Part shown: piece after piece, positions 1 through 64,000 of the stretch | Layout: the number at the start of each line of letters is the position of its first letter | Position numbering within the stretch: the stretch's first letter is position 1 | DNA from: Bdellovibrionales bacterium CG10_big_fil_rev_8_21_14_0_10_45_34 | GTDB lineage: Bacteria > Bdellovibrionota > Bdellovibrionia > Bdellovibrionales > 1-14-0-10-45-34 | DNA: 64,000 nt | NCBI GenBank assembly: GCA_002778785.1 | Contig: PEZS01000006.1 | Span: 56,652-120,651 of the forward strand | Direction: 5' to 3' | Translations under genes and position numbers: made by a program | The notes under the pieces: model-generated | Seen by the model: only the letters and a program-made list of their open reading frames with translations | What the model was told of the DNA's origin: nothing | Database searches by the model: none

Positions 1-49
1 GTTAAGAGTTAAGAGTTAAGAGTTAAGAGTTAAGAGTTAAGAGTTAAGG
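1..49. repeat. Heptanucleotide tandem repeat, about seven copies
   Basis: Six perfect copies of GTTAAGA followed by a seventh ending in G fill the first 49 bases; the array may continue beyond the window edge. It ends five bases short of the stop codon of the minus-strand gene pgeF, so it lies in that gene's 3' flank. A 7-bp unit is not a multiple of three, so copy-number slippage inside a reading frame would shift it; what lies to the left is not visible. No terminator-like structure is apparent in it. Confidence 0.95.
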
Positions 50-53
50 CGCT

Positions 54-722
54 CTATTTTAACTTTATCCAGGAGACATTTCTTTGCGCTGTTTTATCTC
101 GGCGAAATGAGTAAAAGTTTTTATTAGTAAAGGTGTCCGTGGTGCTTTGCCACCAAAAGAACTCTGAACTCATCGCCTCGGCACATTGCAAGTAGATGTA
201 TCTAGCCAAATTACAGAGAAATTTTTCGTTAGGCTTTTCACAAACAAGCTCAGGGTCAGATCGATACCCTTCATTGAGCGTAACATTGAGAGCTTGTATA
301 ACCTCTGCCCCCACTTCAAAACTACCGAACTGAATATGAGGCCCCAGATAAAATTCCAAATTGTCATTCATTAGCCCAAGGTCATGAATACATTTTGATG
401 CTAGGCGAGCGGCAACTCCGCGCCAGCCAAGGTGCAGGGCAACTGCCAAATGCTTCACCGGACTGTAAATCATCAAGGGCACACAGTCGGCAGTTCTAAT
501 GGCGAGACGAAGCCCACTTAAAGAGGTGAACTGCCCGTCTGCTTCATAACTCGCTAATTTGTTATCCTGCGTTCGTTCAACAATCTCAGCACCGTGCACT
601 TGTTTGAGAAAGCAAGAATCAAACAAATCCGGATCTTCAGAGTTAAATGCGCCGGCAAACTGGAGCGCAAACAACTCGGTTTCTATCGAATTTGCATCAG
701 AGGAAACTCTTTTTTCTTTCAT
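54..722 (-). CDS. pgeF: PgeF/YfiH (LACC1-like) family enzyme
   Basis: This is a member of the YfiH/PgeF (DUF152, 'polyphenol oxidase') family; relatives act as purine nucleoside phosphorylase/adenosine deaminase-like enzymes, and E. coli YfiH edits peptidoglycan precursors. Counted from the longer TTG start at 770, it shows KQVHG at 56-60, TADC at 93-96, HLGWRG from 113 and FYSFRRD near the C-terminus; His59, Cys96 and His113 match the family's catalytic His-Cys-His set. The start is uncertain. The ATG at 722 has an AGGA Shine-Dalgarno a few bases upstream, whereas the TTG at 770 has none but gives a length (238 aa) closer to the family. The N-terminal strand region is poorly conserved either way. 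It lies downstream of rluD, the same pairing as in E. coli. Confidence 0.88.
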   Translation of the reverse strand: MKEKRVSSDANSIETELFALQFAGAFNSEDPDLFDSCFLKQVHGAEIVERTQDNKLASYEADGQFTSLSGLRLAIRTADCVPLMIYSPVKHLAVALHLGWRGVAARLASKCIHDLGLMNDNLEFYLGPHIQFGSFEVGAEVIQALNVTLNEGYRSDPELVCEKPNEKFLCNLARYIYLQCAEAMSSEFFWWQSTTDTFTNKNFYSFRRDKTAQRNVSWIKLK

Positions 723-886
723 ATGTCCTATTCTATGTATTGCACTGATTTTCTTTGGCCCAAGAGCCAATACAGTTTTTGGCTTTTTTTGTACTCATAA
801 TGAGGGGCTGCTTTCGTTTCATTAAGCGTTAACGGCCCATCATAAGCACTAATTTCTCAGTTACCAATTGTCTTACCCTGAGTACC

Positions 887-1858
887 CTACACGATATCGT
901 GCCACCCTAGGCAAGTAAGAATCTCAGTTAACTCAAGGGGAATCGGTGCAGAGAAGCTCATAAACTTCTTGCTCGTAGGATGTTCAAACCCCAGCTCTTG
1001 AGCGTGCAAAAAGAATCTATTAAGACCTTGGATGGCGGTCTTCACTTGAGGGACTTTAAGCCTGGGTTCTTTCGCATTCCAACCATATAGTCGATCCCCA
1101 ACAATTGGGTGACCGATACTCTGTAAATGAACGCGGATTTGATGAGTTCTGCCAGTTTCAAGTTTCAATTTTACCAGCGCTAAGCCGCACTCATGCTCTC
1201 TTTCGACATCCAGATGGGTCACAGCGCGCTTGCCAGTACGTGCGCGAGTCGAAAATTTCTTTCTATCAGTAGGGTGCCTACCCACTGGAGCATCAATTTT
1301 TATTCTAGACTCCTCAAACCGACCCCAACAAAGGGCGCGGTATACTCGGTGCACGGTTTTATCTTTGAACTGGAGCGCCAATTTTTCGTGGGTACGATTG
1401 TTCTTGGCAACAACGATAAGACCGCTCGTATCTTTGTCAATTCTATGAACGATGCCGGGGCGAGAGGGCTGCCCACCACTGGACAATGATTTTGTGTGAA
1501 ACAAAAGAGCATTCACCAAGGTATCACTTTTGTGACCTGCCGCCGGGTGCACGACAAGTCCCGCAGGCTTGTCTACAACAATCACATCTTCGTCTTCGTA
1601 GACGATGTTTAGCGGAAAGTCATAAGCATGCAAATCGCTAACTTCGACGGAAGGGGTTTGAACTTTTACCGATTGGCCTTCTTTGAGTTTTTGAGAGGGC
1701 TTTGCAAGCCTTCCATCGATAGAGACATGGCCGTCATTAATCCATTTTGTAACTTGAGATCTGGTTCCGAGTTTTGAGACTTCACTCAAAAAGCGATCAA
1801 TACGCAATCCCTGAGATGACGAGTCAACCATCAAATAATTTGGTGAATTAACTTCCAC
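887..1858 (-). CDS. rluD: 23S rRNA pseudouridine synthase, RluD type
   Basis: An RluA-family pseudouridine synthase of 323 residues with an N-terminal S4 RNA-binding domain (about residues 17-62) and the catalytic signature HRIDKDTSG at 138-146, where Asp141 should be the catalytic aspartate. The S4 domain, length and pgeF neighbour favour RluD, which modifies helix 69 of 23S rRNA, over RluC or RluA, but the specificity is inferred. Translation appears to begin at GTG, overlapping the end of the upstream J-like/HTH gene by 11 bases, so coupling is likely. The last codons form a 12-bp palindrome (890-901) that looks coincidental. Confidence 0.92.
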   Translation of the reverse strand: MEVNSPNYLMVDSSSQGLRIDRFLSEVSKLGTRSQVTKWINDGHVSIDGRLAKPSQKLKEGQSVKVQTPSVEVSDLHAYDFPLNIVYEDEDVIVVDKPAGLVVHPAAGHKSDTLVNALLFHTKSLSSGGQPSRPGIVHRIDKDTSGLIVVAKNNRTHEKLALQFKDKTVHRVYRALCWGRFEESRIKIDAPVGRHPTDRKKFSTRARTGKRAVTHLDVEREHECGLALVKLKLETGRTHQIRVHLQSIGHPIVGDRLYGWNAKEPRLKVPQVKTAIQGLNRFFLHAQELGFEHPTSKKFMSFSAPIPLELTEILTCLGWHDIV

Positions 1859-2594
1859 GGCTCTCTTTTAGAAAACTCATATAAGAGCTGAGTACTTTGC
1901 TAGAATCTAAATTAAGTATACGCGCAAACTGTGAAACGAGCCCTCTTACAAAAACATCCGCCGGCAAACCAGAAAAGTCATTGTTTTCAACCGACACGAT
2001 ATGATGTTTCCCAAATTTGCTGATCTCGACAATTTGATCAATCGAGATATTTTTGTATTGCCTGATTCGCGACAAGAAAGTTCCATCGAAAACAGTTTCG
2101 CTGTTGATCTCGTTTTCAATTTCTTCATCGATTCGGTAGCGACTGTAACGGGTCTTACCAAGTGTCGGGTCCGAGGCGACGGCGCTTTCGGCCGTCGCTC
2201 TAGGGGGCAAGTCAGCCGTGGCGGGCTTAAATACTCCGGATTCAATATCAAAATCTGGTAAGTCTTCAAAGCGCGAGGGCTGAGGCGCCTGAACTTTATG
2301 TAGTGGGGTGGAGCTGGCGATGTGTTGAGCCGCTTGTCGTAGCTCCTCACGAGTTAGGCCAATTTTTTTGTCGTAGTCGGCCCGCCGTCTTTGATCGCTA
2401 AGCACGGCAAAAGCTTCTTCGAGGAGTTCATTAAGCTGGTCGGCTTCGTCTGGGCTGAAAACGGTGTAGAGCGCAGGGCTGTTTTTTGAATACGTCGTTC
2501 GCGCCTTCATGAAAGCTCTGTGAATTTCTTCGACCGAGGCAGTCGGCTCTACCTCAAGTACTTCGTAATAATTTTGTTGTCCATGAAGGGCCAT
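1848..2594 (-). CDS. J-like domain fused to RodZ-type helix-turn-helix
   Basis: A 248-residue two-domain protein. Residues about 7-77 read as a DnaJ domain (NYYEVLEVEPTAS at the start, AFAVLSDQRRRADYDKKIG at the end), but the loop that should carry His-Pro-Asp reads YSKNSPALY, so the motif that stimulates Hsp70 is absent. A low-complexity linker of about 90 residues leads to a C-terminal Xre/RodZ-like helix-turn-helix (about 170-245; SRIRQYKNISIDQIVEISK then SVENNDFSGLPADVFVRG). There is no transmembrane segment, unlike RodZ. It lies just downstream of a MinD-like ATPase and overlaps rluD. Such J/HTH plus MinD-like pairs occur, to my recollection, in other deltaproteobacterial-type genomes; the function is not established. 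Confidence 0.8.
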   Translation of the reverse strand: MALHGQQNYYEVLEVEPTASVEEIHRAFMKARTTYSKNSPALYTVFSPDEADQLNELLEEAFAVLSDQRRRADYDKKIGLTREELRQAAQHIASSTPLHKVQAPQPSRFEDLPDFDIESGVFKPATADLPPRATAESAVASDPTLGKTRYSRYRIDEEIENEINSETVFDGTFLSRIRQYKNISIDQIVEISKFGKHHIVSVENNDFSGLPADVFVRGLVSQFARILNLDSSKVLSSYMSFLKESRGS

Positions 2595-2613
2595 ATATTG
2601 ATTTTAAGGTCTT

Positions 2614-3561
2614 TTAGCGTTCTCGATCAACTAGCTCTTTGGCAATCTTCTGAAATTGGCGAACAAGCGGACTAAACGGCGCCTCAATCAGAAAAGGTTT
2701 GCGTCTTCGTAAAGTCTGCCAAACATTGTTGTCAAAGCTGAGTGCACCTAGAGACTGAGCCGGAATGTCAAAGTACTTTTTGCAGACACTGGCAACGGAG
2801 TCTCCTAGCTGAGCATCAGACTGAGTTCTAATCTGATTGACCACAATCTCGACCGAAAGCGAATGCACCGCCGATATGAGGGCTTCAGACCGAACGTCGT
2901 GGGTTGATTGTAGATAACTGATTAAATCAGCTGGGCTTCTAACCCCGAGCGAGTTTTTTTGATCGAGTACCTGCGCCACTAGCGAGGGAGCTCCGAAGTG
3001 GGATTCCACGCGAATGAGGCGTCTATAGTATGCCGATTTTAGAAATCGATAGGTGTTCTCTATGCTAGTGGGCTCAGGAGTTACGGTGAGAATTCGCCTG
3101 TCTGCACACAAAAAGAAATCAAGAGTCGCGTTGCTTGTTCCGGCGCCTAGATCGAGTAAAACGTAGTCGTAAGGAAGCTTCTTTAAAGCATCTATGATTT
3201 TCAATATTTGGTGTTCGGGAATGTTTGCTACTTCCAGAGAATCGAATGCACCGCTAATAAAATGTAGATTGTAATAGGGAGCGATTGTAACGAGGTCATT
3301 AAGATCCGGGCATCTTCCTGCAATAAAATCGCTGAGGGTCAACTGGGGAGCTGCTGCCCCAAGACAAGTGTGAAGATTCGCGCCGCCAAGGTCTAAATCA
3401 ACCACCAGCACTTTGTGTCCGGCTTTGGCCATTGTAAAACCCAAAGAAGAAGTGATGAGACTTTTCCCCACTCCCCCTTTGCCGCCGCCAAAGCTCCAAA
3501 TAATCGGAACTTTTGCCGTGCTGATATTTACAAATGGGTTTGCCAGTTTTAACGCGTTCAA
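2614..3561 (-). CDS. MinD/ParA-superfamily ATPase (FlhG/FleN-like)
   Basis: A 315-residue SIMIBI-class ATPase with a deviant Walker A (GGGKGGVGKS, 25-34), the VDLDLGGANLH motif after strand 2 and a YDYVLLDLGAG Walker B region. The DLDLGGANLHTCLG stretch and domain layout resemble FlhG/FleN and the Mrp-like MinD proteins more than cell-division MinD. No C-terminal amphipathic membrane-targeting helix is obvious. The start is TTG with AGGA about eight bases upstream. It is followed after 19 bases by the J-like/HTH gene, so the two probably act together; a role in flagellar number or polar placement is possible, but no flhF or other flagellar gene is adjacent. Confidence 0.82.
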   Translation of the reverse strand: MNALKLANPFVNISTAKVPIIWSFGGGKGGVGKSLITSSLGFTMAKAGHKVLVVDLDLGGANLHTCLGAAAPQLTLSDFIAGRCPDLNDLVTIAPYYNLHFISGAFDSLEVANIPEHQILKIIDALKKLPYDYVLLDLGAGTSNATLDFFLCADRRILTVTPEPTSIENTYRFLKSAYYRRLIRVESHFGAPSLVAQVLDQKNSLGVRSPADLISYLQSTHDVRSEALISAVHSLSVEIVVNQIRTQSDAQLGDSVASVCKKYFDIPAQSLGALSFDNNVWQTLRRRKPFLIEAPFSPLVRQFQKIAKELVDRER

Positions 3562-3585
3562 TTAACTATCCTAAAAAATTGAGAT

Positions 3586-4275
3586 TTAAACCTTTTTATT
3601 CTCTTCGGCGCGAGAAGCTCTGAGGTAAAGGGGGTGTACTTCTGTCCAGTTGTGAACTTTCCCAGACGAAAGATCTTTGCAGGCAAGCTCACCTAGACTA
3701 ATGGCGTGAGGGAGGTCACAGCGAGTTTCAAACTGCCCACTGAGGCCGAGAAGCCCCGTCTCCCCAACAACTAAGCAGTTGGAGGGTATATTGGTGCCGA
3801 GTTCTTGAAGACTTAATAAATGCTCTTGCGGGCCCGCTTTCAGCCAGCCACGCTCCGTTCTTTGGTAGGTGCACCGGAAGACTAGTCCCGAGTATGCATT
3901 TAGGACGATGGTACAGTAAGGATGGGTCGCTGGCGTTTTGTTCGCCAATACATCAAAGGTATTTCGACAGATTAACGGGATACCAAGGCCGAACCCAAGC
4001 GACTTAGCTAAATTTACGCCGACTCTTACTCCGGTGAAACTTCCAGGTCCAATATTTACAGCAACGGCATTGAGATCATTGACTTCAATTGAAGCAATCT
4101 TCAATAAGCTTTGAAGAGCCCCCGTGGCCACTTCTGCATGGGATCCCTGCCTGTGCCATGTTATTTCGCTGACGAGCTGATGGTCTCTAAAAAGTGCTAA
4201 ACTGCCTTGAAGAGAGCTGGTTTCAACAGCGACCAACCAGTTGGTTGTAGGAGAGTTTTTTAACTTAGGTCTCAC
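3586..4275 (-). CDS. tsaB: tRNA t6A37 threonylcarbamoyltransferase subunit TsaB
   Basis: A 229-residue ASKHA-fold protein. It begins with the TsaB pattern (LVAVETSSLQGSLALF) and has the conserved VAVNIGPGSFTGVRVGVN segment around residues 80-97, where canonical TsaB has AV..GPGSFTGLR. It serves as the TsaD partner in forming N6-threonylcarbamoyladenosine on tRNAs reading ANN codons. It lacks the metal-binding residues of TsaD, as expected. The start is GTG. The gene follows rseP after nine bases and precedes the MinD-like gene by 24, so it sits in one minus-strand run. Confidence 0.92.
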   Translation of the reverse strand: MRPKLKNSPTTNWLVAVETSSLQGSLALFRDHQLVSEITWHRQGSHAEVATGALQSLLKIASIEVNDLNAVAVNIGPGSFTGVRVGVNLAKSLGFGLGIPLICRNTFDVLANKTPATHPYCTIVLNAYSGLVFRCTYQRTERGWLKAGPQEHLLSLQELGTNIPSNCLVVGETGLLGLSGQFETRCDLPHAISLGELACKDLSSGKVHNWTEVHPLYLRASRAEENKKV

Positions 4276-4284
4276 AACTTACTA

Positions 4285-6015
4285 CTACGACGAAAAGATT
4301 CTTGAAAAATCATTGAATAAAGCAAGAAGCATTAAGCTAAGCAGTAAGACAAGTCCTATTTGTTGGGCGATCTCCATTTTGCGAATACTTAGCGGGGCGC
4401 CTCTCAAAGCTTCGATAGAGAAAAACACGAGATGCCCGCCGTCAAGCACGGGGATAGGAAGCAAGTTAAGAATAAATAGGTTTATCGAAATGATAGCCAT
4501 GATTTTGAGATAAGGAGAAAGGCCCATTTCAAATGTTTTACCCGAGAGTTGTAAAATCATAATCGGTCCGCCGATTGACTTAGCAGAAACCTCTCTTTTC
4601 AAGAGTTTTAAGAAGCTAAGCGCCGTTAATTGCACCCACTCGACGGTGTCATTAACGCTAGCACTTAAAACTTCCTTGATGCCATTGGCCTTCACTATTA
4701 CGGTTACCGGTTCAGCCATTCTTAGTGCGGTCTTAACGCCAATTGCGAAGTTCTTTTCTGTAAAGCCCGCCGAATTAGTTTGCTCGGTGATCTGGGGAAC
4801 CAAGTCGAAAAACATGTTCTGCCCGGCACGTGCCACTTCGACCTTTAGAGGCGCCTGATCAGAATCGTAAGAGCGCACAGCTTTTACAAAGCTTTCCCAG
4901 GAATTCAGGGGTTCGGCATTTACGCTGATCAATCGATCCCACGCTATAAGTCCTGCAGACTGAGCGGCAGAACCTTCTACGACTTCTTCGATAAACAGCT
5001 CCGTGTTGTGAAGACCAATCCACTGGAGGGTATTGGCGTCAAAATCACTTTGGGCAATTTTTTGCGCAATCGCTGCCGGGAGCTCTAAAGTATGAACCAT
5101 TGAGTCTTTGCTTTGTAAATTAGTGAGTTCGAAGTCGACACTAACGGCATTTTGTCCTGACGGGGAATTCTTCAACTTCTCTGCAACAGATTTCGCAAAA
5201 ACTCTTTCTGCCTCAAACCATGACCTTAGATTTGTACCATCTAAAGCGGTGATGGCATCGCCAGACTTTAGTCCTGCTTGCCCAGCCAGGCTGTTGGGGT
5301 CGCTAATCCCAATTTGAGTTGAGATTGCAACTGGCGACAGTCCGTCAATTTGACCAACGTAGTCTCTGGTGCTCATGAGATTAGTGTTTCGCATCTCAAC
5401 GGGCGACACTGTAATAGACCTGCTTGTTAAGTCTCCAGACGTATTCTGCACTGAAAAGCTAATCTGTTTGCCGGCTCTTGCCTCGATGTATTCTTCTATC
5501 TCGTCCCATGCCTTATAAGCGTTTCCATCTACCGCCTGGATAATATCACCCGATCGGAACCCAGCCTCATAGGCTGCCGATAGCGCCGGAACGTCGCCGA
5601 CGTGGTTAGACACAGTTTTTTCGCCGAGCAGGGCGATCACGCCAAAAATAAGGGCGGCAAAAAAGAGGTTCATCAAAGGTCCGGCCAACACGACGGCTAT
5701 TCTTTGAAAAACGGGTTTATGAAGAAAACTATACTGTTTTTGCTCTTCGGGGATATCAGCCGACGGATCATCACCGTACATCTTCACATAGCCGCCAAGT
5801 GGAATCAGAGAAAGGCAATACTCTGTATCGCCAGGCTTATAGCGCCAGATTTTTTTGCCAAAACCCAGACTAAAGACTTCAACGCGAACGCCGTAAAACT
5901 TCGCTACTAGGAAGTGCCCAAGTTCGTGGACGAAAATTAGCAGTCCAAGAAGGACGACAAACGCCAAACCAAATGAGAGAAACTTCTGAAAGCCAAGTAC
6001 AATTAAATCAATCAT
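4285..6015 (-). CDS. rseP: RseP-type site-2 intramembrane zinc protease with three PDZ-like modules
   Basis: A site-2 protease of the inner membrane. The first membrane helix carries the HELGH zinc motif (residues 30-34 from the chosen start) and a C-terminal helix carries LLPIPVLDGGH. The GGYVKMYGDDP segment after helix 1 is also typical of RseP. At about 576 residues it is some 125 longer than E. coli RseP. The excess lies in the periplasmic region, where three PDZ-like segments can be read: AGFRSGDIIQAVDG, AGLKSGDAITALDG and AGLIAWDRLISVNA. E. coli RseP has two. A TTG at 6042 would add nine hydrophilic residues; I prefer the ATG at 6015 because the membrane segment follows directly. The likely substrates are anti-sigma factors or signal-peptide remnants. 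Confidence 0.93.
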   Translation of the reverse strand: MIDLIVLGFQKFLSFGLAFVVLLGLLIFVHELGHFLVAKFYGVRVEVFSLGFGKKIWRYKPGDTEYCLSLIPLGGYVKMYGDDPSADIPEEQKQYSFLHKPVFQRIAVVLAGPLMNLFFAALIFGVIALLGEKTVSNHVGDVPALSAAYEAGFRSGDIIQAVDGNAYKAWDEIEEYIEARAGKQISFSVQNTSGDLTSRSITVSPVEMRNTNLMSTRDYVGQIDGLSPVAISTQIGISDPNSLAGQAGLKSGDAITALDGTNLRSWFEAERVFAKSVAEKLKNSPSGQNAVSVDFELTNLQSKDSMVHTLELPAAIAQKIAQSDFDANTLQWIGLHNTELFIEEVVEGSAAQSAGLIAWDRLISVNAEPLNSWESFVKAVRSYDSDQAPLKVEVARAGQNMFFDLVPQITEQTNSAGFTEKNFAIGVKTALRMAEPVTVIVKANGIKEVLSASVNDTVEWVQLTALSFLKLLKREVSAKSIGGPIMILQLSGKTFEMGLSPYLKIMAIISINLFILNLLPIPVLDGGHLVFFSIEALRGAPLSIRKMEIAQQIGLVLLLSLMLLALFNDFSRIFSS

Positions 6016-6169
6016 TACATGATGATATCTATGCTCACCCAAATTGACTAGCGTGATTTACAGCTCATATAAGCGGTAAGATCGCCCGTTCGATAGAGAA
6101 AAAAGGCTTCAGATATGCGAGAAGAGGCAAATGTTTAAGATTTTTTGGGTAAGAAAAAAGGGAAAAAAC

Positions 6170-6245
6170 TGGTAGGGAGTACAGGATTCGAACCTGCGAC
6201 ATCCACCTTGTAAGGGTGGCGCTCTACCAACTGAGCTAACTCCCT
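6170..6245 (-). tRNA. tRNA-Val (anticodon UAC)
   Basis: On the minus strand a full 76-nt cloverleaf can be folded. The acceptor arms AGGGAGT and ACTCCCT pair over seven bases, the D-loop has AGCTCAGTTGGTAGAGC, and the anticodon stem CCACC/GGTGG encloses the loop CTTACAA with anticodon TAC. The T-loop has GGTTCGAATCC, the discriminator is A, and the 3' CCA is encoded. It reads GUA and, by wobble, other valine codons. T-rich DNA follows the 3' end and may terminate it. Confidence 0.98.
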
Positions 6246-6317
6246 AAACTAAATTGCCCTAACCGCTCAATGTCCAGAGGGATATAGCCTACCCCCTGGC
6301 CAATGTAAAGTGTTAGG

Positions 6318-6839
6318 TTACTCGAATTTCTCACCAAGCTGAACCCAGTGATTTGCTCTAAACTCTGGCTCTTCAGAGCTGACCCGAGCTGTAAGTGCCA
6401 TAACGACTCCCTCAGAGGTTTCGTAAAACTTAAGCTTAGCAAATGCCAATTCCCCATTTTCTTGAAATTTGAATTTAAGGTTCTGAGAGGACTGGTCACC
6501 CAAGGCATAAGACCTTCCAAGAACTTTACGCCGCGCCATATTCACAATACAGATTTCAACAATTTTCGATCGATAGGAGGCTGTATTCAAAACGCGGAAT
6601 TGGACATACACATCTCTCGATAGGAGAGTTCTCCAGTTTCCACGGAGCATGTCCCATTGCACGCCGATCTCGCGCCCAAGTGGCAGAGGCTGGTCACCGC
6701 CTTTGCGAAAAAAATCCATGATCCCAGATGGTTCGGTGTCTTGAGCGACTGACGTCATAGTCTGCGAATGAAGTTGGTCTATGTGCGCCAGGGTGAGCAT
6801 GACTCCGAGACACAGTCCGGTTAGAATTCGAATCAACAT
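6318..6839 (-). CDS. Small secreted protein of unknown function
   Basis: I do not recognise the family. From the ATG at 6839, which has a good AAGGA Shine-Dalgarno, the product has 173 residues and begins with a signal peptide (MLIRILTGLCLGVMLTLAH...HSQ). A longer reading frame starting at 6890 overlaps the stop of the upstream regulator as ATGA, so translation may also be coupled. The mature part is beta-rich, with segments such as DVYVQFRVLNTASYRSKIVEI and LKFKFQENGELAFAKLKFYE that suggest a small periplasmic beta-sandwich. Its linkage to the TPR/winged-helix regulator suggests it is that regulator's partner or target. Confidence 0.7.
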   Translation of the reverse strand: MLIRILTGLCLGVMLTLAHIDQLHSQTMTSVAQDTEPSGIMDFFRKGGDQPLPLGREIGVQWDMLRGNWRTLLSRDVYVQFRVLNTASYRSKIVEICIVNMARRKVLGRSYALGDQSSQNLKFKFQENGELAFAKLKFYETSEGVVMALTARVSSEEPEFRANHWVQLGEKFE

Positions 6840-6886
6840 TTTCGATCCTTTCGGTTTCAAAGTTGCAAAATTAACTAATGGAGTTT

Positions 6887-7996
6887 TCATCGACAGAGAA
6901 CCTTTACTTCTTTATTAAGGTAGTAGCCAGACTTCGCTCTAAAGATATATCGCGGTTTATCTGAATCTGGCTCTATGAGCTTCCTGAGACGTTTAATTGT
7001 AACATAGATCTTATTGTCATGAGCTTCAGGATCATATCTTTGGCCCCAAAGTCTTTGGGTAATAATTTCTTTACTGAGAATGTCGCCAGGATTCTTCGCA
7101 AACATCCCCATGAGATCAAGCAAGATATTTTGGCTTTTGAACTCGACCCGTCCCTTTTCTTTTTCGAGACAAAAGTTGTTAGCTATATCAAGCAGCAAGT
7201 CATATTCGTCGCTGCCGATGTAGCCAAGATCTCTCAATTCAATTTCACAATCTCTGTAGAGCGTTTTTAAGTTTGATGGGTGAATCATTTGATACACTCC
7301 TTCAAACAAGTATCTGGCGGCTTCTACGTTGCCGAACTGCTTAAGTGTGAGTGCACGCGAAAAATTAAGATGTGCTTGAAAATAAAGATTCCCTCGAACT
7401 CTCAAGAGCTCTTGAGCCTGCTGAAAAACTTCTAAAGCCTGATCTAAACGTTGCAACTTTCTTAAAACTATAGCATTTGCCAAAAGAGTTGCGATTTTTA
7501 AATCTGGCAAATCCAAAACCTCAAAAAAGACCTGAAGGTTGTAAACCTCGCGCAAAGCTTCAGGCAGCTTGCCCATGTTAATGAACGCGATAGATAAACC
7601 TGAAATCGCATAGCACATGTCTTCTTTGCGGTCCTGGCTCAAGGCTGATTGGAGTGCATCCTGAAAATAACTAACAGACTCCTCGTTTTGCCCCTTTAAT
7701 AAGGCGGCAACGCCAAAGGTGTACTTTAATCGCGCTGTAATTTTTAAGCCGTATTTTTGGCCAAGCTCCTCAAGAGACTGTCTGATCGCTTGAACACTGG
7801 GTTGATCGTCTCTTTCGGCAAAAATACGTAGCAGTATATTCTTACAATCTAAAAGAGGTTCCCAAAGTTGAAGTGATTCAAACTTTACGCTTGCAGATGT
7901 TAAAGCATGAATAGCTGGCTCGAATCGTAGTTGCTGAAAATTCAGTCTTCCAATTTCGAGTTTAGCTAACGCAGATTCATTCAAACGATCCCCCAC
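6887..7996 (-). CDS. TPR protein with C-terminal OmpR-type winged helix
   Basis: A 369-residue predicted cytoplasmic regulator. Residues about 1-260 are tandem TPR-like helical pairs (for example LTSASVKFESLQLW, YFQDALQSALSQDRKEDMCYAISGLS, LDQALEVFQQAQELLRVRGN). Residues about 275-365 form a Trans_reg_C winged helix; the recognition-helix region reads HDNKIYVTIKRLRKLIE, followed by the wing RYIFRAKSGYYLN. There is no receiver domain, so control probably comes through ligand or protein binding to the TPR part. The start is GTG. A promoter (TTGACT-16-TAAGAT) lies 37 bases upstream, with an inverted repeat just inside the transcript that could be a self-operator. The stop overlaps the next gene's longer frame. 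Confidence 0.78.
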   Translation of the reverse strand: MGDRLNESALAKLEIGRLNFQQLRFEPAIHALTSASVKFESLQLWEPLLDCKNILLRIFAERDDQPSVQAIRQSLEELGQKYGLKITARLKYTFGVAALLKGQNEESVSYFQDALQSALSQDRKEDMCYAISGLSIAFINMGKLPEALREVYNLQVFFEVLDLPDLKIATLLANAIVLRKLQRLDQALEVFQQAQELLRVRGNLYFQAHLNFSRALTLKQFGNVEAARYLFEGVYQMIHPSNLKTLYRDCEIELRDLGYIGSDEYDLLLDIANNFCLEKEKGRVEFKSQNILLDLMGMFAKNPGDILSKEIITQRLWGQRYDPEAHDNKIYVTIKRLRKLIEPDSDKPRYIFRAKSGYYLNKEVKVLCR

Positions 7997-8013
7997 AAAT
8001 CGCTGATTACTGT

Positions 8014-8060
8014 CGTCGCACGACGGAGGATGATCTTACTTAACGAGTTTATTTAGTCAA
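8014..8060 (-). promoter_or_regulatory. Promoter and candidate operator of the TPR/winged-helix gene
   Basis: Read on the minus strand, a -35 box TTGACT (8055-8060) and a -10 box TAAGAT (8033-8038) are separated by 16 bases, close to the housekeeping consensus. The -10 box ends 37 bases before the GTG start. Between them lies the inverted repeat CGTCG-TG-CGACG (8014-8025), positioned where a repressor would block the polymerase. The promoter call is by consensus only. Confidence 0.6.
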
Positions 8061-8064
8061 TAGA

Positions 8065-8092
8065 TGAAAAGGGGAATCAAAGAAGATTCCCC
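8065..8092 (-). terminator. Intrinsic terminator of the clpP-clpX-lon block
   Basis: Just after the lon stop codon the minus strand reads GGGGAATC, a six-base loop, GATTCCCC (8071-8092) and then TTTTCATCTATT. A perfect eight-pair stem followed by a short T-rich tract is a credible Rho-independent terminator. Confidence 0.8.
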
Positions 8093-8101
8093 AAAGTAAA
8101 A

Positions 8102-10570
8102 CTAATGGGCTTGAAGAGAATGACCGGTGTACTGCGCCTTGATTCCTTCATTGCGACCTGCACGCTGCTTAAAAATATCGCTGGCCTTCTTTATATCAAG
8201 TGCATTCACTAGAACTTGGTCGACATGATTGACAAGGATCATTTTCATATCCTTCCTGATCTCCTCAGGAATATCTTTCAAGTCTTTCTCGTTTTCTTTC
8301 GGTACGATAATTGTTCTTACTCCGGCGCGATGAGCAGCTAATGCCTTCTCTTTCAGTCCACCAATGGCTAATACTCGACCTCTTAAAGTTGTCTCACCTG
8401 TCATTGCGACAGTCCTTCGGACGGGTATCTTCATTAGCGCCGAAACAATGCTTGTCGTAATTGCAATTCCGGCGGATGGCCCATCTTTTGGAATAGCACC
8501 TTCAGGAACGTGAATGTGTACGTCAATATTCGCAAAGTAATCCTTATCAAGAGCAAAGAGTGGGCCTCTTGAGCGAACATAACTCATTGCCGCTGAACAA
8601 GATTCCTTCATCACGTCACCCAATTGACCGGTGATGGTGAACTTTCCCTTTCCGGGAACAACAGAAACCTCTATTACTAGCAAATCTCCACCGACTTCCG
8701 TCCAAGCTAATCCGTTGGTTAAACCAATTTCGTTAGTCTCTTCCATTTTACCGTGTCTATAGCGATGTGGACCAAGAAGTGAAGCAACCTTCTTGGCAGT
8801 GACCTGAAAGTTTTTCTTTTGAAGCTGTTTTTCCGCGTCGACGGAATTGGATTTTCCTTTGAGTTTTTCTTTCTCAATCGCAATCTCCCTTGCGAGTTTT
8901 CGACATACCGTAGCCACTTGCCTCTCTAGGTTTCTAACTCCCGCTTCTCGAGTGTAATCGCGAATGACGGCTCTTAAAGCTTGATCGGCTACCTTGATCT
9001 TAAATTTTGAGAGGCCATGCATTTCCATTTGTTTGGGGAGCAAATACTTTTTCGCAATATGAAACTTTTCGGACTCTGTGTAGCCCTCAAGTTGAATCAA
9101 CTCCATACGATCTAAAAGCGGACGTGGGATCGTGTGAAGTGAGTTTGCTGTTGTGATAAACATCACTTTAGATAGGTCGTATTCGACTTCTAAATAGTGA
9201 TCTTGGAAGGTTGAATTCTGCTCTGGATCTAAGACTTCAAGTAGTGCACTTGATGGATCCCCTCGAAAATCGTTACTCATTTTGTCGATTTCATCGAGCA
9301 AAAATAATGGGTTGCTGGTTTCAGCTTTCTTAAGTGCTTGAACGATCTTTCCTGGCATCGCGCCGACGTAGGTCCTTCTGTGGCCACGAATTTCCGCTTC
9401 ATCTCTCACTCCGCCCAATGAAATGCGTGCGAAACTCCTGTTAAGAGCTTTTGCAATCGATCTACCAAGTGAGGTTTTACCCACTCCCGGTGGGCCAGCT
9501 AAGCAGAGGATTTGGCCTCGCAATCCGTCAGTCATAGACTGAACTGCTAAATACTCTAAAATTCTCTCTTTTACTTTTTCGAGACCCCAGTGGTCTTCGT
9601 TCAAAATGTCTTCGGCGAGTTTTAGATCATGTTTTTCATCAGAATAATGCTTCCAGGGGAGTGTGAGTATCCAGTCGATGTAGTTTCTCACAACGCTCGC
9701 CTCGGCACTCATAGGAGACATCATCTTTAATTTCTTAAGCTCCTTCTTAACTTTTTCTGCGGCTTCTTTTGTGAGCTTTTTCTTTTGGGCCTGATCCTCA
9801 AGCTCTTCTATCTCGGCCTGGTATTCATCCTTTTCGCCGAGCTCTTTTTGAATCGCTTGCATTCTTTCATTGAGGTAATACTCGCGATGTGATCGCTTCA
9901 TTTGTTTATCAACTCTGTTCTGAATCTTCTTCTCAACTTCAAGAATTTCAATCTCAGAAGTCATAGTTGTTAAGAGTTGCTCTAGTCGTTTGTTGGAGTT
10001 TATCATCTCGAGGCTTTTTTGCTTGTCTTCAAGTTTCAGATTCAGCTGAGTAACGACAATATCGGCAAGCTCATTGGCATCATCTATTGTGGAAACTCGC
10101 ATAAAAATGTCAGGCTGAATTCTTTTATTTAGCTTTACGTAGGTTTCAAAAGTGCCCTTTACAGACCTTACGAGTGCCTGCGTTTCGGTAGGGTCAGTGA
10201 CTTCTTCGACGAGCTCCTCAACATCTACCCGATACAGTTTGTCGGTTTGAGTAAACTTTTTGATAACGACTCGACCTTTGCCTTCGACCAAAACCTTGAC
10301 CGTGCCATCTGGAAGGCGAAGAAGCTGAATAATAGTGCCACGTGTTCCCACTTCGAATATTTCTGCGGGTTCCGGGTTGTTAACCTTCGCGTCTTTCTGG
10401 GCAGCTAAAATAATATCTTGGCGTTGGTTCATCGCATCTTCGAGGGCGGCGATACTTTTTTCTCGGCCCACGAAAAGCGGCATCATCATGTGAGGAAAAA
10501 CAATCAGATCTCTTAGTGGTAAGAGCGGAAGGTTTCGGTTTTGATTTACAGTCTTTGCCTCAGCATTCAT
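8102..10570 (-). CDS. lon: ATP-dependent protease Lon (LonA)
   Basis: A full-length LonA of 822 residues. It has an N-terminal substrate-binding domain beginning [18 protein letters not shown], a long coiled-coil region (about 200-290), an AAA+ module with [11 protein letters not shown] and FLLDEIDKM, and a C-terminal peptidase domain. The catalytic dyad is Ser699 in DGPSAG and Lys742 in GGLKEKAL; the 43-residue spacing equals that of E. coli Lon (679/722). A short lysine-rich insertion ([18 protein letters not shown]) precedes the sensor-2/peptidase junction. The start ATG has AAGGAG upstream. The gene follows clpX with a 50-base gap, so it is either co-transcribed with it or has its own promoter there. 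Confidence 0.98.
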
Positions 10571-10620
10571 GACTCACTCCTTGTTTGGGGTGGTTGAGCA
10601 AGAGGGCAAAGATTAAATAA

Positions 10621-11910
10621 CTACGCGCTTTCCGCCTTTGACTTTTTTCTCATTGGCGTGGCGTCTTCTTCGCCCCCGAACACCACCTCTGGCTTTTTAC
10701 CAGAAGAGATGACCTCTTCTGTGATTATACATTCGCGAACGTTCGACAAGGAAGGGATTTCATACATGATGTCGAGCATGGAGCTTTCAATAACACTACG
10801 CAGCCCTCGTGCACCCGTTTTTCGTCGGAGGGCCTCTCGAGCGATTTCTTTAAGAGCGCTTTCGGTAAAGGTCAGCTCGACCCCCTCATAACTAAAGAGT
10901 TTTTGATATTGACGTACGAGGGAATTTTTGGGCTTAGATAAAATGTCGATGAGCGCACCTTCGTCTAATGGGTCTAGTACGGCTAAAACAGGCGTACGAC
11001 CTATGAACTCTGGTATCAAACCAAAACGGATGAGGTCATCAGGCTGTATCTGTTGTAAAATGTTCTGGGCTCCTGATCGTTCGCTTTCAGTCTTAATATC
11101 CGCTGTGATACCTAAGCTGCGATTACTTATTCGATTTTCAATAATTCTTTCCAGCCCGACGAACGCGCCGCCCAAAATAAAAAGGATATTTGAAGTATCA
11201 ACCTGAATGAAATCTTGTTGCGGGTGTTTTCTGCCGCCCTTTGGCGGTAGATTAGCTACAGTTCCCTCTAAAATCTTCAAGAGAGCCTGCTGTACTCCTT
11301 CGCCGCTCACGTCTCGAGTGATCGAAGGATTTTCTGATTTACGTGATATCTTGTCAATTTCATCGATATAAATAACGCCTCGTTGTGCGCGAGCCACATC
11401 ATAGTCTGCTGCCTGCAGCAAGTAGAGAACAACGTTTTCTACGTCTTCGCCGACATAGCCCGCCTCAGTGAGGGTTGTGGCATCCGCCATCGCAAATGGT
11501 ACGTTGAGTATTCGAGCGATTGTCTGGGCTAAAAGGGTCTTACCGCTTCCAGTTGGTCCGATAAGTAAGATATTGCTTTTGGCTAACTCTACATCATCGC
11601 GCTTCTTACCCTCTAGCGCGGTAATTCTTTTGTAATGGTTGTGCACAGAAACCGCTAGGGACTTTTTGGCTTTCTCTTGCCCGATCACATAGTCATCCAA
11701 AAACAACCTAATATCTCTTGGTTTTGGTATTTTAAATTGGCCCGTCTTTGTAACGTCTTTTTCTTTGTCTTCTGCTATAATACTGTTGCACAGATCAATG
11801 CATTCATCACAAATATAAACGCCGGGGCCAGCAATAAGCTTTTTCACTACCAGTTGGCTTTTTTCACAAAAACTACAGCGAAGGGTGCCTAGAGTTTCTT
11901 TTTTACTCAT
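10621..11910 (-). CDS. clpX: ClpXP unfoldase subunit ClpX
   Basis: A 429-residue AAA+ unfoldase that feeds the ClpP peptidase. The N-terminal zinc-binding domain has Cys12, Cys15, Cys34 and Cys37. Walker A is GPTGSGKT at 118-125, and Walker B is [10 protein letters not shown]. The pore loop is GYVGEDVE, and the ClpP-contacting loop should be the segment around [11 protein letters not shown]. The start ATG overlaps the clpP stop as ATGA, so the two are translationally coupled, with GAGGG inside the clpP end serving as ribosome-binding site. Confidence 0.98.
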
Positions 11911-12527
11911 TTTATTTTGCCCTCTTGCGGAAGGTTTTTCCTGTAAGAAATAACTTCATCTATTATGCCAAACTCTTTAGCCTTCTCAGGCCTCAGAAAA
12001 AAGTCTCTGTCCATGTATTTATCGAGTTCTTCGTAAGTGAGGTTTGTGTGTTTTGCATACAGTTCTGTCAACAAACGTTTTGTTTCAATGAGTTCTTTGG
12101 CATGAATTTCAATGTCGCTGACTTGGCCAGATAACCCTCCGCCACCCAATAGGGGTTGGTGAATCATTACCCTCGAGTTTGGAAGTGCGTACCGTTTGCC
12201 CTTGGTGCCAGCCATGAGCAGAAACGAGCCCAAACTTGCTGCTAAGCCCGTGCAAATTGTTGCCACCGGGCACTTAACAAACTGCATCATGTCGTAGATG
12301 CCAAGGCCTGATGTGACGCTTCCACCCGGTGAGTTGATATACAACTGGATGTCTTTATCAGGGTTCTCCATCTCAAGAAACAACATCTGAGCAATGACTG
12401 AATTTGCAACCTCGTCGTTAATTGGCGTCCCAATAAAAATGATTCGATCTTTGAGGAGCCTCGAATAGATATCATAGCTTCTTTCCCCGCGGGGCGTTTG
12501 CTCAATTACGTACGGGATTAACGGCAT
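11907..12527 (-). CDS. clpP: ClpP serine peptidase
   Basis: A typical ClpP. From the ATG at 12527, which has GAGAGG about six bases upstream, it is 206 residues and begins [10 protein letters not shown], as most ClpP do. The open frame continues to 12665, but those 46 residues look unlike ClpP. The catalytic triad is Ser98 (GLAASLGS), His123 (MIHQP) and Asp175 (DRDFFL). The IYINSPGG-type segment reads [13 protein letters not shown]. The gene is divergent from pepA across a 195-base gap that should hold both promoters. No trigger factor gene precedes it here; tig lies alone at 22869. Confidence 0.97.
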
Positions 12528-12722
12528 GAAGAACCTCTCGTGTTGTCTTTTCATATTAGCAAACTCCGCGCGGATACCCAAGGCGCAGGAGCTATTGCCC
12601 AGTATATTCTGGATCGGAATTTTTTGCTGCTCTCCGTAGTTCGCGTTGCACTTTTCTCTCACCAAGGTTTGTGTTAGCCTCTGCTTTCGTCGAGATTACA
12701 AAAAACTCCAGAAAGGTTGTTT

Positions 12723-14264
12723 ATGCGCATCAAGGTTTCCTCAGGTTCCTTACCGAAATCCGGTGTTGAATGCCTCATTGTATTTTGCGGTCAAAAGTCT
12801 AGCAGTGATAAGGCCAAGGCGAAAAAGTCCAAGTCTGAGTTAGTTCTTCATGGTGGCACCAGGCAACTTAATCAAAGAATCCAAGAAAGTTTTGAGGTCG
12901 GGCGATTCAAAGCCAAACCCGGTGAAGTTCTCATGTGGCGCGGCTTAACAAATGAGTTAGCGCAAAACTTACTGGCGGTTGGATTAGGAGAGGAGTCCGA
13001 GTTTGAGCTAGAAACGCTTCGTCGCTCAGCTGGATGTGCCTATCGAGCACTTGATAAAGAGAAGCTGAAGTCAGCAACGGTGAGCGTTGAATCCCTTACG
13101 GGTTTTTCAAAAAATCTTAACGGTATAGGGCAGGCGCTCTCCGAAGGTTTGGTTTTGGCTTCTTACGCCTACGTCGACTTTAAAAAAGAAGCCAGAGAAG
13201 AAAAACAAAAAAATGATCTCACCTATGAGTTCCTTTGCGCCTCGAAGAATGAAGTGAAGGCCTTTCAAGCCGGTGCAACTTTTGGTGAAGAGTTAGCAAA
13301 AAATGTTAACTTTGCCCGCTGGTTGGGCGACTCGCCCGGTAACGTTATCAATCCAGAGAATTTGGCCAACGAAGCTGCCAAAGCTGCTAAAGGTACAGCG
13401 TTGCAAGTTACAATCTGGGATAAAGCGCGTATTAAAAAAGAAAAAATGGGTTGTTTACTCGGAGTCGGCAGCGGCAGCGATTATGACCCTCGCTTCATAA
13501 TCATGGAATACAAAGGCGCTGCGGGTAAGAAGCCTATTTGCTTTGTTGGTAAAGGTTTAACATTTGATTCAGGTGGTATATCCATCAAGCCCTCTGCCGG
13601 CATGGAGGAGATGAAATTTGATATGTGCGGTGGCGCCGCCGTCATAGGTACAATGCTCGCTCTTGCTAAACTGAAAATTGCAGTGAACGCTATCGGAATA
13701 GTCCCGGCTTCCGAAAATATGCCTGGTCCAAGTGCAAACAAGCCTGGTGATATCCTTGTTGCTAGAAACGGAAAAACCGTTGAAGTGAATAATACAGATG
13801 CTGAAGGACGTTTGATTTTGGCCGATGCAATCTGTTTTGCCTCCGAAAAGAAACCGCAGTTCATCGTAGATGCAGCAACCCTAACCGGCGCTATGGTAAT
13901 GGCACTCGGCGATACACATTCGGGCTACTTTTGTAACGACAAAGAGCTGTATTCAAAAATTGAGTCCGCGGCAGAAGCTGCAGGTGAAGTGCTCTGGCGA
14001 ATGCCACTTGTAAAGGAGCACACCGACGACATGCGCGGTATTTACGCAGATCTTTCAAACATCCCGTCGCGCAAGGGTGCCGGAAGCGCAAAGGGTGCTG
14101 CCTTCTTAAAAGAGTTTGTGGGAGAGGGTATTCCCTACGCTCATTTCGATATCGCAGGAACGGCCTGGGACGTTGGTCACCGAATCCCTTATTATTGCGC
14201 AAAGGGTGCGAGCGGGGTGATGGTGCGGACGTTTGTACAGCTCGCCCTCGCCTACAGCAGATAA
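12723..14264 (+). CDS. pepA: Cytosol (leucyl) aminopeptidase, M17 family
   Basis: A 513-residue two-domain M17 metalloaminopeptidase that removes N-terminal residues from peptides in the cytoplasm. The catalytic half has GKGLTFDSGGISIKPSAGM, which provides Lys and Asp ligands, and the family signature NTDAEGRLILADA. The PSRKGAGSAKGAAFL segment follows. The N-terminal regulatory domain is diverged and lysine-rich near residue 30. The ATG at 12723 is preceded by AAAGG, and a TTG two codons earlier is less likely. It is divergent from clpP, which suits a role in finishing peptides made by ClpXP and Lon. Confidence 0.96.
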   Translation: MRIKVSSGSLPKSGVECLIVFCGQKSSSDKAKAKKSKSELVLHGGTRQLNQRIQESFEVGRFKAKPGEVLMWRGLTNELAQNLLAVGLGEESEFELETLRRSAGCAYRALDKEKLKSATVSVESLTGFSKNLNGIGQALSEGLVLASYAYVDFKKEAREEKQKNDLTYEFLCASKNEVKAFQAGATFGEELAKNVNFARWLGDSPGNVINPENLANEAAKAAKGTALQVTIWDKARIKKEKMGCLLGVGSGSDYDPRFIIMEYKGAAGKKPICFVGKGLTFDSGGISIKPSAGMEEMKFDMCGGAAVIGTMLALAKLKIAVNAIGIVPASENMPGPSANKPGDILVARNGKTVEVNNTDAEGRLILADAICFASEKKPQFIVDAATLTGAMVMALGDTHSGYFCNDKELYSKIESAAEAAGEVLWRMPLVKEHTDDMRGIYADLSNIPSRKGAGSAKGAAFLKEFVGEGIPYAHFDIAGTAWDVGHRIPYYCAKGASGVMVRTFVQLALAYSR

Positions 14265-14279
14265 GCATCGCATTTCACG

Positions 14280-14445
14280 GCCGACGCTGAAAATGCAGCA
14301 TCTGCTGCGTTCTCGCTTCTTCATCTCCCTTCGTCGTATTGACATACGCCTTCGGTCGATCAAGAAGCTGCGGCCTTGCATCTGCCGAATTTTGAGCGTC
14401 GGCGGGGAGGCTCTCCGCTGAGAATGCAGCATCTGCCGCATTCTC
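14280..14445. repeat. Cluster of nested palindromes (REP-like) in the pepA 3' gap
   Basis: The gene-free stretch 14265-14658 is dominated by inverted repeats. A 124-bp imperfect palindrome (14280-14403) is symmetric about position 14341.5: GCCGACGCT/AGCGTCGGC at the ends, GCTTCTT/AAGAAGC inside and CGTAT/ATACG at the centre are all in register, and by my count 40 of 62 positions pair. Its left arm contains the hairpin-forming GCAGCATCTGCTGC. Two more hairpins follow, GCGGGGAG/CTCTCCGC (14402-14418) and GAGAATGC/GCATTCTC (14420-14445), the last sharing AATGCAGCATCTGC with the left arm. This may be a REP/MITE-type element or a structured RNA that also ends pepA transcription. From 14446 to 14658 I see only the leader of the next gene. 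Confidence 0.75.
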
Positions 14446-14658
14446 ACACGTTTGAACAAATCCTTTTTTGGGGCGTGGTTTGTATCAGAACGAAGCGTGA
14501 GATGTCTCTTTGGCTCAAGGTCCCTCATTTTGCCTTGAAAATGGTCCGATAGACTTAGGTATGGTCTGTTGGCACTTATTTTAGTTAACCTCCAATGCCT
14601 TAAAGTCGACGTGTGGTATGTAAGCTCGAAAAGTAAAACTCTTATTTAGGAGCTTACG

Positions 14659-15873
14659 ATGAGTCGCCGCGTGTTACTACCCCTAGTTGTTTTTGCATGC
14701 TTGATTCTCATCTCGTGTTCTAATGTTAACCCCACTTACTCGCTTTTATCAGAAAGCCAGGGTTTTGATCAGGCCTCCAGCGTAATCATCGACAACAAGA
14801 TTGATATCATTTGGATGATCGACGACTCGGGCACAATGAAGAACCATCAATCAAATCTGGCTACGAATTTTTCGAACTTTATAGGGGAGTTTACTAACAA
14901 AGGCTACGACTACAATATGGTGGTCGCTTCGACTTCGGCTTGGCTGCGAGAGTATGAATACAATTACGAGAGTTGCGGTAACGCAAATCCAAACCCATTA
15001 GCGGATCCGAGCAAGCTATACAAATCTAGTGCCGACTGCAGCATGACTCTTGCAACTTATGGTGAAATGACTCACTTTCGAGATGGCGATCTCTACGGGC
15101 TAACCAATGGTACCCCGGGGCAAAGAAGTGGAACTTACTTAATTTCGAGCAATCTTATGGCTCCTCAAGAAGTCATAAATACATTTGCAATCAATATTCA
15201 GACGGGAATACGGGGCGATGGATACCGCGAAAACGGTTTTCAAAGTCTGAGGTCTGTGCTGCGTAGAAATGAAGATGGTTCGGTCGGTTATGATGGCGAG
15301 ACTCATACAGTCCTCGGGGAGTTTCGAAGATCAGATGCCTTTTTAGCTATCATCCTTGTTTCGGATGAAGAGGATCAGTCGTCCGATCAGTCTGGCTCAA
15401 ACTACAGCTCTGTGGAAGATTATGTTCAAAGTTTTGTAGGATTTTTGGATGGCTATACAAACGGAGCTGAAGGCAGCCGTCGCTACAACGTTTCGAGTAT
15501 CACTACTGTCGACGTCAATGACTGTGAATACTCGTTGCACGGGCAAGCAACACAAGGGGACCGCTATGTCGCGATTGCCGAGGCAGCAGATGGTGTTGTT
15601 GGCAATATCTGTAGTCCTGACTTTTCTGAGCAACTGGATCTGATCTCTCAGCAGATCATTGCACTTTCTACGAGATTCCAACTTGCACGCGAACCCGTTC
15701 CTTCGACTATTAAGGTCTTTGTAAATAATGTTGTCATTCCTATGGACGACACCAATGGTTGGAAGTATATAGCAGAAAATGGATTCTACTACGTAGAGTT
15801 CAACGGTTCGGCAGTTCCTGAACAGGGCTCTTCGATCATCGTCAATTATGATCCTGCAACTATTAAAGATTAG
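14659..15873 (+). CDS. VWA-domain lipoprotein
   Basis: A 404-residue predicted outer-membrane or periplasmic lipoprotein. The signal peptide ends in a lipobox with Cys20 (LILISC). A von Willebrand factor A-like domain follows, beginning IDIIWMIDDSGTM with the metal-site motif D-x-S-G-T at Asp55-Thr59; the later strand AIILVSDEEDQSS matches the second half of the fold. The central insert is rich in Tyr, Asn and Ser with several Cys (YESCGN, SADCSM, NDCEYS, GNICSP) that could form disulfides. A C-terminal beta-module (STIKVFVNNVVIP) completes it. The ATG has TTTAGGAG nine bases upstream. Partners are unknown. It converges with the next gene. Confidence 0.8.
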   Translation: MSRRVLLPLVVFACLILISCSNVNPTYSLLSESQGFDQASSVIIDNKIDIIWMIDDSGTMKNHQSNLATNFSNFIGEFTNKGYDYNMVVASTSAWLREYEYNYESCGNANPNPLADPSKLYKSSADCSMTLATYGEMTHFRDGDLYGLTNGTPGQRSGTYLISSNLMAPQEVINTFAINIQTGIRGDGYRENGFQSLRSVLRRNEDGSVGYDGETHTVLGEFRRSDAFLAIILVSDEEDQSSDQSGSNYSSVEDYVQSFVGFLDGYTNGAEGSRRYNVSSITTVDVNDCEYSLHGQATQGDRYVAIAEAADGVVGNICSPDFSEQLDLISQQIIALSTRFQLAREPVPSTIKVFVNNVVIPMDDTNGWKYIAENGFYYVEFNGSAVPEQGSSIIVNYDPATIKD

Positions 15874-15879
15874 ACGCGA

Positions 15880-16563
15880 TCACTCGGGGTTAAACTTAAC
15901 TTCAATTTGGATAGGTAGACGATCGCCCTTAGAGTTGAGATCGTCTTGATTGATTTCAAAAACGTCAGAATTAGAAGTGAACTTTACCTGAGTCAATACC
16001 CAAAACTCTGGGTACCAACCAGCTACGACGCCCTTTACGCGGTTTCTAACGTTCGAGGCGGTGTACTCCACCACGTCAACCTTTGTTGAGCCGGAGTGAA
16101 TTTCTGAGTAAAGTTCTTGCGTGAAAAGCCACAATGGCTTCGCGTAGACTATTTTTTTCGCAGATTGTTGGTTAACATAAGTGTCGTCTTCTTCGCAGAT
16201 TGTCTCTGTCACGAGTTCTGGAGCGCCTTGCCCGGAGTTCCAAACGCCGTCGCCAGCAAAGGTGAGGACTATCGTTGTTGAGCTATCACAAAGAGAGTAC
16301 ACTTGGCCGCCGACTTCGAAGAGTGTTTGTACACGCACTCCCCAGTTAGGGGCGTTCTCGGTAAGTTTCATCGAACCAACAAGCTGTTCTTTGATAGAGT
16401 TGCGGGTTGATTCGCTAGCAATAGAAATACTTTGTGCTGGAGTAGCAGCGGCAGGTTCACGAGACCTTTCCTGCGTCGAGAAGTGCCGCGTGAGCCACAC
16501 TGCAAGAACCGTCAGTGCTACTACGTAAGAAATCAAAAGGTATTTGTTCGCCTTTTTTTTCAT
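15880..16563 (-). CDS. Membrane-anchored protein of unknown function
   Basis: I do not recognise the family. From the ATG at 16563, which has an AAGAG-type ribosome site, the 227-residue product has a lysine-rich N-terminus, one transmembrane segment (YLLISYVVALTVLAVWL), an Ala/Ser/Pro linker and a soluble, presumably periplasmic, domain of about 150 residues (for example NWGVRVQTLFEVGGQVYSLC, KIVYAKPLWLFTQELYSEIH, GVVAGWYPEFWVLTQVKF). Two Cys in that domain could pair. It is tail-to-tail with the VWA lipoprotein and divergent from sufE. Confidence 0.65.
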   Translation of the reverse strand: MKKKANKYLLISYVVALTVLAVWLTRHFSTQERSREPAAATPAQSISIASESTRNSIKEQLVGSMKLTENAPNWGVRVQTLFEVGGQVYSLCDSSTTIVLTFAGDGVWNSGQGAPELVTETICEEDDTYVNQQSAKKIVYAKPLWLFTQELYSEIHSGSTKVDVVEYTASNVRNRVKGVVAGWYPEFWVLTQVKFTSNSDVFEINQDDLNSKGDRLPIQIEVKFNPE

Positions 16564-16903
16564 CAAACTCTTTTTCGGATTTTCATTGTCTTATCTTGAG
16601 AACTCCCCGACTTAGGTGCCTGTCACTAAATGACGGCCTAGTCGACTAATAGTCGGGGGATCCAAACTTTCTTACAAAGATGGATTTGCCACAGTGTTAA
16701 CATGCCCGGCTTGCATTTAGGGCGGGCAGTTCCAATTACCTCTCTTACCGAGTCAAACTGAGGTTTAGGTGCCCTTTGGTGGCAAGCAAGACTTTTGGTC
16801 TTTCCTCTGTAAACGCTTGGGGCTATAACGAACCCGATACTGATTCGCAAATCAAGAGTTCTTGCTAATTCGGCGGCTCAATTTATTGGAGACTAAAAGT
16901 TAT
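16564..16903. other. Gene-free stretch with a stem-loop
   Basis: About 340 bases between the divergent membrane-protein gene and sufE contain no convincing gene; the minus frame at 16638-16850 has no ribosome site or recognisable domain. It does hold an inverted repeat: CCCCGACT (16605-16612) pairs with AGTCGGGG (16651-16658). Inside it TAGG, CC and GTCA pair in turn with TGAC, GG and CCTA, giving a roughly 54-nt bulged hairpin. A second small inverted repeat, TGCCCG/CGGGCA, lies at 16703-16728. Promoters for both flanking genes should be here, but I could not fix them. Confidence 0.6.
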
Positions 16904-17359
16904 ATGACCTCAGATATCCATGACTCGATTCTTACTCGGCAATCGCTGCTTGTTGAAAAGTTTAATAACTTGAATGATTGGGAGGCTAGATATTCAATGA
17001 TCATTGATTTTGGTAAGCAACTACCCACCATGCCTCAAGAGCATCATTCAGAAGAAAACAAAGTGCGCGGCTGCCAGTCACAGGTGTGGCTCTACTCCGA
17101 ATTTAAAGACGGAAAGATATGGTTTTATGGCGACTCCGACGCCGCAATAGTAAAGGGACTTGTTGCCATGTTGGTTTACGTTTATTCGGGGGCAACTCCC
17201 TTAGAGGTATTTCAAACCTCCCCTCAATTTATCGAAGAGCTGGGTTTAAACCAGCATCTCTCGCAAACCCGCACAAGCGGCTTAGCTGCGATGGTAAAGC
17301 AAATGAAGATTTATGGTTATGCGTGGCACCTTAAAGAGCAGGGAACAAAGCCTGAGTAG
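16904..17359 (+). CDS. sufE: Sulfur acceptor protein SufE
   Basis: SufE accepts persulfide sulfur from the cysteine desulfurase SufS and hands it to the SufBCD scaffold. From the ATG at 16904 the protein has 151 residues, with the acceptor cysteine Cys57 in VRGCQSQVW, the universal SufE motif, and the C-terminal helices typical of the family. An upstream TTG at 16862 would add 14 atypical residues. Unlike in many bacteria it is not in the suf operon, which lies about 23 kb away on the other strand, so its expression may be set separately from the Fe-S-responsive operon. Confidence 0.93.
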   Translation: MTSDIHDSILTRQSLLVEKFNNLNDWEARYSMIIDFGKQLPTMPQEHHSEENKVRGCQSQVWLYSEFKDGKIWFYGDSDAAIVKGLVAMLVYVYSGATPLEVFQTSPQFIEELGLNQHLSQTRTSGLAAMVKQMKIYGYAWHLKEQGTKPE

Positions 17360-17461
17360 TATCTAATTCTGAATAAATGGTGGTTTAAAGTACTCGACAT
17401 TGGATGAACATGGCCAAGAAAAAACCATGTTGTCCGTTTGGCGCTGCTATCGCAAGGCGAG

Positions 17462-18739
17462 CTACTGAGTGCAGTAGCCGCTAAATTGAAGTTTGAGAGC
17501 TTCGATTTCTTCGCCAATGGCGAGAGATCCAAGGCGAGCTGCCCAGCCGTAAACGTTTTCAACTGGGAGCCCAGCCTCATTTACGATCAAATCTGACATG
17601 CAAAGTTTCTTGAATACAGCCCCCGGGCTATTAAGGCTTTCGGTTTCATTTTTATCTTTGTGAGTTCTTAGAAAGCCTCCCACAACCGAACAACCAATCA
17701 TATAAATAACGGGCTCAGCAGTTTCACCAAGGTCGGCCTTAATCACCGAAGGAATGCCTTCTTGGACTAAAAGAGAAGTTACGGTAGAGGCGCCTTTAGC
17801 GGCCTGCATTTTCTTTCGTGTCTTACTATTCCACTCGAGCACCTCAGATCCGCTCTCAACTTTGATGACTGCGAGTCCATAGGTGCCGGCATTATTTTTA
17901 ATGAATACTGTGGGCTTTGAATCGACACGTTGCCGCCGATAGTCCTCATTCATTGCCTCGATCATGTTGTCGACCGTATCCGCCAACGACTGTAGGCGTT
18001 CATCGCTGCTGGCATCAAAATTCTCAACAAGTTCGCTTCTCACCGTCAAATACCAAGGATCGAGATCAACTAGTTTACAAAGCTCGGCAGCTAATTGATT
18101 GTAATATTTGAAGTGCTCGCTTTTCTTGCGATTGTACCAACCGAGCTCTCGTGCCGGATTAAAAGGAACTTCCAAATCGGCGGCCCACTCATTATGGGGA
18201 TCAGAAAAATCGTTGTTGCTCACGACAAGATCTGGAGCCCAGTCTTCGCCGATAATAAGTTTACCGGCAGTCGATTGAGATGGGTAAACTTCAATCTTGT
18301 GCCCGGCTGCGGACTCTAAAACGGTTACACCCTTAAATGACTTGGGGATGCAAACGCGAACCTCCACTGACGAAGCTCTTAATATAGAAGCCAGTGAGTG
18401 AACGTTGTCCCAGTAGAAGCGATTGCTCGTGTGTTCTTCGGTGAGTAGAGCAACCCGCTTAAGGGCCCCCTTGTATCGCCCTTCAAGATATCTCTCCATA
18501 GTTTGGCAGGCCTCTTCAAAATCAGCGGGGCAGATGTTGTTAAAGCCGGCCGGAAAAATATTAGCATCGACGGGAGCAACTTTGAATCCTGAGTCGCGCA
18601 AATCGAAGCTGGAATATATCGGGAAGCATTTGCCCGATCTTTTAGATTCAAACCACTCAGCCACTTTCTTGTGGTGTGAAATGATATGTTGGTGGATGGT
18701 TTTAGCGCATGCGGAAGTCGCGGTATTGTTGAAGTTCAA
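17462..18739 (-). CDS. gshA: Glutamate-cysteine ligase, ATP-grasp-like (Acidithiobacillus-type GshA)
   Basis: A 425-residue protein resembling the gshA family first described in Acidithiobacillus ferrooxidans and found in varied proteobacteria, not E. coli-type GshA. Conserved stretches include FPIYSSFDLRDSGFKVAPVD and NIFPAGFNN at the N-terminus, NDFSDPHNEW and LGWYNRKKSEHF in the middle, and TVFIKNNAGTYGLAV, which looks like an ATP-binding element. It would make gamma-glutamylcysteine, the first step to glutathione; no gshB is visible in the window. The start is TTG with AAGG eight bases upstream. It follows the EI24-type gene after nine bases, suggesting one transcript. Confidence 0.85.
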   Translation of the reverse strand: MNFNNTATSACAKTIHQHIISHHKKVAEWFESKRSGKCFPIYSSFDLRDSGFKVAPVDANIFPAGFNNICPADFEEACQTMERYLEGRYKGALKRVALLTEEHTSNRFYWDNVHSLASILRASSVEVRVCIPKSFKGVTVLESAAGHKIEVYPSQSTAGKLIIGEDWAPDLVVSNNDFSDPHNEWAADLEVPFNPARELGWYNRKKSEHFKYYNQLAAELCKLVDLDPWYLTVRSELVENFDASSDERLQSLADTVDNMIEAMNEDYRRQRVDSKPTVFIKNNAGTYGLAVIKVESGSEVLEWNSKTRKKMQAAKGASTVTSLLVQEGIPSVIKADLGETAEPVIYMIGCSVVGGFLRTHKDKNETESLNSPGAVFKKLCMSDLIVNEAGLPVENVYGWAARLGSLAIGEEIEALKLQFSGYCTQ

Positions 18740-18748
18740 TTTATTGCC

Positions 18749-19579
18749 TTACGTAAAGGTTTTGTTTTTAACTCGTAAATCTCGGTCACTTGCTTGCGCA
18801 TTATACCTGCCAAGCGGGCCTTGAGGCTGCGATTTGCTGCACTCATGCACAAGAACTGATCCACCCAACACTGCCAATGGGAGTAAGAAAACGTTAACAA
18901 TCGGTATAAAAAATATCATTCCTACGAAGACAGAGAACCCGGCAAATTCATAAAAATTTGCTTTTAAAAACTTAAAGCGCGAGGTGAGGGCTATTCCTTT
19001 GGCCTCCAGAGCATAATCAGAAAAATCAAAAGCTGCGATTAACATACTTAGAGCGGCCGCAACCAGTTGGACTCCAGGAATTAAACTGGCTACCACTAGT
19101 AAAAAGAGAACCGGCAGAAGCACAGCCGTTCGCAAAAGCGAGACGAAAAACATTCTAGCGGCAAAGGAAATCTGCTTGGAAAAGGAAAGTGGAGGAGGTG
19201 CTTCGTTTGATAAAAGCTTAAGAGAGCGTTCCGCCATAAAGGAATAGAAGGGAAGCCCAATAATCCTTGAAACTAGCAGGGTCCCTAAAAAAGAGATCAT
19301 CACTGCGCTAATGAGGCCAACGACCCAGACAAGTCCCTCCGCCACCTGAATCCATGGGCTACCTACTTCAGGCAAGAATGTGATGAGCCAAGTCGGAACT
19401 GAAGAAAGGGTCCAGTAGAGAAAGGTCATCAATGAAAGCGCTGTTAGCAATACGGGAACAGCGGTCAGGCCTTTAAGGCCAGCGTCTGACTTGAGCAATG
19501 AAAGAGATCTTGTTCCGTAGCTAAATCCGTTAGCAAATCGCTTTACAAAAGAGGGGTTGGAGGTCAGTTGGTCAGACAC
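18749..19579 (-). CDS. EI24/CysZ-like membrane protein
   Basis: A 276-residue inner-membrane protein of the EI24 domain family, which includes the sulfate transporter CysZ. The N-terminus FANGFSYGTRSLSLLKSDAGLKGL fits the family, followed by hydrophobic helices (about 40-65, 80-110, 140-175 and 210-245) and the conserved FDFSDYALEAKG segment. The GTG start gives MSDQ. Its position before glutamate-cysteine ligase would suit sulfate or sulfur uptake for cysteine and glutathione synthesis, but CysZ identity is not certain and other EI24 proteins have unknown substrates. Confidence 0.72.
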   Translation of the reverse strand: MSDQLTSNPSFVKRFANGFSYGTRSLSLLKSDAGLKGLTAVPVLLTALSLMTFLYWTLSSVPTWLITFLPEVGSPWIQVAEGLVWVVGLISAVMISFLGTLLVSRIIGLPFYSFMAERSLKLLSNEAPPPLSFSKQISFAARMFFVSLLRTAVLLPVLFLLVVASLIPGVQLVAAALSMLIAAFDFSDYALEAKGIALTSRFKFLKANFYEFAGFSVFVGMIFFIPIVNVFLLPLAVLGGSVLVHECSKSQPQGPLGRYNAQASDRDLRVKNKTFT

Positions 19580-19610
19580 AAAAGTAAGTTGTGGTCAGAT
19601 AGTAGTTTTG

Positions 19611-20660
19611 TCAATTGTTGGGGCCTAAGGTAGTGCCCGATCTTTTTATGGACTCTAAGCGTTTTGCCGCGGGCGTGAGGCCTTCTCCGGGAGCTGTGCC
19701 TGCTAGTGTGCGATTGAGCTCAAACTGAGTTTTTACAATAAGCGCGTCTAGCTGATCTTTAGGGCCCGACAAGGCCATCGACTCTAGAGATTTGAAGTTT
19801 TTGATGCGAGCCTCCTCAAGGAGATCATAAAATTTCAAGGCCATGGTTCGTTTAATCTGCCAGGACTCCTGCGGGCTTGTTTGTGAGCCATGTTCCTGTA
19901 AATATTCTCGGGTCTTGAGATAGGCTTGCTCCAGAGAAGACAGAGCAAGCTGTGACCAAGGATGAGAGTTCAAAAGATAACTTTTAATCAAAAAATCCTG
20001 CGAATAGCGCATCCGAAACAAGAATCGATCGAGTTCAGGACCGCTTTCGATCTTACGCGTCGACATTGTTCCCATGGAGTAAAGGACCCTAGCTATCCAG
20101 CTACTCTCTTTAGCGGAGCCGTCGATTTGTGATAGGAGTCGTAAATTTGCTTGTCGATAATGTCGTTGTGCCTGATCCCATTGATCAAGTTGAGAATAAA
20201 GAGACCCCAGGCGAGAAGGTATTTCTATCTCACGAACAGCCAACCTTAAACCGCGTGATCGTCTTTGAAGATCTAAGAGGGTTGATATCGCCATCTCATA
20301 TTTTCTTTGTTCTTCGTAGCAAAGGCTTAATTGGTATAAAACTTCGATGCGTTGAAGCTCACCTTCGGAGGGGACCCCTTGGTTCAAATCAGACAACATC
20401 GGGCAGCCCTTAGCATATTCATTGAGAGCAAGATGTGACAGAGCCAAGTAGTACTGAGACTTTTGAGAATAGACATCCCCTTCGTGGCTCTTAAGAAACT
20501 TCTCGAATTGCTCCTTGGCCTCTTCAAAAAGGCCTTGTTCGTAAGACTTTACTGCAACTTGATAAGCTAGCGGTGGTTGCGGCACTTGATGCTCGCTTCT
20601 TTGAAACAAAGTGCAGCTATTCAGAAGTAAAAAAACCAGTAAAAACCTAGGTCGAATCAA
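19611..20660 (-). CDS. TPR-repeat lipoprotein
   Basis: A 349-residue lipoprotein (lipobox LLLNSC, Cys16). The mature protein is alpha-helical with TPR motifs, the clearest being YEQGLFEEAKEQFEKFLKSHEGDVYSQ-type and SLYSQLDQWDQAQRHYRQANLR-type repeats; the first resembles the BamD/YbgF spacing. It probably scaffolds a periplasmic or outer-membrane complex. The start is TTG with a G-rich stretch upstream. It follows the downstream Get3-like gene after 118 bases on the same strand and precedes the EI24-type gene. Confidence 0.72.
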   Translation of the reverse strand: MIRPRFLLVFLLLNSCTLFQRSEHQVPQPPLAYQVAVKSYEQGLFEEAKEQFEKFLKSHEGDVYSQKSQYYLALSHLALNEYAKGCPMLSDLNQGVPSEGELQRIEVLYQLSLCYEEQRKYEMAISTLLDLQRRSRGLRLAVREIEIPSRLGSLYSQLDQWDQAQRHYRQANLRLLSQIDGSAKESSWIARVLYSMGTMSTRKIESGPELDRFLFRMRYSQDFLIKSYLLNSHPWSQLALSSLEQAYLKTREYLQEHGSQTSPQESWQIKRTMALKFYDLLEEARIKNFKSLESMALSGPKDQLDALIVKTQFELNRTLAGTAPGEGLTPAAKRLESIKRSGTTLGPNN

Positions 20661-20778
20661 ATTGCCCCCGTCGCGATTGTCACCTGAATCTCAGTTCCGC
20701 AGACTTCTGAGGTGCCTCGTGCATGCTACAAATTATAGAAACAAAACTGGCGAGAATCTAGCTCCCATTTTGCTATTT

Positions 20779-21849
20779 CTAGTTTTTCAAAATATCGGCC
20801 AACTGATTGAGATTATCGAGCTCGTAGGGTTGCTTTTGAAGCTCTGGTACCTTTTTCACGTAGACGCGGGTGGAGAGCTGCGATTCAAAGTGAGCAATAT
20901 CCTCTTTTGCAGACTCAAAGTGCTTAGCGACACGATGAAATACCTCAATCATTTTTTTAAGCTCGGAGTCTTGCGCGATCAGCTCAATGTCTGTGCCCTC
21001 AAGCGCCCATTCAGGGAAAGCCCGGTTAACAATAACAGCAGATAAGGAATGTCCACGTCGTTTGAGATTTTGAAAAAACGAACGCGCCTCTTCAAGCTTG
21101 ACGGAATCAGAGCTAGTCACAAGAACAAACTGGGTTGTCGGTGAAATCAGCAATGACTGAATCTTAGAACTGTGTTCGCGAATAGGTTCGGCAAGGGTTC
21201 TCACTGTCTTGAAGAATGTGCTCAGCTCAGTAAGGAAGACTTTTCCGGTGAGAGTTTCAAGCGCCTTAAAAACAACTTGAGTTCCTTTTGTAAGAATTGA
21301 ACCCACAAAGGTTCCAGAAGCTTTGTCGGCTTTAGAAAGCCACGTAACAACCGACTCTTGGAATAGCGAAAAAAATTTTTGTGGCGCCATGAGAAAATCC
21401 ATCGCATGTTGTGCGGGCGGTGTATCGAGTACAATTAAATCGTAGTTGGCCAGTGAGCTAACTTGATAAAGCTTTTCCAGGCTCGAATACTCTTGGGAGC
21501 CCGACAGTGAAGTGGAGATTTGTTGAAATATGTTGTTGCTACGAATCTCTGCGGCGACTTCAGAAGGAGCATACTTCTCTACAAAAGAGTGAAAAACCCC
21601 TTCTGGATCTACCATGCTGGCCCAGAACTCCCCTCCACTTTCGTATCGGCTAACCAATCGGTCTTGGCCGTCCCAATGATCAAGGCCAAGTGCCGCCGCC
21701 AGGCGTCTGGCTGGATCAAGAGTCATCACAAGAACTTTGAGTCCGCTTTTTGCGCCTAAGACCCCCAGTGCAGATGAAATTGTGGTTTTTCCAACGCCTC
21801 CACTGCCGCAGCAAATAATTATTTTAGAGTCTTTTAGGAGGTCAATCAT
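20779..21849 (-). CDS. Get3/ArsA-like ATPase, second of a pair
   Basis: A 356-residue SIMIBI ATPase related to Get3/ArsA. Walker A reads GSGGVGKT (15-22): the family's signature lysine, normally in GKGGVGKT, is Ser16. The switch I motif is present as DPARR (45-49, canonical DPAHS), as is the Walker B-side LIVLDTPPAQHAMDFL, where canonical ArsA has DTAPTGH. A long hydrophobic helical insertion (KFFSLFQESVVTWLSKADKASGTFVGS) sits where Get3 forms its client-binding groove. Its ATG lies inside the end of the preceding gene (8-base overlap). It is probably one half of a heterodimer with the next entry. An arsenite pump is unlikely, as no ars genes are near. Confidence 0.82.
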   Translation of the reverse strand: MIDLLKDSKIIICCGSGGVGKTTISSALGVLGAKSGLKVLVMTLDPARRLAAALGLDHWDGQDRLVSRYESGGEFWASMVDPEGVFHSFVEKYAPSEVAAEIRSNNIFQQISTSLSGSQEYSSLEKLYQVSSLANYDLIVLDTPPAQHAMDFLMAPQKFFSLFQESVVTWLSKADKASGTFVGSILTKGTQVVFKALETLTGKVFLTELSTFFKTVRTLAEPIREHSSKIQSLLISPTTQFVLVTSSDSVKLEEARSFFQNLKRRGHSLSAVIVNRAFPEWALEGTDIELIAQDSELKKMIEVFHRVAKHFESAKEDIAHFESQLSTRVYVKKVPELQKQPYELDNLNQLADILKN

Positions 21850-22747
21850 CCGTCACTCTTTCGATGAGATTCGACAACAGTTCAGCGATTCGCTTGTTTT
21901 TACTCTCATTCAAACACCAAGGCGCTTTATACAGAGACCGGGCGAGAGGTCGTAGGCGCGATACTGAATCTGTATAGTTGTTTTGCCATGCTTGACTAAA
22001 GAGGGTCAGCTCTTTTAGTCGCAGGAGTTCGACTTGTTCTTCGATTTCACGTGCGATTTTTTTGTAGTCAAAGTCGAGATCTAGCCATTTATTGATAACG
22101 ATGTCGGCCTGAATGTCGAACTCGTTTCTCAGGGCATCGCACAGCTCTATGGTTTCTGTGATCGGGAGTTCTTCGGCCAACGAAACCACGACAAACCGTG
22201 TGAACAAAGAGTCTTTGATCGTTTCTATAATCGAGCGACTCTGTACACCCATAGCTCCGTCGACGATCGTGCTGCCGATGCCTTGAGGAGCTCGCAGCAA
22301 CGTTAGCGAATGACCGGTTGAATAGGAGTCGAGGACCAAGTCATCGAATTCAATGGGCGGGCCAATTTTACGCCGACCACTCGTGAGCTTGCCTAATATT
22401 GCAAGCTCTTTGAGAGCCGGAGCGCCATCAATCAAAGACCTCATGATTTTGTTCTCAAAAAAGAGTCGATAGATACTTTCTGATTTTATATAATAGAGGA
22501 TAAACTCATGGAGGCAGTCCATCGCATCCCATCGGGAAATCCAAAGATTCGGAGACACTTGGGTTGGGGAGTAGCCGACCTCTGAAAGTTCAAAGACCCG
22601 GGAATAATAGCTCTCTTCACCGAGCTCGACGAGAAGAGTTCTTCGCCCCCTGGCAGCAGCCTGGTGTGCGAGACTCAGAGCAATGGTCGACTTGCCGACC
22701 CCGCCCTTACCGGTCACTACAGTGATGGGATAATTGGTTGCACTCAC
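21842..22747 (-). CDS. Get3/ArsA-like ATPase, first of a pair
   Basis: A 301-residue SIMIBI ATPase with the complete signature P-loop GKGGVGKS (13-20, signature Lys14). Where Get3 has DPAHS after strand 2, this protein reads VELGEESYYSRVFE, so the catalytic switch I is lost. It therefore complements its partner, which has the switch but lacks the signature lysine. The central region (KIMRSLIDGAPALKELAILGKLTSG) resembles the ArsA-like helical insertion. The GTG start is just upstream of the stretch MSATNYPITVV. Paired Get3-like ATPases forming heterodimers are known in mycobacteria (Rv3679-Rv3680); equivalence here is an inference. Confidence 0.8.
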   Translation of the reverse strand: MSATNYPITVVTGKGGVGKSTIALSLAHQAAARGRRTLLVELGEESYYSRVFELSEVGYSPTQVSPNLWISRWDAMDCLHEFILYYIKSESIYRLFFENKIMRSLIDGAPALKELAILGKLTSGRRKIGPPIEFDDLVLDSYSTGHSLTLLRAPQGIGSTIVDGAMGVQSRSIIETIKDSLFTRFVVVSLAEELPITETIELCDALRNEFDIQADIVINKWLDLDFDYKKIAREIEEQVELLRLKELTLFSQAWQNNYTDSVSRLRPLARSLYKAPWCLNESKNKRIAELLSNLIERVTDD

Positions 22748-22868
22748 GACCTGTAAGATTTACTAGATAGGGCAGAGAAGTCTACCTAGATAGCTTGCTT
22801 CTCGCACCTTGTAGAAAATATCTTTCTGGTGTAGTAGGTTGTGCACTCGCGTTAGAAAGGGTCCTTAA

Positions 22869-24149
22869 ATGAAAGTAGATCTAGAGAAGCTCTCTGGTTT
22901 AGAGAGAAAATTGAGTTTTGAAGTTCCCAGTGATTCTGTAGCTTCAGCCTTCAATCAGGCATATCAAGTTATTCAGAAACAGGTATCGGTAAAGGGATTT
23001 CGTAAAGGAAAGGCGCCTATTCAGACGCTCAAATCTATGTACGGCGACCACGCTAAGCAAGAAGCCCTCGAAAAGCTTTTGCAAAAGAGCTACGTCTCGG
23101 GCCTTCGAGAGCATGACCTAAATCCGGTAGGCTACCCTGACATTGAAGTACTTCATTTTCAAGAGGGAGAGCCGCTAAAGTTTGTTGCAAAATTCGAAGT
23201 TCGACCAGAATTAGAGCTTCAACAGTACGAGAACCTACCACTTAAAAAACAAAAGTTTGAACTCGATACCAAGAAGGTTGATGAAATTCTCGAAGGCCTT
23301 CGACAAGATCGGGCACACTTGCACGAGGTTCAAGATAGAGAAGTTGCGCAAAAAGGTGATTTAGCCGTTGTTGATTTCGAAGGTAGCGTTGACGGAGCTC
23401 CACTCGAAAAGGGAGCCTCCAAAGATCATCAGTTAGAGTTAGGGGCAGGCCAATTTATACCGGGCTTTGAAGATGGCGTAATGGGTATGAAAATCGGCGA
23501 AGAAAAAACTTTAAAGCTCTTTTTTCCGTCGGATTATCATGAAGAGTCGTTAAAGGGGAAGCCCGTCGACTTTAAGGTTAAACTTAACGGACTCAAATAC
23601 AAACACGCGCCTGAGCTCAATGATGAGTTCGCAAAAACATTTGGTACGGATTCCTTAGAAGATTTTAGAAAAAGAATCGAGCAGGACTATGTTGAGCGAG
23701 AAACAAAGAGAATCAAGGATGCCTTTAAAGAAGAAATTCTCACTGTTTTGGCCTCAAGAAATCCTTTAGAAGTTCCACGAGTTATGCTTCAGGAGCAAAA
23801 AACTTTGCTCATATCAGATACTTCGGAGCGCCTAAAGCGAGAAGGATTAGGGCAAGAACAAATCTCTGATTATGTTTCTAAATGGGATGAAGATTTCGGT
23901 AAAACAGCGCAAAAGATGGTTCATGTTGGGTTCCTCATTAACGCTATTGCAGATAAAGAGAACCTGGGTGCGACCGAAGACGACTTCCAAAAACGTCTAG
24001 AGGAATATCAAAAAACCACCGGCATCGAACTAGAATCCATTAGAAGCTTCTATAGCCAGTCCGAGCGAAAAGACAGGCTGATGTTTCAAATCACCGAAGA
24101 CAAAGTGATCGATTTCGTCGCTTCCAAAGGCGCCGTAAGAGAAGAATAA
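22869..24149 (+). CDS. tig: Trigger factor
   Basis: A ribosome-associated chaperone and prolyl isomerase of 426 residues. The N-terminal ribosome-binding domain carries the signature GFRKGKAP (about 43-50). A FKBP-type domain spans about 150-245 (KGDLAVVDFEGSVDG...FIPGFEDGVMGMKIGEEKTL), followed by the helical C-terminal chaperone domain. Start ATG with AAGGGTCC upstream. In many genomes tig precedes clpP; here the two are 10 kb apart. It converges with ctpA, with only three bases between the stop codons. Confidence 0.97.
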   Translation: MKVDLEKLSGLERKLSFEVPSDSVASAFNQAYQVIQKQVSVKGFRKGKAPIQTLKSMYGDHAKQEALEKLLQKSYVSGLREHDLNPVGYPDIEVLHFQEGEPLKFVAKFEVRPELELQQYENLPLKKQKFELDTKKVDEILEGLRQDRAHLHEVQDREVAQKGDLAVVDFEGSVDGAPLEKGASKDHQLELGAGQFIPGFEDGVMGMKIGEEKTLKLFFPSDYHEESLKGKPVDFKVKLNGLKYKHAPELNDEFAKTFGTDSLEDFRKRIEQDYVERETKRIKDAFKEEILTVLASRNPLEVPRVMLQEQKTLLISDTSERLKREGLGQEQISDYVSKWDEDFGKTAQKMVHVGFLINAIADKENLGATEDDFQKRLEEYQKTTGIELESIRSFYSQSERKDRLMFQITEDKVIDFVASKGAVREE

Positions 24150-24152
24150 AAA

Positions 24153-25553
24153 CTAGAGCTTGATACTTGTGAGAGCCCTTGCATAATTTACGGCCTGTAT
24201 GAGTTGGTAATCCTGGGCAAATGGGCTTTTCTCAGAAAACACATTTTCGTCAAGTTCAAGTGTCGAATCCGTGTCTTTTGCTTCATCTGCTCGTTTGGAT
24301 TCTCTGTCTCCTAACAAGTGTCCCGCGATATCGCGTTCGCGAATCGCTAAGCGTTTTTGTTTCGCTTCTTTTAGAACTTTAGGGTCGTATTGCTCGACCC
24401 AGATATCAGGAACAATCCCTTCCGCCTGAATTGATCGGCCTGATGGAGTAAAGTATCTTGCGACTGTGAGTTTCATACCCGAACCGTCGCCGAGCTTTAC
24501 CACCGATTGAACGCTTCCTTTGCCAAAACTACGCTGCCCTAATAGCACAGCACGCTTACCATCCTTTAAAGCACCTGCCACAATCTCACTAGCGCTTGCC
24601 GAGTACTCGTTTATAAGAACGACTATCGGGAAGTTGGAGTATGTATTTTCTTTCTGCGCAAAGGCAACTTGTCGGTCACTTCTTCCTACAGTGCTGACAA
24701 TTGGACCACTTTCTAAGAACAAATCAGAGACTTCGATAGCTTGATCAAGTAGGCCGCCCGGATTGTTCCTAAGATCAAGAAGTAGCGCACGGACCTTAAC
24801 CTCCTTCTCGCTCTTGGAGCTGACTTCTCGCGAAGGAGAACCGGTATCTGACTTTCCGAGCCTCATTTTATGAATTGAAGGACCACTCAGTTTACCATTT
24901 TGAAACTTTTCAATTGCGTCTCGAAGATTTTTAGCAGTTTGATCAATGAAGCTGGTAACCCTAATGAGCAGAATTCCCTCTCCGAGATCCGTAGGTTTTA
25001 CTGAGGCTATTCGGATGCGATCCCGTACAATGCGAATATCAAAAGGAGCTTCAATTCCTTCGCGGCCAAGCGTTAGGGTGACGGCGACACCTTGCTTTCC
25101 TTTAAGTTTTTCTCCCAAGCGAGTGAGCGACCAACCCTTGGTGAGTTCGCCATTAACCTTAATAATCTTATCTCCTGGTTTAATGCCAGCTTTGAAAGCT
25201 GGTGTATCTTCTATGGGAGCAATTATGGTTGGAGTCTTTTCCTGGATCGCGATCTCTATGCCTATTCCGCCGAATTCCCCTGAGGTTTCATCTTCGAGTC
25301 CTTTAAAACTCTCGGGCGGCAAAAAATGCGAATGAGGATCTAGCTCTTCGAGCATGCCTGCTATGCCGCCGTAAAGAAGCTTCTCCGCCTTTACCGGTTC
25401 AACATAGTGTTGCTCGATGAGACTGAGCGCTTTCGCAAAGATCTGAAGCTTTTCGTAGCGTACTTTTAAGTCATCTTGATTGAGTCCCAATAAAACGATG
25501 GAACTAAGGCCAACTGCGGAAAATGCTAATCTTCGAGAGAGTTTTATTTGCAC
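24153..25553 (-). CDS. ctpA: Carboxyl-terminal processing protease (S41, CtpA/Prc type)
   Basis: A periplasmic S41 peptidase of 466 residues with an N-terminal membrane anchor or signal (FSAVGLSSIVLLGL), the DPHSHFLPP segment, a PDZ domain (about 95-180, FGGIGIEI...KAGIKPGDKIIKVNG) and the protease core. The dyad is Ser320 in SASASE and Lys345 in FGKGSVQ, the 25-residue spacing seen in E. coli Prc. A charged insert (about 225-252, HKMRLGKSDTGSPSREVSSK) interrupts the core before VKVRALLLDLRNNPGG. The GTG start overlaps the envC-like gene by ten bases. An ftsE-ftsX-envC-ctp order is common and links it to cell-wall hydrolase control. Confidence 0.95.
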   Translation of the reverse strand: MQIKLSRRLAFSAVGLSSIVLLGLNQDDLKVRYEKLQIFAKALSLIEQHYVEPVKAEKLLYGGIAGMLEELDPHSHFLPPESFKGLEDETSGEFGGIGIEIAIQEKTPTIIAPIEDTPAFKAGIKPGDKIIKVNGELTKGWSLTRLGEKLKGKQGVAVTLTLGREGIEAPFDIRIVRDRIRIASVKPTDLGEGILLIRVTSFIDQTAKNLRDAIEKFQNGKLSGPSIHKMRLGKSDTGSPSREVSSKSEKEVKVRALLLDLRNNPGGLLDQAIEVSDLFLESGPIVSTVGRSDRQVAFAQKENTYSNFPIVVLINEYSASASEIVAGALKDGKRAVLLGQRSFGKGSVQSVVKLGDGSGMKLTVARYFTPSGRSIQAEGIVPDIWVEQYDPKVLKEAKQKRLAIRERDIAGHLLGDRESKRADEAKDTDSTLELDENVFSEKSPFAQDYQLIQAVNYARALTSIKL

Positions 25554-26617
25554 GGTAAACTTCCTTTTCTATTCTTAAGACAATTATTGGGCCTTGAAAG
25601 TAAAATGGCTGGGTCGTGATTCTGCCAAAGGTATCTTGTCTCTAAGTCAAACTGATACCTGCTCGAATACCAAGTGGATCTTCCGATCAAGTCTCCGGTA
25701 GCCAAGTCTTGATTCACTTGTACGTGAGTGTCAGTTACCCCATCAGCGACAACAAACCTCATTTGCCCCTCTGAGAGCACTATCGTCTTGGCGCCAAAGA
25801 ACTTCGAGCTATCCTCGATCGCAACCACTCTCACGCTAGTAGGCGACTTTATGGTAATTGGTCTAGGGGCGAAAAAACTGATAGAGTTCACTTCTCCGCC
25901 GTGAAGATTCTTTTTGTAATGAAGCCTTTGAGAGCCTGTAGGAAGACCCTCCCAATGGGAGTCGGGAGCTACTTCAAAAAGCGAATCAAACTGAGAGGTG
26001 ATGCTCGAAAGTATGGATGAAAAAGCCAGAGCATTTTTCTCTTTAAGAGAGGACATCTTAGTTTGCTGCAACTGCCACATCGCATGAGCTTCGCGAACTT
26101 TCGCATGAAGCTTACGTCGATCGGCTATAACATCCTTTTTGCTTTTCTCTAGTTCTGCGATTTCTTTGCTGAGCTCCTTGGCTTCAAGCTTATGCCGCTG
26201 AAGAGACTGAACAAAATTTGAAAACAAACTGCGAAAATAAGATAAGTAGAGATTGATTTTAATGAGTACGCTCTCGGAACTACCAAAAATATGAGACGTA
26301 GCAGTCCGCAACGCATCTACGAGCTGGAACTTGCCAACAAGGAAGATTCTCACAAACTGATTTATTTGAAGTGAGCTTTGTTCTACAGCCTCCACTTTCA
26401 TTTTTAAGAGATCTTCTTTTTTTAAAATCTTTTTCTCTGTAGACTCTATGTGCTGCTTGAGCTGAGCAAGTTCTTCTTTTCGCTTTAACGACTCAGTCTG
26501 GGCATTCTTAATTGAAATAAGCGCCTCTCTGATGTTTACAGAAGTGCCTTTTGTTTCAGAAAACACAAAGTTAGAGATGAGATAGGTGGTGGCAAAGGCA
26601 ATTACTTGGATCCTCAT
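25544..26617 (-). CDS. EnvC-like coiled-coil protein with degenerate LytM domain
   Basis: A 357-residue secreted protein: a signal peptide (MRIQVIAFATTYLISNFVFS), a long coiled coil (about 30-205) and a C-terminal domain that follows the LytM/M23 strand pattern (PITIKSPTSVRVVAIEDSS, GAKTIVLSEGQMRFVVADG, VNQDLATGDLIGRS). The zinc-binding HxxxD and HxH residues are absent, so it should be catalytically dead. EnvC is likewise an inactive LytM protein that is driven by FtsEX and activates amidases. Its place between ftsX and ctpA, with ATGA overlap to ftsX, supports this role. Sequence similarity to E. coli EnvC is weak; the call rests on architecture and context. Confidence 0.8.
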   Translation of the reverse strand: MRIQVIAFATTYLISNFVFSETKGTSVNIREALISIKNAQTESLKRKEELAQLKQHIESTEKKILKKEDLLKMKVEAVEQSSLQINQFVRIFLVGKFQLVDALRTATSHIFGSSESVLIKINLYLSYFRSLFSNFVQSLQRHKLEAKELSKEIAELEKSKKDVIADRRKLHAKVREAHAMWQLQQTKMSSLKEKNALAFSSILSSITSQFDSLFEVAPDSHWEGLPTGSQRLHYKKNLHGGEVNSISFFAPRPITIKSPTSVRVVAIEDSSKFFGAKTIVLSEGQMRFVVADGVTDTHVQVNQDLATGDLIGRSTWYSSRYQFDLETRYLWQNHDPAILLSRPNNCLKNRKGSLPCK

Positions 26618-27456
26618 GTTGAAGACACTCGCTGAGAGAGATTACTCAGAAATTTAGAACTAAGAGCGGCGCGAGCCTGCGCCACGCAGAAAATACTGCC
26701 CAGCAAGAAAGAGCCGCCAACTGCTAAATAGATCGTGGTAAGGTTTTCAGCAAAAGCAGTACCGAGAGGCGTATTCACCAGAACATGGGCAGAAGCGGCA
26801 ACAGTCAACGATGCCAAGAGATTAGTAACGATGCCCCCAATTACTACCCGCCGCGAAAAAATACTTCTCGTAAACGGGAAGGAGGCGCCCAGTAAAAGAA
26901 ATGTTTGTATCTCCTGGATTCTGCCAAGCACAATGGACCTGACAAGTCCGCTTAGAATACTAATGGCAACTACGAGTAAAAACAGGCCAAGCACCGATGG
27001 TAGCAAAAGTACTTTCTTAGCCTCGAAAGAAGAACTTGCTTGATCTATCCACTCTCCGGGATGTCTTTTTGAAAGCTGAGTTTTGTTTTCGATGGCCTCT
27101 CGTACAGAAATGTCACCCTCTGACACGTGAGATTTTTTTTCAATCGACAAAATCGAAGGAAGGTCGGCTTCACTTAGTTGGGGGAGGCCAAGTGCCTCGC
27201 TGGGGCTCTGCCAAGCGATGACAATATTTTCCTTCCAGTGCTCTAGAGCCTTGCTTGCGTCAGACACGAGCGCCGTTTTCTGCTCAGAGGTCATCGGCTC
27301 ATGCGAAATCCAGTAAATTTGGCTGACTCCGTTGCTACCAGACTGAAAAAACACTGTAGCTCCGAACGCGAAAAACATGTGCAAAATAGTAAATATCCCC
27401 AAAAGAGAGATGAATGAGGCCACAAAAGATGGATTAGACAAAGTCCTTTCCTTCAT
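26614..27456 (-). CDS. ftsX: Cell-division ABC permease-like protein FtsX
   Basis: A 280-residue protein with the FtsX layout: a membrane helix near the N-terminus (about 12-37), a periplasmic loop of roughly 110 residues, then three helices (about 150-172, 208-232 and 245-265). The conserved cytoplasmic stretch between helices 2 and 3 reads VLGRIQEIQTFLLLGAS, equivalent to the R..EI.I..L.GA motif of FtsX. It couples FtsE ATP hydrolysis to periplasmic activation of peptidoglycan hydrolases through the EnvC-like protein encoded next. ATGA overlaps occur on both sides. Confidence 0.9.
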   Translation of the reverse strand: MKERTLSNPSFVASFISLLGIFTILHMFFAFGATVFFQSGSNGVSQIYWISHEPMTSEQKTALVSDASKALEHWKENIVIAWQSPSEALGLPQLSEADLPSILSIEKKSHVSEGDISVREAIENKTQLSKRHPGEWIDQASSSFEAKKVLLLPSVLGLFLLVVAISILSGLVRSIVLGRIQEIQTFLLLGASFPFTRSIFSRRVVIGGIVTNLLASLTVAASAHVLVNTPLGTAFAENLTTIYLAVGGSFLLGSIFCVAQARAALSSKFLSNLSQRVSST

Positions 27457-28157
27457 GAGAACTCCAATTGTTTTAAACTGGCGTCTCTAAAAACGGGATC
27501 CATCGTCTCGACAACCTGGCCTTCCTTTAGTCGTATCACTCGGTGAGATGTTTTCTCGAAGAGATCCCGGTCATGCGTAGCAAATAGTACGGTTGTTCCT
27601 TGAGCGTGAGCGTTCTGAAAGAGAACAAGAATTTCTTTGGCCAAGTCAGAATCGAGATTCCCGGTCGGTTCGTCGGCGATCAGAATGTTAGGCTGAAAGA
27701 TGAGGGCTCTGGCAATAGAAACCCTTTGTTTTTCGCCACCGGAGAGTTGTTCGGGATAGAATTTTGCCCTTTGTTTTAAGCCAACCGAATCGAGTGCTTT
27801 AGCCACTTTTCTTTCAATCGAAAACTTATTTTCTCTTCGAATCCTCAATGGCAGGGCCACATTTTCTGCAACGGTGTATTCGTTGATGAGCCTGAAATCC
27901 TGAAAAACTATTCCAATCTGTTGGCGAATAAGGCCGAGCTTTTTAGTTTCAAGAGTTCCGAGCTGATAACTTCCGACTTCGACGCCTCCAGAAGTTGGCA
28001 AATCGAAGCCGGCAATCAGTCTAAAGAGGGTCGATTTTCCTGCGCCACTGTGACCCGTGACAAAGGCAAACTCTCCGCGGTCTAACCGGAAAGAAACGTC
28101 ACGCAGAGCGTGCGTTGGGCCAGGGTAGGTTTTATAAACGTGAGAAAAAGTGATCAC
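27453..28157 (-). CDS. ftsE: Cell-division ABC ATPase FtsE
   Basis: A 234-residue ABC ATPase: Walker A GHSGAGKST (about 35-43), Q-loop FQDFRL, signature LSGGEKQRV, Walker B ILIADEPTGNLD and the switch histidine in FATHD. FtsE-specific features include the FQDFRLI segment and the YPGPTHALRDVSF start. It pairs with FtsX at the division site. The GTG start lies two bases after the upstream small gene's stop, and its own stop overlaps ftsX, so the run 28435-24153 is one tightly packed operon. Confidence 0.95.
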   Translation of the reverse strand: MITFSHVYKTYPGPTHALRDVSFRLDRGEFAFVTGHSGAGKSTLFRLIAGFDLPTSGGVEVGSYQLGTLETKKLGLIRQQIGIVFQDFRLINEYTVAENVALPLRIRRENKFSIERKVAKALDSVGLKQRAKFYPEQLSGGEKQRVSIARALIFQPNILIADEPTGNLDSDLAKEILVLFQNAHAQGTTVLFATHDRDLFEKTSHRVIRLKEGQVVETMDPVFRDASLKQLEFS

Positions 28158-28159
28158 AC

Positions 28160-28435
28160 TTACATTGTATCGTTGCCGCTCAGTTCCTGACCAGAGAGCA
28201 GAAGGTCCAGAATTTTTTGATGTTGTTCGCGCATGACTAGACGTAGGACTTGTGATGGAGTGCGATACCCAATATCTTCGGTGATCTGCGCGTAAGACCG
28301 CTTATATGTTCTTAGCACGGCGCCTCCGCGAAAAACCGTTGTCGCAATAAAGCCTTTGGCGGTACCCCAGTCTTCAGTTTGTACATGATATCTGATGCCA
28401 TTTGAAGTGACATCTGTGTTAAACCCCTTTTCCAT
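28160..28435 (-). CDS. Small conserved protein preceding ftsE
   Basis: A 91-residue soluble protein starting MEKGFNTDVTSNGIRYHVQTEDWG. The pattern FNTDV..xGxxYHVQTED followed by FRGGAVLRTYKRSYAQI matches, from memory, a short hypothetical family common in deltaproteobacterial-type genomes and without assigned function. No signal or membrane segment. It has the first position of the ftsEX operon, two bases before ftsE, so it may be a cytoplasmic accessory or simply share the promoter. Start ATG at 28435. Confidence 0.7.
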   Translation of the reverse strand: MEKGFNTDVTSNGIRYHVQTEDWGTAKGFIATTVFRGGAVLRTYKRSYAQITEDIGYRTPSQVLRLVMREQHQKILDLLLSGQELSGNDTM

Positions 28436-28513
28436 TGGCCCCCAAATTAAAACGACAACCGCTTCTAGGCAGAGTTATCAAAAGGTATTAGCATTGTCAC
28501 GGGGGTAGTTTCT

Positions 28514-29428
28514 ATGGCGCAATCAAATACTTTGAATGTCGTGAGGGCTATTAGCAAGAAGCAACGAACGACGGCTTTTGTGTTTGCACTTTCTCTATTT
28601 TGGGGACTGATCGCAAATGCGTATTCTTGTAAAGAAACATCTGCACAGAGCCTACCTTTTGAATATTGTTACGAATCGCTAGGCGAGAATGCTCATCAAA
28701 GCCACGTCATTTATTATTTGCATGGGATGGGCTCAGACGCTCGAGCTGCATTTACTGGCTCAGCAAAGCCTCTGCGTGATGAACTTTTGCAAAGAAAAGA
28801 TCAGGCGATGCTCGTGGGAGTCAGCTTGGGGCCGCGGTGGTTTCTCATTGAAAAGCACCCCACGCCCACCGGAAGAGTAAATACTTTGCAGATTTTCGCT
28901 GAAATCTTATTGCCCAACATAGAGCGCGAGATGGGTCTTGCTAGCGACGTCAAGCGGAGTATTGTCTCAGAATCCATGGGCGGCTTCAATGCTATTCAAT
29001 TACTTACTTATTATCCAAAGCTTTGGCAGAGGGTGAGTCTTAATTGTCCGGCTATTTTTAATCTCACACCATTTTCGACTCAACAAGAGGTTAATGCCTA
29101 CATTGATCGTCACAAACCCTATTCAAACGCCGAAAAAATTTGGGAATATTATCATCTGGCGAGATATCTATTTGAAAGCTTACCCGAGTGGCAGAGGCAC
29201 GATCCCTTGCTCCTGGCATCGCGATTAAGCCCGCTTTCAGCCAAGCTACTCGTATCTGTTGGTGATCAAGATGACTTGGGTGTGAACGAGGGAACGCTTC
29301 AGTTTTACTTCTTGGCTCAATCAACGGGCACTCGTGCAATGTTGCAATTATTGAGTGGCGGGCACTGTGTCTTTGATTGGCAGAGCATTGCTGAGTTTGT
29401 TGGTGCCGAAAGTAGAGCACGCCCTTAG
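28514..29428 (+). CDS. Secreted alpha/beta-hydrolase (esterase-like)
   Basis: A 304-residue alpha/beta-hydrolase with a probable signal sequence (TTAFVFALSLFWGLIANAYS, preceded by a longer positive N-region). The oxyanion strand reads VIYYLHGMGSDA, the nucleophile elbow is SESMGGFNA, with Ser in place of the usual first Gly, an acid is plausible in SVGDQDDLG, and the catalytic His is in SGGHCVFDW. It resembles esterase D/feruloyl-esterase-like enzymes of the periplasm. Start ATG with GGGGGT upstream. It is divergent from the ftsEX operon; the substrate is unknown. Confidence 0.78.
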   Translation: MAQSNTLNVVRAISKKQRTTAFVFALSLFWGLIANAYSCKETSAQSLPFEYCYESLGENAHQSHVIYYLHGMGSDARAAFTGSAKPLRDELLQRKDQAMLVGVSLGPRWFLIEKHPTPTGRVNTLQIFAEILLPNIEREMGLASDVKRSIVSESMGGFNAIQLLTYYPKLWQRVSLNCPAIFNLTPFSTQQEVNAYIDRHKPYSNAEKIWEYYHLARYLFESLPEWQRHDPLLLASRLSPLSAKLLVSVGDQDDLGVNEGTLQFYFLAQSTGTRAMLQLLSGGHCVFDWQSIAEFVGAESRARP

Positions 29429-29605
29429 GGTTTCAGCTGAGACCGAGCAACTTGCGATAATTTTTGTTTAAGTGAGACGCAAAAGATTTGGCTCAATTTG
29501 AGAACGAGCCTATTTACGGCAATAAGTGCAGCGAACAGTGTCGCACTCTGAGATTTCGAACTTGATCGAATCAACTGGCGCCGCGAAATTTCCGATTCGT
29601 CATTG

Positions 29606-31402
29606 ATGGGCCGTATTTTCACAACAGGAATTCTTGGGTTCCTACTTAGCACTTTTTTGCTTTCGGGTTGCTCCAAGGGTGGATCGACGACTAGCTCGGA
29701 GGTTGCCCCCGTCGTATTGAAAGAAGTGGATCCGTGCACGGCTACGACCACCTACTCGAGCGCTGTTACAGTTACGGGATCGGCTAAATACACACGAAGG
29801 GAATTTGAATCGTCCTATCTGGGAGCGACGGGAACTGCTAAAGCAATTCGCTTTGCTGAAATCAGAGTTACAGATGCAGTTGGGTCAGTCGTTCAGTGCT
29901 CACAAACTGACAGTTCGGGTGACTTCTCTTTTCAATTGCCGTTAAATAATCAGACCTACTTAGTATCTGTTAATTCCCGTGGGCTCAATAGTTCCCTTAA
30001 AGCCAGTGTCCTTAATAACCCTACCGACAATCAGTTCTATTCACTTTCTACTTCGGTCGTGGCTGATCAAGACAGAAGCGTCGGTACCTTAACCGCCGAA
30101 GGCGATTCGGCTGACGTGCTTGGTGGTGCGTTTAACATTCTGGACGTGATTGTAAGAGCGAATGAATTCTTGAGAGATAAAGTAGGTTCTTGCTCCGGCT
30201 ATACGGGATGCGCGGCCTTTACGGTTGCCGACAAGGTTTCTGTATTCTGGGGCAAGGGTGTCAACCCAGCCACTTACGTGGGGGGATCAGCGTCTACTGG
30301 TTTAAGCTTTTACCTTCCTGGTAGATCTCAACTCTACATTTTGGGCGGAATTGGCGGAGACGTGGATAACACGGATACAGATCACTTTGATGACAGCGTG
30401 ATAGCCCACGAGTACGGTCACTTCATAGAAGATCTCTATGCGGAAACAGACTCTCCGGGCGGAGCCCATGATGCCAACAGCATTATTGATCCGCGACTGG
30501 CGTGGGGAGAAGGTTGGGCTAATTTCTTTTCTCTGGCTGTAAATGGTAGTTCGACTTATCGAGATTCTTTTGGAAACGTTTCTGGAACTTCACGTGGCTA
30601 TTACTTTAATCACAATTTAGAAAATACAACGAGAGATTACAATTCGGGCGGCACAAGTGGCGAAGGAAACTTTCGTGAGTTTGCTGTAACAAGGGCGCTG
30701 TGGGACCTCATGGATGCACCCGCTGATGCGAGCTTTCCGGGTATGTCTAATGAAGCAAGCGGGCCGCCAACTGGGAATAATTTGTATACACCGTCTTTAG
30801 AAGACGGTGTTCAAGGCAACTTTGCTGAACTGTGGGCTATCTTCTCGAACTCCTTTAAATCTTCGACCTACGCCTTTCGAGACTACGGTCTTTTTATGTA
30901 TTTGTATTCCAATTTTAATAGTCCGTCTTTGACAGGCATGGCGGGCATATACACTGCTGAAAAACAAAAGAACACACGCGCAGACTACGCAGCTGGCTAC
31001 ACTCTTTCTGGCACAGACTGCGGCAGCGTCTCTATCTCGAGCACTGTACCTTCGGGGTCATCGGGGTACGGCTCTGCAGCAGCTGCAGCTAATCAATTTT
31101 ATCGGAACGATTTTTACCTTGTCGATCACCCCGGCGGAGTTATGTCGCTCGCCTTAAGCTGGACAGGAGGACAAGATCTTGATCTCTATGTTTACGGCGA
31201 AGGGTACACCTACGGAAGCAGCTCTTCTGTTGTTGCAAAAAGTGACCGAGTTAACGGAACAGTAACGCCACCGGTGGACTATTCAGAATCGGTATCGCAA
31301 GCGATTGCCGCTGGTAAGTACTTGGTTAACGTAAATCTTTGGTCAGGATCAGGGACTGCCAGTTATAAACTTCAACTAGGGGGGCAATATGTCTGCCCGT
31401 AA
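29606..31402 (+). CDS. Lipoprotein zinc metallopeptidase with PPC-like C-terminus
   Basis: A 598-residue lipoprotein (lipobox LLSGC, Cys22). The N-terminal part (about 50-130) resembles a carboxypeptidase-regulatory/CNA-like beta-module. The zinc site is HEYGH at 268-272 with a downstream GEGWANFF that may supply the third ligand (Glu302), a gluzincin-like arrangement. The C-terminal 120 residues fit a pre-peptidase C-terminal (PPC) beta-sandwich (GGVMSLALSWTGGQDLDLYVY...AGKYLVNVNLWSG). It is probably an extracytoplasmic protease attached to the outer membrane. A TTG one codon upstream is also possible, and no clear ribosome site is seen. Confidence 0.8.
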   Translation: MGRIFTTGILGFLLSTFLLSGCSKGGSTTSSEVAPVVLKEVDPCTATTTYSSAVTVTGSAKYTRREFESSYLGATGTAKAIRFAEIRVTDAVGSVVQCSQTDSSGDFSFQLPLNNQTYLVSVNSRGLNSSLKASVLNNPTDNQFYSLSTSVVADQDRSVGTLTAEGDSADVLGGAFNILDVIVRANEFLRDKVGSCSGYTGCAAFTVADKVSVFWGKGVNPATYVGGSASTGLSFYLPGRSQLYILGGIGGDVDNTDTDHFDDSVIAHEYGHFIEDLYAETDSPGGAHDANSIIDPRLAWGEGWANFFSLAVNGSSTYRDSFGNVSGTSRGYYFNHNLENTTRDYNSGGTSGEGNFREFAVTRALWDLMDAPADASFPGMSNEASGPPTGNNLYTPSLEDGVQGNFAELWAIFSNSFKSSTYAFRDYGLFMYLYSNFNSPSLTGMAGIYTAEKQKNTRADYAAGYTLSGTDCGSVSISSTVPSGSSGYGSAAAAANQFYRNDFYLVDHPGGVMSLALSWTGGQDLDLYVYGEGYTYGSSSSVVAKSDRVNGTVTPPVDYSESVSQAIAAGKYLVNVNLWSGSGTASYKLQLGGQYVCP

Positions 31403-31994
31403 TCGAAGCCGTCAAATTTTAGGCATTCAAGTTACTTTGCTGGTGATTTCTTTTGCTGTCGGCGCGTGGTATGTCAGCAAAAAGAAGAGCACAAATTTCG
31501 ATCTCTCTCAAAAGATCGAAAGCGGTAAGCTAGCCAGTTTGAGTACAGAATCTCAGAAGGGCCTATCCGAACTGAAGTTTCATTCCAAACCAGGCTCTGA
31601 ATATTCCGTTCGCGTTTACGAGCCTTATCCCAATAATGATATCGATGATGAGGGAATGGTTGAGATCACATTACTAGCAGAGGCCATAGTGTTGGGTGAG
31701 GGTCGCCAGGTGAGCTACGTTTGGCACTTACCAGAAGAAGTCATAAACGTATCCGGCGAACTGTCGGGGACAAGACACTTACAAAACGAGAATAGTGGCA
31801 GCGAAACCTTGCGCGTTCGCGTTCCGCATGGACTCACTAAGCCCATTGTCTTTGGCTTGAATGAGAAAAATGGCACTGGTTTCTCCCAGGGTTATATCAA
31901 AGACTGGTCGACTTCTTCTGAAGAAGAAGTCTCTCTACAAAAGGTATTGTCGCCAGCACTACCGCTCGAGCCAGATCAAAAAATATTCTATTAG
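31389..31994 (+). CDS. Membrane-anchored protein coupled to the metallopeptidase gene
   Basis: I do not recognise the family. The 201-residue product has one N-terminal membrane helix (ILGIQVTLLVISFAVGAWYV) and a soluble domain with beta-strand patterning (YSVRVYEPYPNNDIDDEG, VEITLLAEAIVLGEGRQVSYVWHLP, ETLRVRVPHGLTKPIVFGLN). Its ATG lies inside the last codons of the metallopeptidase gene (14-base overlap), so the two are co-translated and probably work together, perhaps as a chaperone, inhibitor or anchor of the protease. Confidence 0.68.
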   Translation: MSARNRSRQILGIQVTLLVISFAVGAWYVSKKKSTNFDLSQKIESGKLASLSTESQKGLSELKFHSKPGSEYSVRVYEPYPNNDIDDEGMVEITLLAEAIVLGEGRQVSYVWHLPEEVINVSGELSGTRHLQNENSGSETLRVRVPHGLTKPIVFGLNEKNGTGFSQGYIKDWSTSSEEEVSLQKVLSPALPLEPDQKIFY

Positions 31995-32045
31995 TGGTGT
32001 TGCGTTGGCTCGCTACACTGAGGGAGTGGGCAAAAGCTCCTAGTC

Positions 32046-32084
32046 CTGGGCGTAGGGCTGCTGGGGTAGGCGCTCGGCGCCCAG
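32046..32084. repeat. GC-rich inverted repeat, possible terminator
   Basis: CTGGGCG (32046-32052) is repeated inverted as CGCCCAG (32078-32084), and GGCGC-TCG-GCGCC (32069-32081) makes an alternative tight hairpin. It sits between the metallopeptidase pair and the stator operon. No clean T-tract follows, so it is either a weak terminator or a boundary element. The rest of the 188-base gap shows nothing clear. Confidence 0.5.
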
Positions 32085-32182
32085 ACTTTCGCATTTCAAA
32101 TTGGCCTTCTGTCTAAAAGTAACAAAGTAAGTTGATAAGACTCGAAGATTCTCCCGATAGGTTCGATGACGAGGACTTCACA

Positions 32183-32812
32183 GTGAGAACACCTTTGTTT
32201 AAACTCAGCCGAGCGCTTACCTGTCTTTTAATCTTGCCGAATTGTTCGAGCCCCCAGTTTGTGGTCGACTCTGAACCAAACGGTGCCCAAGTAGTCGTAA
32301 CTTCAGATTCTCACTCCCCCCAAATGATAGGTAGCACACCAATCACAACGTCCCCAAGTGCCTTTGCAAGTGGCAGCTCTTCAACAATTGTAGAGATAAA
32401 AAAGGCGGGTTTTGTTTCAAGACTAGTCCATTTACCCGAAACCACTTTTTCTCGATCTACACATATCAAGGTCAAGCTGACTGAAGATCGGGTGCCAGCA
32501 AGCTGCGAGAATCAGAATTTGGCGGTGCGAGACGTCTCTAGAGGAATTGCCAGGGCTCAATCTTTGATTGCATCAAAGAAAATGGACGAAGCAATGAACC
32601 TGCTTAAAAACCTAATTGCACGTTTTCCAGAGAATCCCGTGCTCTACGATCTCATCGGAAACATCTACTATATGCAGCGTGAACTCCAGTTAGCGTTAAG
32701 TGCTTACAAAAAATCGAATCAGATAGAGCCCGGAAACTCTGAAACAGAAAATATGATTGAGAAAATAAAGCTAATTAGTGGAGATCGATCCCCGGCTGAA
32801 GCAGGAACTTAA
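32183..32812 (+). CDS. PEGA/TPR lipoprotein at the head of the stator operon
   Basis: From the GTG at 32183, which has GAGGA about eight bases upstream, this is a 209-residue lipoprotein with Cys21 in ILPNC. An upstream TTG (32132) would place 17 acidic residues before the signal peptide and is unlikely. The mature part starts with a PEGA-like beta-module (FVVDSEPNGAQVVVTSD...GSTPITTSPSAF), common in envelope proteins, followed by helical TPR-like repeats (SKKMDEAMNLLKNLIARFPENP, QRELQLALSAYKKSNQIEPGN). It lies 22 bases before the motA-like gene and so probably belongs to the same machine as a periplasmic or outer-membrane scaffold. Confidence 0.75.
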   Translation: MRTPLFKLSRALTCLLILPNCSSPQFVVDSEPNGAQVVVTSDSHSPQMIGSTPITTSPSAFASGSSSTIVEIKKAGFVSRLVHLPETTFSRSTHIKVKLTEDRVPASCENQNLAVRDVSRGIARAQSLIASKKMDEAMNLLKNLIARFPENPVLYDLIGNIYYMQRELQLALSAYKKSNQIEPGNSETENMIEKIKLISGDRSPAEAGT

Positions 32813-32834
32813 TTCGGCAACAGGAGAAAGATAA

Positions 32835-33632
32835 GTGGCGTTTTTATTAGGAATTCTTTTAGCATTGACTGCTTTCGCATCGGCACTAATACATCTTGGG
32901 CAATCTGCTTCTTCCTATTTCGATTTTGTAGCCTGCACTGTAGTTCTCGGCGGTACGGTGGCAGTTTCGATAATGGTTTTGCCTTGGCAACAGCGCGCGG
33001 AAATGATCGAGAAATTCAAGTTCGCATTAGGAAGCTCCAAGTTCAATATTAATCAGACCTATATGGACGTGTTGGAAGCGGTTCGGGCCTTACAAGCGGG
33101 CAAAGTTCTATCATTTGAAAAGGGGAGCGACCTTGCACAGCGAGTTCTCTCAACCGCTTTTGAACTAAGGTCGTTGGGGTTTTCAAACGAAGAGATAAAA
33201 AACATCCTTTCTCAAATGATTGTGCAAAAGGCACAGAGAGGAAAAAGAATTGCAGATTCCATAAAGGGACTGAGCAAGTATCCGCCGGCATTTGGGCTTG
33301 TAGGAACAGTTCTAGGATTAGTTAATTTGATGAGGTCACTGTCCGATGGTCTAACTCCAGCCGAAACGGGAGTGGAGATGGCAGTGGCACTTATTGCCAC
33401 ATTTTACGGACTGCTTGTTGCAAACTTAGTAGTGAATCCCTTAGGCGAGATCATATCAAAAAACAACGGTATGGAGATTCGCTGCGCTGAAATGGCTTTG
33501 CGTGGTGCTCTGCTCGGAATGACGGAAACTTCTTTCTTGAAAGCCCGTGAACTTCTTCGAGTTTACTTATCAGACGCCGCAGCTGAAAACTACGACAGAT
33601 CAGGGGCTCAGGTTGTAGAAGGAGCTGCATGA
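32835..33632 (+). CDS. MotA-like stator subunit (non-canonical set)
   Basis: A 265-residue MotA-family protein. Four membrane segments can be read: about 2-22, 32-50, and the pair around PPAFGLVGTVLGLV and VEMAVALIATFYGLLVANLVV. The conserved proline facing the ion path is present in KYPPAFGLVG. The cytoplasmic loop is charged (MIEKFKFALGSSKFN...LSFEKGSDLAQR), as needed for FliG contact. GTG start with AGGAG eight bases upstream. The stop overlaps the motB-like start as ATGA. Sequence differs strongly from the flagellar-type MotA at 55850-56617, so the two are not recent duplicates. Confidence 0.9.
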   Translation: MAFLLGILLALTAFASALIHLGQSASSYFDFVACTVVLGGTVAVSIMVLPWQQRAEMIEKFKFALGSSKFNINQTYMDVLEAVRALQAGKVLSFEKGSDLAQRVLSTAFELRSLGFSNEEIKNILSQMIVQKAQRGKRIADSIKGLSKYPPAFGLVGTVLGLVNLMRSLSDGLTPAETGVEMAVALIATFYGLLVANLVVNPLGEIISKNNGMEIRCAEMALRGALLGMTETSFLKARELLRVYLSDAAAENYDRSGAQVVEGAA

Positions 33633-34351
33633 GTACGAATATGGATCTTATTGAATTCGAAGAGTCTTCTGCCGAGGAGCCTGACTCTGAAGGCACTTGG
33701 GCGATCAGTTACGGTGACATGATCACTTTGCTTTTAGGGTTTTTCGTGTTGTTTTTTTCCTTTGACCCTAGCCAAACAAAACAAGCAGGTGTCACTCAAG
33801 CAATTATCCAGGCAATCAGTACAAATGTAGAAAAGAATTCGAGCGAAAGGTCTCCAGCGGCGCTATCAAAGTTTTCTAGTTCCCGCGAAGGAATCGACGA
33901 AGTTACTATTGAAAAACTGGGTGCCAAGGCATATCAAGTGGGCGCTAAAGTGCTTGTAGAGTTTCCAGGCGTATCTTTTTTCGACTCAGGTGAAACAAGT
34001 TTAACACTTCAAGGTAGAGCAGCCCTTGAAAAATTTGTTGTGAAATACCTGCCGTATGCGGGAGGCCATAATTTATCAATCATGGCCTATACAGATCCCA
34101 AGCCAGTCATCGCGAGCGCAAAGAGGAAATTTCAAGATAACTTGGAACTGTCGGCACTGCGCTCGGTCAGTGCGATGAGGCGACTCCAACATTCAGGTCT
34201 ACCCTTAGATACAATGAGAATTTCAGGCTACGGCGTCAGCGAGTTTAATGAGAGTGAAAAGGGGCAGCTTCCGGAACATCTTAAGAAGTCGGATCTCCAC
34301 GCACTTCATCGAAAAGTATTACTTGTGATTTCGCCGAGAGGTACAATATGA
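33629..34351 (+). CDS. MotB-like stator subunit with altered OmpA-type domain
   Basis: A 240-residue MotB-family protein. The single membrane helix follows WAISYGDMITLLLGFFVLFF, and Asp30 occupies the position of the essential ion-carrying aspartate. The periplasmic OmpA-like domain is recognisable (FFDSGETSLTLQGRAALEKF, LELSALRSVSAMRRL, ISGYGVSEF), but the usual GHTD and NRRVEI peptidoglycan-binding motifs read AYTDPKPV and HRKVLLVI. The anchor may therefore bind peptidoglycan differently or bind another partner. It overlaps the gene on each side by four bases. Confidence 0.88.
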   Translation: MSTNMDLIEFEESSAEEPDSEGTWAISYGDMITLLLGFFVLFFSFDPSQTKQAGVTQAIIQAISTNVEKNSSERSPAALSKFSSSREGIDEVTIEKLGAKAYQVGAKVLVEFPGVSFFDSGETSLTLQGRAALEKFVVKYLPYAGGHNLSIMAYTDPKPVIASAKRKFQDNLELSALRSVSAMRRLQHSGLPLDTMRISGYGVSEFNESEKGQLPEHLKKSDLHALHRKVLLVISPRGTI

Positions 34352-36015
34352 AATTGATCCATCTAATTTTAACTTGTGTGGCTTTTAGTAGCGTCGGATT
34401 CGCTCAAGCACAAAAACATCCAAGAGTACTCGAGTTAGAAGAGAAACTGACAAAAGATGCGATGACCTATCTTAAGGGCAGGTTTCCGAGCTCCCCTTTT
34501 TTGGCAATTGTTCGGGTTGATCCGCTCCATAGGAGCACGTCGGAGACATCAAGAGGTGAAAGACTCCCGTATCTCGACCTCCAAGAAACTGAAATTACGG
34601 ATGAGTGGGATGATCCTTCGTTAAGCATGCATGAGTTGCTGCGTAGGACAACGAAGGTTGAAGTTAAAGTGGAACTTCCAAAGGAGCTTTCTGAAGACAG
34701 ATCCAATGAAGTTAAGGAAAATTTGATTTCATTACTTAGTCTTACGCCAGCAAGAGATGATATAGTCATCATCCGCCGCGACTGGGAGACGACGGGGAAC
34801 TACTGGCTACAGGTTAGCTTTGCGATCGGCGGTTTACTTCTGTTTTTGATTGGTCTTTATTTCATCCTAAGGGCCTCTACATCAAGGATTGCCGATGCCG
34901 TCGTAAATATGAAGCCTAGTGGTAGTGGTGCCGGCTCAAATCTAGCGGGCGCGGCAATGCACAACATGGTAGATCATACTTCGGCACGTTCGGGAGTTCA
35001 GGATTTGAATTTTTCCGATCCCATTCGAATTCGGGAAATGACTGGAGAGATTGTAGGGGCTCTAAGCAAAGATTCCCACTTCCCAAATTTTGAAGCCATG
35101 GTCGAACTTGACGGCTTTTGTGAAAAAGACCAGCGTGCCTTTGGGGCGCTGATAAAGGAATTCCCTATCGAACTCAGAGAAAAACTTTTTTCTCTGAGTT
35201 ATTCGGAGAAGTGGTTCGAGGCTCTAACAAATCCGGGTGATTTAAATCAGCAGGCACTTTCGTTACTTTTAAGGATTCATCGTCTTGAGAAAAGCACGAA
35301 AACAAATCCCCAATGGGAAAGACTATTGATTCAGGCGTGGAGACTTGACGAAAGGCGCTCGGAATTTTTTGCAAAAATGCATGAAACTGAAGCATTTGCA
35401 ATTCTAAGATCCCTGCCAAATTCCATAGCACTTCCGATTGCAAGAGATGTGTTCCCTGGTAAATGGGGATTCCTGCTCGATCTGGAGTCAACGGTAGAGA
35501 GAATAAAAGAACAACGTATTGTGGAGCTTATCGAAATAGCAATAGCATTGAAGTCGCCGCGCGATTTTTCTCAGGTCACCAGGTATAGAAAAGATCGAGA
35601 TCTCTTAAAGTTCTTAGATACAGCCGAAGTTCACGAAGAAAAAGAAGTGTACCGTGCCTTACGTAAAGACTCTATTGTTCATCAATTGCGCCCCCCTTTC
35701 TTTAAGGTACTGGAGGAGCAGACTGCTGAAATAGGGGAATTTGTCGCGAATGTTCCAGTTTCTGATTGGGCGATGGCGTTGTTTAACGTTTCTAAAGCAG
35801 AACGAAAAAACGTGGAGGCAATCTTTAATGAAAAACAGCGATTGTTTTTTGTCGAGAACCTCAAATCCTTCGATGGCGTCCCTCCCAATAAAGATCTCGT
35901 CGGTAAGAAGCGGGCTAGCATTGCAAAATTTTTCAAGGATTGGAAAGAGATACTCGATAAAACAAAGGGCGAAGTCCAAAATGACGACAAGAGCACAGAA
36001 ACTCTCGCGGCTTAA
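34348..36015 (+). CDS. FliF-like ring domain and membrane helix fused to FliG-like region
   Basis: A 555-residue hybrid. After a signal peptide (1-22), residues about 25-150 match the last periplasmic part of FliF: EEKLTKDAMTYLKG opens it, and KVEVKVELPKELSEDRSNEVKENL then LSLTPARDDIVIIR closes it, as FliF ends before its second helix. One membrane helix follows (about 155-175). The remaining 375 residues, placed in the cytoplasm, are helical. The last 90 (about 450-540: PPFFKVLEEQTAEIGEFVANVP, MALFNVSKAERKNVEAIF, NLKSFDGVPPNKDLVGKKRASIAKFF) follow the FliG C-terminal torque domain. FliF's N-terminal helix and first two ring domains are missing. A signal-cleaved N-terminus outside and FliG part inside is the topology a rotor would need. 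Overlaps neighbours on both sides. Confidence 0.72.
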   Translation: MKLIHLILTCVAFSSVGFAQAQKHPRVLELEEKLTKDAMTYLKGRFPSSPFLAIVRVDPLHRSTSETSRGERLPYLDLQETEITDEWDDPSLSMHELLRRTTKVEVKVELPKELSEDRSNEVKENLISLLSLTPARDDIVIIRRDWETTGNYWLQVSFAIGGLLLFLIGLYFILRASTSRIADAVVNMKPSGSGAGSNLAGAAMHNMVDHTSARSGVQDLNFSDPIRIREMTGEIVGALSKDSHFPNFEAMVELDGFCEKDQRAFGALIKEFPIELREKLFSLSYSEKWFEALTNPGDLNQQALSLLLRIHRLEKSTKTNPQWERLLIQAWRLDERRSEFFAKMHETEAFAILRSLPNSIALPIARDVFPGKWGFLLDLESTVERIKEQRIVELIEIAIALKSPRDFSQVTRYRKDRDLLKFLDTAEVHEEKEVYRALRKDSIVHQLRPPFFKVLEEQTAEIGEFVANVPVSDWAMALFNVSKAERKNVEAIFNEKQRLFFVENLKSFDGVPPNKDLVGKKRASIAKFFKDWKEILDKTKGEVQNDDKSTETLAA

Positions 36016-36571
36016 AAGTCCATTTCTTCAGGTTATGGGTATAGTCCTGGGATTGTCTCTGGTCACTATGACCCACGCGAAGGGAAAGCTTCACCTTGGC
36101 GCAGGAGCCTTCAGCTTGAATGCTTCCACGCCCTCAAGGTCAAAGACGATCAGTGGCCCGGGCTCCTACAGTGTCTCTTATCTTCATCCCTTATTTAGGA
36201 AACTGATGTTAGAGGCAGGATATTCAGTAATTATGTCTGAAGGAATTTCTGGAGATATGGGTTTCGGACTTGATATAGGATTAACATTCTATCCACTGAC
36301 AGAAAGTCAGGAATTCGGAATAGAAGAAGACAATGTGAAAGTGAAAATCGATGAAATCTGGAGGCCATTCCTTTCTGGATACTTTCATCAAAGACAGTTT
36401 CAGTCTGTTTCAAGCAGCTATGCCGGATTCGGTTTTGGCGCGGGAATAGAAAGACTGTTTAATGAAAAATATGGCTTATTGGTGAAAGCCCGTTACCAAA
36501 TTTTGGCGGGCCCGCAGTCTTCGAGCGCGAGCAATATAGATTTCTTAATTGGTTTGATGGTGAAGCTATGA
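35981..36571 (+). CDS. Predicted small outer-membrane beta-barrel protein
   Basis: The gene starts at ATG 35981, inside the end of the FliF/FliG-like gene (35-base overlap); the open frame to its left is an out-of-frame shadow. The 196-residue product has a signal peptide (SPFLQVMGIVLGLSLVTMTHAKG) and alternating strands such as LHLGAGAFSLN, LMLEAGYSVIM, GFGLDIGLTFYPL, SYAGFGFGAGIERLF and YGLLVKARYQIL. These suggest an eight-strand barrel. The C-terminus is MVKL, not the usual aromatic residue. Its ATGA overlap with the giant lipoprotein gene suggests it exports, anchors or connects that protein. Confidence 0.7.
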   Translation: MTTRAQKLSRLKSPFLQVMGIVLGLSLVTMTHAKGKLHLGAGAFSLNASTPSRSKTISGPGSYSVSYLHPLFRKLMLEAGYSVIMSEGISGDMGFGLDIGLTFYPLTESQEFGIEEDNVKVKIDEIWRPFLSGYFHQRQFQSVSSSYAGFGFGAGIERLFNEKYGLLVKARYQILAGPQSSSASNIDFLIGLMVKL

Positions 36572-39500
36572 ATGCAAAAGTCCTTCATTCCATATCTCGA
36601 TCGTTTGTAGTTCCACTTTTGGTGGGCCTGGTTTTGGCCTCTTGCAAATCGGGTGGCGGCGGTGGGGAGTCGGCCTTTAGCTTTCTAGAGCCTGAAGTTC
36701 CGCTTCAGAATCAAGATGGCACAATTAAAATTGAAAGTGCCTCCCCCGTGGAGAGTCCTGTAGTTATTGTTGGATCTGCTTCCACAAACTTCGGAATAGT
36801 TGTCAACTCAGAGGCGGGTAATTCCGTGAGTTTTAAGTGGTCGCTAGCAGGTACTCAGGTCGCGAGTACGAGCGTTCCCTTTTACTCATTACAGGGCGAT
36901 CTCGCCTACCCTGGAGTTCAAACTCTCTCAGTAACTGCGACTAACTCGGTAAGCACTGCCACGCATGAGTTTATAATTCGAAAGAACTCCCCACCAAGGT
37001 TATCCTTCTTACAGCCTTCTCAAAGTGGCGGTTCAGTCGCCTGTGGCTCGGGTTCTTTGAATATGTCGGCCACCGGGACAGATGCTGACTCAGATAGTCT
37101 GACTTTCACATGGAAGCTGAATGGGGCAATTTCACCAAGCACACTTCCGGCAACTACGCTTGCAAATTCGTCGTCAGCGACATTTTCGCCAACCTGTGCA
37201 CTTAGCGGAAGCCATACAATATCTCTGGAGGTAAGCGATGGATACGAAGCTACAACCTACTCTTGGGTAGTCAGTGTTGCGGATCCTACGGTCGCAAACA
37301 TAAGTTCGTACTCACCCACGGCAGCGACAATCATTATCCCTAGCACCGGTAATCAAAGTTTTAGCGTCGCCGCGACCGGAAAGGCTCCTTTGTCGTATAG
37401 CTGGAAGTTGAACGGCACATCTATACCGTCAGCAACGACATCCATTCTAAATTTGGCAGCCTCGAGTCTGACGAACGGACCTCATACACTTGTTGTTACA
37501 GTCTCTGATAGCGATAGTTCAGATAGTCACACATTCAGCATTGTAAAGAACTCTCCTCCAGTCATTTCAAACGCGAATCCAGCTTTATCGACGCTCAACA
37601 CCAACTTCCAGACGCTCAAAACTTTTCGTGTCGATGTGACCGATGCCAATTCTGATGCACTCACCTACACTTGGACTCTGGACGGAATCAATCACGGAAG
37701 TCTTTCAGCCAGCACTCCGGCGGGAGGAGCACAGGTCATATTTTCGCCGACCATAGGGCTCGTGGGGAGCCATACTATTCAGTTAGTGGCGAGTGATGGT
37801 GTTGAGACTGCGTCCCAAACTTGGACTGTCAATGTTAACTTCTTTAGCAATGCGTGTAACGATCTTGCTGCTGGGCAAATCTGCACTCTTGTTGGCAAAG
37901 CGGGATTGGGCGATGGCGGCAACCCACAAAGCAGCTCGGATCGTGTAGTTTTCCAGGCAACTCAGGTCGCTCGTGATGGTTCAACAGGATACTTTTTTTC
38001 AGACGCTGTGAATGATTTGATTTGGTATTACAACATTTCTGGAGCAGCAGTCACTAGGCTTGGAATTTCTATTCCTCCAGCGGCAGCTAAGATTGTTGTG
38101 GGCACTGGTGCAGACGGCGCAGGTAGCGACGGGCAGACGAACACGAACTTCAAAATAGCTCAACCGCAGGCAATTGTGTGGGACGCTGCAAACTCTCGCC
38201 TGTTTCTGGCAGACTATCTCAACAATCGTGTCGTCATGTTTGACTCAGCTGGGGTTGGTCGAAGAGTTTTCGGCAACGGAAGCAATGGTAACAATCAGGC
38301 AAATCACACTGATGGGGCAGCTGCCACGACTCATGCCTGCTACCGACCAACAGGTTTGGCGTTAGATTCTGTAAGAGAACGCCTGTATGTTGCGTGCAAT
38401 GAGCATCATTACATTAAGTATGTTGATATTAGTGCCGCCGATCTAGAAGACTGGACGGCAACAGTTTTACTCGGAAGAAAAAACGGATCGGGCACAATCT
38501 CAGGGGGCAGTGAGGACGGTGTTATTGGTACTTCAGGTTCAGCAGCAAGAGCAAATAGACCGTGGGATATCACTCTTGATCATCAGGGCAATCTTTACTT
38601 TTCGGAGTATGCTGGATGCCGTGTGCGGGTTATCAATCTTAGCGGGGCAGGGAAAACCTATTTTGGCGGAGATGTCTCTGTAAGTGACGGCAGAGTAGGG
38701 AGTCTCTTTGGTGTTTATAACAGTTGCGATACAACTCTCGGAGCAAGAACGTCTCTGAAACTAAATAGACCTCGAGGAGTCGCTCTTCATCTGGACGGCT
38801 CTACACTCAAGGGATTTTTTGTTGCGAGTACGGATCACCACCGCGTTCTATACATCAACCAGTCTGGGGCAACTGCGCAGTACGGCTCAAAGCAAGTACT
38901 CGATAAGCAGGGTCAAAATATATTTGGAAATGGTACGGCAGATTACAACGGCCATGGGCTTTCTGGTTCTTTAACTTATGTCTCCTCACCAATGGGTATT
39001 GATTATGACTCGGCAGGTTCGCGCTTGATAGTGGCAGATACGGGCAACTTTCGCCTAAGGGGGCTAGATATCAGTGTTCCTAACGGAATAGTATCTCAAA
39101 TTGCAAAAGGAGTTTCTAAAGCTGGATTTAGCGGTGATGCGGATCAAGCGGCAACCGCGGTTGAAATGAGTCAACCTTCAATGATGAGTGTTGATCGCGC
39201 CAATAATCTTATGTACTTCGGTGATGCCGGTAACGGGCGTATCAAGACAGTTGACTTATCAACGGGTCTCGTCAAAACCGCGCTGGGTGGCGGTATTGGT
39301 AACGCCACAGTAGAGAACGAAACTCCGCTTGCTGTCTTGAGTCGGGCTATTCGGGGAATTGCTCTTGTAGGAAGCGATCTCTTATACGCAGATCGCAACA
39401 ACAACAACTGCATGGTGAGATTTTGGAATCGATCAGGCGCTGATAAGGTCGAGTTCAATTCACTTGTAGAAAACAACCGAGTCAGGACAGTTCTGGGCTC

Positions 39501-40221
39501 CTATGGTGGCTGCACCGGATGGGTGGCCGGAAATGAAGGAGCACAAGCGAACTCCGTTACTTTGGATGATTTTGAAGGTATGGCCGTACGCTCTGGAGAA
39601 TTGATTGCAGTGCTTTCGGTAAACCACTGCCTGGTAAAAGTTGCACCTGGAGGAACCCTAAGTTCTTTTGTAGGTAAATGCGGTACGGCCGCAAATGTGG
39701 ACGGAGACATCTCATCGGGTCTTGTGCGTTTGAGATCACCAGTTGGATTGAACGAAGATCCGAGGATTGCGGGAAACTACTTTATAGTAGACGCCTCGGA
39801 TCAAGGTACCAGCTACATAAAGTACCTAAATCTTTCCAGCTCCAATGTGACGATAGCTAGTAGTAGCGTGCCGCCCAATCAGATTATGACTGTGATAACA
39901 ACGGCGGGATACTCGACAGGAGTGGCGGCTTTTGACAACCAGATCTGTTACACGAGCGGACAGCCTGGGAGCGGCGCCAACGGTGCTCACCACGTTATTT
40001 GCATTAATAGGGACGACTCTCTTGGCAATACAACAATGCGTGCTGGACCAGCGATGGGGCCCATCCGCGGAGGTAACCAGTTATCAACAAACCACGAAGG
40101 GATATCTGCTTCAAGTGCCCTTATGTTTGCTCCGTATGGGTTAGACTTTGACAACAGCGGCAATCTTTACATCACCGAACAAAGTAACCACGTCATTCGA
40201 AAAGTGAAACGCTGGTGGTAA
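36568..40221 (+). CDS. Giant lipoprotein: Ig-like modules plus NHL beta-propeller repeats
   Basis: A 1217-residue lipoprotein (lipobox LVLASC, Cys26, followed by a glycine-rich tether). About four Ig/PKD-like beta-sandwiches occupy residues 45-430 (repeated motifs SLTFTWKLNGA, LSYSWKLNGT, LTYTWTLDG). The rest is NHL-type propeller sequence. I count about twelve blades with a P.G(I/L)..D....L...D....R pattern, e.g. PTGLALDSVRERLYVA, PWDITLDHQGNLYFSE, PMGIDYDSAGSRLIVAD, PYGLDFDNSGNLYITE, enough for two six-bladed propellers. These folds bind proteins or glycans. As last gene of the stator operon, it is a candidate surface-exposed output or adhesin of the machine. Confidence 0.82.
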   Translation: MNAKVLHSISRSFVVPLLVGLVLASCKSGGGGGESAFSFLEPEVPLQNQDGTIKIESASPVESPVVIVGSASTNFGIVVNSEAGNSVSFKWSLAGTQVASTSVPFYSLQGDLAYPGVQTLSVTATNSVSTATHEFIIRKNSPPRLSFLQPSQSGGSVACGSGSLNMSATGTDADSDSLTFTWKLNGAISPSTLPATTLANSSSATFSPTCALSGSHTISLEVSDGYEATTYSWVVSVADPTVANISSYSPTAATIIIPSTGNQSFSVAATGKAPLSYSWKLNGTSIPSATTSILNLAASSLTNGPHTLVVTVSDSDSSDSHTFSIVKNSPPVISNANPALSTLNTNFQTLKTFRVDVTDANSDALTYTWTLDGINHGSLSASTPAGGAQVIFSPTIGLVGSHTIQLVASDGVETASQTWTVNVNFFSNACNDLAAGQICTLVGKAGLGDGGNPQSSSDRVVFQATQVARDGSTGYFFSDAVNDLIWYYNISGAAVTRLGISIPPAAAKIVVGTGADGAGSDGQTNTNFKIAQPQAIVWDAANSRLFLADYLNNRVVMFDSAGVGRRVFGNGSNGNNQANHTDGAAATTHACYRPTGLALDSVRERLYVACNEHHYIKYVDISAADLEDWTATVLLGRKNGSGTISGGSEDGVIGTSGSAARANRPWDITLDHQGNLYFSEYAGCRVRVINLSGAGKTYFGGDVSVSDGRVGSLFGVYNSCDTTLGARTSLKLNRPRGVALHLDGSTLKGFFVASTDHHRVLYINQSGATAQYGSKQVLDKQGQNIFGNGTADYNGHGLSGSLTYVSSPMGIDYDSAGSRLIVADTGNFRLRGLDISVPNGIVSQIAKGVSKAGFSGDADQAATAVEMSQPSMMSVDRANNLMYFGDAGNGRIKTVDLSTGLVKTALGGGIGNATVENETPLAVLSRAIRGIALVGSDLLYADRNNNNCMVRFWNRSGADKVEFNSLVENNRVRTVLGSYGGCTGWVAGNEGAQANSVTLDDFEGMAVRSGELIAVLSVNHCLVKVAPGGTLSSFVGKCGTAANVDGDISSGLVRLRSPVGLNEDPRIAGNYFIVDASDQGTSYIKYLNLSSSNVTIASSSVPPNQIMTVITTAGYSTGVAAFDNQICYTSGQPGSGANGAHHVICINRDDSLGNTTMRAGPAMGPIRGGNQLSTNHEGISASSALMFAPYGLDFDNSGNLYITEQSNHVIRKVKRWW

Positions 40222-40234
40222 TAAAATTTCGTAG

Positions 40235-40858
40235 TTAGTGGACTTCAATCACAATTTCGGGATCAAACTCAGCACGCAAAATTCCTTCGATGGCTTCCAT
40301 GGTCGCAGACGTAGAACTCGGGCAGGTGCCGCAAGCGCCTTCGTAGCGCACACGTAAGATCTTTCCATCCAACTCAAGAACTTGAATGTCACCACCATCA
40401 CCTTGTAAGCCAGGGCGAACAGTCCTGTCCAAAATTTCTTCTATCTTTTGATGCTCGGGGGAGAGGCTTTGGCGCCGAGCTATCTCATCAAGCTTTTCGC
40501 CAAAGTTAGGGTTGTGAACGGGCATGCGTGTTTCAATAACGGCCCTTACATTAAATTCAAGATCTTCCCACGCGACCAGTGAATTTTTGGTGACGGTAAT
40601 AACATTCTCAAAAAAATGTATCTGCTCGATCCCGTTAAGATTTAACAAATCTTTTGCCAGCACGCTCTCCGCCGGCACATCCCCTTGGACGAATGTGGCC
40701 TTTCCACTTGTTTTAACATCTTGGCTTAAAATGAACTTCAATGCTTCAGGATTTGGCGTTGGTTGAACGTAAATCTGAACGGGAATATTCTTCATCTTCT
40801 CCTCACGAGAATTTTTAAGTGTTGCTTCATCATGGTGATCAACTGTTTGAGAGTCCAT
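40235..40858 (-). CDS. nfu: Nfu-type iron-sulfur carrier protein
   Basis: A 207-residue protein with an N-terminal Nfu_N domain (QIYVQPTPNPEALKFIL) and a C-terminal NifU-like domain (RPGLQGDGGDIQVLELDG...CGTCPSSTSATMEAIEG). The CxxC binds a transferable Fe-S cluster for delivery to target enzymes. The ATG at 40858 is five bases after the sufS stop. An internal ATG at 40795 has a better AGGAG site and starts nearer the domain (MKNIPVQIYV), so the first 21 residues may not be translated. As last gene of the suf operon it delivers clusters made by SufBCD. Confidence 0.93.
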   Translation of the reverse strand: MDSQTVDHHDEATLKNSREEKMKNIPVQIYVQPTPNPEALKFILSQDVKTSGKATFVQGDVPAESVLAKDLLNLNGIEQIHFFENVITVTKNSLVAWEDLEFNVRAVIETRMPVHNPNFGEKLDEIARRQSLSPEHQKIEEILDRTVRPGLQGDGGDIQVLELDGKILRVRYEGACGTCPSSTSATMEAIEGILRAEFDPEIVIEVH

Positions 40859-40863
40859 TTGTG

Positions 40864-42078
40864 TTACCCCAGCATCCTTTGAGCCTTTTGCAGTCCGTAA
40901 ATGAGTCGATCAACATCTTCATGGTTGTTGTAAAGAGCAAATGACGCACGTAAAGTGCCTGTCACACCGAGTCTTTTCATAAGTGGCTGAGTGCAATGAT
41001 GGCCAGAGCGCACGGCTATCCCTAATTGATCGAGAATCATAGCGACATCTTGATGATGGTGTCGATCGAGAACAAATGAAAAAATCGCAGTACGGTCAGG
41101 GTGTGTGCCAAGAATTCTAAGCCCTTCCACTTGATTCAATCTCTCAAAAGCATATTGGGTAATGTCGCGATCGTGGGCCTGAATCTCATCCCATCCCGTC
41201 TCGTCGATGTAATTAAGGGCCTCTGCGAGGCCCAACGCACCTACAATGTGCGGAGTGCCGGCTTCAAATCTGTGCGGCGAATCCAAATATGTTGCCCGCG
41301 TTTCGTTAACATCCGAAATCATGGACCCGCCACCCATAAAGGGAGGCATGCTGTTTAGGAGCTCTCTTCTTCCCCAAAGTACTCCAATTCCACTGGGACC
41401 AAAAGTTTTGTGCGCAGAAAAGGCCAAGAAGTCGACTCCGAGTTTTGCAACGTCCGTAGGTGCATGCGCAGTAGACTGTGCAGCGTCGACCAACAGAGGG
41501 ACGTTTTTTGATTTACAAATATTAGCAACTTGGGTGACGGGTACGTTGATTCCTAAGGTGTTGGATGTTGCTGTGACGGACACTAGCAGCGTGTTTTCGT
41601 CTATAAGCGACTGGAGATGTTCCAAGTTGAGGTTTCCTTCATCAAAGATTTCTGCAAATCGAACTTCGAGCCCAGCTCGTTCTTTCAACAATAGCCAGGG
41701 AACAATATTCGAGTGGTGCTCTAGTTTTGTAATAACTACGTTAGATTTGCCGCCATCTTGAATCTTGGGGGCAACATAAGAATGTGCCACAAGATTTATT
41801 GATTCCGTTGTCCCGCGTGTAAAGACAATTTCATCTGGGTTTGCTGCTCGCAAAAATTGGGCAACTTTTGAGCGCGCGCTTTCGAAGTTGGTCGTTGCCT
41901 CGTTACTTAGGCCGTGAATTCCTCGATGCACATTTGAAACTTCATTTTCGTAAGCGCGATGGATCCGCTCTATGACGACCTTTGGTTTAAAGGAAGTTGC
42001 AGCACTATCGAGGTAAGTCAGAAGCTGACCGTTAATTTGTCGCTTTAAATTTGGAAAATCGTCCCTGTAGGATTTCAT
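40864..42078 (-). CDS. sufS: Cysteine desulfurase SufS
   Basis: A class II PLP-dependent cysteine desulfurase of 404 residues that takes sulfur from cysteine and passes it to SufE. It begins YRDDFPNLKRQINGQLLTYLDSAATSFKP. The PLP lysine is in SAHKTFGPSGIGVLWG, and the persulfide cysteine is in RSGHHCTQP. Its ATG overlaps the sufD stop (TGATG), with GGGAGGG upstream as ribosome site; a GTG one codon earlier is possible. Confidence 0.97.
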   Translation of the reverse strand: MKSYRDDFPNLKRQINGQLLTYLDSAATSFKPKVVIERIHRAYENEVSNVHRGIHGLSNEATTNFESARSKVAQFLRAANPDEIVFTRGTTESINLVAHSYVAPKIQDGGKSNVVITKLEHHSNIVPWLLLKERAGLEVRFAEIFDEGNLNLEHLQSLIDENTLLVSVTATSNTLGINVPVTQVANICKSKNVPLLVDAAQSTAHAPTDVAKLGVDFLAFSAHKTFGPSGIGVLWGRRELLNSMPPFMGGGSMISDVNETRATYLDSPHRFEAGTPHIVGALGLAEALNYIDETGWDEIQAHDRDITQYAFERLNQVEGLRILGTHPDRTAIFSFVLDRHHHQDVAMILDQLGIAVRSGHHCTQPLMKRLGVTGTLRASFALYNNHEDVDRLIYGLQKAQRMLG

Positions 42079-43283
42079 CACGTAGGCCCTCCCTCCTTGG
42101 GAATTTCAAAAAATTGACTCGAGCAACCTGCCTCTAACAATTTAAAGTTTGCCGTCTCGTGACTAAGTTTTTCGATCGACACTTCGCGCAGAACAAGACT
42201 CTTGAGAAGCTCGGTGACTTCGAGCGTATAACCGTGAAGTAGCATCTGAAGAGCTTCGGGCCGAGAGATTCCACGGCTCTCTAGATAAAAAAGCTCCTCA
42301 GGGTTCATGCTACCAGTGGCACTTCCATGAGAGGCCTTAACATCATCACACAATATATGAAGCTCCGGAATAGAGTTGGCCTCAGCGCGCTCCGAAAGTA
42401 CGAGGTTTTTTGAGCTCTGATAGGCCTCACATTTGATTGCCTTTTGCGCAATATGAATCTTGCCCCTGAAGAAGCTGCGCCCCTCGTCAGAAACGACCGC
42501 CTTAAATAGCTGCCGACTCGTCGTGCTTCCACTGCTGTGTTTAATGTCGACGTGCAAATCATGGGAGGTCTTTGCCTGAGAGAGAGTTATCCCGCCCATA
42601 TGACAGCTGGCGTACGGCTCGAGAAGCTCACTTGCCAATAGCGTTCGCACACGTGACGTTGAAGATGTCAACTGCACGTAGTTCCAATGGGAGTTCAGGT
42701 GCTGGAAGGCTGAAAAGCTAATGTAACTTTGAGAGTTCGACTCTAAAGAATTAGATACCAACACTTCGAGTTCAGAATTTTTCTCAGTAACAACTATAGC
42801 GTGGCAGTTGAGAAATCCAGGGTTTCCAATGATTTCTATATGCAAGCTGGAGCGAGAATCTTCTTCGGCGAAAATGAAGAACTGAAGCATCGAAGGACGC
42901 TCAGCATGAGAAACAATTTCTAACTTTAGCGGCTTCTGGCTTTGTCGATTTTTAGGAAGAATAAGGCATCGTGATTTTAAAGCAAATGTATCTGCTAAAG
43001 ACTGCAATGAATCCCGCTGTCTCGCTGCATTCTTTTCTATGTAATAAGTTAGCTTTAGTAGCTGCTCCTCTGAAAGCATTTCTGCGGTATTAAAAACAAC
43101 ATCCTGATCATCAGATGTGAGACCAATAGAGGCCGCCTCAAAAGAACTCGAATGTAGTCTTAAGTCAGAAAAGGAAAGATATCGCCATAGCTCCTCTTTT
43201 CTGGTGGGAGGTCCAAACTTGTTGAACCGCTCCTCCGAAGCGTTGGCAATTTCTCTGAGACCTTCTGCGCCGTCCAAGCTCAT
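42078..43283 (-). CDS. sufD: SUF scaffold protein SufD
   Basis: A 401-residue SufB/SufD-family beta-helix protein. The family C-terminal motif is present as [34 protein letters not shown], containing the conserved His that, with SufB Cys, forms the cluster-assembly site. It forms the SufBC2D complex. The N-terminal half is diverged from E. coli SufD, as is common. ATGA overlap with sufC upstream and TGATG overlap with sufS downstream. Confidence 0.95.
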
Positions 43284-44059
43284 GTTAACAGGGCCTCTTG
43301 TTGGGGTGCGTTTTCTAACCAGTCGTAGCCGGTCTTTTCAAGTTCGGCGGCGAGAGATTTATCTCCTGAGCGCACAATCCTACCTTTGTAAAGAACGTGC
43401 ACAAAGTCAGGTTTGATATGTTCGAGAAGTCTTTGATAATGAGTTACCAAAATGATGGCGTTGCTTTTTGTTCGTAAGCCATTAACTCCATTGGCAACAA
43501 CCTTAAGTGCGTCTATGTCTAAACCAGAGTCAGTTTCATCCAATATCGCTAATCGCGGTTGAAGTACGGCCATTTGAAGTATTTCATTCTTCTTCTTTTC
43601 GCCGCCTGAAAACCCTTGATTAACAAATCGATCAAAAAACTTTTGATCAATTCCGACGATCTGGCTTTTCTTTTCTAAGAGGGCGCGGAAACTTTCGCGG
43701 TCGGCTTCGGCCGCGCCGTTGTGTTTGCAAATGGCATTATAGCTAGAGTGCAGAAGCGAAAAATTTGTAACTCCTGGAATTTCCGTTGGGTACTGGTATG
43801 CTAAAAAAACTCCTTCGCGAGCCCGTTCAAATGGTTCCAGGTCCAAAAGGTTTTTCTTTCGAAAGTTAACTTCGTAGTGAATTGACCCGCCGGTTACTTT
43901 ATAGTCCGGGTGGCCAGCGATAACTTTAGATAAGGTGCTTTTGCCAGAACCATTAGGCCCCATAATCGCATGCACTTCCCCGGCTTTTACTTCTAAAGAA
44001 AGGCCTTTTAAAATTTCGGTGCCTTCAACCGAAGCATGCAGGTGTTCAATTTGTAACAT
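43280..44059 (-). CDS. sufC: SUF ATPase SufC
   Basis: A 259-residue ABC-type ATPase: Walker [10 protein letters not shown] (about 35-43), the SufC-specific [14 protein letters not shown] segment at the Q-loop, signature [11 protein letters not shown], Walker [13 protein letters not shown] and the switch His in LVTHYQRLL. It drives conformational change in SufBC2D during cluster assembly. Start ATG has TTAGGAG upstream. It is eight bases after sufB. Confidence 0.97.
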
Positions 44060-44067
44060 TGATTCTC

Positions 44068-45507
44068 CTAACCGACACTGTTTTCAAGTTTCAATTCTAA
44101 TAGCTTCACGGCTTCAACAGAAAACTCTAAAGGAAGCTGTTCAATCACTTCGGCACAAAAACCATGAATCAAAAGAGACACGGCGCCTTCGGTATCGATG
44201 CCTCGAGACTGCAAGTAAAAAAGCTGATCTGCACTTATCTTCGAAGTTGTGGCCTCGTGTTCAACCGTCGCCGTTGGATTTTTTACTTCAATATACGGTA
44301 TTGTATTTGCTGAACATTGATCTTCTACCAACATCGAATCACACTGAGAAAAGTTGCGGGCCCCTTTGGCTGAAGGCATGATTTTCACAAGGCCTCGATA
44401 AGTGTTCATAGACTGGTCGGCTGAAATACCTTTTGAAATAATGCGGCTCTTTGTGTTCTTTCCTATGTGAATCATCTTAGTGCCCGTATCCGCCTGCATC
44501 CGACCGTTTGTAAGGGCTACCGAGTAGAACGCTCCTTCAGAGTTTTCGCCCTTAAGGATGCAGCTTGGGTACTTCCAAGTGATAGAAGATCCTGCTTCAA
44601 CTTGCGTCCATGAAATCTTGGAATTAATGCCATCGCAGCGGCCGCGTTTTGTCACAAAGTTGTAGACGCCCCCAACCCCTTCGGCATCCCCGGCGTACCA
44701 GTTCTGAACCGTGGAGTATTTAATTTCTGCGCGGTCTTTTGCTATGAGTTCGACAACCGCAGCATGAAGCTGATTCGAGTCAAACTGAGGTGCTGTGCAG
44801 CCTTCAAGATAATTAACGTAGCTATCATCTTCGGCAACAATAAGAGTTCTTTCAAACTGACCTGACTCTTTGTTGTTTATTCTAAAGTAAGTAGAAAGGT
44901 CTATCGGGCATCTTACTCCTTTAGGGATGTAACAAAAAGATCCATCCGAAAAGACGGCCGCATTTAGAGCGGCAAAGTAGTTGTCAGTGTAGGGCACTAC
45001 GGAGCCAAGATATTTCTCTATAAGTTCGGGATGCGTTTTTACAGCCTCTGAGAATGAGCAAAAAACAATTCCCAATTCATTCAAGACTTCCATATTGGTG
45101 GTGCCGACGGATACGCTATCAAAAACGACGTCGATCGCAATTCCGGAAATTCGCTTTTGCTCCGTTAACGGTATACCGAGCTTCTCGAAGGTTCTCAAAA
45201 GCTCGGGGTCGAGCTCGTCGAGTGACTTTGGTTTTTCGGCATTCTGTTTAGGTGCGGAATAGTATTGAACGCTTTGATAATCAATCGCTGGGTAATGGAC
45301 GCTAGACCAAGTAGGTTCCGTCATAGTGAGCCAGTGCCGAAATGCTCTCAAACGATAGTTCAGTAAGAATTCGGGCTCTTGTTTTCTCAGAGATATCTCA
45401 CGAACAATGCCTTCATTAAGGCCCTTGGGAAAGTCTTCCGTTTTAACATCGCTTACGAAACCGTATTTGTATTCGGACTTTTTGAGTTCAACAGTACTAG
45501 ACTTCAT
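44068..45507 (-). CDS. sufB: SUF scaffold protein SufB
   Basis: A 479-residue SufB with the family hallmarks YKYGF near the N-terminus, the [25 protein letters not shown] stretch, [21 protein letters not shown] and the C-terminal [15 protein letters not shown]. It receives sulfur from SufE and holds the nascent cluster. The ATG overlaps the stop of the Rrf2 regulator gene, so regulator and scaffold are co-translated. Confidence 0.97.
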
Positions 45508-46010
45508 CGCAGCACCTCTGCAGCGTTACTACTTTCGACGTTAAAAGACGTGGAAAAATTGGGCTTACCTAAATAACTCTCGGAGGAGCTGTCGGCAACA
45601 AGGTCGCTCACTAGAATAGTTTCATAAAAATCTATTATCCTGCGATTTAGACGTGTGATTGGGGCTTTAATATTGCAGTTAGATTCGAGATTGCAGGGGG
45701 TCTGTGACTTTCCGCTCTGCAAACAGCGAGCAATATCAACGGGACCTACGACAATCTCAGAAAGTTCGCGTAAGTTAATATCTTCAAGGCTACGGCAAAG
45801 TCTGTACCCACCCTTCATTCCGTGCTCTGAAACTAAAATGCCTCTGTGAGTTAAGCTTTGAAGAACTTTCGACAATACATCAAAAGAGAGCCCATGCCCT
45901 TCGGCAATCTCTTTGGCGGAGACTAAACGGTTGGAGGTTTGAATGCGCCCCTCCGCTACGAACTTAATGGCGATCAGCGCATACTCGAGTTTCCTGTTAA
46001 GCTTCAACAT
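45504..46010 (-). CDS. Rrf2-family Fe-S-sensing regulator (IscR/SufR-like)
   Basis: A 168-residue Rrf2 regulator and first gene of the suf operon. The winged helix spans about 1-80 ([58 protein letters not shown]). Three cysteines lie in [22 protein letters not shown], the spacing used to bind a [2Fe-2S] or [4Fe-4S] cluster in IscR-like proteins. It probably represses the operon when Fe-S supply is adequate, acting at the IscR-like site 64 to 76 bases upstream. A Ser-rich tail of about 35 residues is not part of the family core. Confidence 0.9.
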
Positions 46011-46061
46011 AACGGGTTTTGGCTCCTTAAGACCCTTGTAGTTGAAAGCGAATTGAAAGTC

Positions 46062-46096
46062 TAGAAAATATAAGACTAAAATAGTCTATTTTCTAA
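46062..46096 (-). promoter_or_regulatory. IscR-like operator inside the suf promoter
   Basis: GACTA-AAA-TAGTC (46074-46086) is a perfect 13-bp inverted repeat matching the core of the type 1 IscR site. It is extended by TAGAAAATA (46062-46070) and TATTTTCTA (46087-46095). On the minus strand a -35 TTAGAA (46091-46096) and -10 TATATT (46067-46072) are spaced by 18 bases, so the operator fills the spacer. Binding of the Rrf2 protein would block polymerase. Confidence 0.8.
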
Positions 46097-46194
46097 TTTA
46101 TTGAAATATGGACGCTTTTGTAGAACAATCGCGTTTTCTCCACTCACTTTGCCAGGCCTTTTGAGTGTAGATCGACGCCTGTTGGGGAATCTTT

Positions 46195-47124
46195 TTGAGA
46201 CTATTTAAATCGATCTTAGCCGTCTTTATATTGTTGGCAGCATTATGGGGGGCACTCTTTTCAGTCTCGGAGATGCGCCTCTCAGAAAAGCTGGGCGAGG
46301 TCACCGCAAAGGCCGCAGAAAAAGCCACAGAGAAAGCCACAGAGAAAAACCCAGACACGATCTCGCCACCAAAGTCTGAGAGGGGTTTTTATTCAAAAGC
46401 AGAGAAGAGTTCAGCGGAGCCTAGATGGGTTGCGATGGGGCCGGCAGAACTATCCGTTTGGCCTTCGCAGACGAAGGTCCAGTACGAATCTGTGCTAGAG
46501 GCCGATCCCCAGGCCATATTGTATGCGAGAGTTAGAACAACAAGCGATGGTGTGCCGGTTTTGTTTGCTCCTGACTCCTTGGAGGCAATTTCCGGCAAAA
46601 AAGAATTCGTTTTCAATTACGATTATGAGGAATTTCGGCAGCAGCCGGGCTTAAGTACAATTCTGACTGTGGAGGAGTTCAACGAGATCTTTGGCGCATC
46701 CGAAGCTGTTTTTGAGTTAATGGATTCTCATCTTCAAACCCTAAAGCTTCTCGAATCGGTTTTAGCGAAGCGTCACTCAGACGTGCGTTTTTGGGTAACT
46801 TCTCCACATGCGCGAACCGCAGAAGAAGTTTCACATACGCTGGGGCCGTCGAAGTTGGTCATTCCAACCGACAAGCTTAAGTTACTGAGGATGTTAGACA
46901 CTCTCATGCTGAGCGGCCTACTGAATATTGAGGGGTACGCGATCACCTCGCCGCTTCGAGAAGGAAAAGTTCAATTGGTAACAGATTCTGTTTTAAGCTC
47001 GCTAGCTCGTCGAGGCATAGCATGGTGGGCAAGGGTAGATTCGAATGCAGAATATGAAACGGCGCGAGATCTCGGCGCCAAGGCCATTATGTCTCGAGAA
47101 AAGTTTGGCAATTTAGCGAAATAA
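46195..47124 (+). CDS. Membrane-anchored degenerate GDPD-like protein
   Basis: A 310-codon frame from TTG, which has GGGGA six bases upstream. After a signal anchor (SILAVFILLAALWGALFSV) and a Lys/Ala/Glu/Thr linker (AKAAEKATEKATEKN) the sequence follows the glycerophosphodiester phosphodiesterase order: TTSDGVPVLFAPDSLEAISGK, LTVEEFNEIFGASEAVFELMD, and the end RRGIAWWARVDSNAEYETARDLGAKAIMSREKFG. The catalytic His-Asp of DGVPVV.HD is replaced by Ala-Pro, and the first His/Glu pairs are not seen, so it should lack activity. It could bind a lipid head group or serve as scaffold. It lies just before tolQ. Similarity is by eye and weak. Confidence 0.55.
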   Translation: MRLFKSILAVFILLAALWGALFSVSEMRLSEKLGEVTAKAAEKATEKATEKNPDTISPPKSERGFYSKAEKSSAEPRWVAMGPAELSVWPSQTKVQYESVLEADPQAILYARVRTTSDGVPVLFAPDSLEAISGKKEFVFNYDYEEFRQQPGLSTILTVEEFNEIFGASEAVFELMDSHLQTLKLLESVLAKRHSDVRFWVTSPHARTAEEVSHTLGPSKLVIPTDKLKLLRMLDTLMLSGLLNIEGYAITSPLREGKVQLVTDSVLSSLARRGIAWWARVDSNAEYETARDLGAKAIMSREKFGNLAK

Positions 47125-47259
47125 CTTCGCCTCCTCTTTTGCGACAACGAGCAACGCAGCAATTCATTTTGTTGCGTCTGCAGAGTAGTTTGGACGAAAT
47201 GGCAACAGTTCTCAGAATCGCACTTGAAAGTCTTTCCTACAGACAATAGCCTAGAGAGC

Positions 47260-47970
47260 ATGAATAAAGCACAAATGGCCATGGACTACTCAGTTTGGGA
47301 TTCCCTGCTTCACGCAAGTCTCGTTGTACAATTAACTTTGCTAACACTTGCGATTATGTCAGTGATTTCTTGGGCAATATTTTTTGCTAAAAGAAAACAA
47401 TTGGATACTGCCGAAGAAGGAAACACGCTATTTTCTGACTTGTTTTGGAAGGCCCGATCCTTAGATGAAGTTGACGAAAAAGCGGATCGATTTGCTACGA
47501 GTCCGATTGCAAAGATGTTCAAATCTGGCTTTAGCGAGTTGAATCGTCTTGCGGATTCAAAAGGGGATTCTACCAAGACATCTGTACCTAAGTTAACTGG
47601 CTCAGACAACGTGGCACGTGCGCTCACAAGATCAATGGATATTGAAATTTCTAATTTAGAAAAGCGCCTAAGTTTTCTGGCGACGACTGGAAGCACGGCC
47701 CCTTTTATTGGTTTGTTTGGAACCGTTTGGGGAATCATGTCTGCGTTTCACAATATTGGAAAGACCGGAGCCGCCAGTCTGGCAGTTGTGGCACCGGGAA
47801 TTTCTGAAGCGTTGGTGGCTACGGCAATTGGACTCGCGGCAGCCATTCCGGCCGTGGTGACGTACAACCATTTCGTAGCGCGGCTGAAAAGAATTGAGCT
47901 TCAAATGTCTAATTTTTCTTCTGACTTTCAAAACATTGTTCGCCGTAATTTCTTTGTGGACGAGAAGTAA
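47260..47970 (+). CDS. tolQ: TolQ inner-membrane motor protein
   Basis: A 236-residue TolQ/ExbB/MotA-superfamily protein. It has an N-terminal membrane helix (SLVVQLTLLTLAIMSVISWAIFF), a large cytoplasmic loop, and two helices around APFIGLFGTVWGIMSAFHNI and ALVATAIGLAAAIPAVVTYN, with the family's conserved threonine and alanine-rich path. It forms the TolQR motor with the next gene. The ATG at 47260 has AGAG upstream; a TTG at 47224 would extend it by 12 residues. Confidence 0.95.
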   Translation: MNKAQMAMDYSVWDSLLHASLVVQLTLLTLAIMSVISWAIFFAKRKQLDTAEEGNTLFSDLFWKARSLDEVDEKADRFATSPIAKMFKSGFSELNRLADSKGDSTKTSVPKLTGSDNVARALTRSMDIEISNLEKRLSFLATTGSTAPFIGLFGTVWGIMSAFHNIGKTGAASLAVVAPGISEALVATAIGLAAAIPAVVTYNHFVARLKRIELQMSNFSSDFQNIVRRNFFVDEK

Positions 47971-47973
47971 GCG

Positions 47974-48396
47974 ATGGGAATGAGTGCTTCAGGAGGCGGA
48001 AAATCCAGAGTGACTATCAACGAGATCAACGTGACTCCTCTCGTAGATGTCATGCTTGTTTTGTTGATTATTTTTATGGTCACGGCTCCGATGATGCAGC
48101 AGGGGATTGAAGTAGATCTTCCAGAAACAGCGAATACGGGCGTGACTGTTAACGATGAACCGTTTGTGCTTGTTGTGCAAAGTAACGGACGGATCCTTGC
48201 CGGTGAAGCTCACATAGAGATCGGGCAGCTCCGAAAAAAGCTTGCGGCTATATTTGCCACAAGAAAAAATAAGCAGGTTTACCTTCAAGCTGATCGTAAA
48301 GTTGACTATGGCGTAGTGGCAGAAGTGATGGGCGAAATTAAGTCTGCCGGGATTTCACAGATTGGACTCATCACACTTCCGAAGACAGATTTATAA
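47974..48396 (+). CDS. tolR: TolR/ExbD biopolymer transport protein
   Basis: A 140-residue TolR. The start EINVTPLVDVMLVLLIIFMVTAP holds the conserved aspartate in VDVMLVLL, which carries protons through the TolQ channel, and the periplasmic C-terminal domain follows (VYLQADRKVDYGVVAEVMGEIKSAGISQIGLIT). Three bases separate it from tolQ. Confidence 0.97.
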   Translation: MGMSASGGGKSRVTINEINVTPLVDVMLVLLIIFMVTAPMMQQGIEVDLPETANTGVTVNDEPFVLVVQSNGRILAGEAHIEIGQLRKKLAAIFATRKNKQVYLQADRKVDYGVVAEVMGEIKSAGISQIGLITLPKTDL

Positions 48397-48421
48397 GGAC
48401 CAACTAAAAGGCGCAGGAGAA

Positions 48422-49171
48422 ATGCCATTGTCACAATCTTCACCTCTAGCTACTGAGCACGGGGATGAAAAGTTTCAAAAGTATATTGGTTACTCCTTGA
48501 TTTTTCACGGACTTGTCGTTTTGCTGTTCACTGCTCGGGCTCTCGTGTTTCCAAGTGACGATATAATCCTGCATCCCTCCATTCGAGTCGACATTGTTGA
48601 TTTGCCAGACAAGTTGACTCCACAAGTGAAGATTGCGGAAGCTCCGCAACCTTTGACAGAACAAGCGCCGGCCCCAGTGCCGCCAAAGCCGGTGCCAGAA
48701 GTAAAGAAAGTAGAAGTACCAAAGAAAGTAGTGTCTAAGCAGAAAGAAATCTCAGAAACTGAGGCTGCACTACAAAGATTAAAGGCATTGGAGTCGATTG
48801 AGAATGAAGTCAAATCTGTCAACAAACCTAAAGCTGTGCAGGCGAAGGGCCAAACGCTGAGCAAAGGTAATCAGCTGAAAGGGCTCGCTAAGCTTGAGCA
48901 TGATCAATATATTTCTGATTTAGAATCCCATATTAAATCAAACTGGGTGCTCCCGGAGTGGATGGCAAAAAGTGCCTACAAATGCATATTAAGAGCAAAG
49001 TTTAATTTTCGTGGCTTCGTTACCGAAGTGGGAGTGGTGGAGTCTTCAGGAGACTCTCAGTTCGATCAGTATGCAATTAAGGCTGTGGAGGCTTCAAATC
49101 CATTTCCGGTGCCGCCCGATGACTTGAAAGATTTGTTTAACGCACGAGGAGTGACTCTGTCGTTTCCCTGA
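48422..49171 (+). CDS. tolA: TolA/TonB-type energy-transducing protein
   Basis: From the ATG at 48422, with AGGAG four bases upstream, the protein has 249 residues. It has an inner-membrane helix (IGYSLIFHGLVVLLFTARALV), a Pro/Lys/Val spacer (about 75-115: APAPVPPKPVPEVKKVEVPKK), a helical stretch, and a TonB-like C-terminal domain (YISDLESHIKSNWVLPEWM...FVTEVGVVESSGDSQFDQYAIKAVE). It links TolQR to outer-membrane partners. The open frame to the left overlaps tolR out of frame and is not used. Named TolA by context; by sequence TonB is equally possible. Confidence 0.85.
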   Translation: MPLSQSSPLATEHGDEKFQKYIGYSLIFHGLVVLLFTARALVFPSDDIILHPSIRVDIVDLPDKLTPQVKIAEAPQPLTEQAPAPVPPKPVPEVKKVEVPKKVVSKQKEISETEAALQRLKALESIENEVKSVNKPKAVQAKGQTLSKGNQLKGLAKLEHDQYISDLESHIKSNWVLPEWMAKSAYKCILRAKFNFRGFVTEVGVVESSGDSQFDQYAIKAVEASNPFPVPPDDLKDLFNARGVTLSFP

Positions 49172-49243
49172 ATGAATTGGTAGTTCCGAGAAGAGGCGAG
49201 TAGATCTGTGGTCATAAAAATAGAAAGATGGCGAAAGGTCTTA

Positions 49244-49262
49244 ATTTTTGTGCCACAAAAAT
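49244..49262. promoter_or_regulatory. 19-bp perfect palindrome upstream of tolB
   Basis: ATTTTTGTG-C-CACAAAAAT is a perfect inverted repeat about 90 bases before the tolB start, in the 179-base gap after tolA. It may be a transcription-factor site for a tolB-specific promoter, or a hairpin within the tol transcript that reduces read-through on both strands. No family assignment is made. Confidence 0.6.
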
Positions 49263-49350
49263 GGAAGAATTTAGCCAGCGAAATTGGTAGTTAGATAAAG
49301 TGAATGTCAGTAGAGTGAGCGATAGAGCAGTTTTTTAACAGGGGGATTCA

Positions 49351-50817
49351 GTGAATTTTAATATTTTTAATAGCCTAGGGTCTGCGGCCCATTCCTTTTA
49401 TTGCATACTCGAATTATTTAGGACGAAATGCCAACGGCCCGCACTTATAGCTCTTTCAACTATCGTGAGCGTTGCAGCTCTACCCATTGCAGGGCAGGCT
49501 GCGGATGTTTACATTAACGTTGGAGAGGCAAACTTCAAAAAAAGCTTAATGGCCCTTCCTGAGTGCAAATACTTAGGCGCCGCCGAAAAACCGTCGTCGG
49601 CTAAATCTATCAGTTTGGATCTCTCAAGTACGCTTCTCAACGATTTAGATTCGACAGGTTACTTTCAATTTGTAAAACAAGATGCTTACCTGGAGGACCC
49701 AGAAAAAGTGGGTCTTAAGCCAGCTCCTGGTGAAAGCAACGGTTTTAAGTATGAAAACTGGTCAAAAATCGGCACAGAATTTTTGATACGCTGTGGGTTT
49801 AGCGTGATAAAGGGGCAGATTACTTTGAAGGCTTTTCTTTATGACGTGAAAAAAGCCAAATCTATTGTGGCGAAGGAGTATTCCGGGCCAGAGGATAAAG
49901 TTCGAAAAGTGGCTCACACTTTTGCGAATGATGTGGTGGAAGGGCTTACCGGGAAGCCAGGATATTTCTTAACCCGAATTGTTGTTGGCTCAGACCGCGG
50001 CGGAAACAGCTGGAAAGAAATTTACATAATGGATTGGGATGCCAAAAACCCAAAACAAATAACTCGGCACAAGTCTATTGCGCTTTCACCAAACTGGTCA
50101 CCAGAAGGTAAGAAAGTTGCCTACACCGCCTATGTCGTTCATACAAAAAGTAAAAAAAGGAATGCCGATTTATTCACCTACGAAATCTTCACTGGCAAGA
50201 GAGAGCTCATTTCTTCAAGGCCGGGTATCAATTCGGGGGCGGCGTTTAGCCCGGATGGCAAGCATATCTTTATGACCATATCTCAGGCTGGTAGCCCCGA
50301 TATTTTTCGCGTCGGTTCAAGTGGCGACGGTCTAAAGCAAATCACAAAAGGACCAGCTGGGGCTATGTATGTGGAGCCCGCAGTGTCTCCCGATGGTAAG
50401 AAAATTGCTTTTTCATCTGATAGAAGCGGAAAACCAATGGTCTACACCATGGATATCGACGGAACAAACATGAAGAGAATCACGTTTGCGGGTAAATACA
50501 ATGCATCGCCAAGTTGGTCCCCAGATGGAAAGAAAATAGCGTTTGCGGGATTTGATAAAGATCACTTTGATGTCTTCGTGATGAATGCGGACGGGACAAA
50601 TATGGTGCGCCTCACCACAGAGAAGAAAATAAATGGTAAGATGTCAAACAATGAAGACCCTGCCTTTTCGCCCGATGGCAGGCAGGTGATGTTTGTGAGC
50701 GACCGAACGAAAAATAAGCAGATTTACTTGATAAATGCTGATGGAACCAATGAGCGGCGCCTCACTGTAGACAAGCACAATTATTTTAAACCCAAATGGT
50801 CATGGGTAAATGATTAA
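49351..50817 (+). CDS. tolB: Periplasmic beta-propeller protein TolB
   Basis: A 488-residue TolB. A long N-region leads to a signal peptide (LIALSTIVSVAALPIAGQAAD), then the N-terminal TolB domain (about 55-205), then a six-bladed propeller of WD40-like/PD40 repeats (LSPNWSPEGKKVAYTAY, AAFSPDGKHIFMT, PAVSPDGKKIAFSSD, PSWSPDGKKIAFAG, PAFSPDGRQVMFVSD). GTG start with GGGGG seven bases upstream. It normally works with Pal at the peptidoglycan-outer-membrane interface. Confidence 0.96.
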   Translation: MNFNIFNSLGSAAHSFYCILELFRTKCQRPALIALSTIVSVAALPIAGQAADVYINVGEANFKKSLMALPECKYLGAAEKPSSAKSISLDLSSTLLNDLDSTGYFQFVKQDAYLEDPEKVGLKPAPGESNGFKYENWSKIGTEFLIRCGFSVIKGQITLKAFLYDVKKAKSIVAKEYSGPEDKVRKVAHTFANDVVEGLTGKPGYFLTRIVVGSDRGGNSWKEIYIMDWDAKNPKQITRHKSIALSPNWSPEGKKVAYTAYVVHTKSKKRNADLFTYEIFTGKRELISSRPGINSGAAFSPDGKHIFMTISQAGSPDIFRVGSSGDGLKQITKGPAGAMYVEPAVSPDGKKIAFSSDRSGKPMVYTMDIDGTNMKRITFAGKYNASPSWSPDGKKIAFAGFDKDHFDVFVMNADGTNMVRLTTEKKINGKMSNNEDPAFSPDGRQVMFVSDRTKNKQIYLINADGTNERRLTVDKHNYFKPKWSWVND

Positions 50818-50888
50818 GGGTCGATAAATCTCTTTGACCAAGCCCATCGCTTCTCGATAGCCTCCCTGGGATTGACGGGAGGTGCTAC

Positions 50889-51824
50889 TTGAAATCAAAC
50901 GGTTCTTGTTTTTCTGCGGGATTAATTGCTCGCGTAGTGCTGGTTTATCTTTTAGCCTTTGCGTTTTTTCACTGGAAGGCCGATGCGCAAGACGCTAGTG
51001 GCGGGGACAACCAAAAGCTCGATCAGCTAGCTCAAGAGGGAGTAAAGCGGCCTGACCCGGCGCAAGTTGTAGAAGAAAAAGCCAAGCCAGTGACAAAGGA
51101 TGTAAAACAAAATTTATCTAACACTGTAAAAGACGCAATCGCTGAAAAAGAAGCAAAAACAGAAGACAACGCCGACAAAAAAGTAGATAAGAACCAAGAG
51201 AGCTCGATCGTCGAATCTGGTTCTGACGCCCAAAAAACGTCAGAAAAGAAAGACAGCGAGATAGAAAAAAAGAGCGATCAAAAGAGAAAATCTAAAAAAA
51301 GAGGTCTTTCAAAAGTGTTTGCAATATTCGATACTTCAAAAGGTAAAATTAAAATTGAATTGTTCGAGGGTTACGCCCCTAAGACAGTGGCTAACTTTAT
51401 TGGCCTAGCTTCTGGAACAAAAGAGTTTACCAATCCTAAGACAGGTAAAAAAGAAAAGTCTCCCTTTTATGATGGTTTGATTTTTCACCGAGTTATTCCC
51501 GGATTTATGATTCAGGGCGGTTGCCCGCTAGGAACCGGAACTGGTGGGCCGGGCTACACTTTTGAAGATGAAACGAAGGGTAACCCCAAAAAGCACACCA
51601 AGCCTGGTATTCTCTCAATGGCAAATGCCGGACCAAACACCAACGGGAGTCAGTTTTTTCTCACAGTTGCAGAAACTCCTTGGTTAGATGGCAAGCACAC
51701 CGTTTTCGGAGAGGTTGTTGAGGGGATGGATGTGGTTAATAATATATCAAAAGTCTCTCGTGATCCTCGCGACAAACCGCTAGAGGATGTCAAACTTAAC
51801 TCCGTAAAGATCGAACGAGAATAG
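50889..51824 (+). CDS. Secreted cyclophilin-type peptidyl-prolyl isomerase
   Basis: A 312-codon gene from TTG (GGGAGG upstream). A signal sequence ([21 protein letters not shown]) is followed by a highly charged Lys/Glu/Asp linker (about 35-138), then a cyclophilin domain (about 142-310: [65 protein letters not shown]). The active-site Arg (FHRVIPGF), Phe and Gln (SQFF) are present. It occupies the place after tolB where pal is usual and is probably co-transcribed. Its clients are likely periplasmic proteins. Confidence 0.9.
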
Positions 51825-51833
51825 CGAAAAGTT

Positions 51834-53195
51834 CTATTTGGTGTCCTCGTAAACTCTTTGTTTGTCTTGAATAAAACTATGGACCTCTTTCATAAAAGAG
51901 AGCTTCTTGTTGTCTGCCTCAATAATGAATGACGACAAGGGTTCTCCATAGCATTCATTAAAAGTGTCTTCGCCGCTAAAGGCATTTTCTGTGAATTTAA
52001 CAATCTTATCTCGGCAAATACTTTTGATGCGATACAGCCGATCGTAGGCTCGGAAGTTCCAATCGTTGGAAAAAAGTAAGAAATAAAGAACCCAAAGGGC
52101 TGCGAGACCTCGGTGCTTCAGTCTCTCGGGTAGAATCCAAGAAAAAGCGATGATCGGAACGAGAATCAGTGGCATTGCAAACTCTGCGTATCGGGAGACT
52201 TTACTAAAATCTGATGAAAAACCTGCCCTCCCGGCCGCAACAGACGCGAGAGTCGCTAAAACAAAACCAGTGGCCATAAACACAGGCCACCAACTATTTC
52301 GAGAAGACCGCTGGGAGCTATGTGCTGATTTGAAAAACCAAATGATCAGAACAAGAGCTAGTCCAATCGCAAATAATGTAGAAAGTGCCAGCGACTTGAT
52401 CGTCACGCCAAATCCAAACGAAACAAGATTAACGAAAAGACTCCAGAACCGACTATCCGTTGGCAAAACCATCGCGGGGTGATGGGACGGCTGCTGATAG
52501 TGTGAACTGTAAACCAGTGAAATCACAATCGCTACTAACAAAAGAAAAACGAGTTTTGTAGCGGCAGGCTTACTTTGCTCAGGGATCTGTTTGTCGAAGT
52601 AATGGGCTATTAAGATTAGCGGCAGAGCAATGGCCCAAGTTATGGTTGAAGCGAAGCTAATTGAGCAAAGAAAGAGCAAAGCGGCGAGTGTTAAGGTGCG
52701 TCTCCACTTGAGACTGCCGCTAAAAGATTTATCGCATACGTAAAAAAGGAAGATCATCGAAAGGTGTACAACTGTTTGCACGGGCAAATAGTGGTTCATA
52801 TCGTTGATCGGAGACAGAAAAAAGACAGCAAACCAAAAAACAGTTTCTCTTTTCACGCCGTTTGAGTGTCGCTCGGTAAAAGAGATAAGGTAAGTTACAT
52901 AAATTCCGTAGACGAGAAAGTTGAAAATCTGAAGCCACGCAAGATTCCATCCGTTAAAAAGATAAAGGAAGGAGTGCCATAACTTTGTAAAAACCATGAG
53001 GTGCTCGTTATGCGGCAAAAACAGGTGCGAAACGCTGGTGCCGGGAAAAAGAAGCCATTCATCTATGAAAGGAACATTCACCGACGTTTTGGCTATATAA
53101 AGCCAGTGAAACAGAAAGAGGCTGCCAAAAACTAGCGGACCACTTGCGAGGAGTTTACGAAAAAACAGATCAAAGATTTTTTTAGCGTTCATCAT
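51834..53195 (-). CDS. Polytopic inner-membrane protein, GT-C-like
   Basis: A 453-residue protein with ten or more hydrophobic segments. The first periplasmic loop reads VPFIDEWLLFPG...FLPHNEHLMVF, an acidic-pair arrangement seen in GT-C glycosyltransferase-like proteins, though I recognise no specific family. A soluble C-terminal tail of about 70 residues has a Cys pair (SICRDK, NECYGE). It could transfer a lipid-linked sugar to an envelope polymer or lipid; this is an inference from the topology only. It converges with the cyclophilin gene with ten bases between stops. Confidence 0.6.
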   Translation of the reverse strand: MMNAKKIFDLFFRKLLASGPLVFGSLFLFHWLYIAKTSVNVPFIDEWLLFPGTSVSHLFLPHNEHLMVFTKLWHSFLYLFNGWNLAWLQIFNFLVYGIYVTYLISFTERHSNGVKRETVFWFAVFFLSPINDMNHYLPVQTVVHLSMIFLFYVCDKSFSGSLKWRRTLTLAALLFLCSISFASTITWAIALPLILIAHYFDKQIPEQSKPAATKLVFLLLVAIVISLVYSSHYQQPSHHPAMVLPTDSRFWSLFVNLVSFGFGVTIKSLALSTLFAIGLALVLIIWFFKSAHSSQRSSRNSWWPVFMATGFVLATLASVAAGRAGFSSDFSKVSRYAEFAMPLILVPIIAFSWILPERLKHRGLAALWVLYFLLFSNDWNFRAYDRLYRIKSICRDKIVKFTENAFSGEDTFNECYGEPLSSFIIEADNKKLSFMKEVHSFIQDKQRVYEDTK

Positions 53196-53282
53196 TCACG
53201 TCCACAATTTCTCGGCCTATTTTTTACGGGCGCTTGCGTATTTTGTGCGGCGATCTGACTATCATTACTGAATGTAAGAATA

Positions 53283-54863
53283 CTAAGGAAGTTTTTCGTC
53301 TTGAATATCCATAACTACAACTTTGTGATCAGAAATGGCCTCATACTGAGTCTCTTCCATGCCGCGAAGGTTTACCACAGTTTCGTGTCTGTGAGGCCCA
53401 AAACCAAAAATGTAGTTTTTTACAGCCGTGGGTCTTCTTGTGCGAATTGCGAATCCGTCGCTTCGCGCTGGAATTATTCTTCCTTCTTGGTCAGCCCACG
53501 AAGTCGTAAACCCTTCCTTAAACAGAGGATTTGATTTTTGGGGGCCGCCCGTCATTGCTAACCAGTTGGAGCCGCTATAATCATCGGATTTCGAATTAGG
53601 CTTTATATAGTTTCCAGGATTTGGGGCATAGAAACCACTTTCTCTAAGAACATCTATATCTGTAGATGTAAGGCTCAAATCGACATTCCAGTCTCCACCC
53701 AAAAGCAACGTAGCATTCTTATGGTGCGGCAAACTTTGAATTCTTTGAACAATAGACATGGTAGCGGTTAGTTCTCGCCTGCGAATCTCTTGCATTCGCC
53801 TTGCCCATGTCGGATCAGGCCTTGAGCCCCGGCTCGACTTTAAATGGAGTCCACCAATTATGAAGAGACACTCACCGCTCGAGTTATAGATGCCTAAAAA
53901 AGGCGGCACTCTGTAAAACTGCGAAGCAAGCAGCTGGGCTTCTTCGCTGTCCATGCCCATTTCTCTTTCGTAAAGCGCTGACACCGTTAGATGAGCGTCT
54001 TCAAAGGCCCTTCTTCGCACAAGAATGAGGGTCTTGCTGTACTCATTTGATGAATAGGTGCGCGCTAATTGGGTCTCCATTTCATGGGCACTCAAGTCTC
54101 TGATATCAGATCGAATAAATTTCTCTTGAGGATCTTGGGGCCTCGCAGGGGGCGGCGAATTAGACAGTTTTGAAGGTTGATCTCGCAGTTGGTTACTACC
54201 GAGAGTTGGTTCCTGAGTTGCTTCATTTGAGAGACCGGTAGATGGCATTGCCGATGTGAAAGAGCCCACCGCAATGTAGTTGTTCCGAAGTTCAGTCGCG
54301 CTAAATGAAGGGTAGTCCTCTAGTTTGTCGACTTCGGAGAGTACTATTATGTCGGACTCAGACTCTAAAATAATACTCGCAAGTCTCTTAAGAGCTCGGC
54401 TCTGTGCGCCCTGTGAGGCCACTTCGTAGTTGGCAATTGGCCGCCCATTTATGGTTTTCGGAAACCCGTAACGTCGCTCAGAATTAAAATGTTGGGCATT
54501 AAGAGCCATAACCCTCATTTGGCTTTGATGTTTTTCAGGAAACTGAATTAACCCCCTGGTTGGTGCTGTTTTTACATATCCGGCCGGTGCAAAACCATGA
54601 TTATCAGTTTTTTTAAAGAGCGTTATATGGGGGTCGAAAAGTCGAAAGGGATTCTGAGGTGTCTCTGAAAAGATACTGCAGACGTGGGGTCCTCGCTCAA
54701 CGCTCGGTCTAATCGAGGGGACCGGCGACGCCGAGGAGGTAGCGTTTGCATGTGCCGACCATGGCGAGCAAAACAAAATACAAACAGAAAGTAGTGCAAA
54801 AAGCTTCAACGCCTTTGCGGCAAACATGTTGCTCAAAAATATTTTATGCCCCGTCTGAAACAT
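53283..54863 (-). CDS. Secreted endonuclease/exonuclease/phosphatase-fold protein
   Basis: A 526-residue secreted protein of the EEP superfamily (DNase I, sphingomyelinase, phosphoinositide phosphatase). After a signal peptide (ALKLFALLSVCILFCSPWSAHA) the core motifs occur in order: RVMALNAQHF with the Asn, IIVLSEVDKL with the metal-binding Glu, GGLHLKSSRG with a catalytic His, LLLGGDWNVDLS, and the terminal ISDHKVVV Asp-His. A Ser/Pro/Gln-rich insert (about 210-255) and a charged helical insert separate the first two and the middle motifs. The substrate may be nucleic acid or phospholipid. ATG start with GGGGGAG upstream. Next to it on the same strand but opposite side, 54864-55114 is gene-free with no clear structure. 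Confidence 0.82.
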   Translation of the reverse strand: MFQTGHKIFLSNMFAAKALKLFALLSVCILFCSPWSAHANATSSASPVPSIRPSVERGPHVCSIFSETPQNPFRLFDPHITLFKKTDNHGFAPAGYVKTAPTRGLIQFPEKHQSQMRVMALNAQHFNSERRYGFPKTINGRPIANYEVASQGAQSRALKRLASIILESESDIIVLSEVDKLEDYPSFSATELRNNYIAVGSFTSAMPSTGLSNEATQEPTLGSNQLRDQPSKLSNSPPPARPQDPQEKFIRSDIRDLSAHEMETQLARTYSSNEYSKTLILVRRRAFEDAHLTVSALYEREMGMDSEEAQLLASQFYRVPPFLGIYNSSGECLFIIGGLHLKSSRGSRPDPTWARRMQEIRRRELTATMSIVQRIQSLPHHKNATLLLGGDWNVDLSLTSTDIDVLRESGFYAPNPGNYIKPNSKSDDYSGSNWLAMTGGPQKSNPLFKEGFTTSWADQEGRIIPARSDGFAIRTRRPTAVKNYIFGFGPHRHETVVNLRGMEETQYEAISDHKVVVMDIQDEKLP

Positions 54864-55114
54864 TGCGGCTCCCCCTTTGAGTGCCTACCACTTTTTTCGG
54901 ATGCAGTAGGTCAAAACACTTTCTTATGGTTCTAAAATCCAACACCCTTTAAACGAACTCAACCGTAGCGAATATAAATATGCATCAGGTTAAAGTGAAA
55001 CCAATCTAAGAAACCCGGATAGGCTGCAACCTAAAATGAAACCACTCGAGAACCTAGAGTTTCCGATGAGTTAGCACTTTATTTGAATTTTTTTCAGACT
55101 CAAAAAGCCGAAAA

Positions 55115-55849
55115 CTAACGGACAATGATGACTTCCGTCCGGTTGTTGCGTTCTTTTGAGGATTCGGGGTTTCGAACGAGGGGTTTGTTATCTGCATAAG
55201 CGGCCATAGATATTTTCTCTATAGGAAAACCGCTAATTTCAACAACAAAACGAAGAAGGCTTGTGGCCCGTGCAGAAGTGAGATTCCAAAGATTTCCGAC
55301 TGCTTTAGAAAAACGCGTGTTATTGGCGGCATGACCTTCAACAATAATTTGTTCGGCTCCTTGCACGAGAATTGCCAAAATGGTTTTTAACGACTCAAAA
55401 ACTTCGCGGCGAAGTTTTTCATTTTCGCTCAAAAAAAGCATCTCGTTGTTAAAGGCAATGTGCAATCCTTGGTCGTCGCGGTATATGCCAACAATTATTT
55501 CGTCTAACACTTCCTTTTTGACTGCGCTTGCAAGCTGAGTGCGGATTTGATCTTCGAGCTCGGCTCCAATACGCCCCCTTGGGAATAAATTTATCGGTGG
55601 AGGTATAGGGCTTCCTAATGGGTCAAATCGATTGTGATCGCCTTGTCCTGAAGTGCCAGGAAGCTGCACAAGAGCAGCGAATGCTGCTCGAATGGATTCT
55701 TCAAACTGTTTTTGCTTCTCCTCATCGTGGGTGGATGTGGCATAAAGTACCGTGAAAAAAGCAAAAAGAAGAGTGATGAAGTCTGCATAAGAGACAAGCC
55801 ATCTCTCTAAGTTGGGCTCTTCATCGTGCGACCGACGTTTGCGATTCAT
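55115..55849 (-). CDS. motB: Flagellar stator protein MotB
   Basis: A 244-residue MotB. The conserved WLVSYADFITLLFAFF segment carries the ion-binding Asp23. The OmpA-like peptidoglycan-binding domain covers about 130-244 (FLSENEKLRREVFESL, IIVEGHAANN, NLTSARATSLLRFVV, NNRTEVIIV). GHAANN takes the place of GHTDxx. It is one base after motA and forms the canonical flbD-motA-motB run. Confidence 0.94.
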   Translation of the reverse strand: MNRKRRSHDEEPNLERWLVSYADFITLLFAFFTVLYATSTHDEEKQKQFEESIRAAFAALVQLPGTSGQGDHNRFDPLGSPIPPPINLFPRGRIGAELEDQIRTQLASAVKKEVLDEIIVGIYRDDQGLHIAFNNEMLFLSENEKLRREVFESLKTILAILVQGAEQIIVEGHAANNTRFSKAVGNLWNLTSARATSLLRFVVEISGFPIEKISMAAYADNKPLVRNPESSKERNNRTEVIIVR

Positions 55850-56617
55850 TTATGTTCGGCCTTTTGAGCGACTTTGACTCTTATAACTCTCTAGCTTTTC
55901 TCTTAAGAGATGGGGGTTAATACCTGCAAGAATGCCAAGTGCGCCTTCGAGGATCATTTCTTTTGCAATGGACTCTTCTTGAACTTTTCGCTTTAGCTTG
56001 TTGCCAAGTGGGATAAAGAAAAGATTCGCAGAGCCAATACCGTATACCGTGGCCACAAAGGCGATCGCGATACCAGAGCCAAGCTTAGCTGTATCCGTAA
56101 GATTCTCCATAACATGTATCAAGCCGAGCACCGCACCGATGATACCTATTGTAGGAGCAAACCCTCCCGCCTCGGAGAAAACTTTTGCACCGGCAATTCG
56201 GCGCTCTTCGCTCATTGCGATTTCCGTTTCAAAAACGCTTCGAATGTGCGCCGGGTCTACGCCGTCAATAACGAACCGAAAAATATTCTGCATGTAAGAA
56301 TTAGAGAACTTCGGTATGCGAGACTCCAAAGCCAAGATGGATTGCTTACGGGCAATATGTGCTGACTCCGATATTTCCTCAATGAGACTATCGATATCGA
56401 ATTCTTTGGAATCCTTGAAAGCTCTTGGCAGTAAATTACCAGCCATTCTAAGATCAGCAGGTGGAGCACTGACAAGGACGGCTCCAAGCGTACCGCCAAA
56501 CACGATAATGGCAGCCGTGAGTTGTATCAGCGAGTTCACATGACCGCCTTCAAGAATTTGCCCAAACAGAATGGCTCCAACCCCTAAAACAACTCCAAAA
56601 ATACTTGCTCTATCCAC
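55850..56617 (-). CDS. motA: Flagellar stator protein MotA
   Basis: A 255-residue MotA of the Bdellovibrio/Aquifex/Bacillus type, without the N-terminal extension of E. coli MotA. It starts MDRASIFGVVLGVGAILFGQILEGG, a hallmark. The conserved proline is in GGFAPTIGIIGAVLGLIHVM, and the charged cytoplasmic loop (about 75-150) contacts FliG. It pairs with MotB to form the ion channel driving the flagellum. Confidence 0.95.
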   Translation of the reverse strand: MDRASIFGVVLGVGAILFGQILEGGHVNSLIQLTAAIIVFGGTLGAVLVSAPPADLRMAGNLLPRAFKDSKEFDIDSLIEEISESAHIARKQSILALESRIPKFSNSYMQNIFRFVIDGVDPAHIRSVFETEIAMSEERRIAGAKVFSEAGGFAPTIGIIGAVLGLIHVMENLTDTAKLGSGIAIAFVATVYGIGSANLFFIPLGNKLKRKVQEESIAKEMILEGALGILAGINPHLLREKLESYKSQSRSKGRT

Positions 56618-56618
56618 G

Positions 56619-56849
56619 CTACCCCTCGCTCAATGACAATCTATGGTTCAAAATATCTCGGAAAGGCCCTACAAAAATTTTCTGTCGATAATCTAAGATC
56701 AACTGAGCAATCTCCTGGGCAGACTCCTTTACTAGCAAGGTTTCGCCGTCTCTAAACTGAATGCGCGAATCGGGACCTGGATCAACCGACTGCACCAAAT
56801 CGGGGTTGAGAAGAATTTTTCGTCCATCCATGCGCGTAAGCTCAATCAT
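56619..56849 (-). CDS. flbD: FlbD-family flagellar protein
   Basis: A 76-residue protein matching the short FlbD family of Gram-positives, spirochaetes and deltaproteobacteria: MIELTRMDGRKILLNPDLVQSV, the DGETLLVKES core and AQLILDYRQKI. It is not the Caulobacter regulator of the same name. It usually lies next to motA, as here. The family's function is unclear but is linked to motility. Confidence 0.9.
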   Translation of the reverse strand: MIELTRMDGRKILLNPDLVQSVDPGPDSRIQFRDGETLLVKESAQEIAQLILDYRQKIFVGPFRDILNHRLSLSEG

Positions 56850-56993
56850 GAAATCTATTCTGACACGAACTCACTCAATTGGTAAAAGAGCACATCTAGA
56901 CAAAAGTCTGAGTTCCTTCTAAGTATTGTGGGTACTGAATTCGTTCAACCTATATTAGCCTAGGGAACAGGCAGTAATCGGGATGGGTAGTTT

Positions 56994-57557
56994 TTGAAAA
57001 CATGGGATGCAGAATTGTTTTACTGGATCAATGGTGGGTGGTCTGCCGAGTGGTGGGATCCGTTCTGGATTGCAATGAGCGATCTGCACAAAATTGGTTG
57101 GTTTGCCTGGGGTATAATACCGGCGGCGGTATTGCTGATACTCTTAAAATATCGCGCCTCTGGGTTGGCATTTCTGCTCGGCCTGTTGTTATCACTTGGT
57201 GCTGCGGATTTAGTTGCCTACCGAGGGGTTAAGATTTGGATTAAGCGTCCAAGGCCAGAGGTACAAGGGTTACAAGTTCAGTTAAAAACCATCTCGCACT
57301 CTGGGTACAGCTTTCCGTCAAATCATGCGGCAAATACGATGGCTATGGCGGTTTACTCCTGCATCTTTAACCCCGTACTCGGCGCTTTTATGTTATTGGG
57401 TGCGTTGCTCGTCGGCTTAAGCCGAATCTACGTGGGGGTGCACTTTCCGTTAGATGTACTTTCAGGATGGGCCATCGGGGCATTTTTAGGGCTTATCATT
57501 GGAAGAGTTTATCTTCGTTCAGTTCTTAAACGCATCAAAAGCGCGGCTTTCGTTTAA
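56994..57557 (+). CDS. PAP2-family membrane phosphatase
   Basis: A 188-codon gene from TTG for a six-helix membrane protein with all three PAP2 motifs: KIWIKRPRP, YSFPSNHAAN and SRIYVGVHFPLDVLSG (two catalytic His). Relatives remove phosphate from undecaprenyl diphosphate or phosphatidate in the periplasmic leaflet. The size and motif spacing fit a BacA-independent undecaprenyl-diphosphatase role but do not prove it. 23 bases separate it from the epimerase gene. Confidence 0.9.
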   Translation: MKTWDAELFYWINGGWSAEWWDPFWIAMSDLHKIGWFAWGIIPAAVLLILLKYRASGLAFLLGLLLSLGAADLVAYRGVKIWIKRPRPEVQGLQVQLKTISHSGYSFPSNHAANTMAMAVYSCIFNPVLGAFMLLGALLVGLSRIYVGVHFPLDVLSGWAIGAFLGLIIGRVYLRSVLKRIKSAAFV

Positions 57558-57580
57558 CTCGAATTCCTATAGGGTAGGTT

Positions 57581-58555
57581 ATGAATAAAATATTGGTCAC
57601 CGGGGCGTCTGGATTTATTGGGAAGAGACTTCTCGAAAAACTTATAGAAAGTTCAGGGGGCTCGATTCGCGTGCTTGGTAGAAAAGAGAATCCAAATTGG
57701 GCGGCGACGGGGGTTGAGTTCATCAAGGGCGACATCACCGACGTTACTTCGGTGGAAAAAGCTGTGAGGGGTGTGGATTTTGTATACCACCTTGCCGGGC
57801 TTATTGCGTACAAGGCTTCCGAGCGTCAAAAAATGGAAGACATCAATGTTGGCGGCACAAAAAATATCGGTGAAGCTTGCGTTAAGTACGGAGTCAAAAA
57901 GCTTGTTTATATGAGCAGTGTTTGTGCTATCGGCGCGAGTGAAACTCCACAAGCTCTAGATGAGAACTCAGAGTACACCATCGGCAAATACAACTTGGGA
58001 TATTTTGAGACAAAACGGAAATCAGAAATCGAGCTAAAGAAGTTGATTGGCGAGAAGGGTTTAGACGCTGTTTTTGTGAATCCATCAACAGTTTACGGCA
58101 AAGGCGATGTCGAAAAAGGCAGTCGCTCAGCGCAGGTGAAGGTGGCGCAAGGCCGCTTTAAGTTTTACGCTCCCGGCGGGGTGAGTATTGCGGATCTTGA
58201 TAGCGTGGTTGCAGCGACACTCAAAGCGCGTGAAGTCGGCAGAACTGGGGAGCGATATATTTTGAGCGGTGATAACATCACCATCAAACAACTCTTTGAA
58301 ATGATTGCAGCTGAGGCAGGAGTAGAAGCGCCGAAGATTCGATTGCCTCGTTCAGTTCTCATGGCGCTGGGTCACATAGGAGATTTTGCCACAAGTTTAG
58401 GATTAAAAGGCGGGTTCAGTTTAGAGAACGCGATCAGTTCGAGTTTGTTTCATTGGTTTAATCACGACAAGGCAAAGCGTGAACTCGGTTACAATCCTTT
58501 GCCCGCACGAGAAGCCATTAAACACTCCGTGCAATATTTTCTGCAGAACAAATAA
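57581..58555 (+). CDS. NAD-dependent epimerase/dehydratase (extended SDR)
   Basis: A 324-residue extended short-chain dehydrogenase: nucleotide-binding GASGFIG (8-14), VYHLAGL, KLVYMSSVCAIG with the active Ser, YFETKRKSE as the YxxxK pair, VNPSTVYGKGD and a C-terminal substrate domain. It resembles dihydroflavonol-4-reductase/hopanoid-associated epimerases (HpnA-like). Start ATG with GTAGG upstream. With the PAP2 gene it may act in lipid or isoprenoid envelope metabolism; the substrate is not evident. Confidence 0.88.
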   Translation: MNKILVTGASGFIGKRLLEKLIESSGGSIRVLGRKENPNWAATGVEFIKGDITDVTSVEKAVRGVDFVYHLAGLIAYKASERQKMEDINVGGTKNIGEACVKYGVKKLVYMSSVCAIGASETPQALDENSEYTIGKYNLGYFETKRKSEIELKKLIGEKGLDAVFVNPSTVYGKGDVEKGSRSAQVKVAQGRFKFYAPGGVSIADLDSVVAATLKAREVGRTGERYILSGDNITIKQLFEMIAAEAGVEAPKIRLPRSVLMALGHIGDFATSLGLKGGFSLENAISSSLFHWFNHDKAKRELGYNPLPAREAIKHSVQYFLQNK

Positions 58556-58592
58556 CAGCGTAAGTGTTTGGTTCCTGAAAATCTTTTCCGAA

Positions 58593-59453
58593 CTACTGAT
58601 TGATGGCGGCGGGGGCGCCGGTGCGAGCCTTGAAAAAAGCCATTGCAGCAAGTGTGACGACAAAAGGCATTGCTGTTAAGAACTGCGAAGGAAGTACTTC
58701 TACATTCATACCCTGAAGTTGAATCTGTAGGGCATCAAGTATTCCAAAGGCTGCACATGCCGCAAACGTTGTTACTGGTTTCCAGCGGCCCAATATGAGA
58801 GCGGCAAGAGCAAGAAATCCGCGTCCGGCACTCATTTGATTCACATAGCCTGCGCCTTCTGAAATGCTCAAATAAACTCCGCCCAAGGCACAGATCAAAC
58901 CACCGGCAACGACGCTAAAGAATCGCACTTTGGTTGGCAAAACTCCCGTCGAACTCAGCGCAGTAGGGTTTTCTCCGGCTGCCCTTAAGTAAAGACCCCA
59001 TTTTGTTTGAAACAAAAACCAATGGGTGAAGACGAAAAGCGAAACGGCTACAACGCTAAAAAGAATCGTGGAATCGAGACGTTCAGAAATTTCAAGGCGA
59101 GGCGTTGAGCCAGTGACTCCAAATAGTGTTCTGGTCATCACCGGTAAGAATCCAATGGCAAGGAAGTTAATGCCGGTGCCGACCACAATGTGGTCGCCTC
59201 GTCCAAAGATACAAGTGAAAGCAAACAATCCGGCGATAAGAGCACCGGCCAAAAGCCCTGCTAAGAGACCGAGCCAAGGATTGTGCGTGAGAGCCGTTAC
59301 GGCGGCAGCTGCGAAGGCTGAAGTTAAAAGCTTTCCTTCAAGTGCAATATTGGCGACTCCGCTCTTTTCACTCCATAGACCGCCCAAAGAAGCCAATAGC
59401 AAGGGCAAACTTAGTCGCCAACTAGAAGCTATCAACTCTATCAAAGCTTGCAT
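58593..59453 (-). CDS. BMP-type ABC importer permease (second permease)
   Basis: A 287-codon membrane permease of the branched-chain/ribose-type BPD_transp_2 fold, close to the YufQ/NupQ family. Features are LLASLGGLWSEKSGVANIALEGKLL at the N-terminus and GAGYVNQMSAGRGFLALAALILGRWKP. The ATG at 59453 has GGGAG five bases upstream and is preferred to the GTG at 59465. It works with the next three genes to import nucleosides or related solutes. Confidence 0.9.
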   Translation of the reverse strand: MQALIELIASSWRLSLPLLLASLGGLWSEKSGVANIALEGKLLTSAFAAAAVTALTHNPWLGLLAGLLAGALIAGLFAFTCIFGRGDHIVVGTGINFLAIGFLPVMTRTLFGVTGSTPRLEISERLDSTILFSVVAVSLFVFTHWFLFQTKWGLYLRAAGENPTALSSTGVLPTKVRFFSVVAGGLICALGGVYLSISEGAGYVNQMSAGRGFLALAALILGRWKPVTTFAACAAFGILDALQIQLQGMNVEVLPSQFLTAMPFVVTLAAMAFFKARTGAPAAINQ

Positions 59454-59474
59454 GAATTCTCCCACGTCTAAAAC

Positions 59475-60503
59475 TCAAACCTTTCTTTTCACAAACCGAT
59501 TCCGGAGGCTTCCCAGCCAATGGGAAATCCCCGACTGAGAGCTGAGGATTAAAATTATAAGAGCTTGAATGACGAACGAAAAATCTTTGCTGACGTTTTC
59601 TGTATCAATATCAAGATCGATAGCCCCTTTTGTGAGAGCTCCAAAAAACAGTGCTGAAAAAATAATCAGGACCGGATTAGCTCTTGATATGAGTGCGACG
59701 GCGATCCCAAAGAAACCCGCACCACTCATGAAATTTTCCTTCAAATAAAGAGCATCGCCCAAAAGAAAATTCAAAGAGGCCATCCCCGCGAATCCCCCAG
59801 CAACAAATAGAGAAGCAATTTGATTATTGTCCAAATTGACTCCTAATCGCCGGGCAAACTCAGGAGCCTCCCCAGTGAGTCGTTGCTCAAGCCCAAACCG
59901 AGTGCGCTTTGCTATCCACCAGGCTAAGACGGCGGTCAATATCGAAAAGAAAAACATCCAGTTGGCAGAGCTGTCACTGATGTTGAGGGCCGGTAGTCTG
60001 TAAGACTCGCTGAGTGGCAAAGTTTGCGGTGAGGCGGAGCTTCTGTCGCGAAATGGTTCTACGACCATAAAAGCCAACAACGCGTAGGCCACATAGTTTA
60101 AGAGTATAGTGATAAGCACTTCATGAGTGCCTCTCTTTGCCCGAAACCAACCAGCAATTGCACCCCAGGCGCCTGCTCCGACAAAGCATGCAATCACCAC
60201 TACGAAGCTGGCCACCAACGGGTTTAATTCCTTAAGAAAATGGCCGACCAAGTAGGCACAGAGACCCCCGATTGCCATTTGCCCTTCTGCGCCGATATTG
60301 AAAAGCCCAGCACGCAGAGCCCAAGAAACACTTAGGCCTGTCATTATAAGCGGCGTTGCCAGATAAATCGTGTATCCAGCAGCATCAAGACTTCCAAAGC
60401 TTCCTACAACGAGAATGCGAGCCACGGTGAGTGGATTTTCGCCGACGACTAACACACTCATAAGTGCGAGAATGGTTGAAGCAACTCCGAGCAGAACTTT
60501 CAC
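59475..60503 (-). CDS. BMP-type ABC importer permease (first permease)
   Basis: A 342-residue permease of the YufP/NupP type: TPLIMTGLSVSWALRAGLFNIGAEGQMAIGGL is the family hallmark, followed by AKRGTHEVLITILLNYVA, the cytoplasmic coupling segment. About nine hydrophobic segments. Its GTG start overlaps the ATPase stop (GTGA). In B. subtilis the NupNOPQ system imports guanosine and other nucleosides. Confidence 0.91.
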   Translation of the reverse strand: MKVLLGVASTILALMSVLVVGENPLTVARILVVGSFGSLDAAGYTIYLATPLIMTGLSVSWALRAGLFNIGAEGQMAIGGLCAYLVGHFLKELNPLVASFVVVIACFVGAGAWGAIAGWFRAKRGTHEVLITILLNYVAYALLAFMVVEPFRDRSSASPQTLPLSESYRLPALNISDSSANWMFFFSILTAVLAWWIAKRTRFGLEQRLTGEAPEFARRLGVNLDNNQIASLFVAGGFAGMASLNFLLGDALYLKENFMSGAGFFGIAVALISRANPVLIIFSALFFGALTKGAIDLDIDTENVSKDFSFVIQALIILILSSQSGISHWLGSLRNRFVKRKV

Positions 60504-62029
60504 TCTTTAACTCCGGTCATCAACTGGCCAATAGTGTTTACGTTGTAAGGAGGTGTTAGCGCCACTGAGAGACTACCCGAGTAGATAACATGAATCTTGT
60601 GGCAAAGACTGAAAAGTTCTTCTAGATCAGCGCTAAAAAGAAGGCTTGCTCCCCCCGCTAGTGCATGAGCTCGAAGGAGCTCGTGGATATGTTCCGTCGA
60701 CTTAAGGTCAACTCCTCGAGTGGGCTGGTGACATATTAAAAGTTTTGGTTTTCGCAGCAGCGCCTCTCTCGCAAAAACAAGCTTCTGTTGGTTACCGCCA
60801 CTCATCGATACGATCTGGGTCGACAAAGAGGGATACGCAACAGACATCTCTTTTAAAGAGGCAATAGCTTCGTCGTAAGGTCTGGCGAAATCAACAAGCC
60901 CCCTCGGGGTGTAAGTTGTTGGAAGTCCAACTACAGTGTTGATATAAACCGACTCCTGACACCACAAACTTTGTGAGTGCCGGTCTTGTGCTATAAAACC
61001 AACTCCTAGGTTCCTAATTTCTTTGGTAGAAAGTTTGCATATCTCTTCGCCCATAATTTTGGCGGATCCCGTATAGGGCTCAAGGCCCAACAAAACATTC
61101 ACAAGCAGAGATTGACCACTTCCTTCGACGCCAGCTATGCCGATTATTTCTCCGGCATTGAGCTCAAGTTCTAATTGCGATAAGTTCGACTGAGAAAATG
61201 CGTTCTCGGCAGAAAGCTTAAGGCTGAGAAGGTTGTTCGGCAGATCACTTTGCACTTCTAGGTTTGGGGACTGAATTGGCTTTTCAGACAAGGAAGCTGC
61301 CTTCATCTCACCCATTAAGAGGGACACGACATCACTTTCTTTTGAATCGGCGATTTGGCCCGTTTTTACAAGTTCGCCTTTTCTGAGTACCGCGTAAGAA
61401 TCACAAACAGAAAAAACCTCCGCCACTTTGTGAGTAACAATAACAATGGTTTTTCCGGATAACTTGAGCTGTTTAAGTACGCTAAAGAATTCTGTCTTCT
61501 CTGACGGAGAAAGTACGGCCGTAGGTTCATCTAAAAACAGAATATCTGCCCCCCCATAAAGAAGCTTTACAATCTCGAGGCGTTGTTTTTGGCCGACACT
61601 GAGATCTCTCACAAACAAATCAGGATTTAATTCAAACGAAGCAGAAGGGAGAACCTTTCTTACGTCATTCAAGATTGCGTCTTTATCGAAGACCCCAATA
61701 GCACTCGTCGGAGCACCAGATAACAAAATATTCTCATAGACCGTTAAATTTTCTACCAGAGAAAAGTGTTGTTCTAACAACCCAACACCAAAGTTTTTTG
61801 CTTTCATTGGATTTATCGGAAAGGCTCTTTCGCCTTTTATAAAGAGGCTTCCAGAATCACTTTTGTAGAGGCCAAATAGACACTTTAAGAGAGTTGATTT
61901 TCCGGCGCCGTTTTCGCCAAGAAGCCCAAGCACTTCACCTTTTCGCACTTTAACTGAGCACGGTTTTAAGGCCTGAAAATCTCCAAACCTTTTAGATATG
62001 TCATTAGCTATTATGGCCCATTCATTCAT
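60500..62029 (-). CDS. BMP-type ABC importer ATPase with two nucleotide-binding domains
   Basis: A tandem ABC ATPase of 510 residues from the ATG at 62029; a TTG at 62107 would add 26 residues unlike the family, though neither start has a clear ribosome site. Domain 1 has GENGAGKSTLLKCLFG, LSVGQKQRLEIVKLL and ILFLDEPTAVL. Domain 2 is weaker: its Walker A reads GVEGSGQSLLVN without the usual lysine, and its Walker B is LLICHQPTRGVD, with His-Gln where the catalytic Asp-Glu-type pair is expected. As in many NupO/RbsA-like proteins, the second domain is probably non-hydrolytic. Confidence 0.9.
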   Translation of the reverse strand: MNEWAIIANDISKRFGDFQALKPCSVKVRKGEVLGLLGENGAGKSTLLKCLFGLYKSDSGSLFIKGERAFPINPMKAKNFGVGLLEQHFSLVENLTVYENILLSGAPTSAIGVFDKDAILNDVRKVLPSASFELNPDLFVRDLSVGQKQRLEIVKLLYGGADILFLDEPTAVLSPSEKTEFFSVLKQLKLSGKTIVIVTHKVAEVFSVCDSYAVLRKGELVKTGQIADSKESDVVSLLMGEMKAASLSEKPIQSPNLEVQSDLPNNLLSLKLSAENAFSQSNLSQLELELNAGEIIGIAGVEGSGQSLLVNVLLGLEPYTGSAKIMGEEICKLSTKEIRNLGVGFIAQDRHSQSLWCQESVYINTVVGLPTTYTPRGLVDFARPYDEAIASLKEMSVAYPSLSTQIVSMSGGNQQKLVFAREALLRKPKLLICHQPTRGVDLKSTEHIHELLRAHALAGGASLLFSADLEELFSLCHKIHVIYSGSLSVALTPPYNVNTIGQLMTGVKE

Positions 62030-62116
62030 AACATGAGTGCCAGCGGGTTCACTGATTGACCTGACGGTGAGGCTTTGAGATGAGTGGGTCACTTTTGGAT
62101 CAGTCAAAATTGAAAC

Positions 62117-63175
62117 TTACTTTTTTTGTTTTTCATAATAGTCGGGCACTTTTATGCGGCCATCGATAATTTGCTGACGAATTTCCTCGACGTCTTTAAC
62201 ATACTTAGCAATAAGATCTCGGTTGTGATCATCAAGTGAAAAGCCAACACCGTTGTTTTTTAAATCCATTGCAAGAGTTCCACCCTTTAGTTCTGATTTT
62301 TTGAAGGAGGAGATGGCTTGAAATACCGCCTCATCCACTCTCTTTACCATGCTCGTAATGATTCGGCCCGGCTTAATCCAATTTTGATTGCTATCAACTC
62401 CAATAGCAAAGGCGGATCTTTCTTCGGCGGCATCAAACAAACCCAAATTGCTTTTGCCGGCAGCTCCAAAAATGATATCAATCCCTTTTGAGTAAAGATT
62501 TTTGGCAAGTTCTTTTGCTCGATTTGGATTGGCCCAAGCCTCTCCCGTGACTCCCACATATTGAACGTTCAACTCAATCTTTGGATTGAAATGTTTTGCT
62601 CCCGCCTCGTAACCCAAGTGAAATCGTCTAATCAGAGGCACATCCATGCCGCCCAAAAATCCGATCCTGCTAGTTTTTGAGTGACGAGCCGCCAGATAGC
62701 CAACCAAAAAAGAGCCTTCGTGGTCGGCAAACACTGCTGACGTCACATTTGGGGCATTCACTTCAGCATCAATTAGTAAAAAATGGGTCTTTGGATGTTT
62801 AGGCGCTACCCGTTCAACGGCAGCTTTTTGAGTGAAGCCGACGGCAATAATTAGCGGAACCCCTCTTTGTGCAAGAGCATTCAAGCTGGGCTCGTAAGAG
62901 TTATCGTCGTTGGGCTCGACATCTTTGATTTCTACTGAGTGCTCGGCCTTAGCGCGGGCAAGGCCCTCTTCTACCATCGAGTTAAAGGCCTTATCGTCTT
63001 TGCCCCCTTTGTCGTAAACTACACCCACCGTGAATGTTGGATTTATAGAGGCTTCTTTTTCTTTTTCAGAAGTGCATCCAGCCGTAATAAGAAAGCAAGC
63101 GCAGGCTCTAACGAGGACTGGGGTCCATTGCAGTCTCAGCGAATGCCCGGGGATGATTGACAATAGGTTTTTCAC
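62117..63175 (-). CDS. BMP-family substrate-binding lipoprotein
   Basis: A 352-residue binding lipoprotein (lipobox LITAGC, Cys34). The basic membrane protein/PnrA family pattern is clear: TVGVVYDKGGKDDKAFNSMVEEG, VGFTQKAAVERVAPKHPKTHFLLID, GYLAARHSKTSRIGFLGGMDVPLIRRF and KGIDIIFGAAGKSNLGLFDAAEE. Borrelia BmpD and Treponema PnrA bind purine nucleosides. GTG start with GAGGAG upstream. It heads the importer operon and provides the specificity, probably nucleosides. This would suit an organism that salvages nucleosides, such as a predator. Confidence 0.93.
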   Translation of the reverse strand: MKNLLSIIPGHSLRLQWTPVLVRACACFLITAGCTSEKEKEASINPTFTVGVVYDKGGKDDKAFNSMVEEGLARAKAEHSVEIKDVEPNDDNSYEPSLNALAQRGVPLIIAVGFTQKAAVERVAPKHPKTHFLLIDAEVNAPNVTSAVFADHEGSFLVGYLAARHSKTSRIGFLGGMDVPLIRRFHLGYEAGAKHFNPKIELNVQYVGVTGEAWANPNRAKELAKNLYSKGIDIIFGAAGKSNLGLFDAAEERSAFAIGVDSNQNWIKPGRIITSMVKRVDEAVFQAISSFKKSELKGGTLAMDLKNNGVGFSLDDHNRDLIAKYVKDVEEIRQQIIDGRIKVPDYYEKQKK

Positions 63176-63241
63176 AGAAAATTCTCCTCTTTCTTGATAA
63201 AAATGGGAGGGACTGTACTTACTTTTAAATAGTCTAAGTGG

Positions 63242-63271
63242 TTGTTCAATTTAAGAGTAATACAGTATAGT
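63242..63271 (+). promoter_or_regulatory. Putative promoter of the glycosyltransferase gene
   Basis: TTGTTC (63242-63247) and TATAGT (63266-63271) are spaced by 18 bases, 37 bases before the ATG. The -10 is good and the -35 moderate. The gap 63176-63307 should also contain the divergent promoter of the BMP importer. Confidence 0.45.
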
Positions 63272-63307
63272 CCCAGTCTCGTGAACTATAAGTTTTCAAA
63301 GGGCAAA

Positions 63308-64000
63308 ATGGCGAGGGAAAAGAAAAGAAAACACCTTAAGGAGGGTATTCGCGTTTTGCTGGCGATACTGCTAGCGGCTACATGCCTTGTTGGCCTATTT
63401 GCCCTAGGCCTTTTGTTTGCGTTTACCCGACTGCCTGATGTGTCAGTTATGAAAAAGTGCGTGCGGACCTCGATGTACGGGGTGGATTTGTGCCCTTCTT
63501 CATCTAAATTTGCAAAGTTGTCAGAAGTTTCGCCGACATTCTTGCAGGCGCTTGTTCAAACCGAAGACGCCAGTTTTTATGCTCACAACGGTTTTGATTT
63601 TAATGAGGTCAGAAACTCTCTTCGTACGAACTTACAACTTGGCACTTCGGCTCGAGGGGCCTCAACAATCACTCAGCAGCTGGCAAAAAATGTTTTTTTA
63701 AGTCCAGAAAAGACAATGCAGCGCAAGTTTCTCGAGGCCTACCTCACCACGCAGATTGAAAAAAAGTTTTCAAAAGCGGAGATCCTGGAGAGGTATATAA
63801 ATGTTGTCGAGTTTGGCGAACAAATTTACGGGGTAAAAGCCGCTTCGCAGTTTTATTTTTCTAAATCGCCATCGAAGCTCAATTCATTGGAATCGGCGTT
63901 TTTGGTAATGCTTCTTCCGAATCCGAAGAAATACAGCGCCAGCTTTCGAGCAAAGAAACTGACAGATTTTGACAAAAGCCGCATTCGACTCATCACCCAG
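63308..64000 (+). CDS. Peptidoglycan glycosyltransferase (GT51), 3' end beyond window
   Basis: An open frame of 231 codons running off the window edge. The ATG has AAAGGG upstream. A basic N-terminus and one membrane helix (LLAILLAATCLVGLFALGLLFAF) precede a GT51 domain. Its motifs are QTEDASFYAHNGFDF, with the catalytic Glu in ED..FY.H.G, then RGASTITQQLAKN and KKFSKAEILERYINVVEFGEQIYGVKAAS. It polymerises lipid II into glycan strands. Whether it is a monofunctional MtgA or the first part of a class A penicillin-binding protein cannot be decided without the 3' end. Confidence 0.92.
   Translation, partial: MAREKKRKHLKEGIRVLLAILLAATCLVGLFALGLLFAFTRLPDVSVMKKCVRTSMYGVDLCPSSSKFAKLSEVSPTFLQALVQTEDASFYAHNGFDFNEVRNSLRTNLQLGTSARGASTITQQLAKNVFLSPEKTMQRKFLEAYLTTQIEKKFSKAEILERYINVVEFGEQIYGVKAASQFYFSKSPSKLNSLESAFLVMLLPNPKKYSASFRAKKLTDFDKSRIRLITQ

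Follow-up and report, generated by a model that had tools for sequence, protein, structure and literature searches.

The window analysed here, a stretch of 64,000 nucleotides from a Bdellovibrionales genome, carries six open and co-directional reading frames between positions 32183 and 40221 of its forward strand (Table 1), with a gap of 22 bases between genes 1 and 2 and overlaps of 4, 4, 35 and 4 bases at the four junctions that follow, exactly as the initial annotation had described them. An alternative TTG start of gene 1 lies upstream at 32132, in a frame that is also open, and promoter and terminator scans stayed below shuffled expectation. The ordinary motA-motB pair that had been noted elsewhere in the window is indeed present, at 55115-56617 on the reverse strand, and is of flagellar type; a further MotA-type gene lies on contig C9. 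Upstream of the operon and on the same strand, positions 29603-31402 encode a lipoprotein of 599 aa whose HEYGH motif makes it a possible metalloprotease.

Table 1. Features of the six-gene operon, in window coordinates, with the evidence for each assignment.
Feature	Position	Strand	Evidence
Gene 1, TPR lipoprotein with weak PEGA domain, 209 aa	32183..32812	+	Pfam matches; orthologue order
Gene 2, MotA-class stator subunit, 265 aa, ends -GAA	32835..33632	+	PF01618 (MotA_ExbB) 1e-18
Gene 3, MotB-class stator subunit	33629..34351	+	MotB_plug 2e-10, OmpA 5e-5
Gene 4 (P0004), putative FliF(RBM3)-FliG hybrid rotor subunit, 555 aa	34348..36015	+	AlphaFold, Foldseek, profile matches
Gene 4, periplasmic RBM3-like ring-building domain, residues about 22-150	34411..34797	+	Strand order, Foldseek FliF S-ring matches, hhalign
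Gene 4, single transmembrane helix, residues 152-187	34801..34908	+	Alignment, model
Gene 4, cytoplasmic FliG-like superhelix, residues 225-545; torque-domain equivalent about 456-547	35020..35982	+	Model, Foldseek, hhalign
Gene 4, C-terminal Ala-Ala	36007..36012	+	Last residue Ala in 40/40 homologues
Gene 5, small outer-membrane beta-barrel candidate, 196 aa	35981..36571	+	OMP_b-brl 0.003; C-terminal Phe in orthologues
Gene 6, surface lipoprotein, PKD/Ig stalk and NHL propeller, 1217 aa	36568..40221	+	Pfam matches

Genes 2 and 3 had been read as MotA-like and MotB-like, and their Pfam matches bear this out. Gene 2 reaches up to 6e-26 against flagellar-stator models, yet stays under the equivalog cut-offs, and in the MotA tree it belongs to a clade of its own on the flagellar-stator side, with the TolQ/ExbB paralogues set apart at 100/100. 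The product of gene 3 has a membrane aspartate (in SYGDM), a plug-like linker and an OmpA peptidoglycan-binding domain, and residues D30, D156, N171, L174 and R178 are invariant in the family alignment. With a flagellar-class channel, the membrane aspartate of MotB and the peptidoglycan-binding domain all found, sequence and modelling support a flagellar-class stator that MotB would tie to the peptidoglycan.

As a single sequence, the product of gene 4 had no match in Pfam and none in the PDB, and its likeness to FliF and FliG is visible only through the family alignment and the structure model. AlphaFold2 run on the family alignment (pLDDT 85.9) predicts a signal peptide, a periplasmic alpha-beta-beta-alpha-beta domain with a conserved LPY...DEWDDP loop, a long membrane-spanning helix and a helical cytoplasmic region. 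When this model was compared with the PDB by Foldseek, FliG structures came top, followed by FliF RBM3/MS-ring structures, and the best 26 matches were all FliG or FliF; no E-value was better than 8e-3, a modest level that probably reflects flexibility of the superhelix, and the FliG C-domain alone superimposed at 1.9 Å over 87 columns with a TM-score of 0.78. In the same register as the structural match, hhalign paired residues 456-547 with FliG 240-329 (pairwise P 0.04-0.02) and residues 119-194 with FliF 388-476, the end of RBM3 (pairwise P 0.0015). In addition, the family profile matches the FliG_C domain of a Synergistota FliG at 3e-5, and its best four PDB sequences are FliG (E 0.0014-0.004). 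By these comparisons and the model, gene 4 is truly FliF/FliG-like, so that the hybrid proposed in the initial annotation has the structural similarity to FliF and FliG on which that proposal had been staked. The hybrids of this kind, here called type A, have a FliG_C torque domain according to structure and profile, as well as RBM3 and the C-terminal membrane helix that follows it in FliF according to model and Foldseek; RBM1, RBM2 and the first membrane helix of FliF are missing, as the model has one periplasmic domain and one membrane helix. Gene 4 is thereby supported as encoding a predicted rotor subunit in which a single membrane helix connects a periplasmic RBM3 to a cytoplasmic FliG that includes the torque domain, and MotAB and the hybrid very probably form a stator-rotor pair.

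The remaining genes point towards the outer membrane and the surface. Of the PEGA/TPR lipoprotein proposed for gene 1, the TPR part stands (TPR_2 1.3e-6, above cut-off), the PEGA match lies below the cut-off (E 0.12), and the lipobox, LPNC, is poor in the window protein and strict in 22 of 39 orthologues; the orthologue is the first operon gene in 37 of 40 loci. For gene 5, proposed to be a small outer-membrane barrel, the domain match is only weak, and a terminal phenylalanine, the usual signature of outer-membrane barrels, is found in 24 of 39 orthologues; its frame overlaps that of gene 4 in 35 of 38 loci. The Ig/NHL lipoprotein seen in gene 6 is confirmed by matches to NHL (1.4e-10) and PKD (3e-7) and by a lipobox in 27 of 34 orthologues. 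Gene 6 adjoins gene 5 in most type-A loci, not in all; it is sometimes inverted and not always present. Large lipoproteins beside hybrids combine NHL and PKD/Ig in type A; at locus L055 FG-GAP accompanies 14 Ig repeats, and at L251 and L252 it accompanies fn3. A stalk with a propeller head is a recurrent neighbour of the hybrid, with a varying propeller family.

Of the 291 genomes searched in the phylum, 56 have a relative of P0004, almost always in single copy. Among the 40 type-A neighbourhoods examined, of 10-20 kb each, the order TPR lipoprotein, motA, motB, hybrid and barrel is kept in 37, the three exceptions being a contig end, a locus from which genes 1-3 are absent and one in which genes 1 and 5 have moved. 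Neighbouring genes mostly overlap by 4 bases, and the loci have diverged to 20-45% identity, a distance at which the kept order of genes 1-5 is, judged from sequence, far beyond chance; the joint conservation that the initial annotation had demanded is therefore found for these five genes. That the window hybrid lacks matches in single-sequence searches might suggest a flagellar duplicate in decay, or a cluster assembled by chance and without joint function, but frames have stayed open and order has been kept across the phylum at this divergence, with only one matched hybrid ORF carrying an internal stop (G053), which already refutes such a reading and leaves it a negligible probability. A scan of GTDB species genomes with the MotB alignment located the operon in named Bdellovibrionota MAGs (Bdellovibrionales, Bacteriovoracaceae, Halobacteriovorax sp. 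and Pseudobacteriovorax sp.), and the loci that it returned from other phyla had only motA and motB near the match.

The gene 4 profile also leads to divergent hybrids with the same partners, namely MotA, MotB and a TPR lipoprotein. Type B hybrids, of about 580-630 aa and present in 23 genomes, have FliG_C above the cut-off, usually FliG_M too, and match FliG in the PDB at 3e-31. They are found in complete genomes of one genus, such as G073, a single contig of 3,782,950 bp, where the cluster (L236, 7420-14190) runs motA, motB, an opposite-strand barrel candidate, a PEGA/TPR lipoprotein, a barrel, a 325-aa protein and the hybrid. We presume G073 to be B. bacteriovorus HD100; the motA of its type-B cluster at 2.92 Mb and another motA at 0.13 Mb fit the tags bd3021 and bd0144/5, so that, given this presumed identity, the cluster is probably motAB2 of HD100. 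A genome paper counts a second FliG in HD100 (PMC3539863), which is probably the type-B hybrid. Shorter proteins resembling the periplasmic half of the type-B hybrid lie just upstream of it at L244 (6849-8021), L245 and L246, and are perhaps, by this resemblance, a second ring subunit. At L251 (1805-8247) and L230 (7237-9045), the type-B hybrid is directly followed by a protein of roughly 1560 aa, with fn3 and FG-GAP in L251, and has no adjoining motAB. Type C hybrids (750-809 aa) have two RBM-like repeats as well as FliG_M and FliG_C above the cut-off, and in some type-C loci a small gene lies between hybrid and motA. At L262, positions 3894-4391 of the reverse strand encode, in that place, a 165-aa cyclic-nucleotide-binding protein (PF00027 6e-18) that ends in -AA, and a control of the type-C system by cyclic nucleotides is possible in light of this neighbour. 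A second, reordered system, composed of a TPR lipoprotein, a barrel-like protein, a hybrid, MotA and MotB, is present in a Pseudobacteriovorax MAG (L227, 2297-7316).

Searches with the type-B profile were extended to other phyla. In 249 Pseudomonadota genomes there were no hybrids among the matches listed, only ORFs of FliG length, up to 396 aa. In Fidelibacterota (formerly Neomarinimicrobiota), 79 of the 120 genomes sampled have a separate FliG of about 310 aa that is distinct from the flagellar FliG, and the 12 neighbourhoods examined in this phylum have the gene order TPR gene, motA, motB, FliF-like gene and FliG. The two FliF-like proteins scanned have PF08345 (the RBM3 region) above the cut-off and no other FliF domain, and the one separate FliG scanned matched FliG_N, M and C; no outer-membrane or surface part was recognised in this phylum. 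FlhA is above the cut-off in 28 of the 120 genomes and missing in 59 of the 79 carriers of the split system, absences of which some may be explained by incomplete MAGs, but hardly 59. Unfused rotor parts in the same order and without the flagellar export gate are the strongest evidence for a non-flagellar machine. An adjoining set of motA, motB, RBM3 and FliG, fused or split, and a TPR gene is common to types A, B and C and the split version.

In a FliG tree with 17 flagellar rows from three phyla, in which type A sits on long branches, all flagellar FliGs fall on one side at 99/99, and in the MotA tree types A, B, C and split form one clade each and stand jointly opposite the other MotAs, with weak support (89/71). 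EHPQ, the FliM-binding motif, is present in 16 of 16 flagellar FliGs vs 0 of 29 of types B, C and split, and this loss in the relatives implies that there is no FliM/FliN switch; type A is too diverged to be aligned at this site and reads EFP at the closest site. A basic residue (K/R) occupies the position of FliG R281 in 40 of 40 type A, 10 of 11 type B and 12 of 12 split sequences, with type C departing from the conserved state, and the position of D289 is acidic in 11 of 11 type B sequences. The FliGs of this system have, as far as alignment indicates, lost the FliM-binding EHPQ and mostly kept the charges of the torque helix.

Another feature shared by stator and rotor is the C-terminus. 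The last residue of the hybrid is alanine in all 40 aligned rows and the tail preceding it is hypervariable; in the window, MotA ends in -AA at 33624-33632 and the hybrid at 36007-36015. Across the loci compared (L039-L078), most hybrids and 22 of 39 MotAs end in this way vs 2 among the other ORFs of more than 200 aa. Type-B MotAs mostly end in -AA; those of the split version do not. The ATGA overlap was rejected as the cause of the MotA ending, since MotB has this overlap too and its terminal residues vary. C-terminal degrons of the ClpXP type are known from ssrA and from Caulobacter substrates, and by analogy we would guess that the common -AA is possibly a shared degron of this type, through which a ClpXP-type protease might remove stator and rotor together.

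Counting all types, at least 80 of the 291 Bdellovibrionota genomes carry a hybrid, and 78 of these 80 counted carriers also have a flagellar FliG, with carriers making up 2 of the 35 FliG-negative genomes (P 0.001, a statistic that ignores kinship). The presence of two FliG_N matches per genome was rejected as a sign of two FliGs, as a single gene accounts for both, through its N and M domains. Given that carriers are almost all flagellated, the main rival to a separate machine is a flagellar accessory, in which the hybrid would add a further ring, as rotor or scaffold, to the ordinary motor or its surroundings and MotAB would supply a second set of stators there, so as to increase torque or to connect the motor with the outer membrane and sheath. 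Morehouse and colleagues are said to have observed in 2011 that deletion of any motAB pair slows swimming. The literature ranks motAB2 of HD100, which is probably this cluster, among the flagellar stators, and its expression is altered in fliL mutants, but FliL bound MotB3, and not MotA2 or MotB2, in a two-hybrid assay (PMC11323537). Furthermore, most flagellated members of the phylum have no hybrid, the operons in the neighbourhoods examined neither hold nor adjoin flagellar genes (export apparatus, rod, hook), the FliM motif is lost in the relatives, and the 59 Fidelibacterota genomes have the operon and no FlhA, which together make an accessory role unlikely in our view. The non-flagellar stator-rotor machine claimed in the initial annotation is thus strengthened by the jointly conserved architecture and by the Fidelibacterota without FlhA and weakened by the flagella of nearly all Bdellovibrionota carriers, and we consider it likely that the machine is not part of the flagellum.

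Taken together, we favour, with a probability of about 0.6, the interpretation that the products of the operon form a rotary machine of the envelope which is driven by ions, is built from flagellar-motor parts without being a flagellum, and operates a surface lipoprotein. The gene 4 subunits would assemble into a ring, ion flow would turn MotA, and MotA would push the FliG_C domains and thereby turn the ring, whose periplasmic part would transmit the motion, through the TPR lipoprotein, to the barrel in the outer membrane and to the propeller lipoprotein at the surface. The latter might serve as an adhesin or as a track element in surface movement or in contact with prey or surfaces, and we suggest only tentatively that the machine drives a surface adhesin or gliding. 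The barrel and lipoproteins, and a tight operon without chemotaxis genes, would also suit a Tol/Exb-like energy transducer, in which MotAB and the hybrid would relay movement driven by ions to the outer membrane and would serve its maintenance, export or the display of lipoproteins, and neither motility nor contact. However, MotA lies on the side of the flagellar stators and not of TolQ/ExbB, a FliG torque domain whose charges are conserved implies that a large ring rotates, and the patchy presence in 56 of 291 genomes speaks against housekeeping, so that such a transducer seems quite improbable.

The proposed rotary machine shares with the flagellar motor a MotAB-class stator, an RBM3-like ring domain and a FliG-like torque domain with its charges mostly kept, but its operon lacks export gate, rod, hook, filament and FliM/FliN, the type A hybrid has FliF and FliG fused and dispenses with RBM1/RBM2 and the first FliF membrane helix, the relatives lack EHPQ, and outer-membrane and surface partners have been added. 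To our knowledge, FliG has not been described in a rotary role other than in the flagellum, and a search of open-licence papers found neither such a role nor a description of such a surface machine. The Agl-Glt system of Myxococcus combines an ion-driven, MotA-related motor with TPR proteins, an outer-membrane barrel and a surface adhesin, and resembles the present, predicted system in all of these; its motor (AglRQS), however, is TolQR-like and works without a FliG/FliF rotor, whereas the MotA described here is of the flagellar class. GldLM of the Bacteroidota type 9 secretion system (T9SS) is a 5:2 ion-driven motor that works a surface adhesin, as the present machine would be, but is not homologous to MotAB, and the window proteins matched no Gld/T9SS families in Pfam or NCBIfam. 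Zorya has a MotB-like subunit, and its ZorB model matches at 3e-11; a reading as a defence system was rejected, as this match is one to MotB in general, ZorA had no match, and rotor and surface parts stand here instead of ZorC/D/E. A natural FliF-FliG fusion has been described in Chlamydia, a bacterium not thought to be flagellated (Bergeron 2016, PMC4768692), but that protein keeps an SctJ-like part, has no RBM3, joins only FliG_M and comes with no described MotAB operon (PMC4768692), whereas the hybrid reported here has RBM3, FliG up to its C-domain, and MotAB.

If our interpretation is right, flagellar stator and rotor parts would also power a different envelope machine, which would bear on the origin of the flagellar motor. 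More speculatively, Bdellovibrionota and Fidelibacterota might share a class of rotary machines in which a MotAB stator and an RBM3-FliG rotor, its FliG line separate from all flagellar FliGs, move surface propeller lipoproteins with neither export apparatus nor rod nor filament, and which might be the motor, so far missing, behind gliding or prey contact in Bdellovibrio-type predators. A 2026 review notes that the machinery with which Bdellovibrio glides has yet to be identified (PMC13104615), and the genes of this operon, of which a type-B version is apparently present in HD100, are concrete candidates for it.
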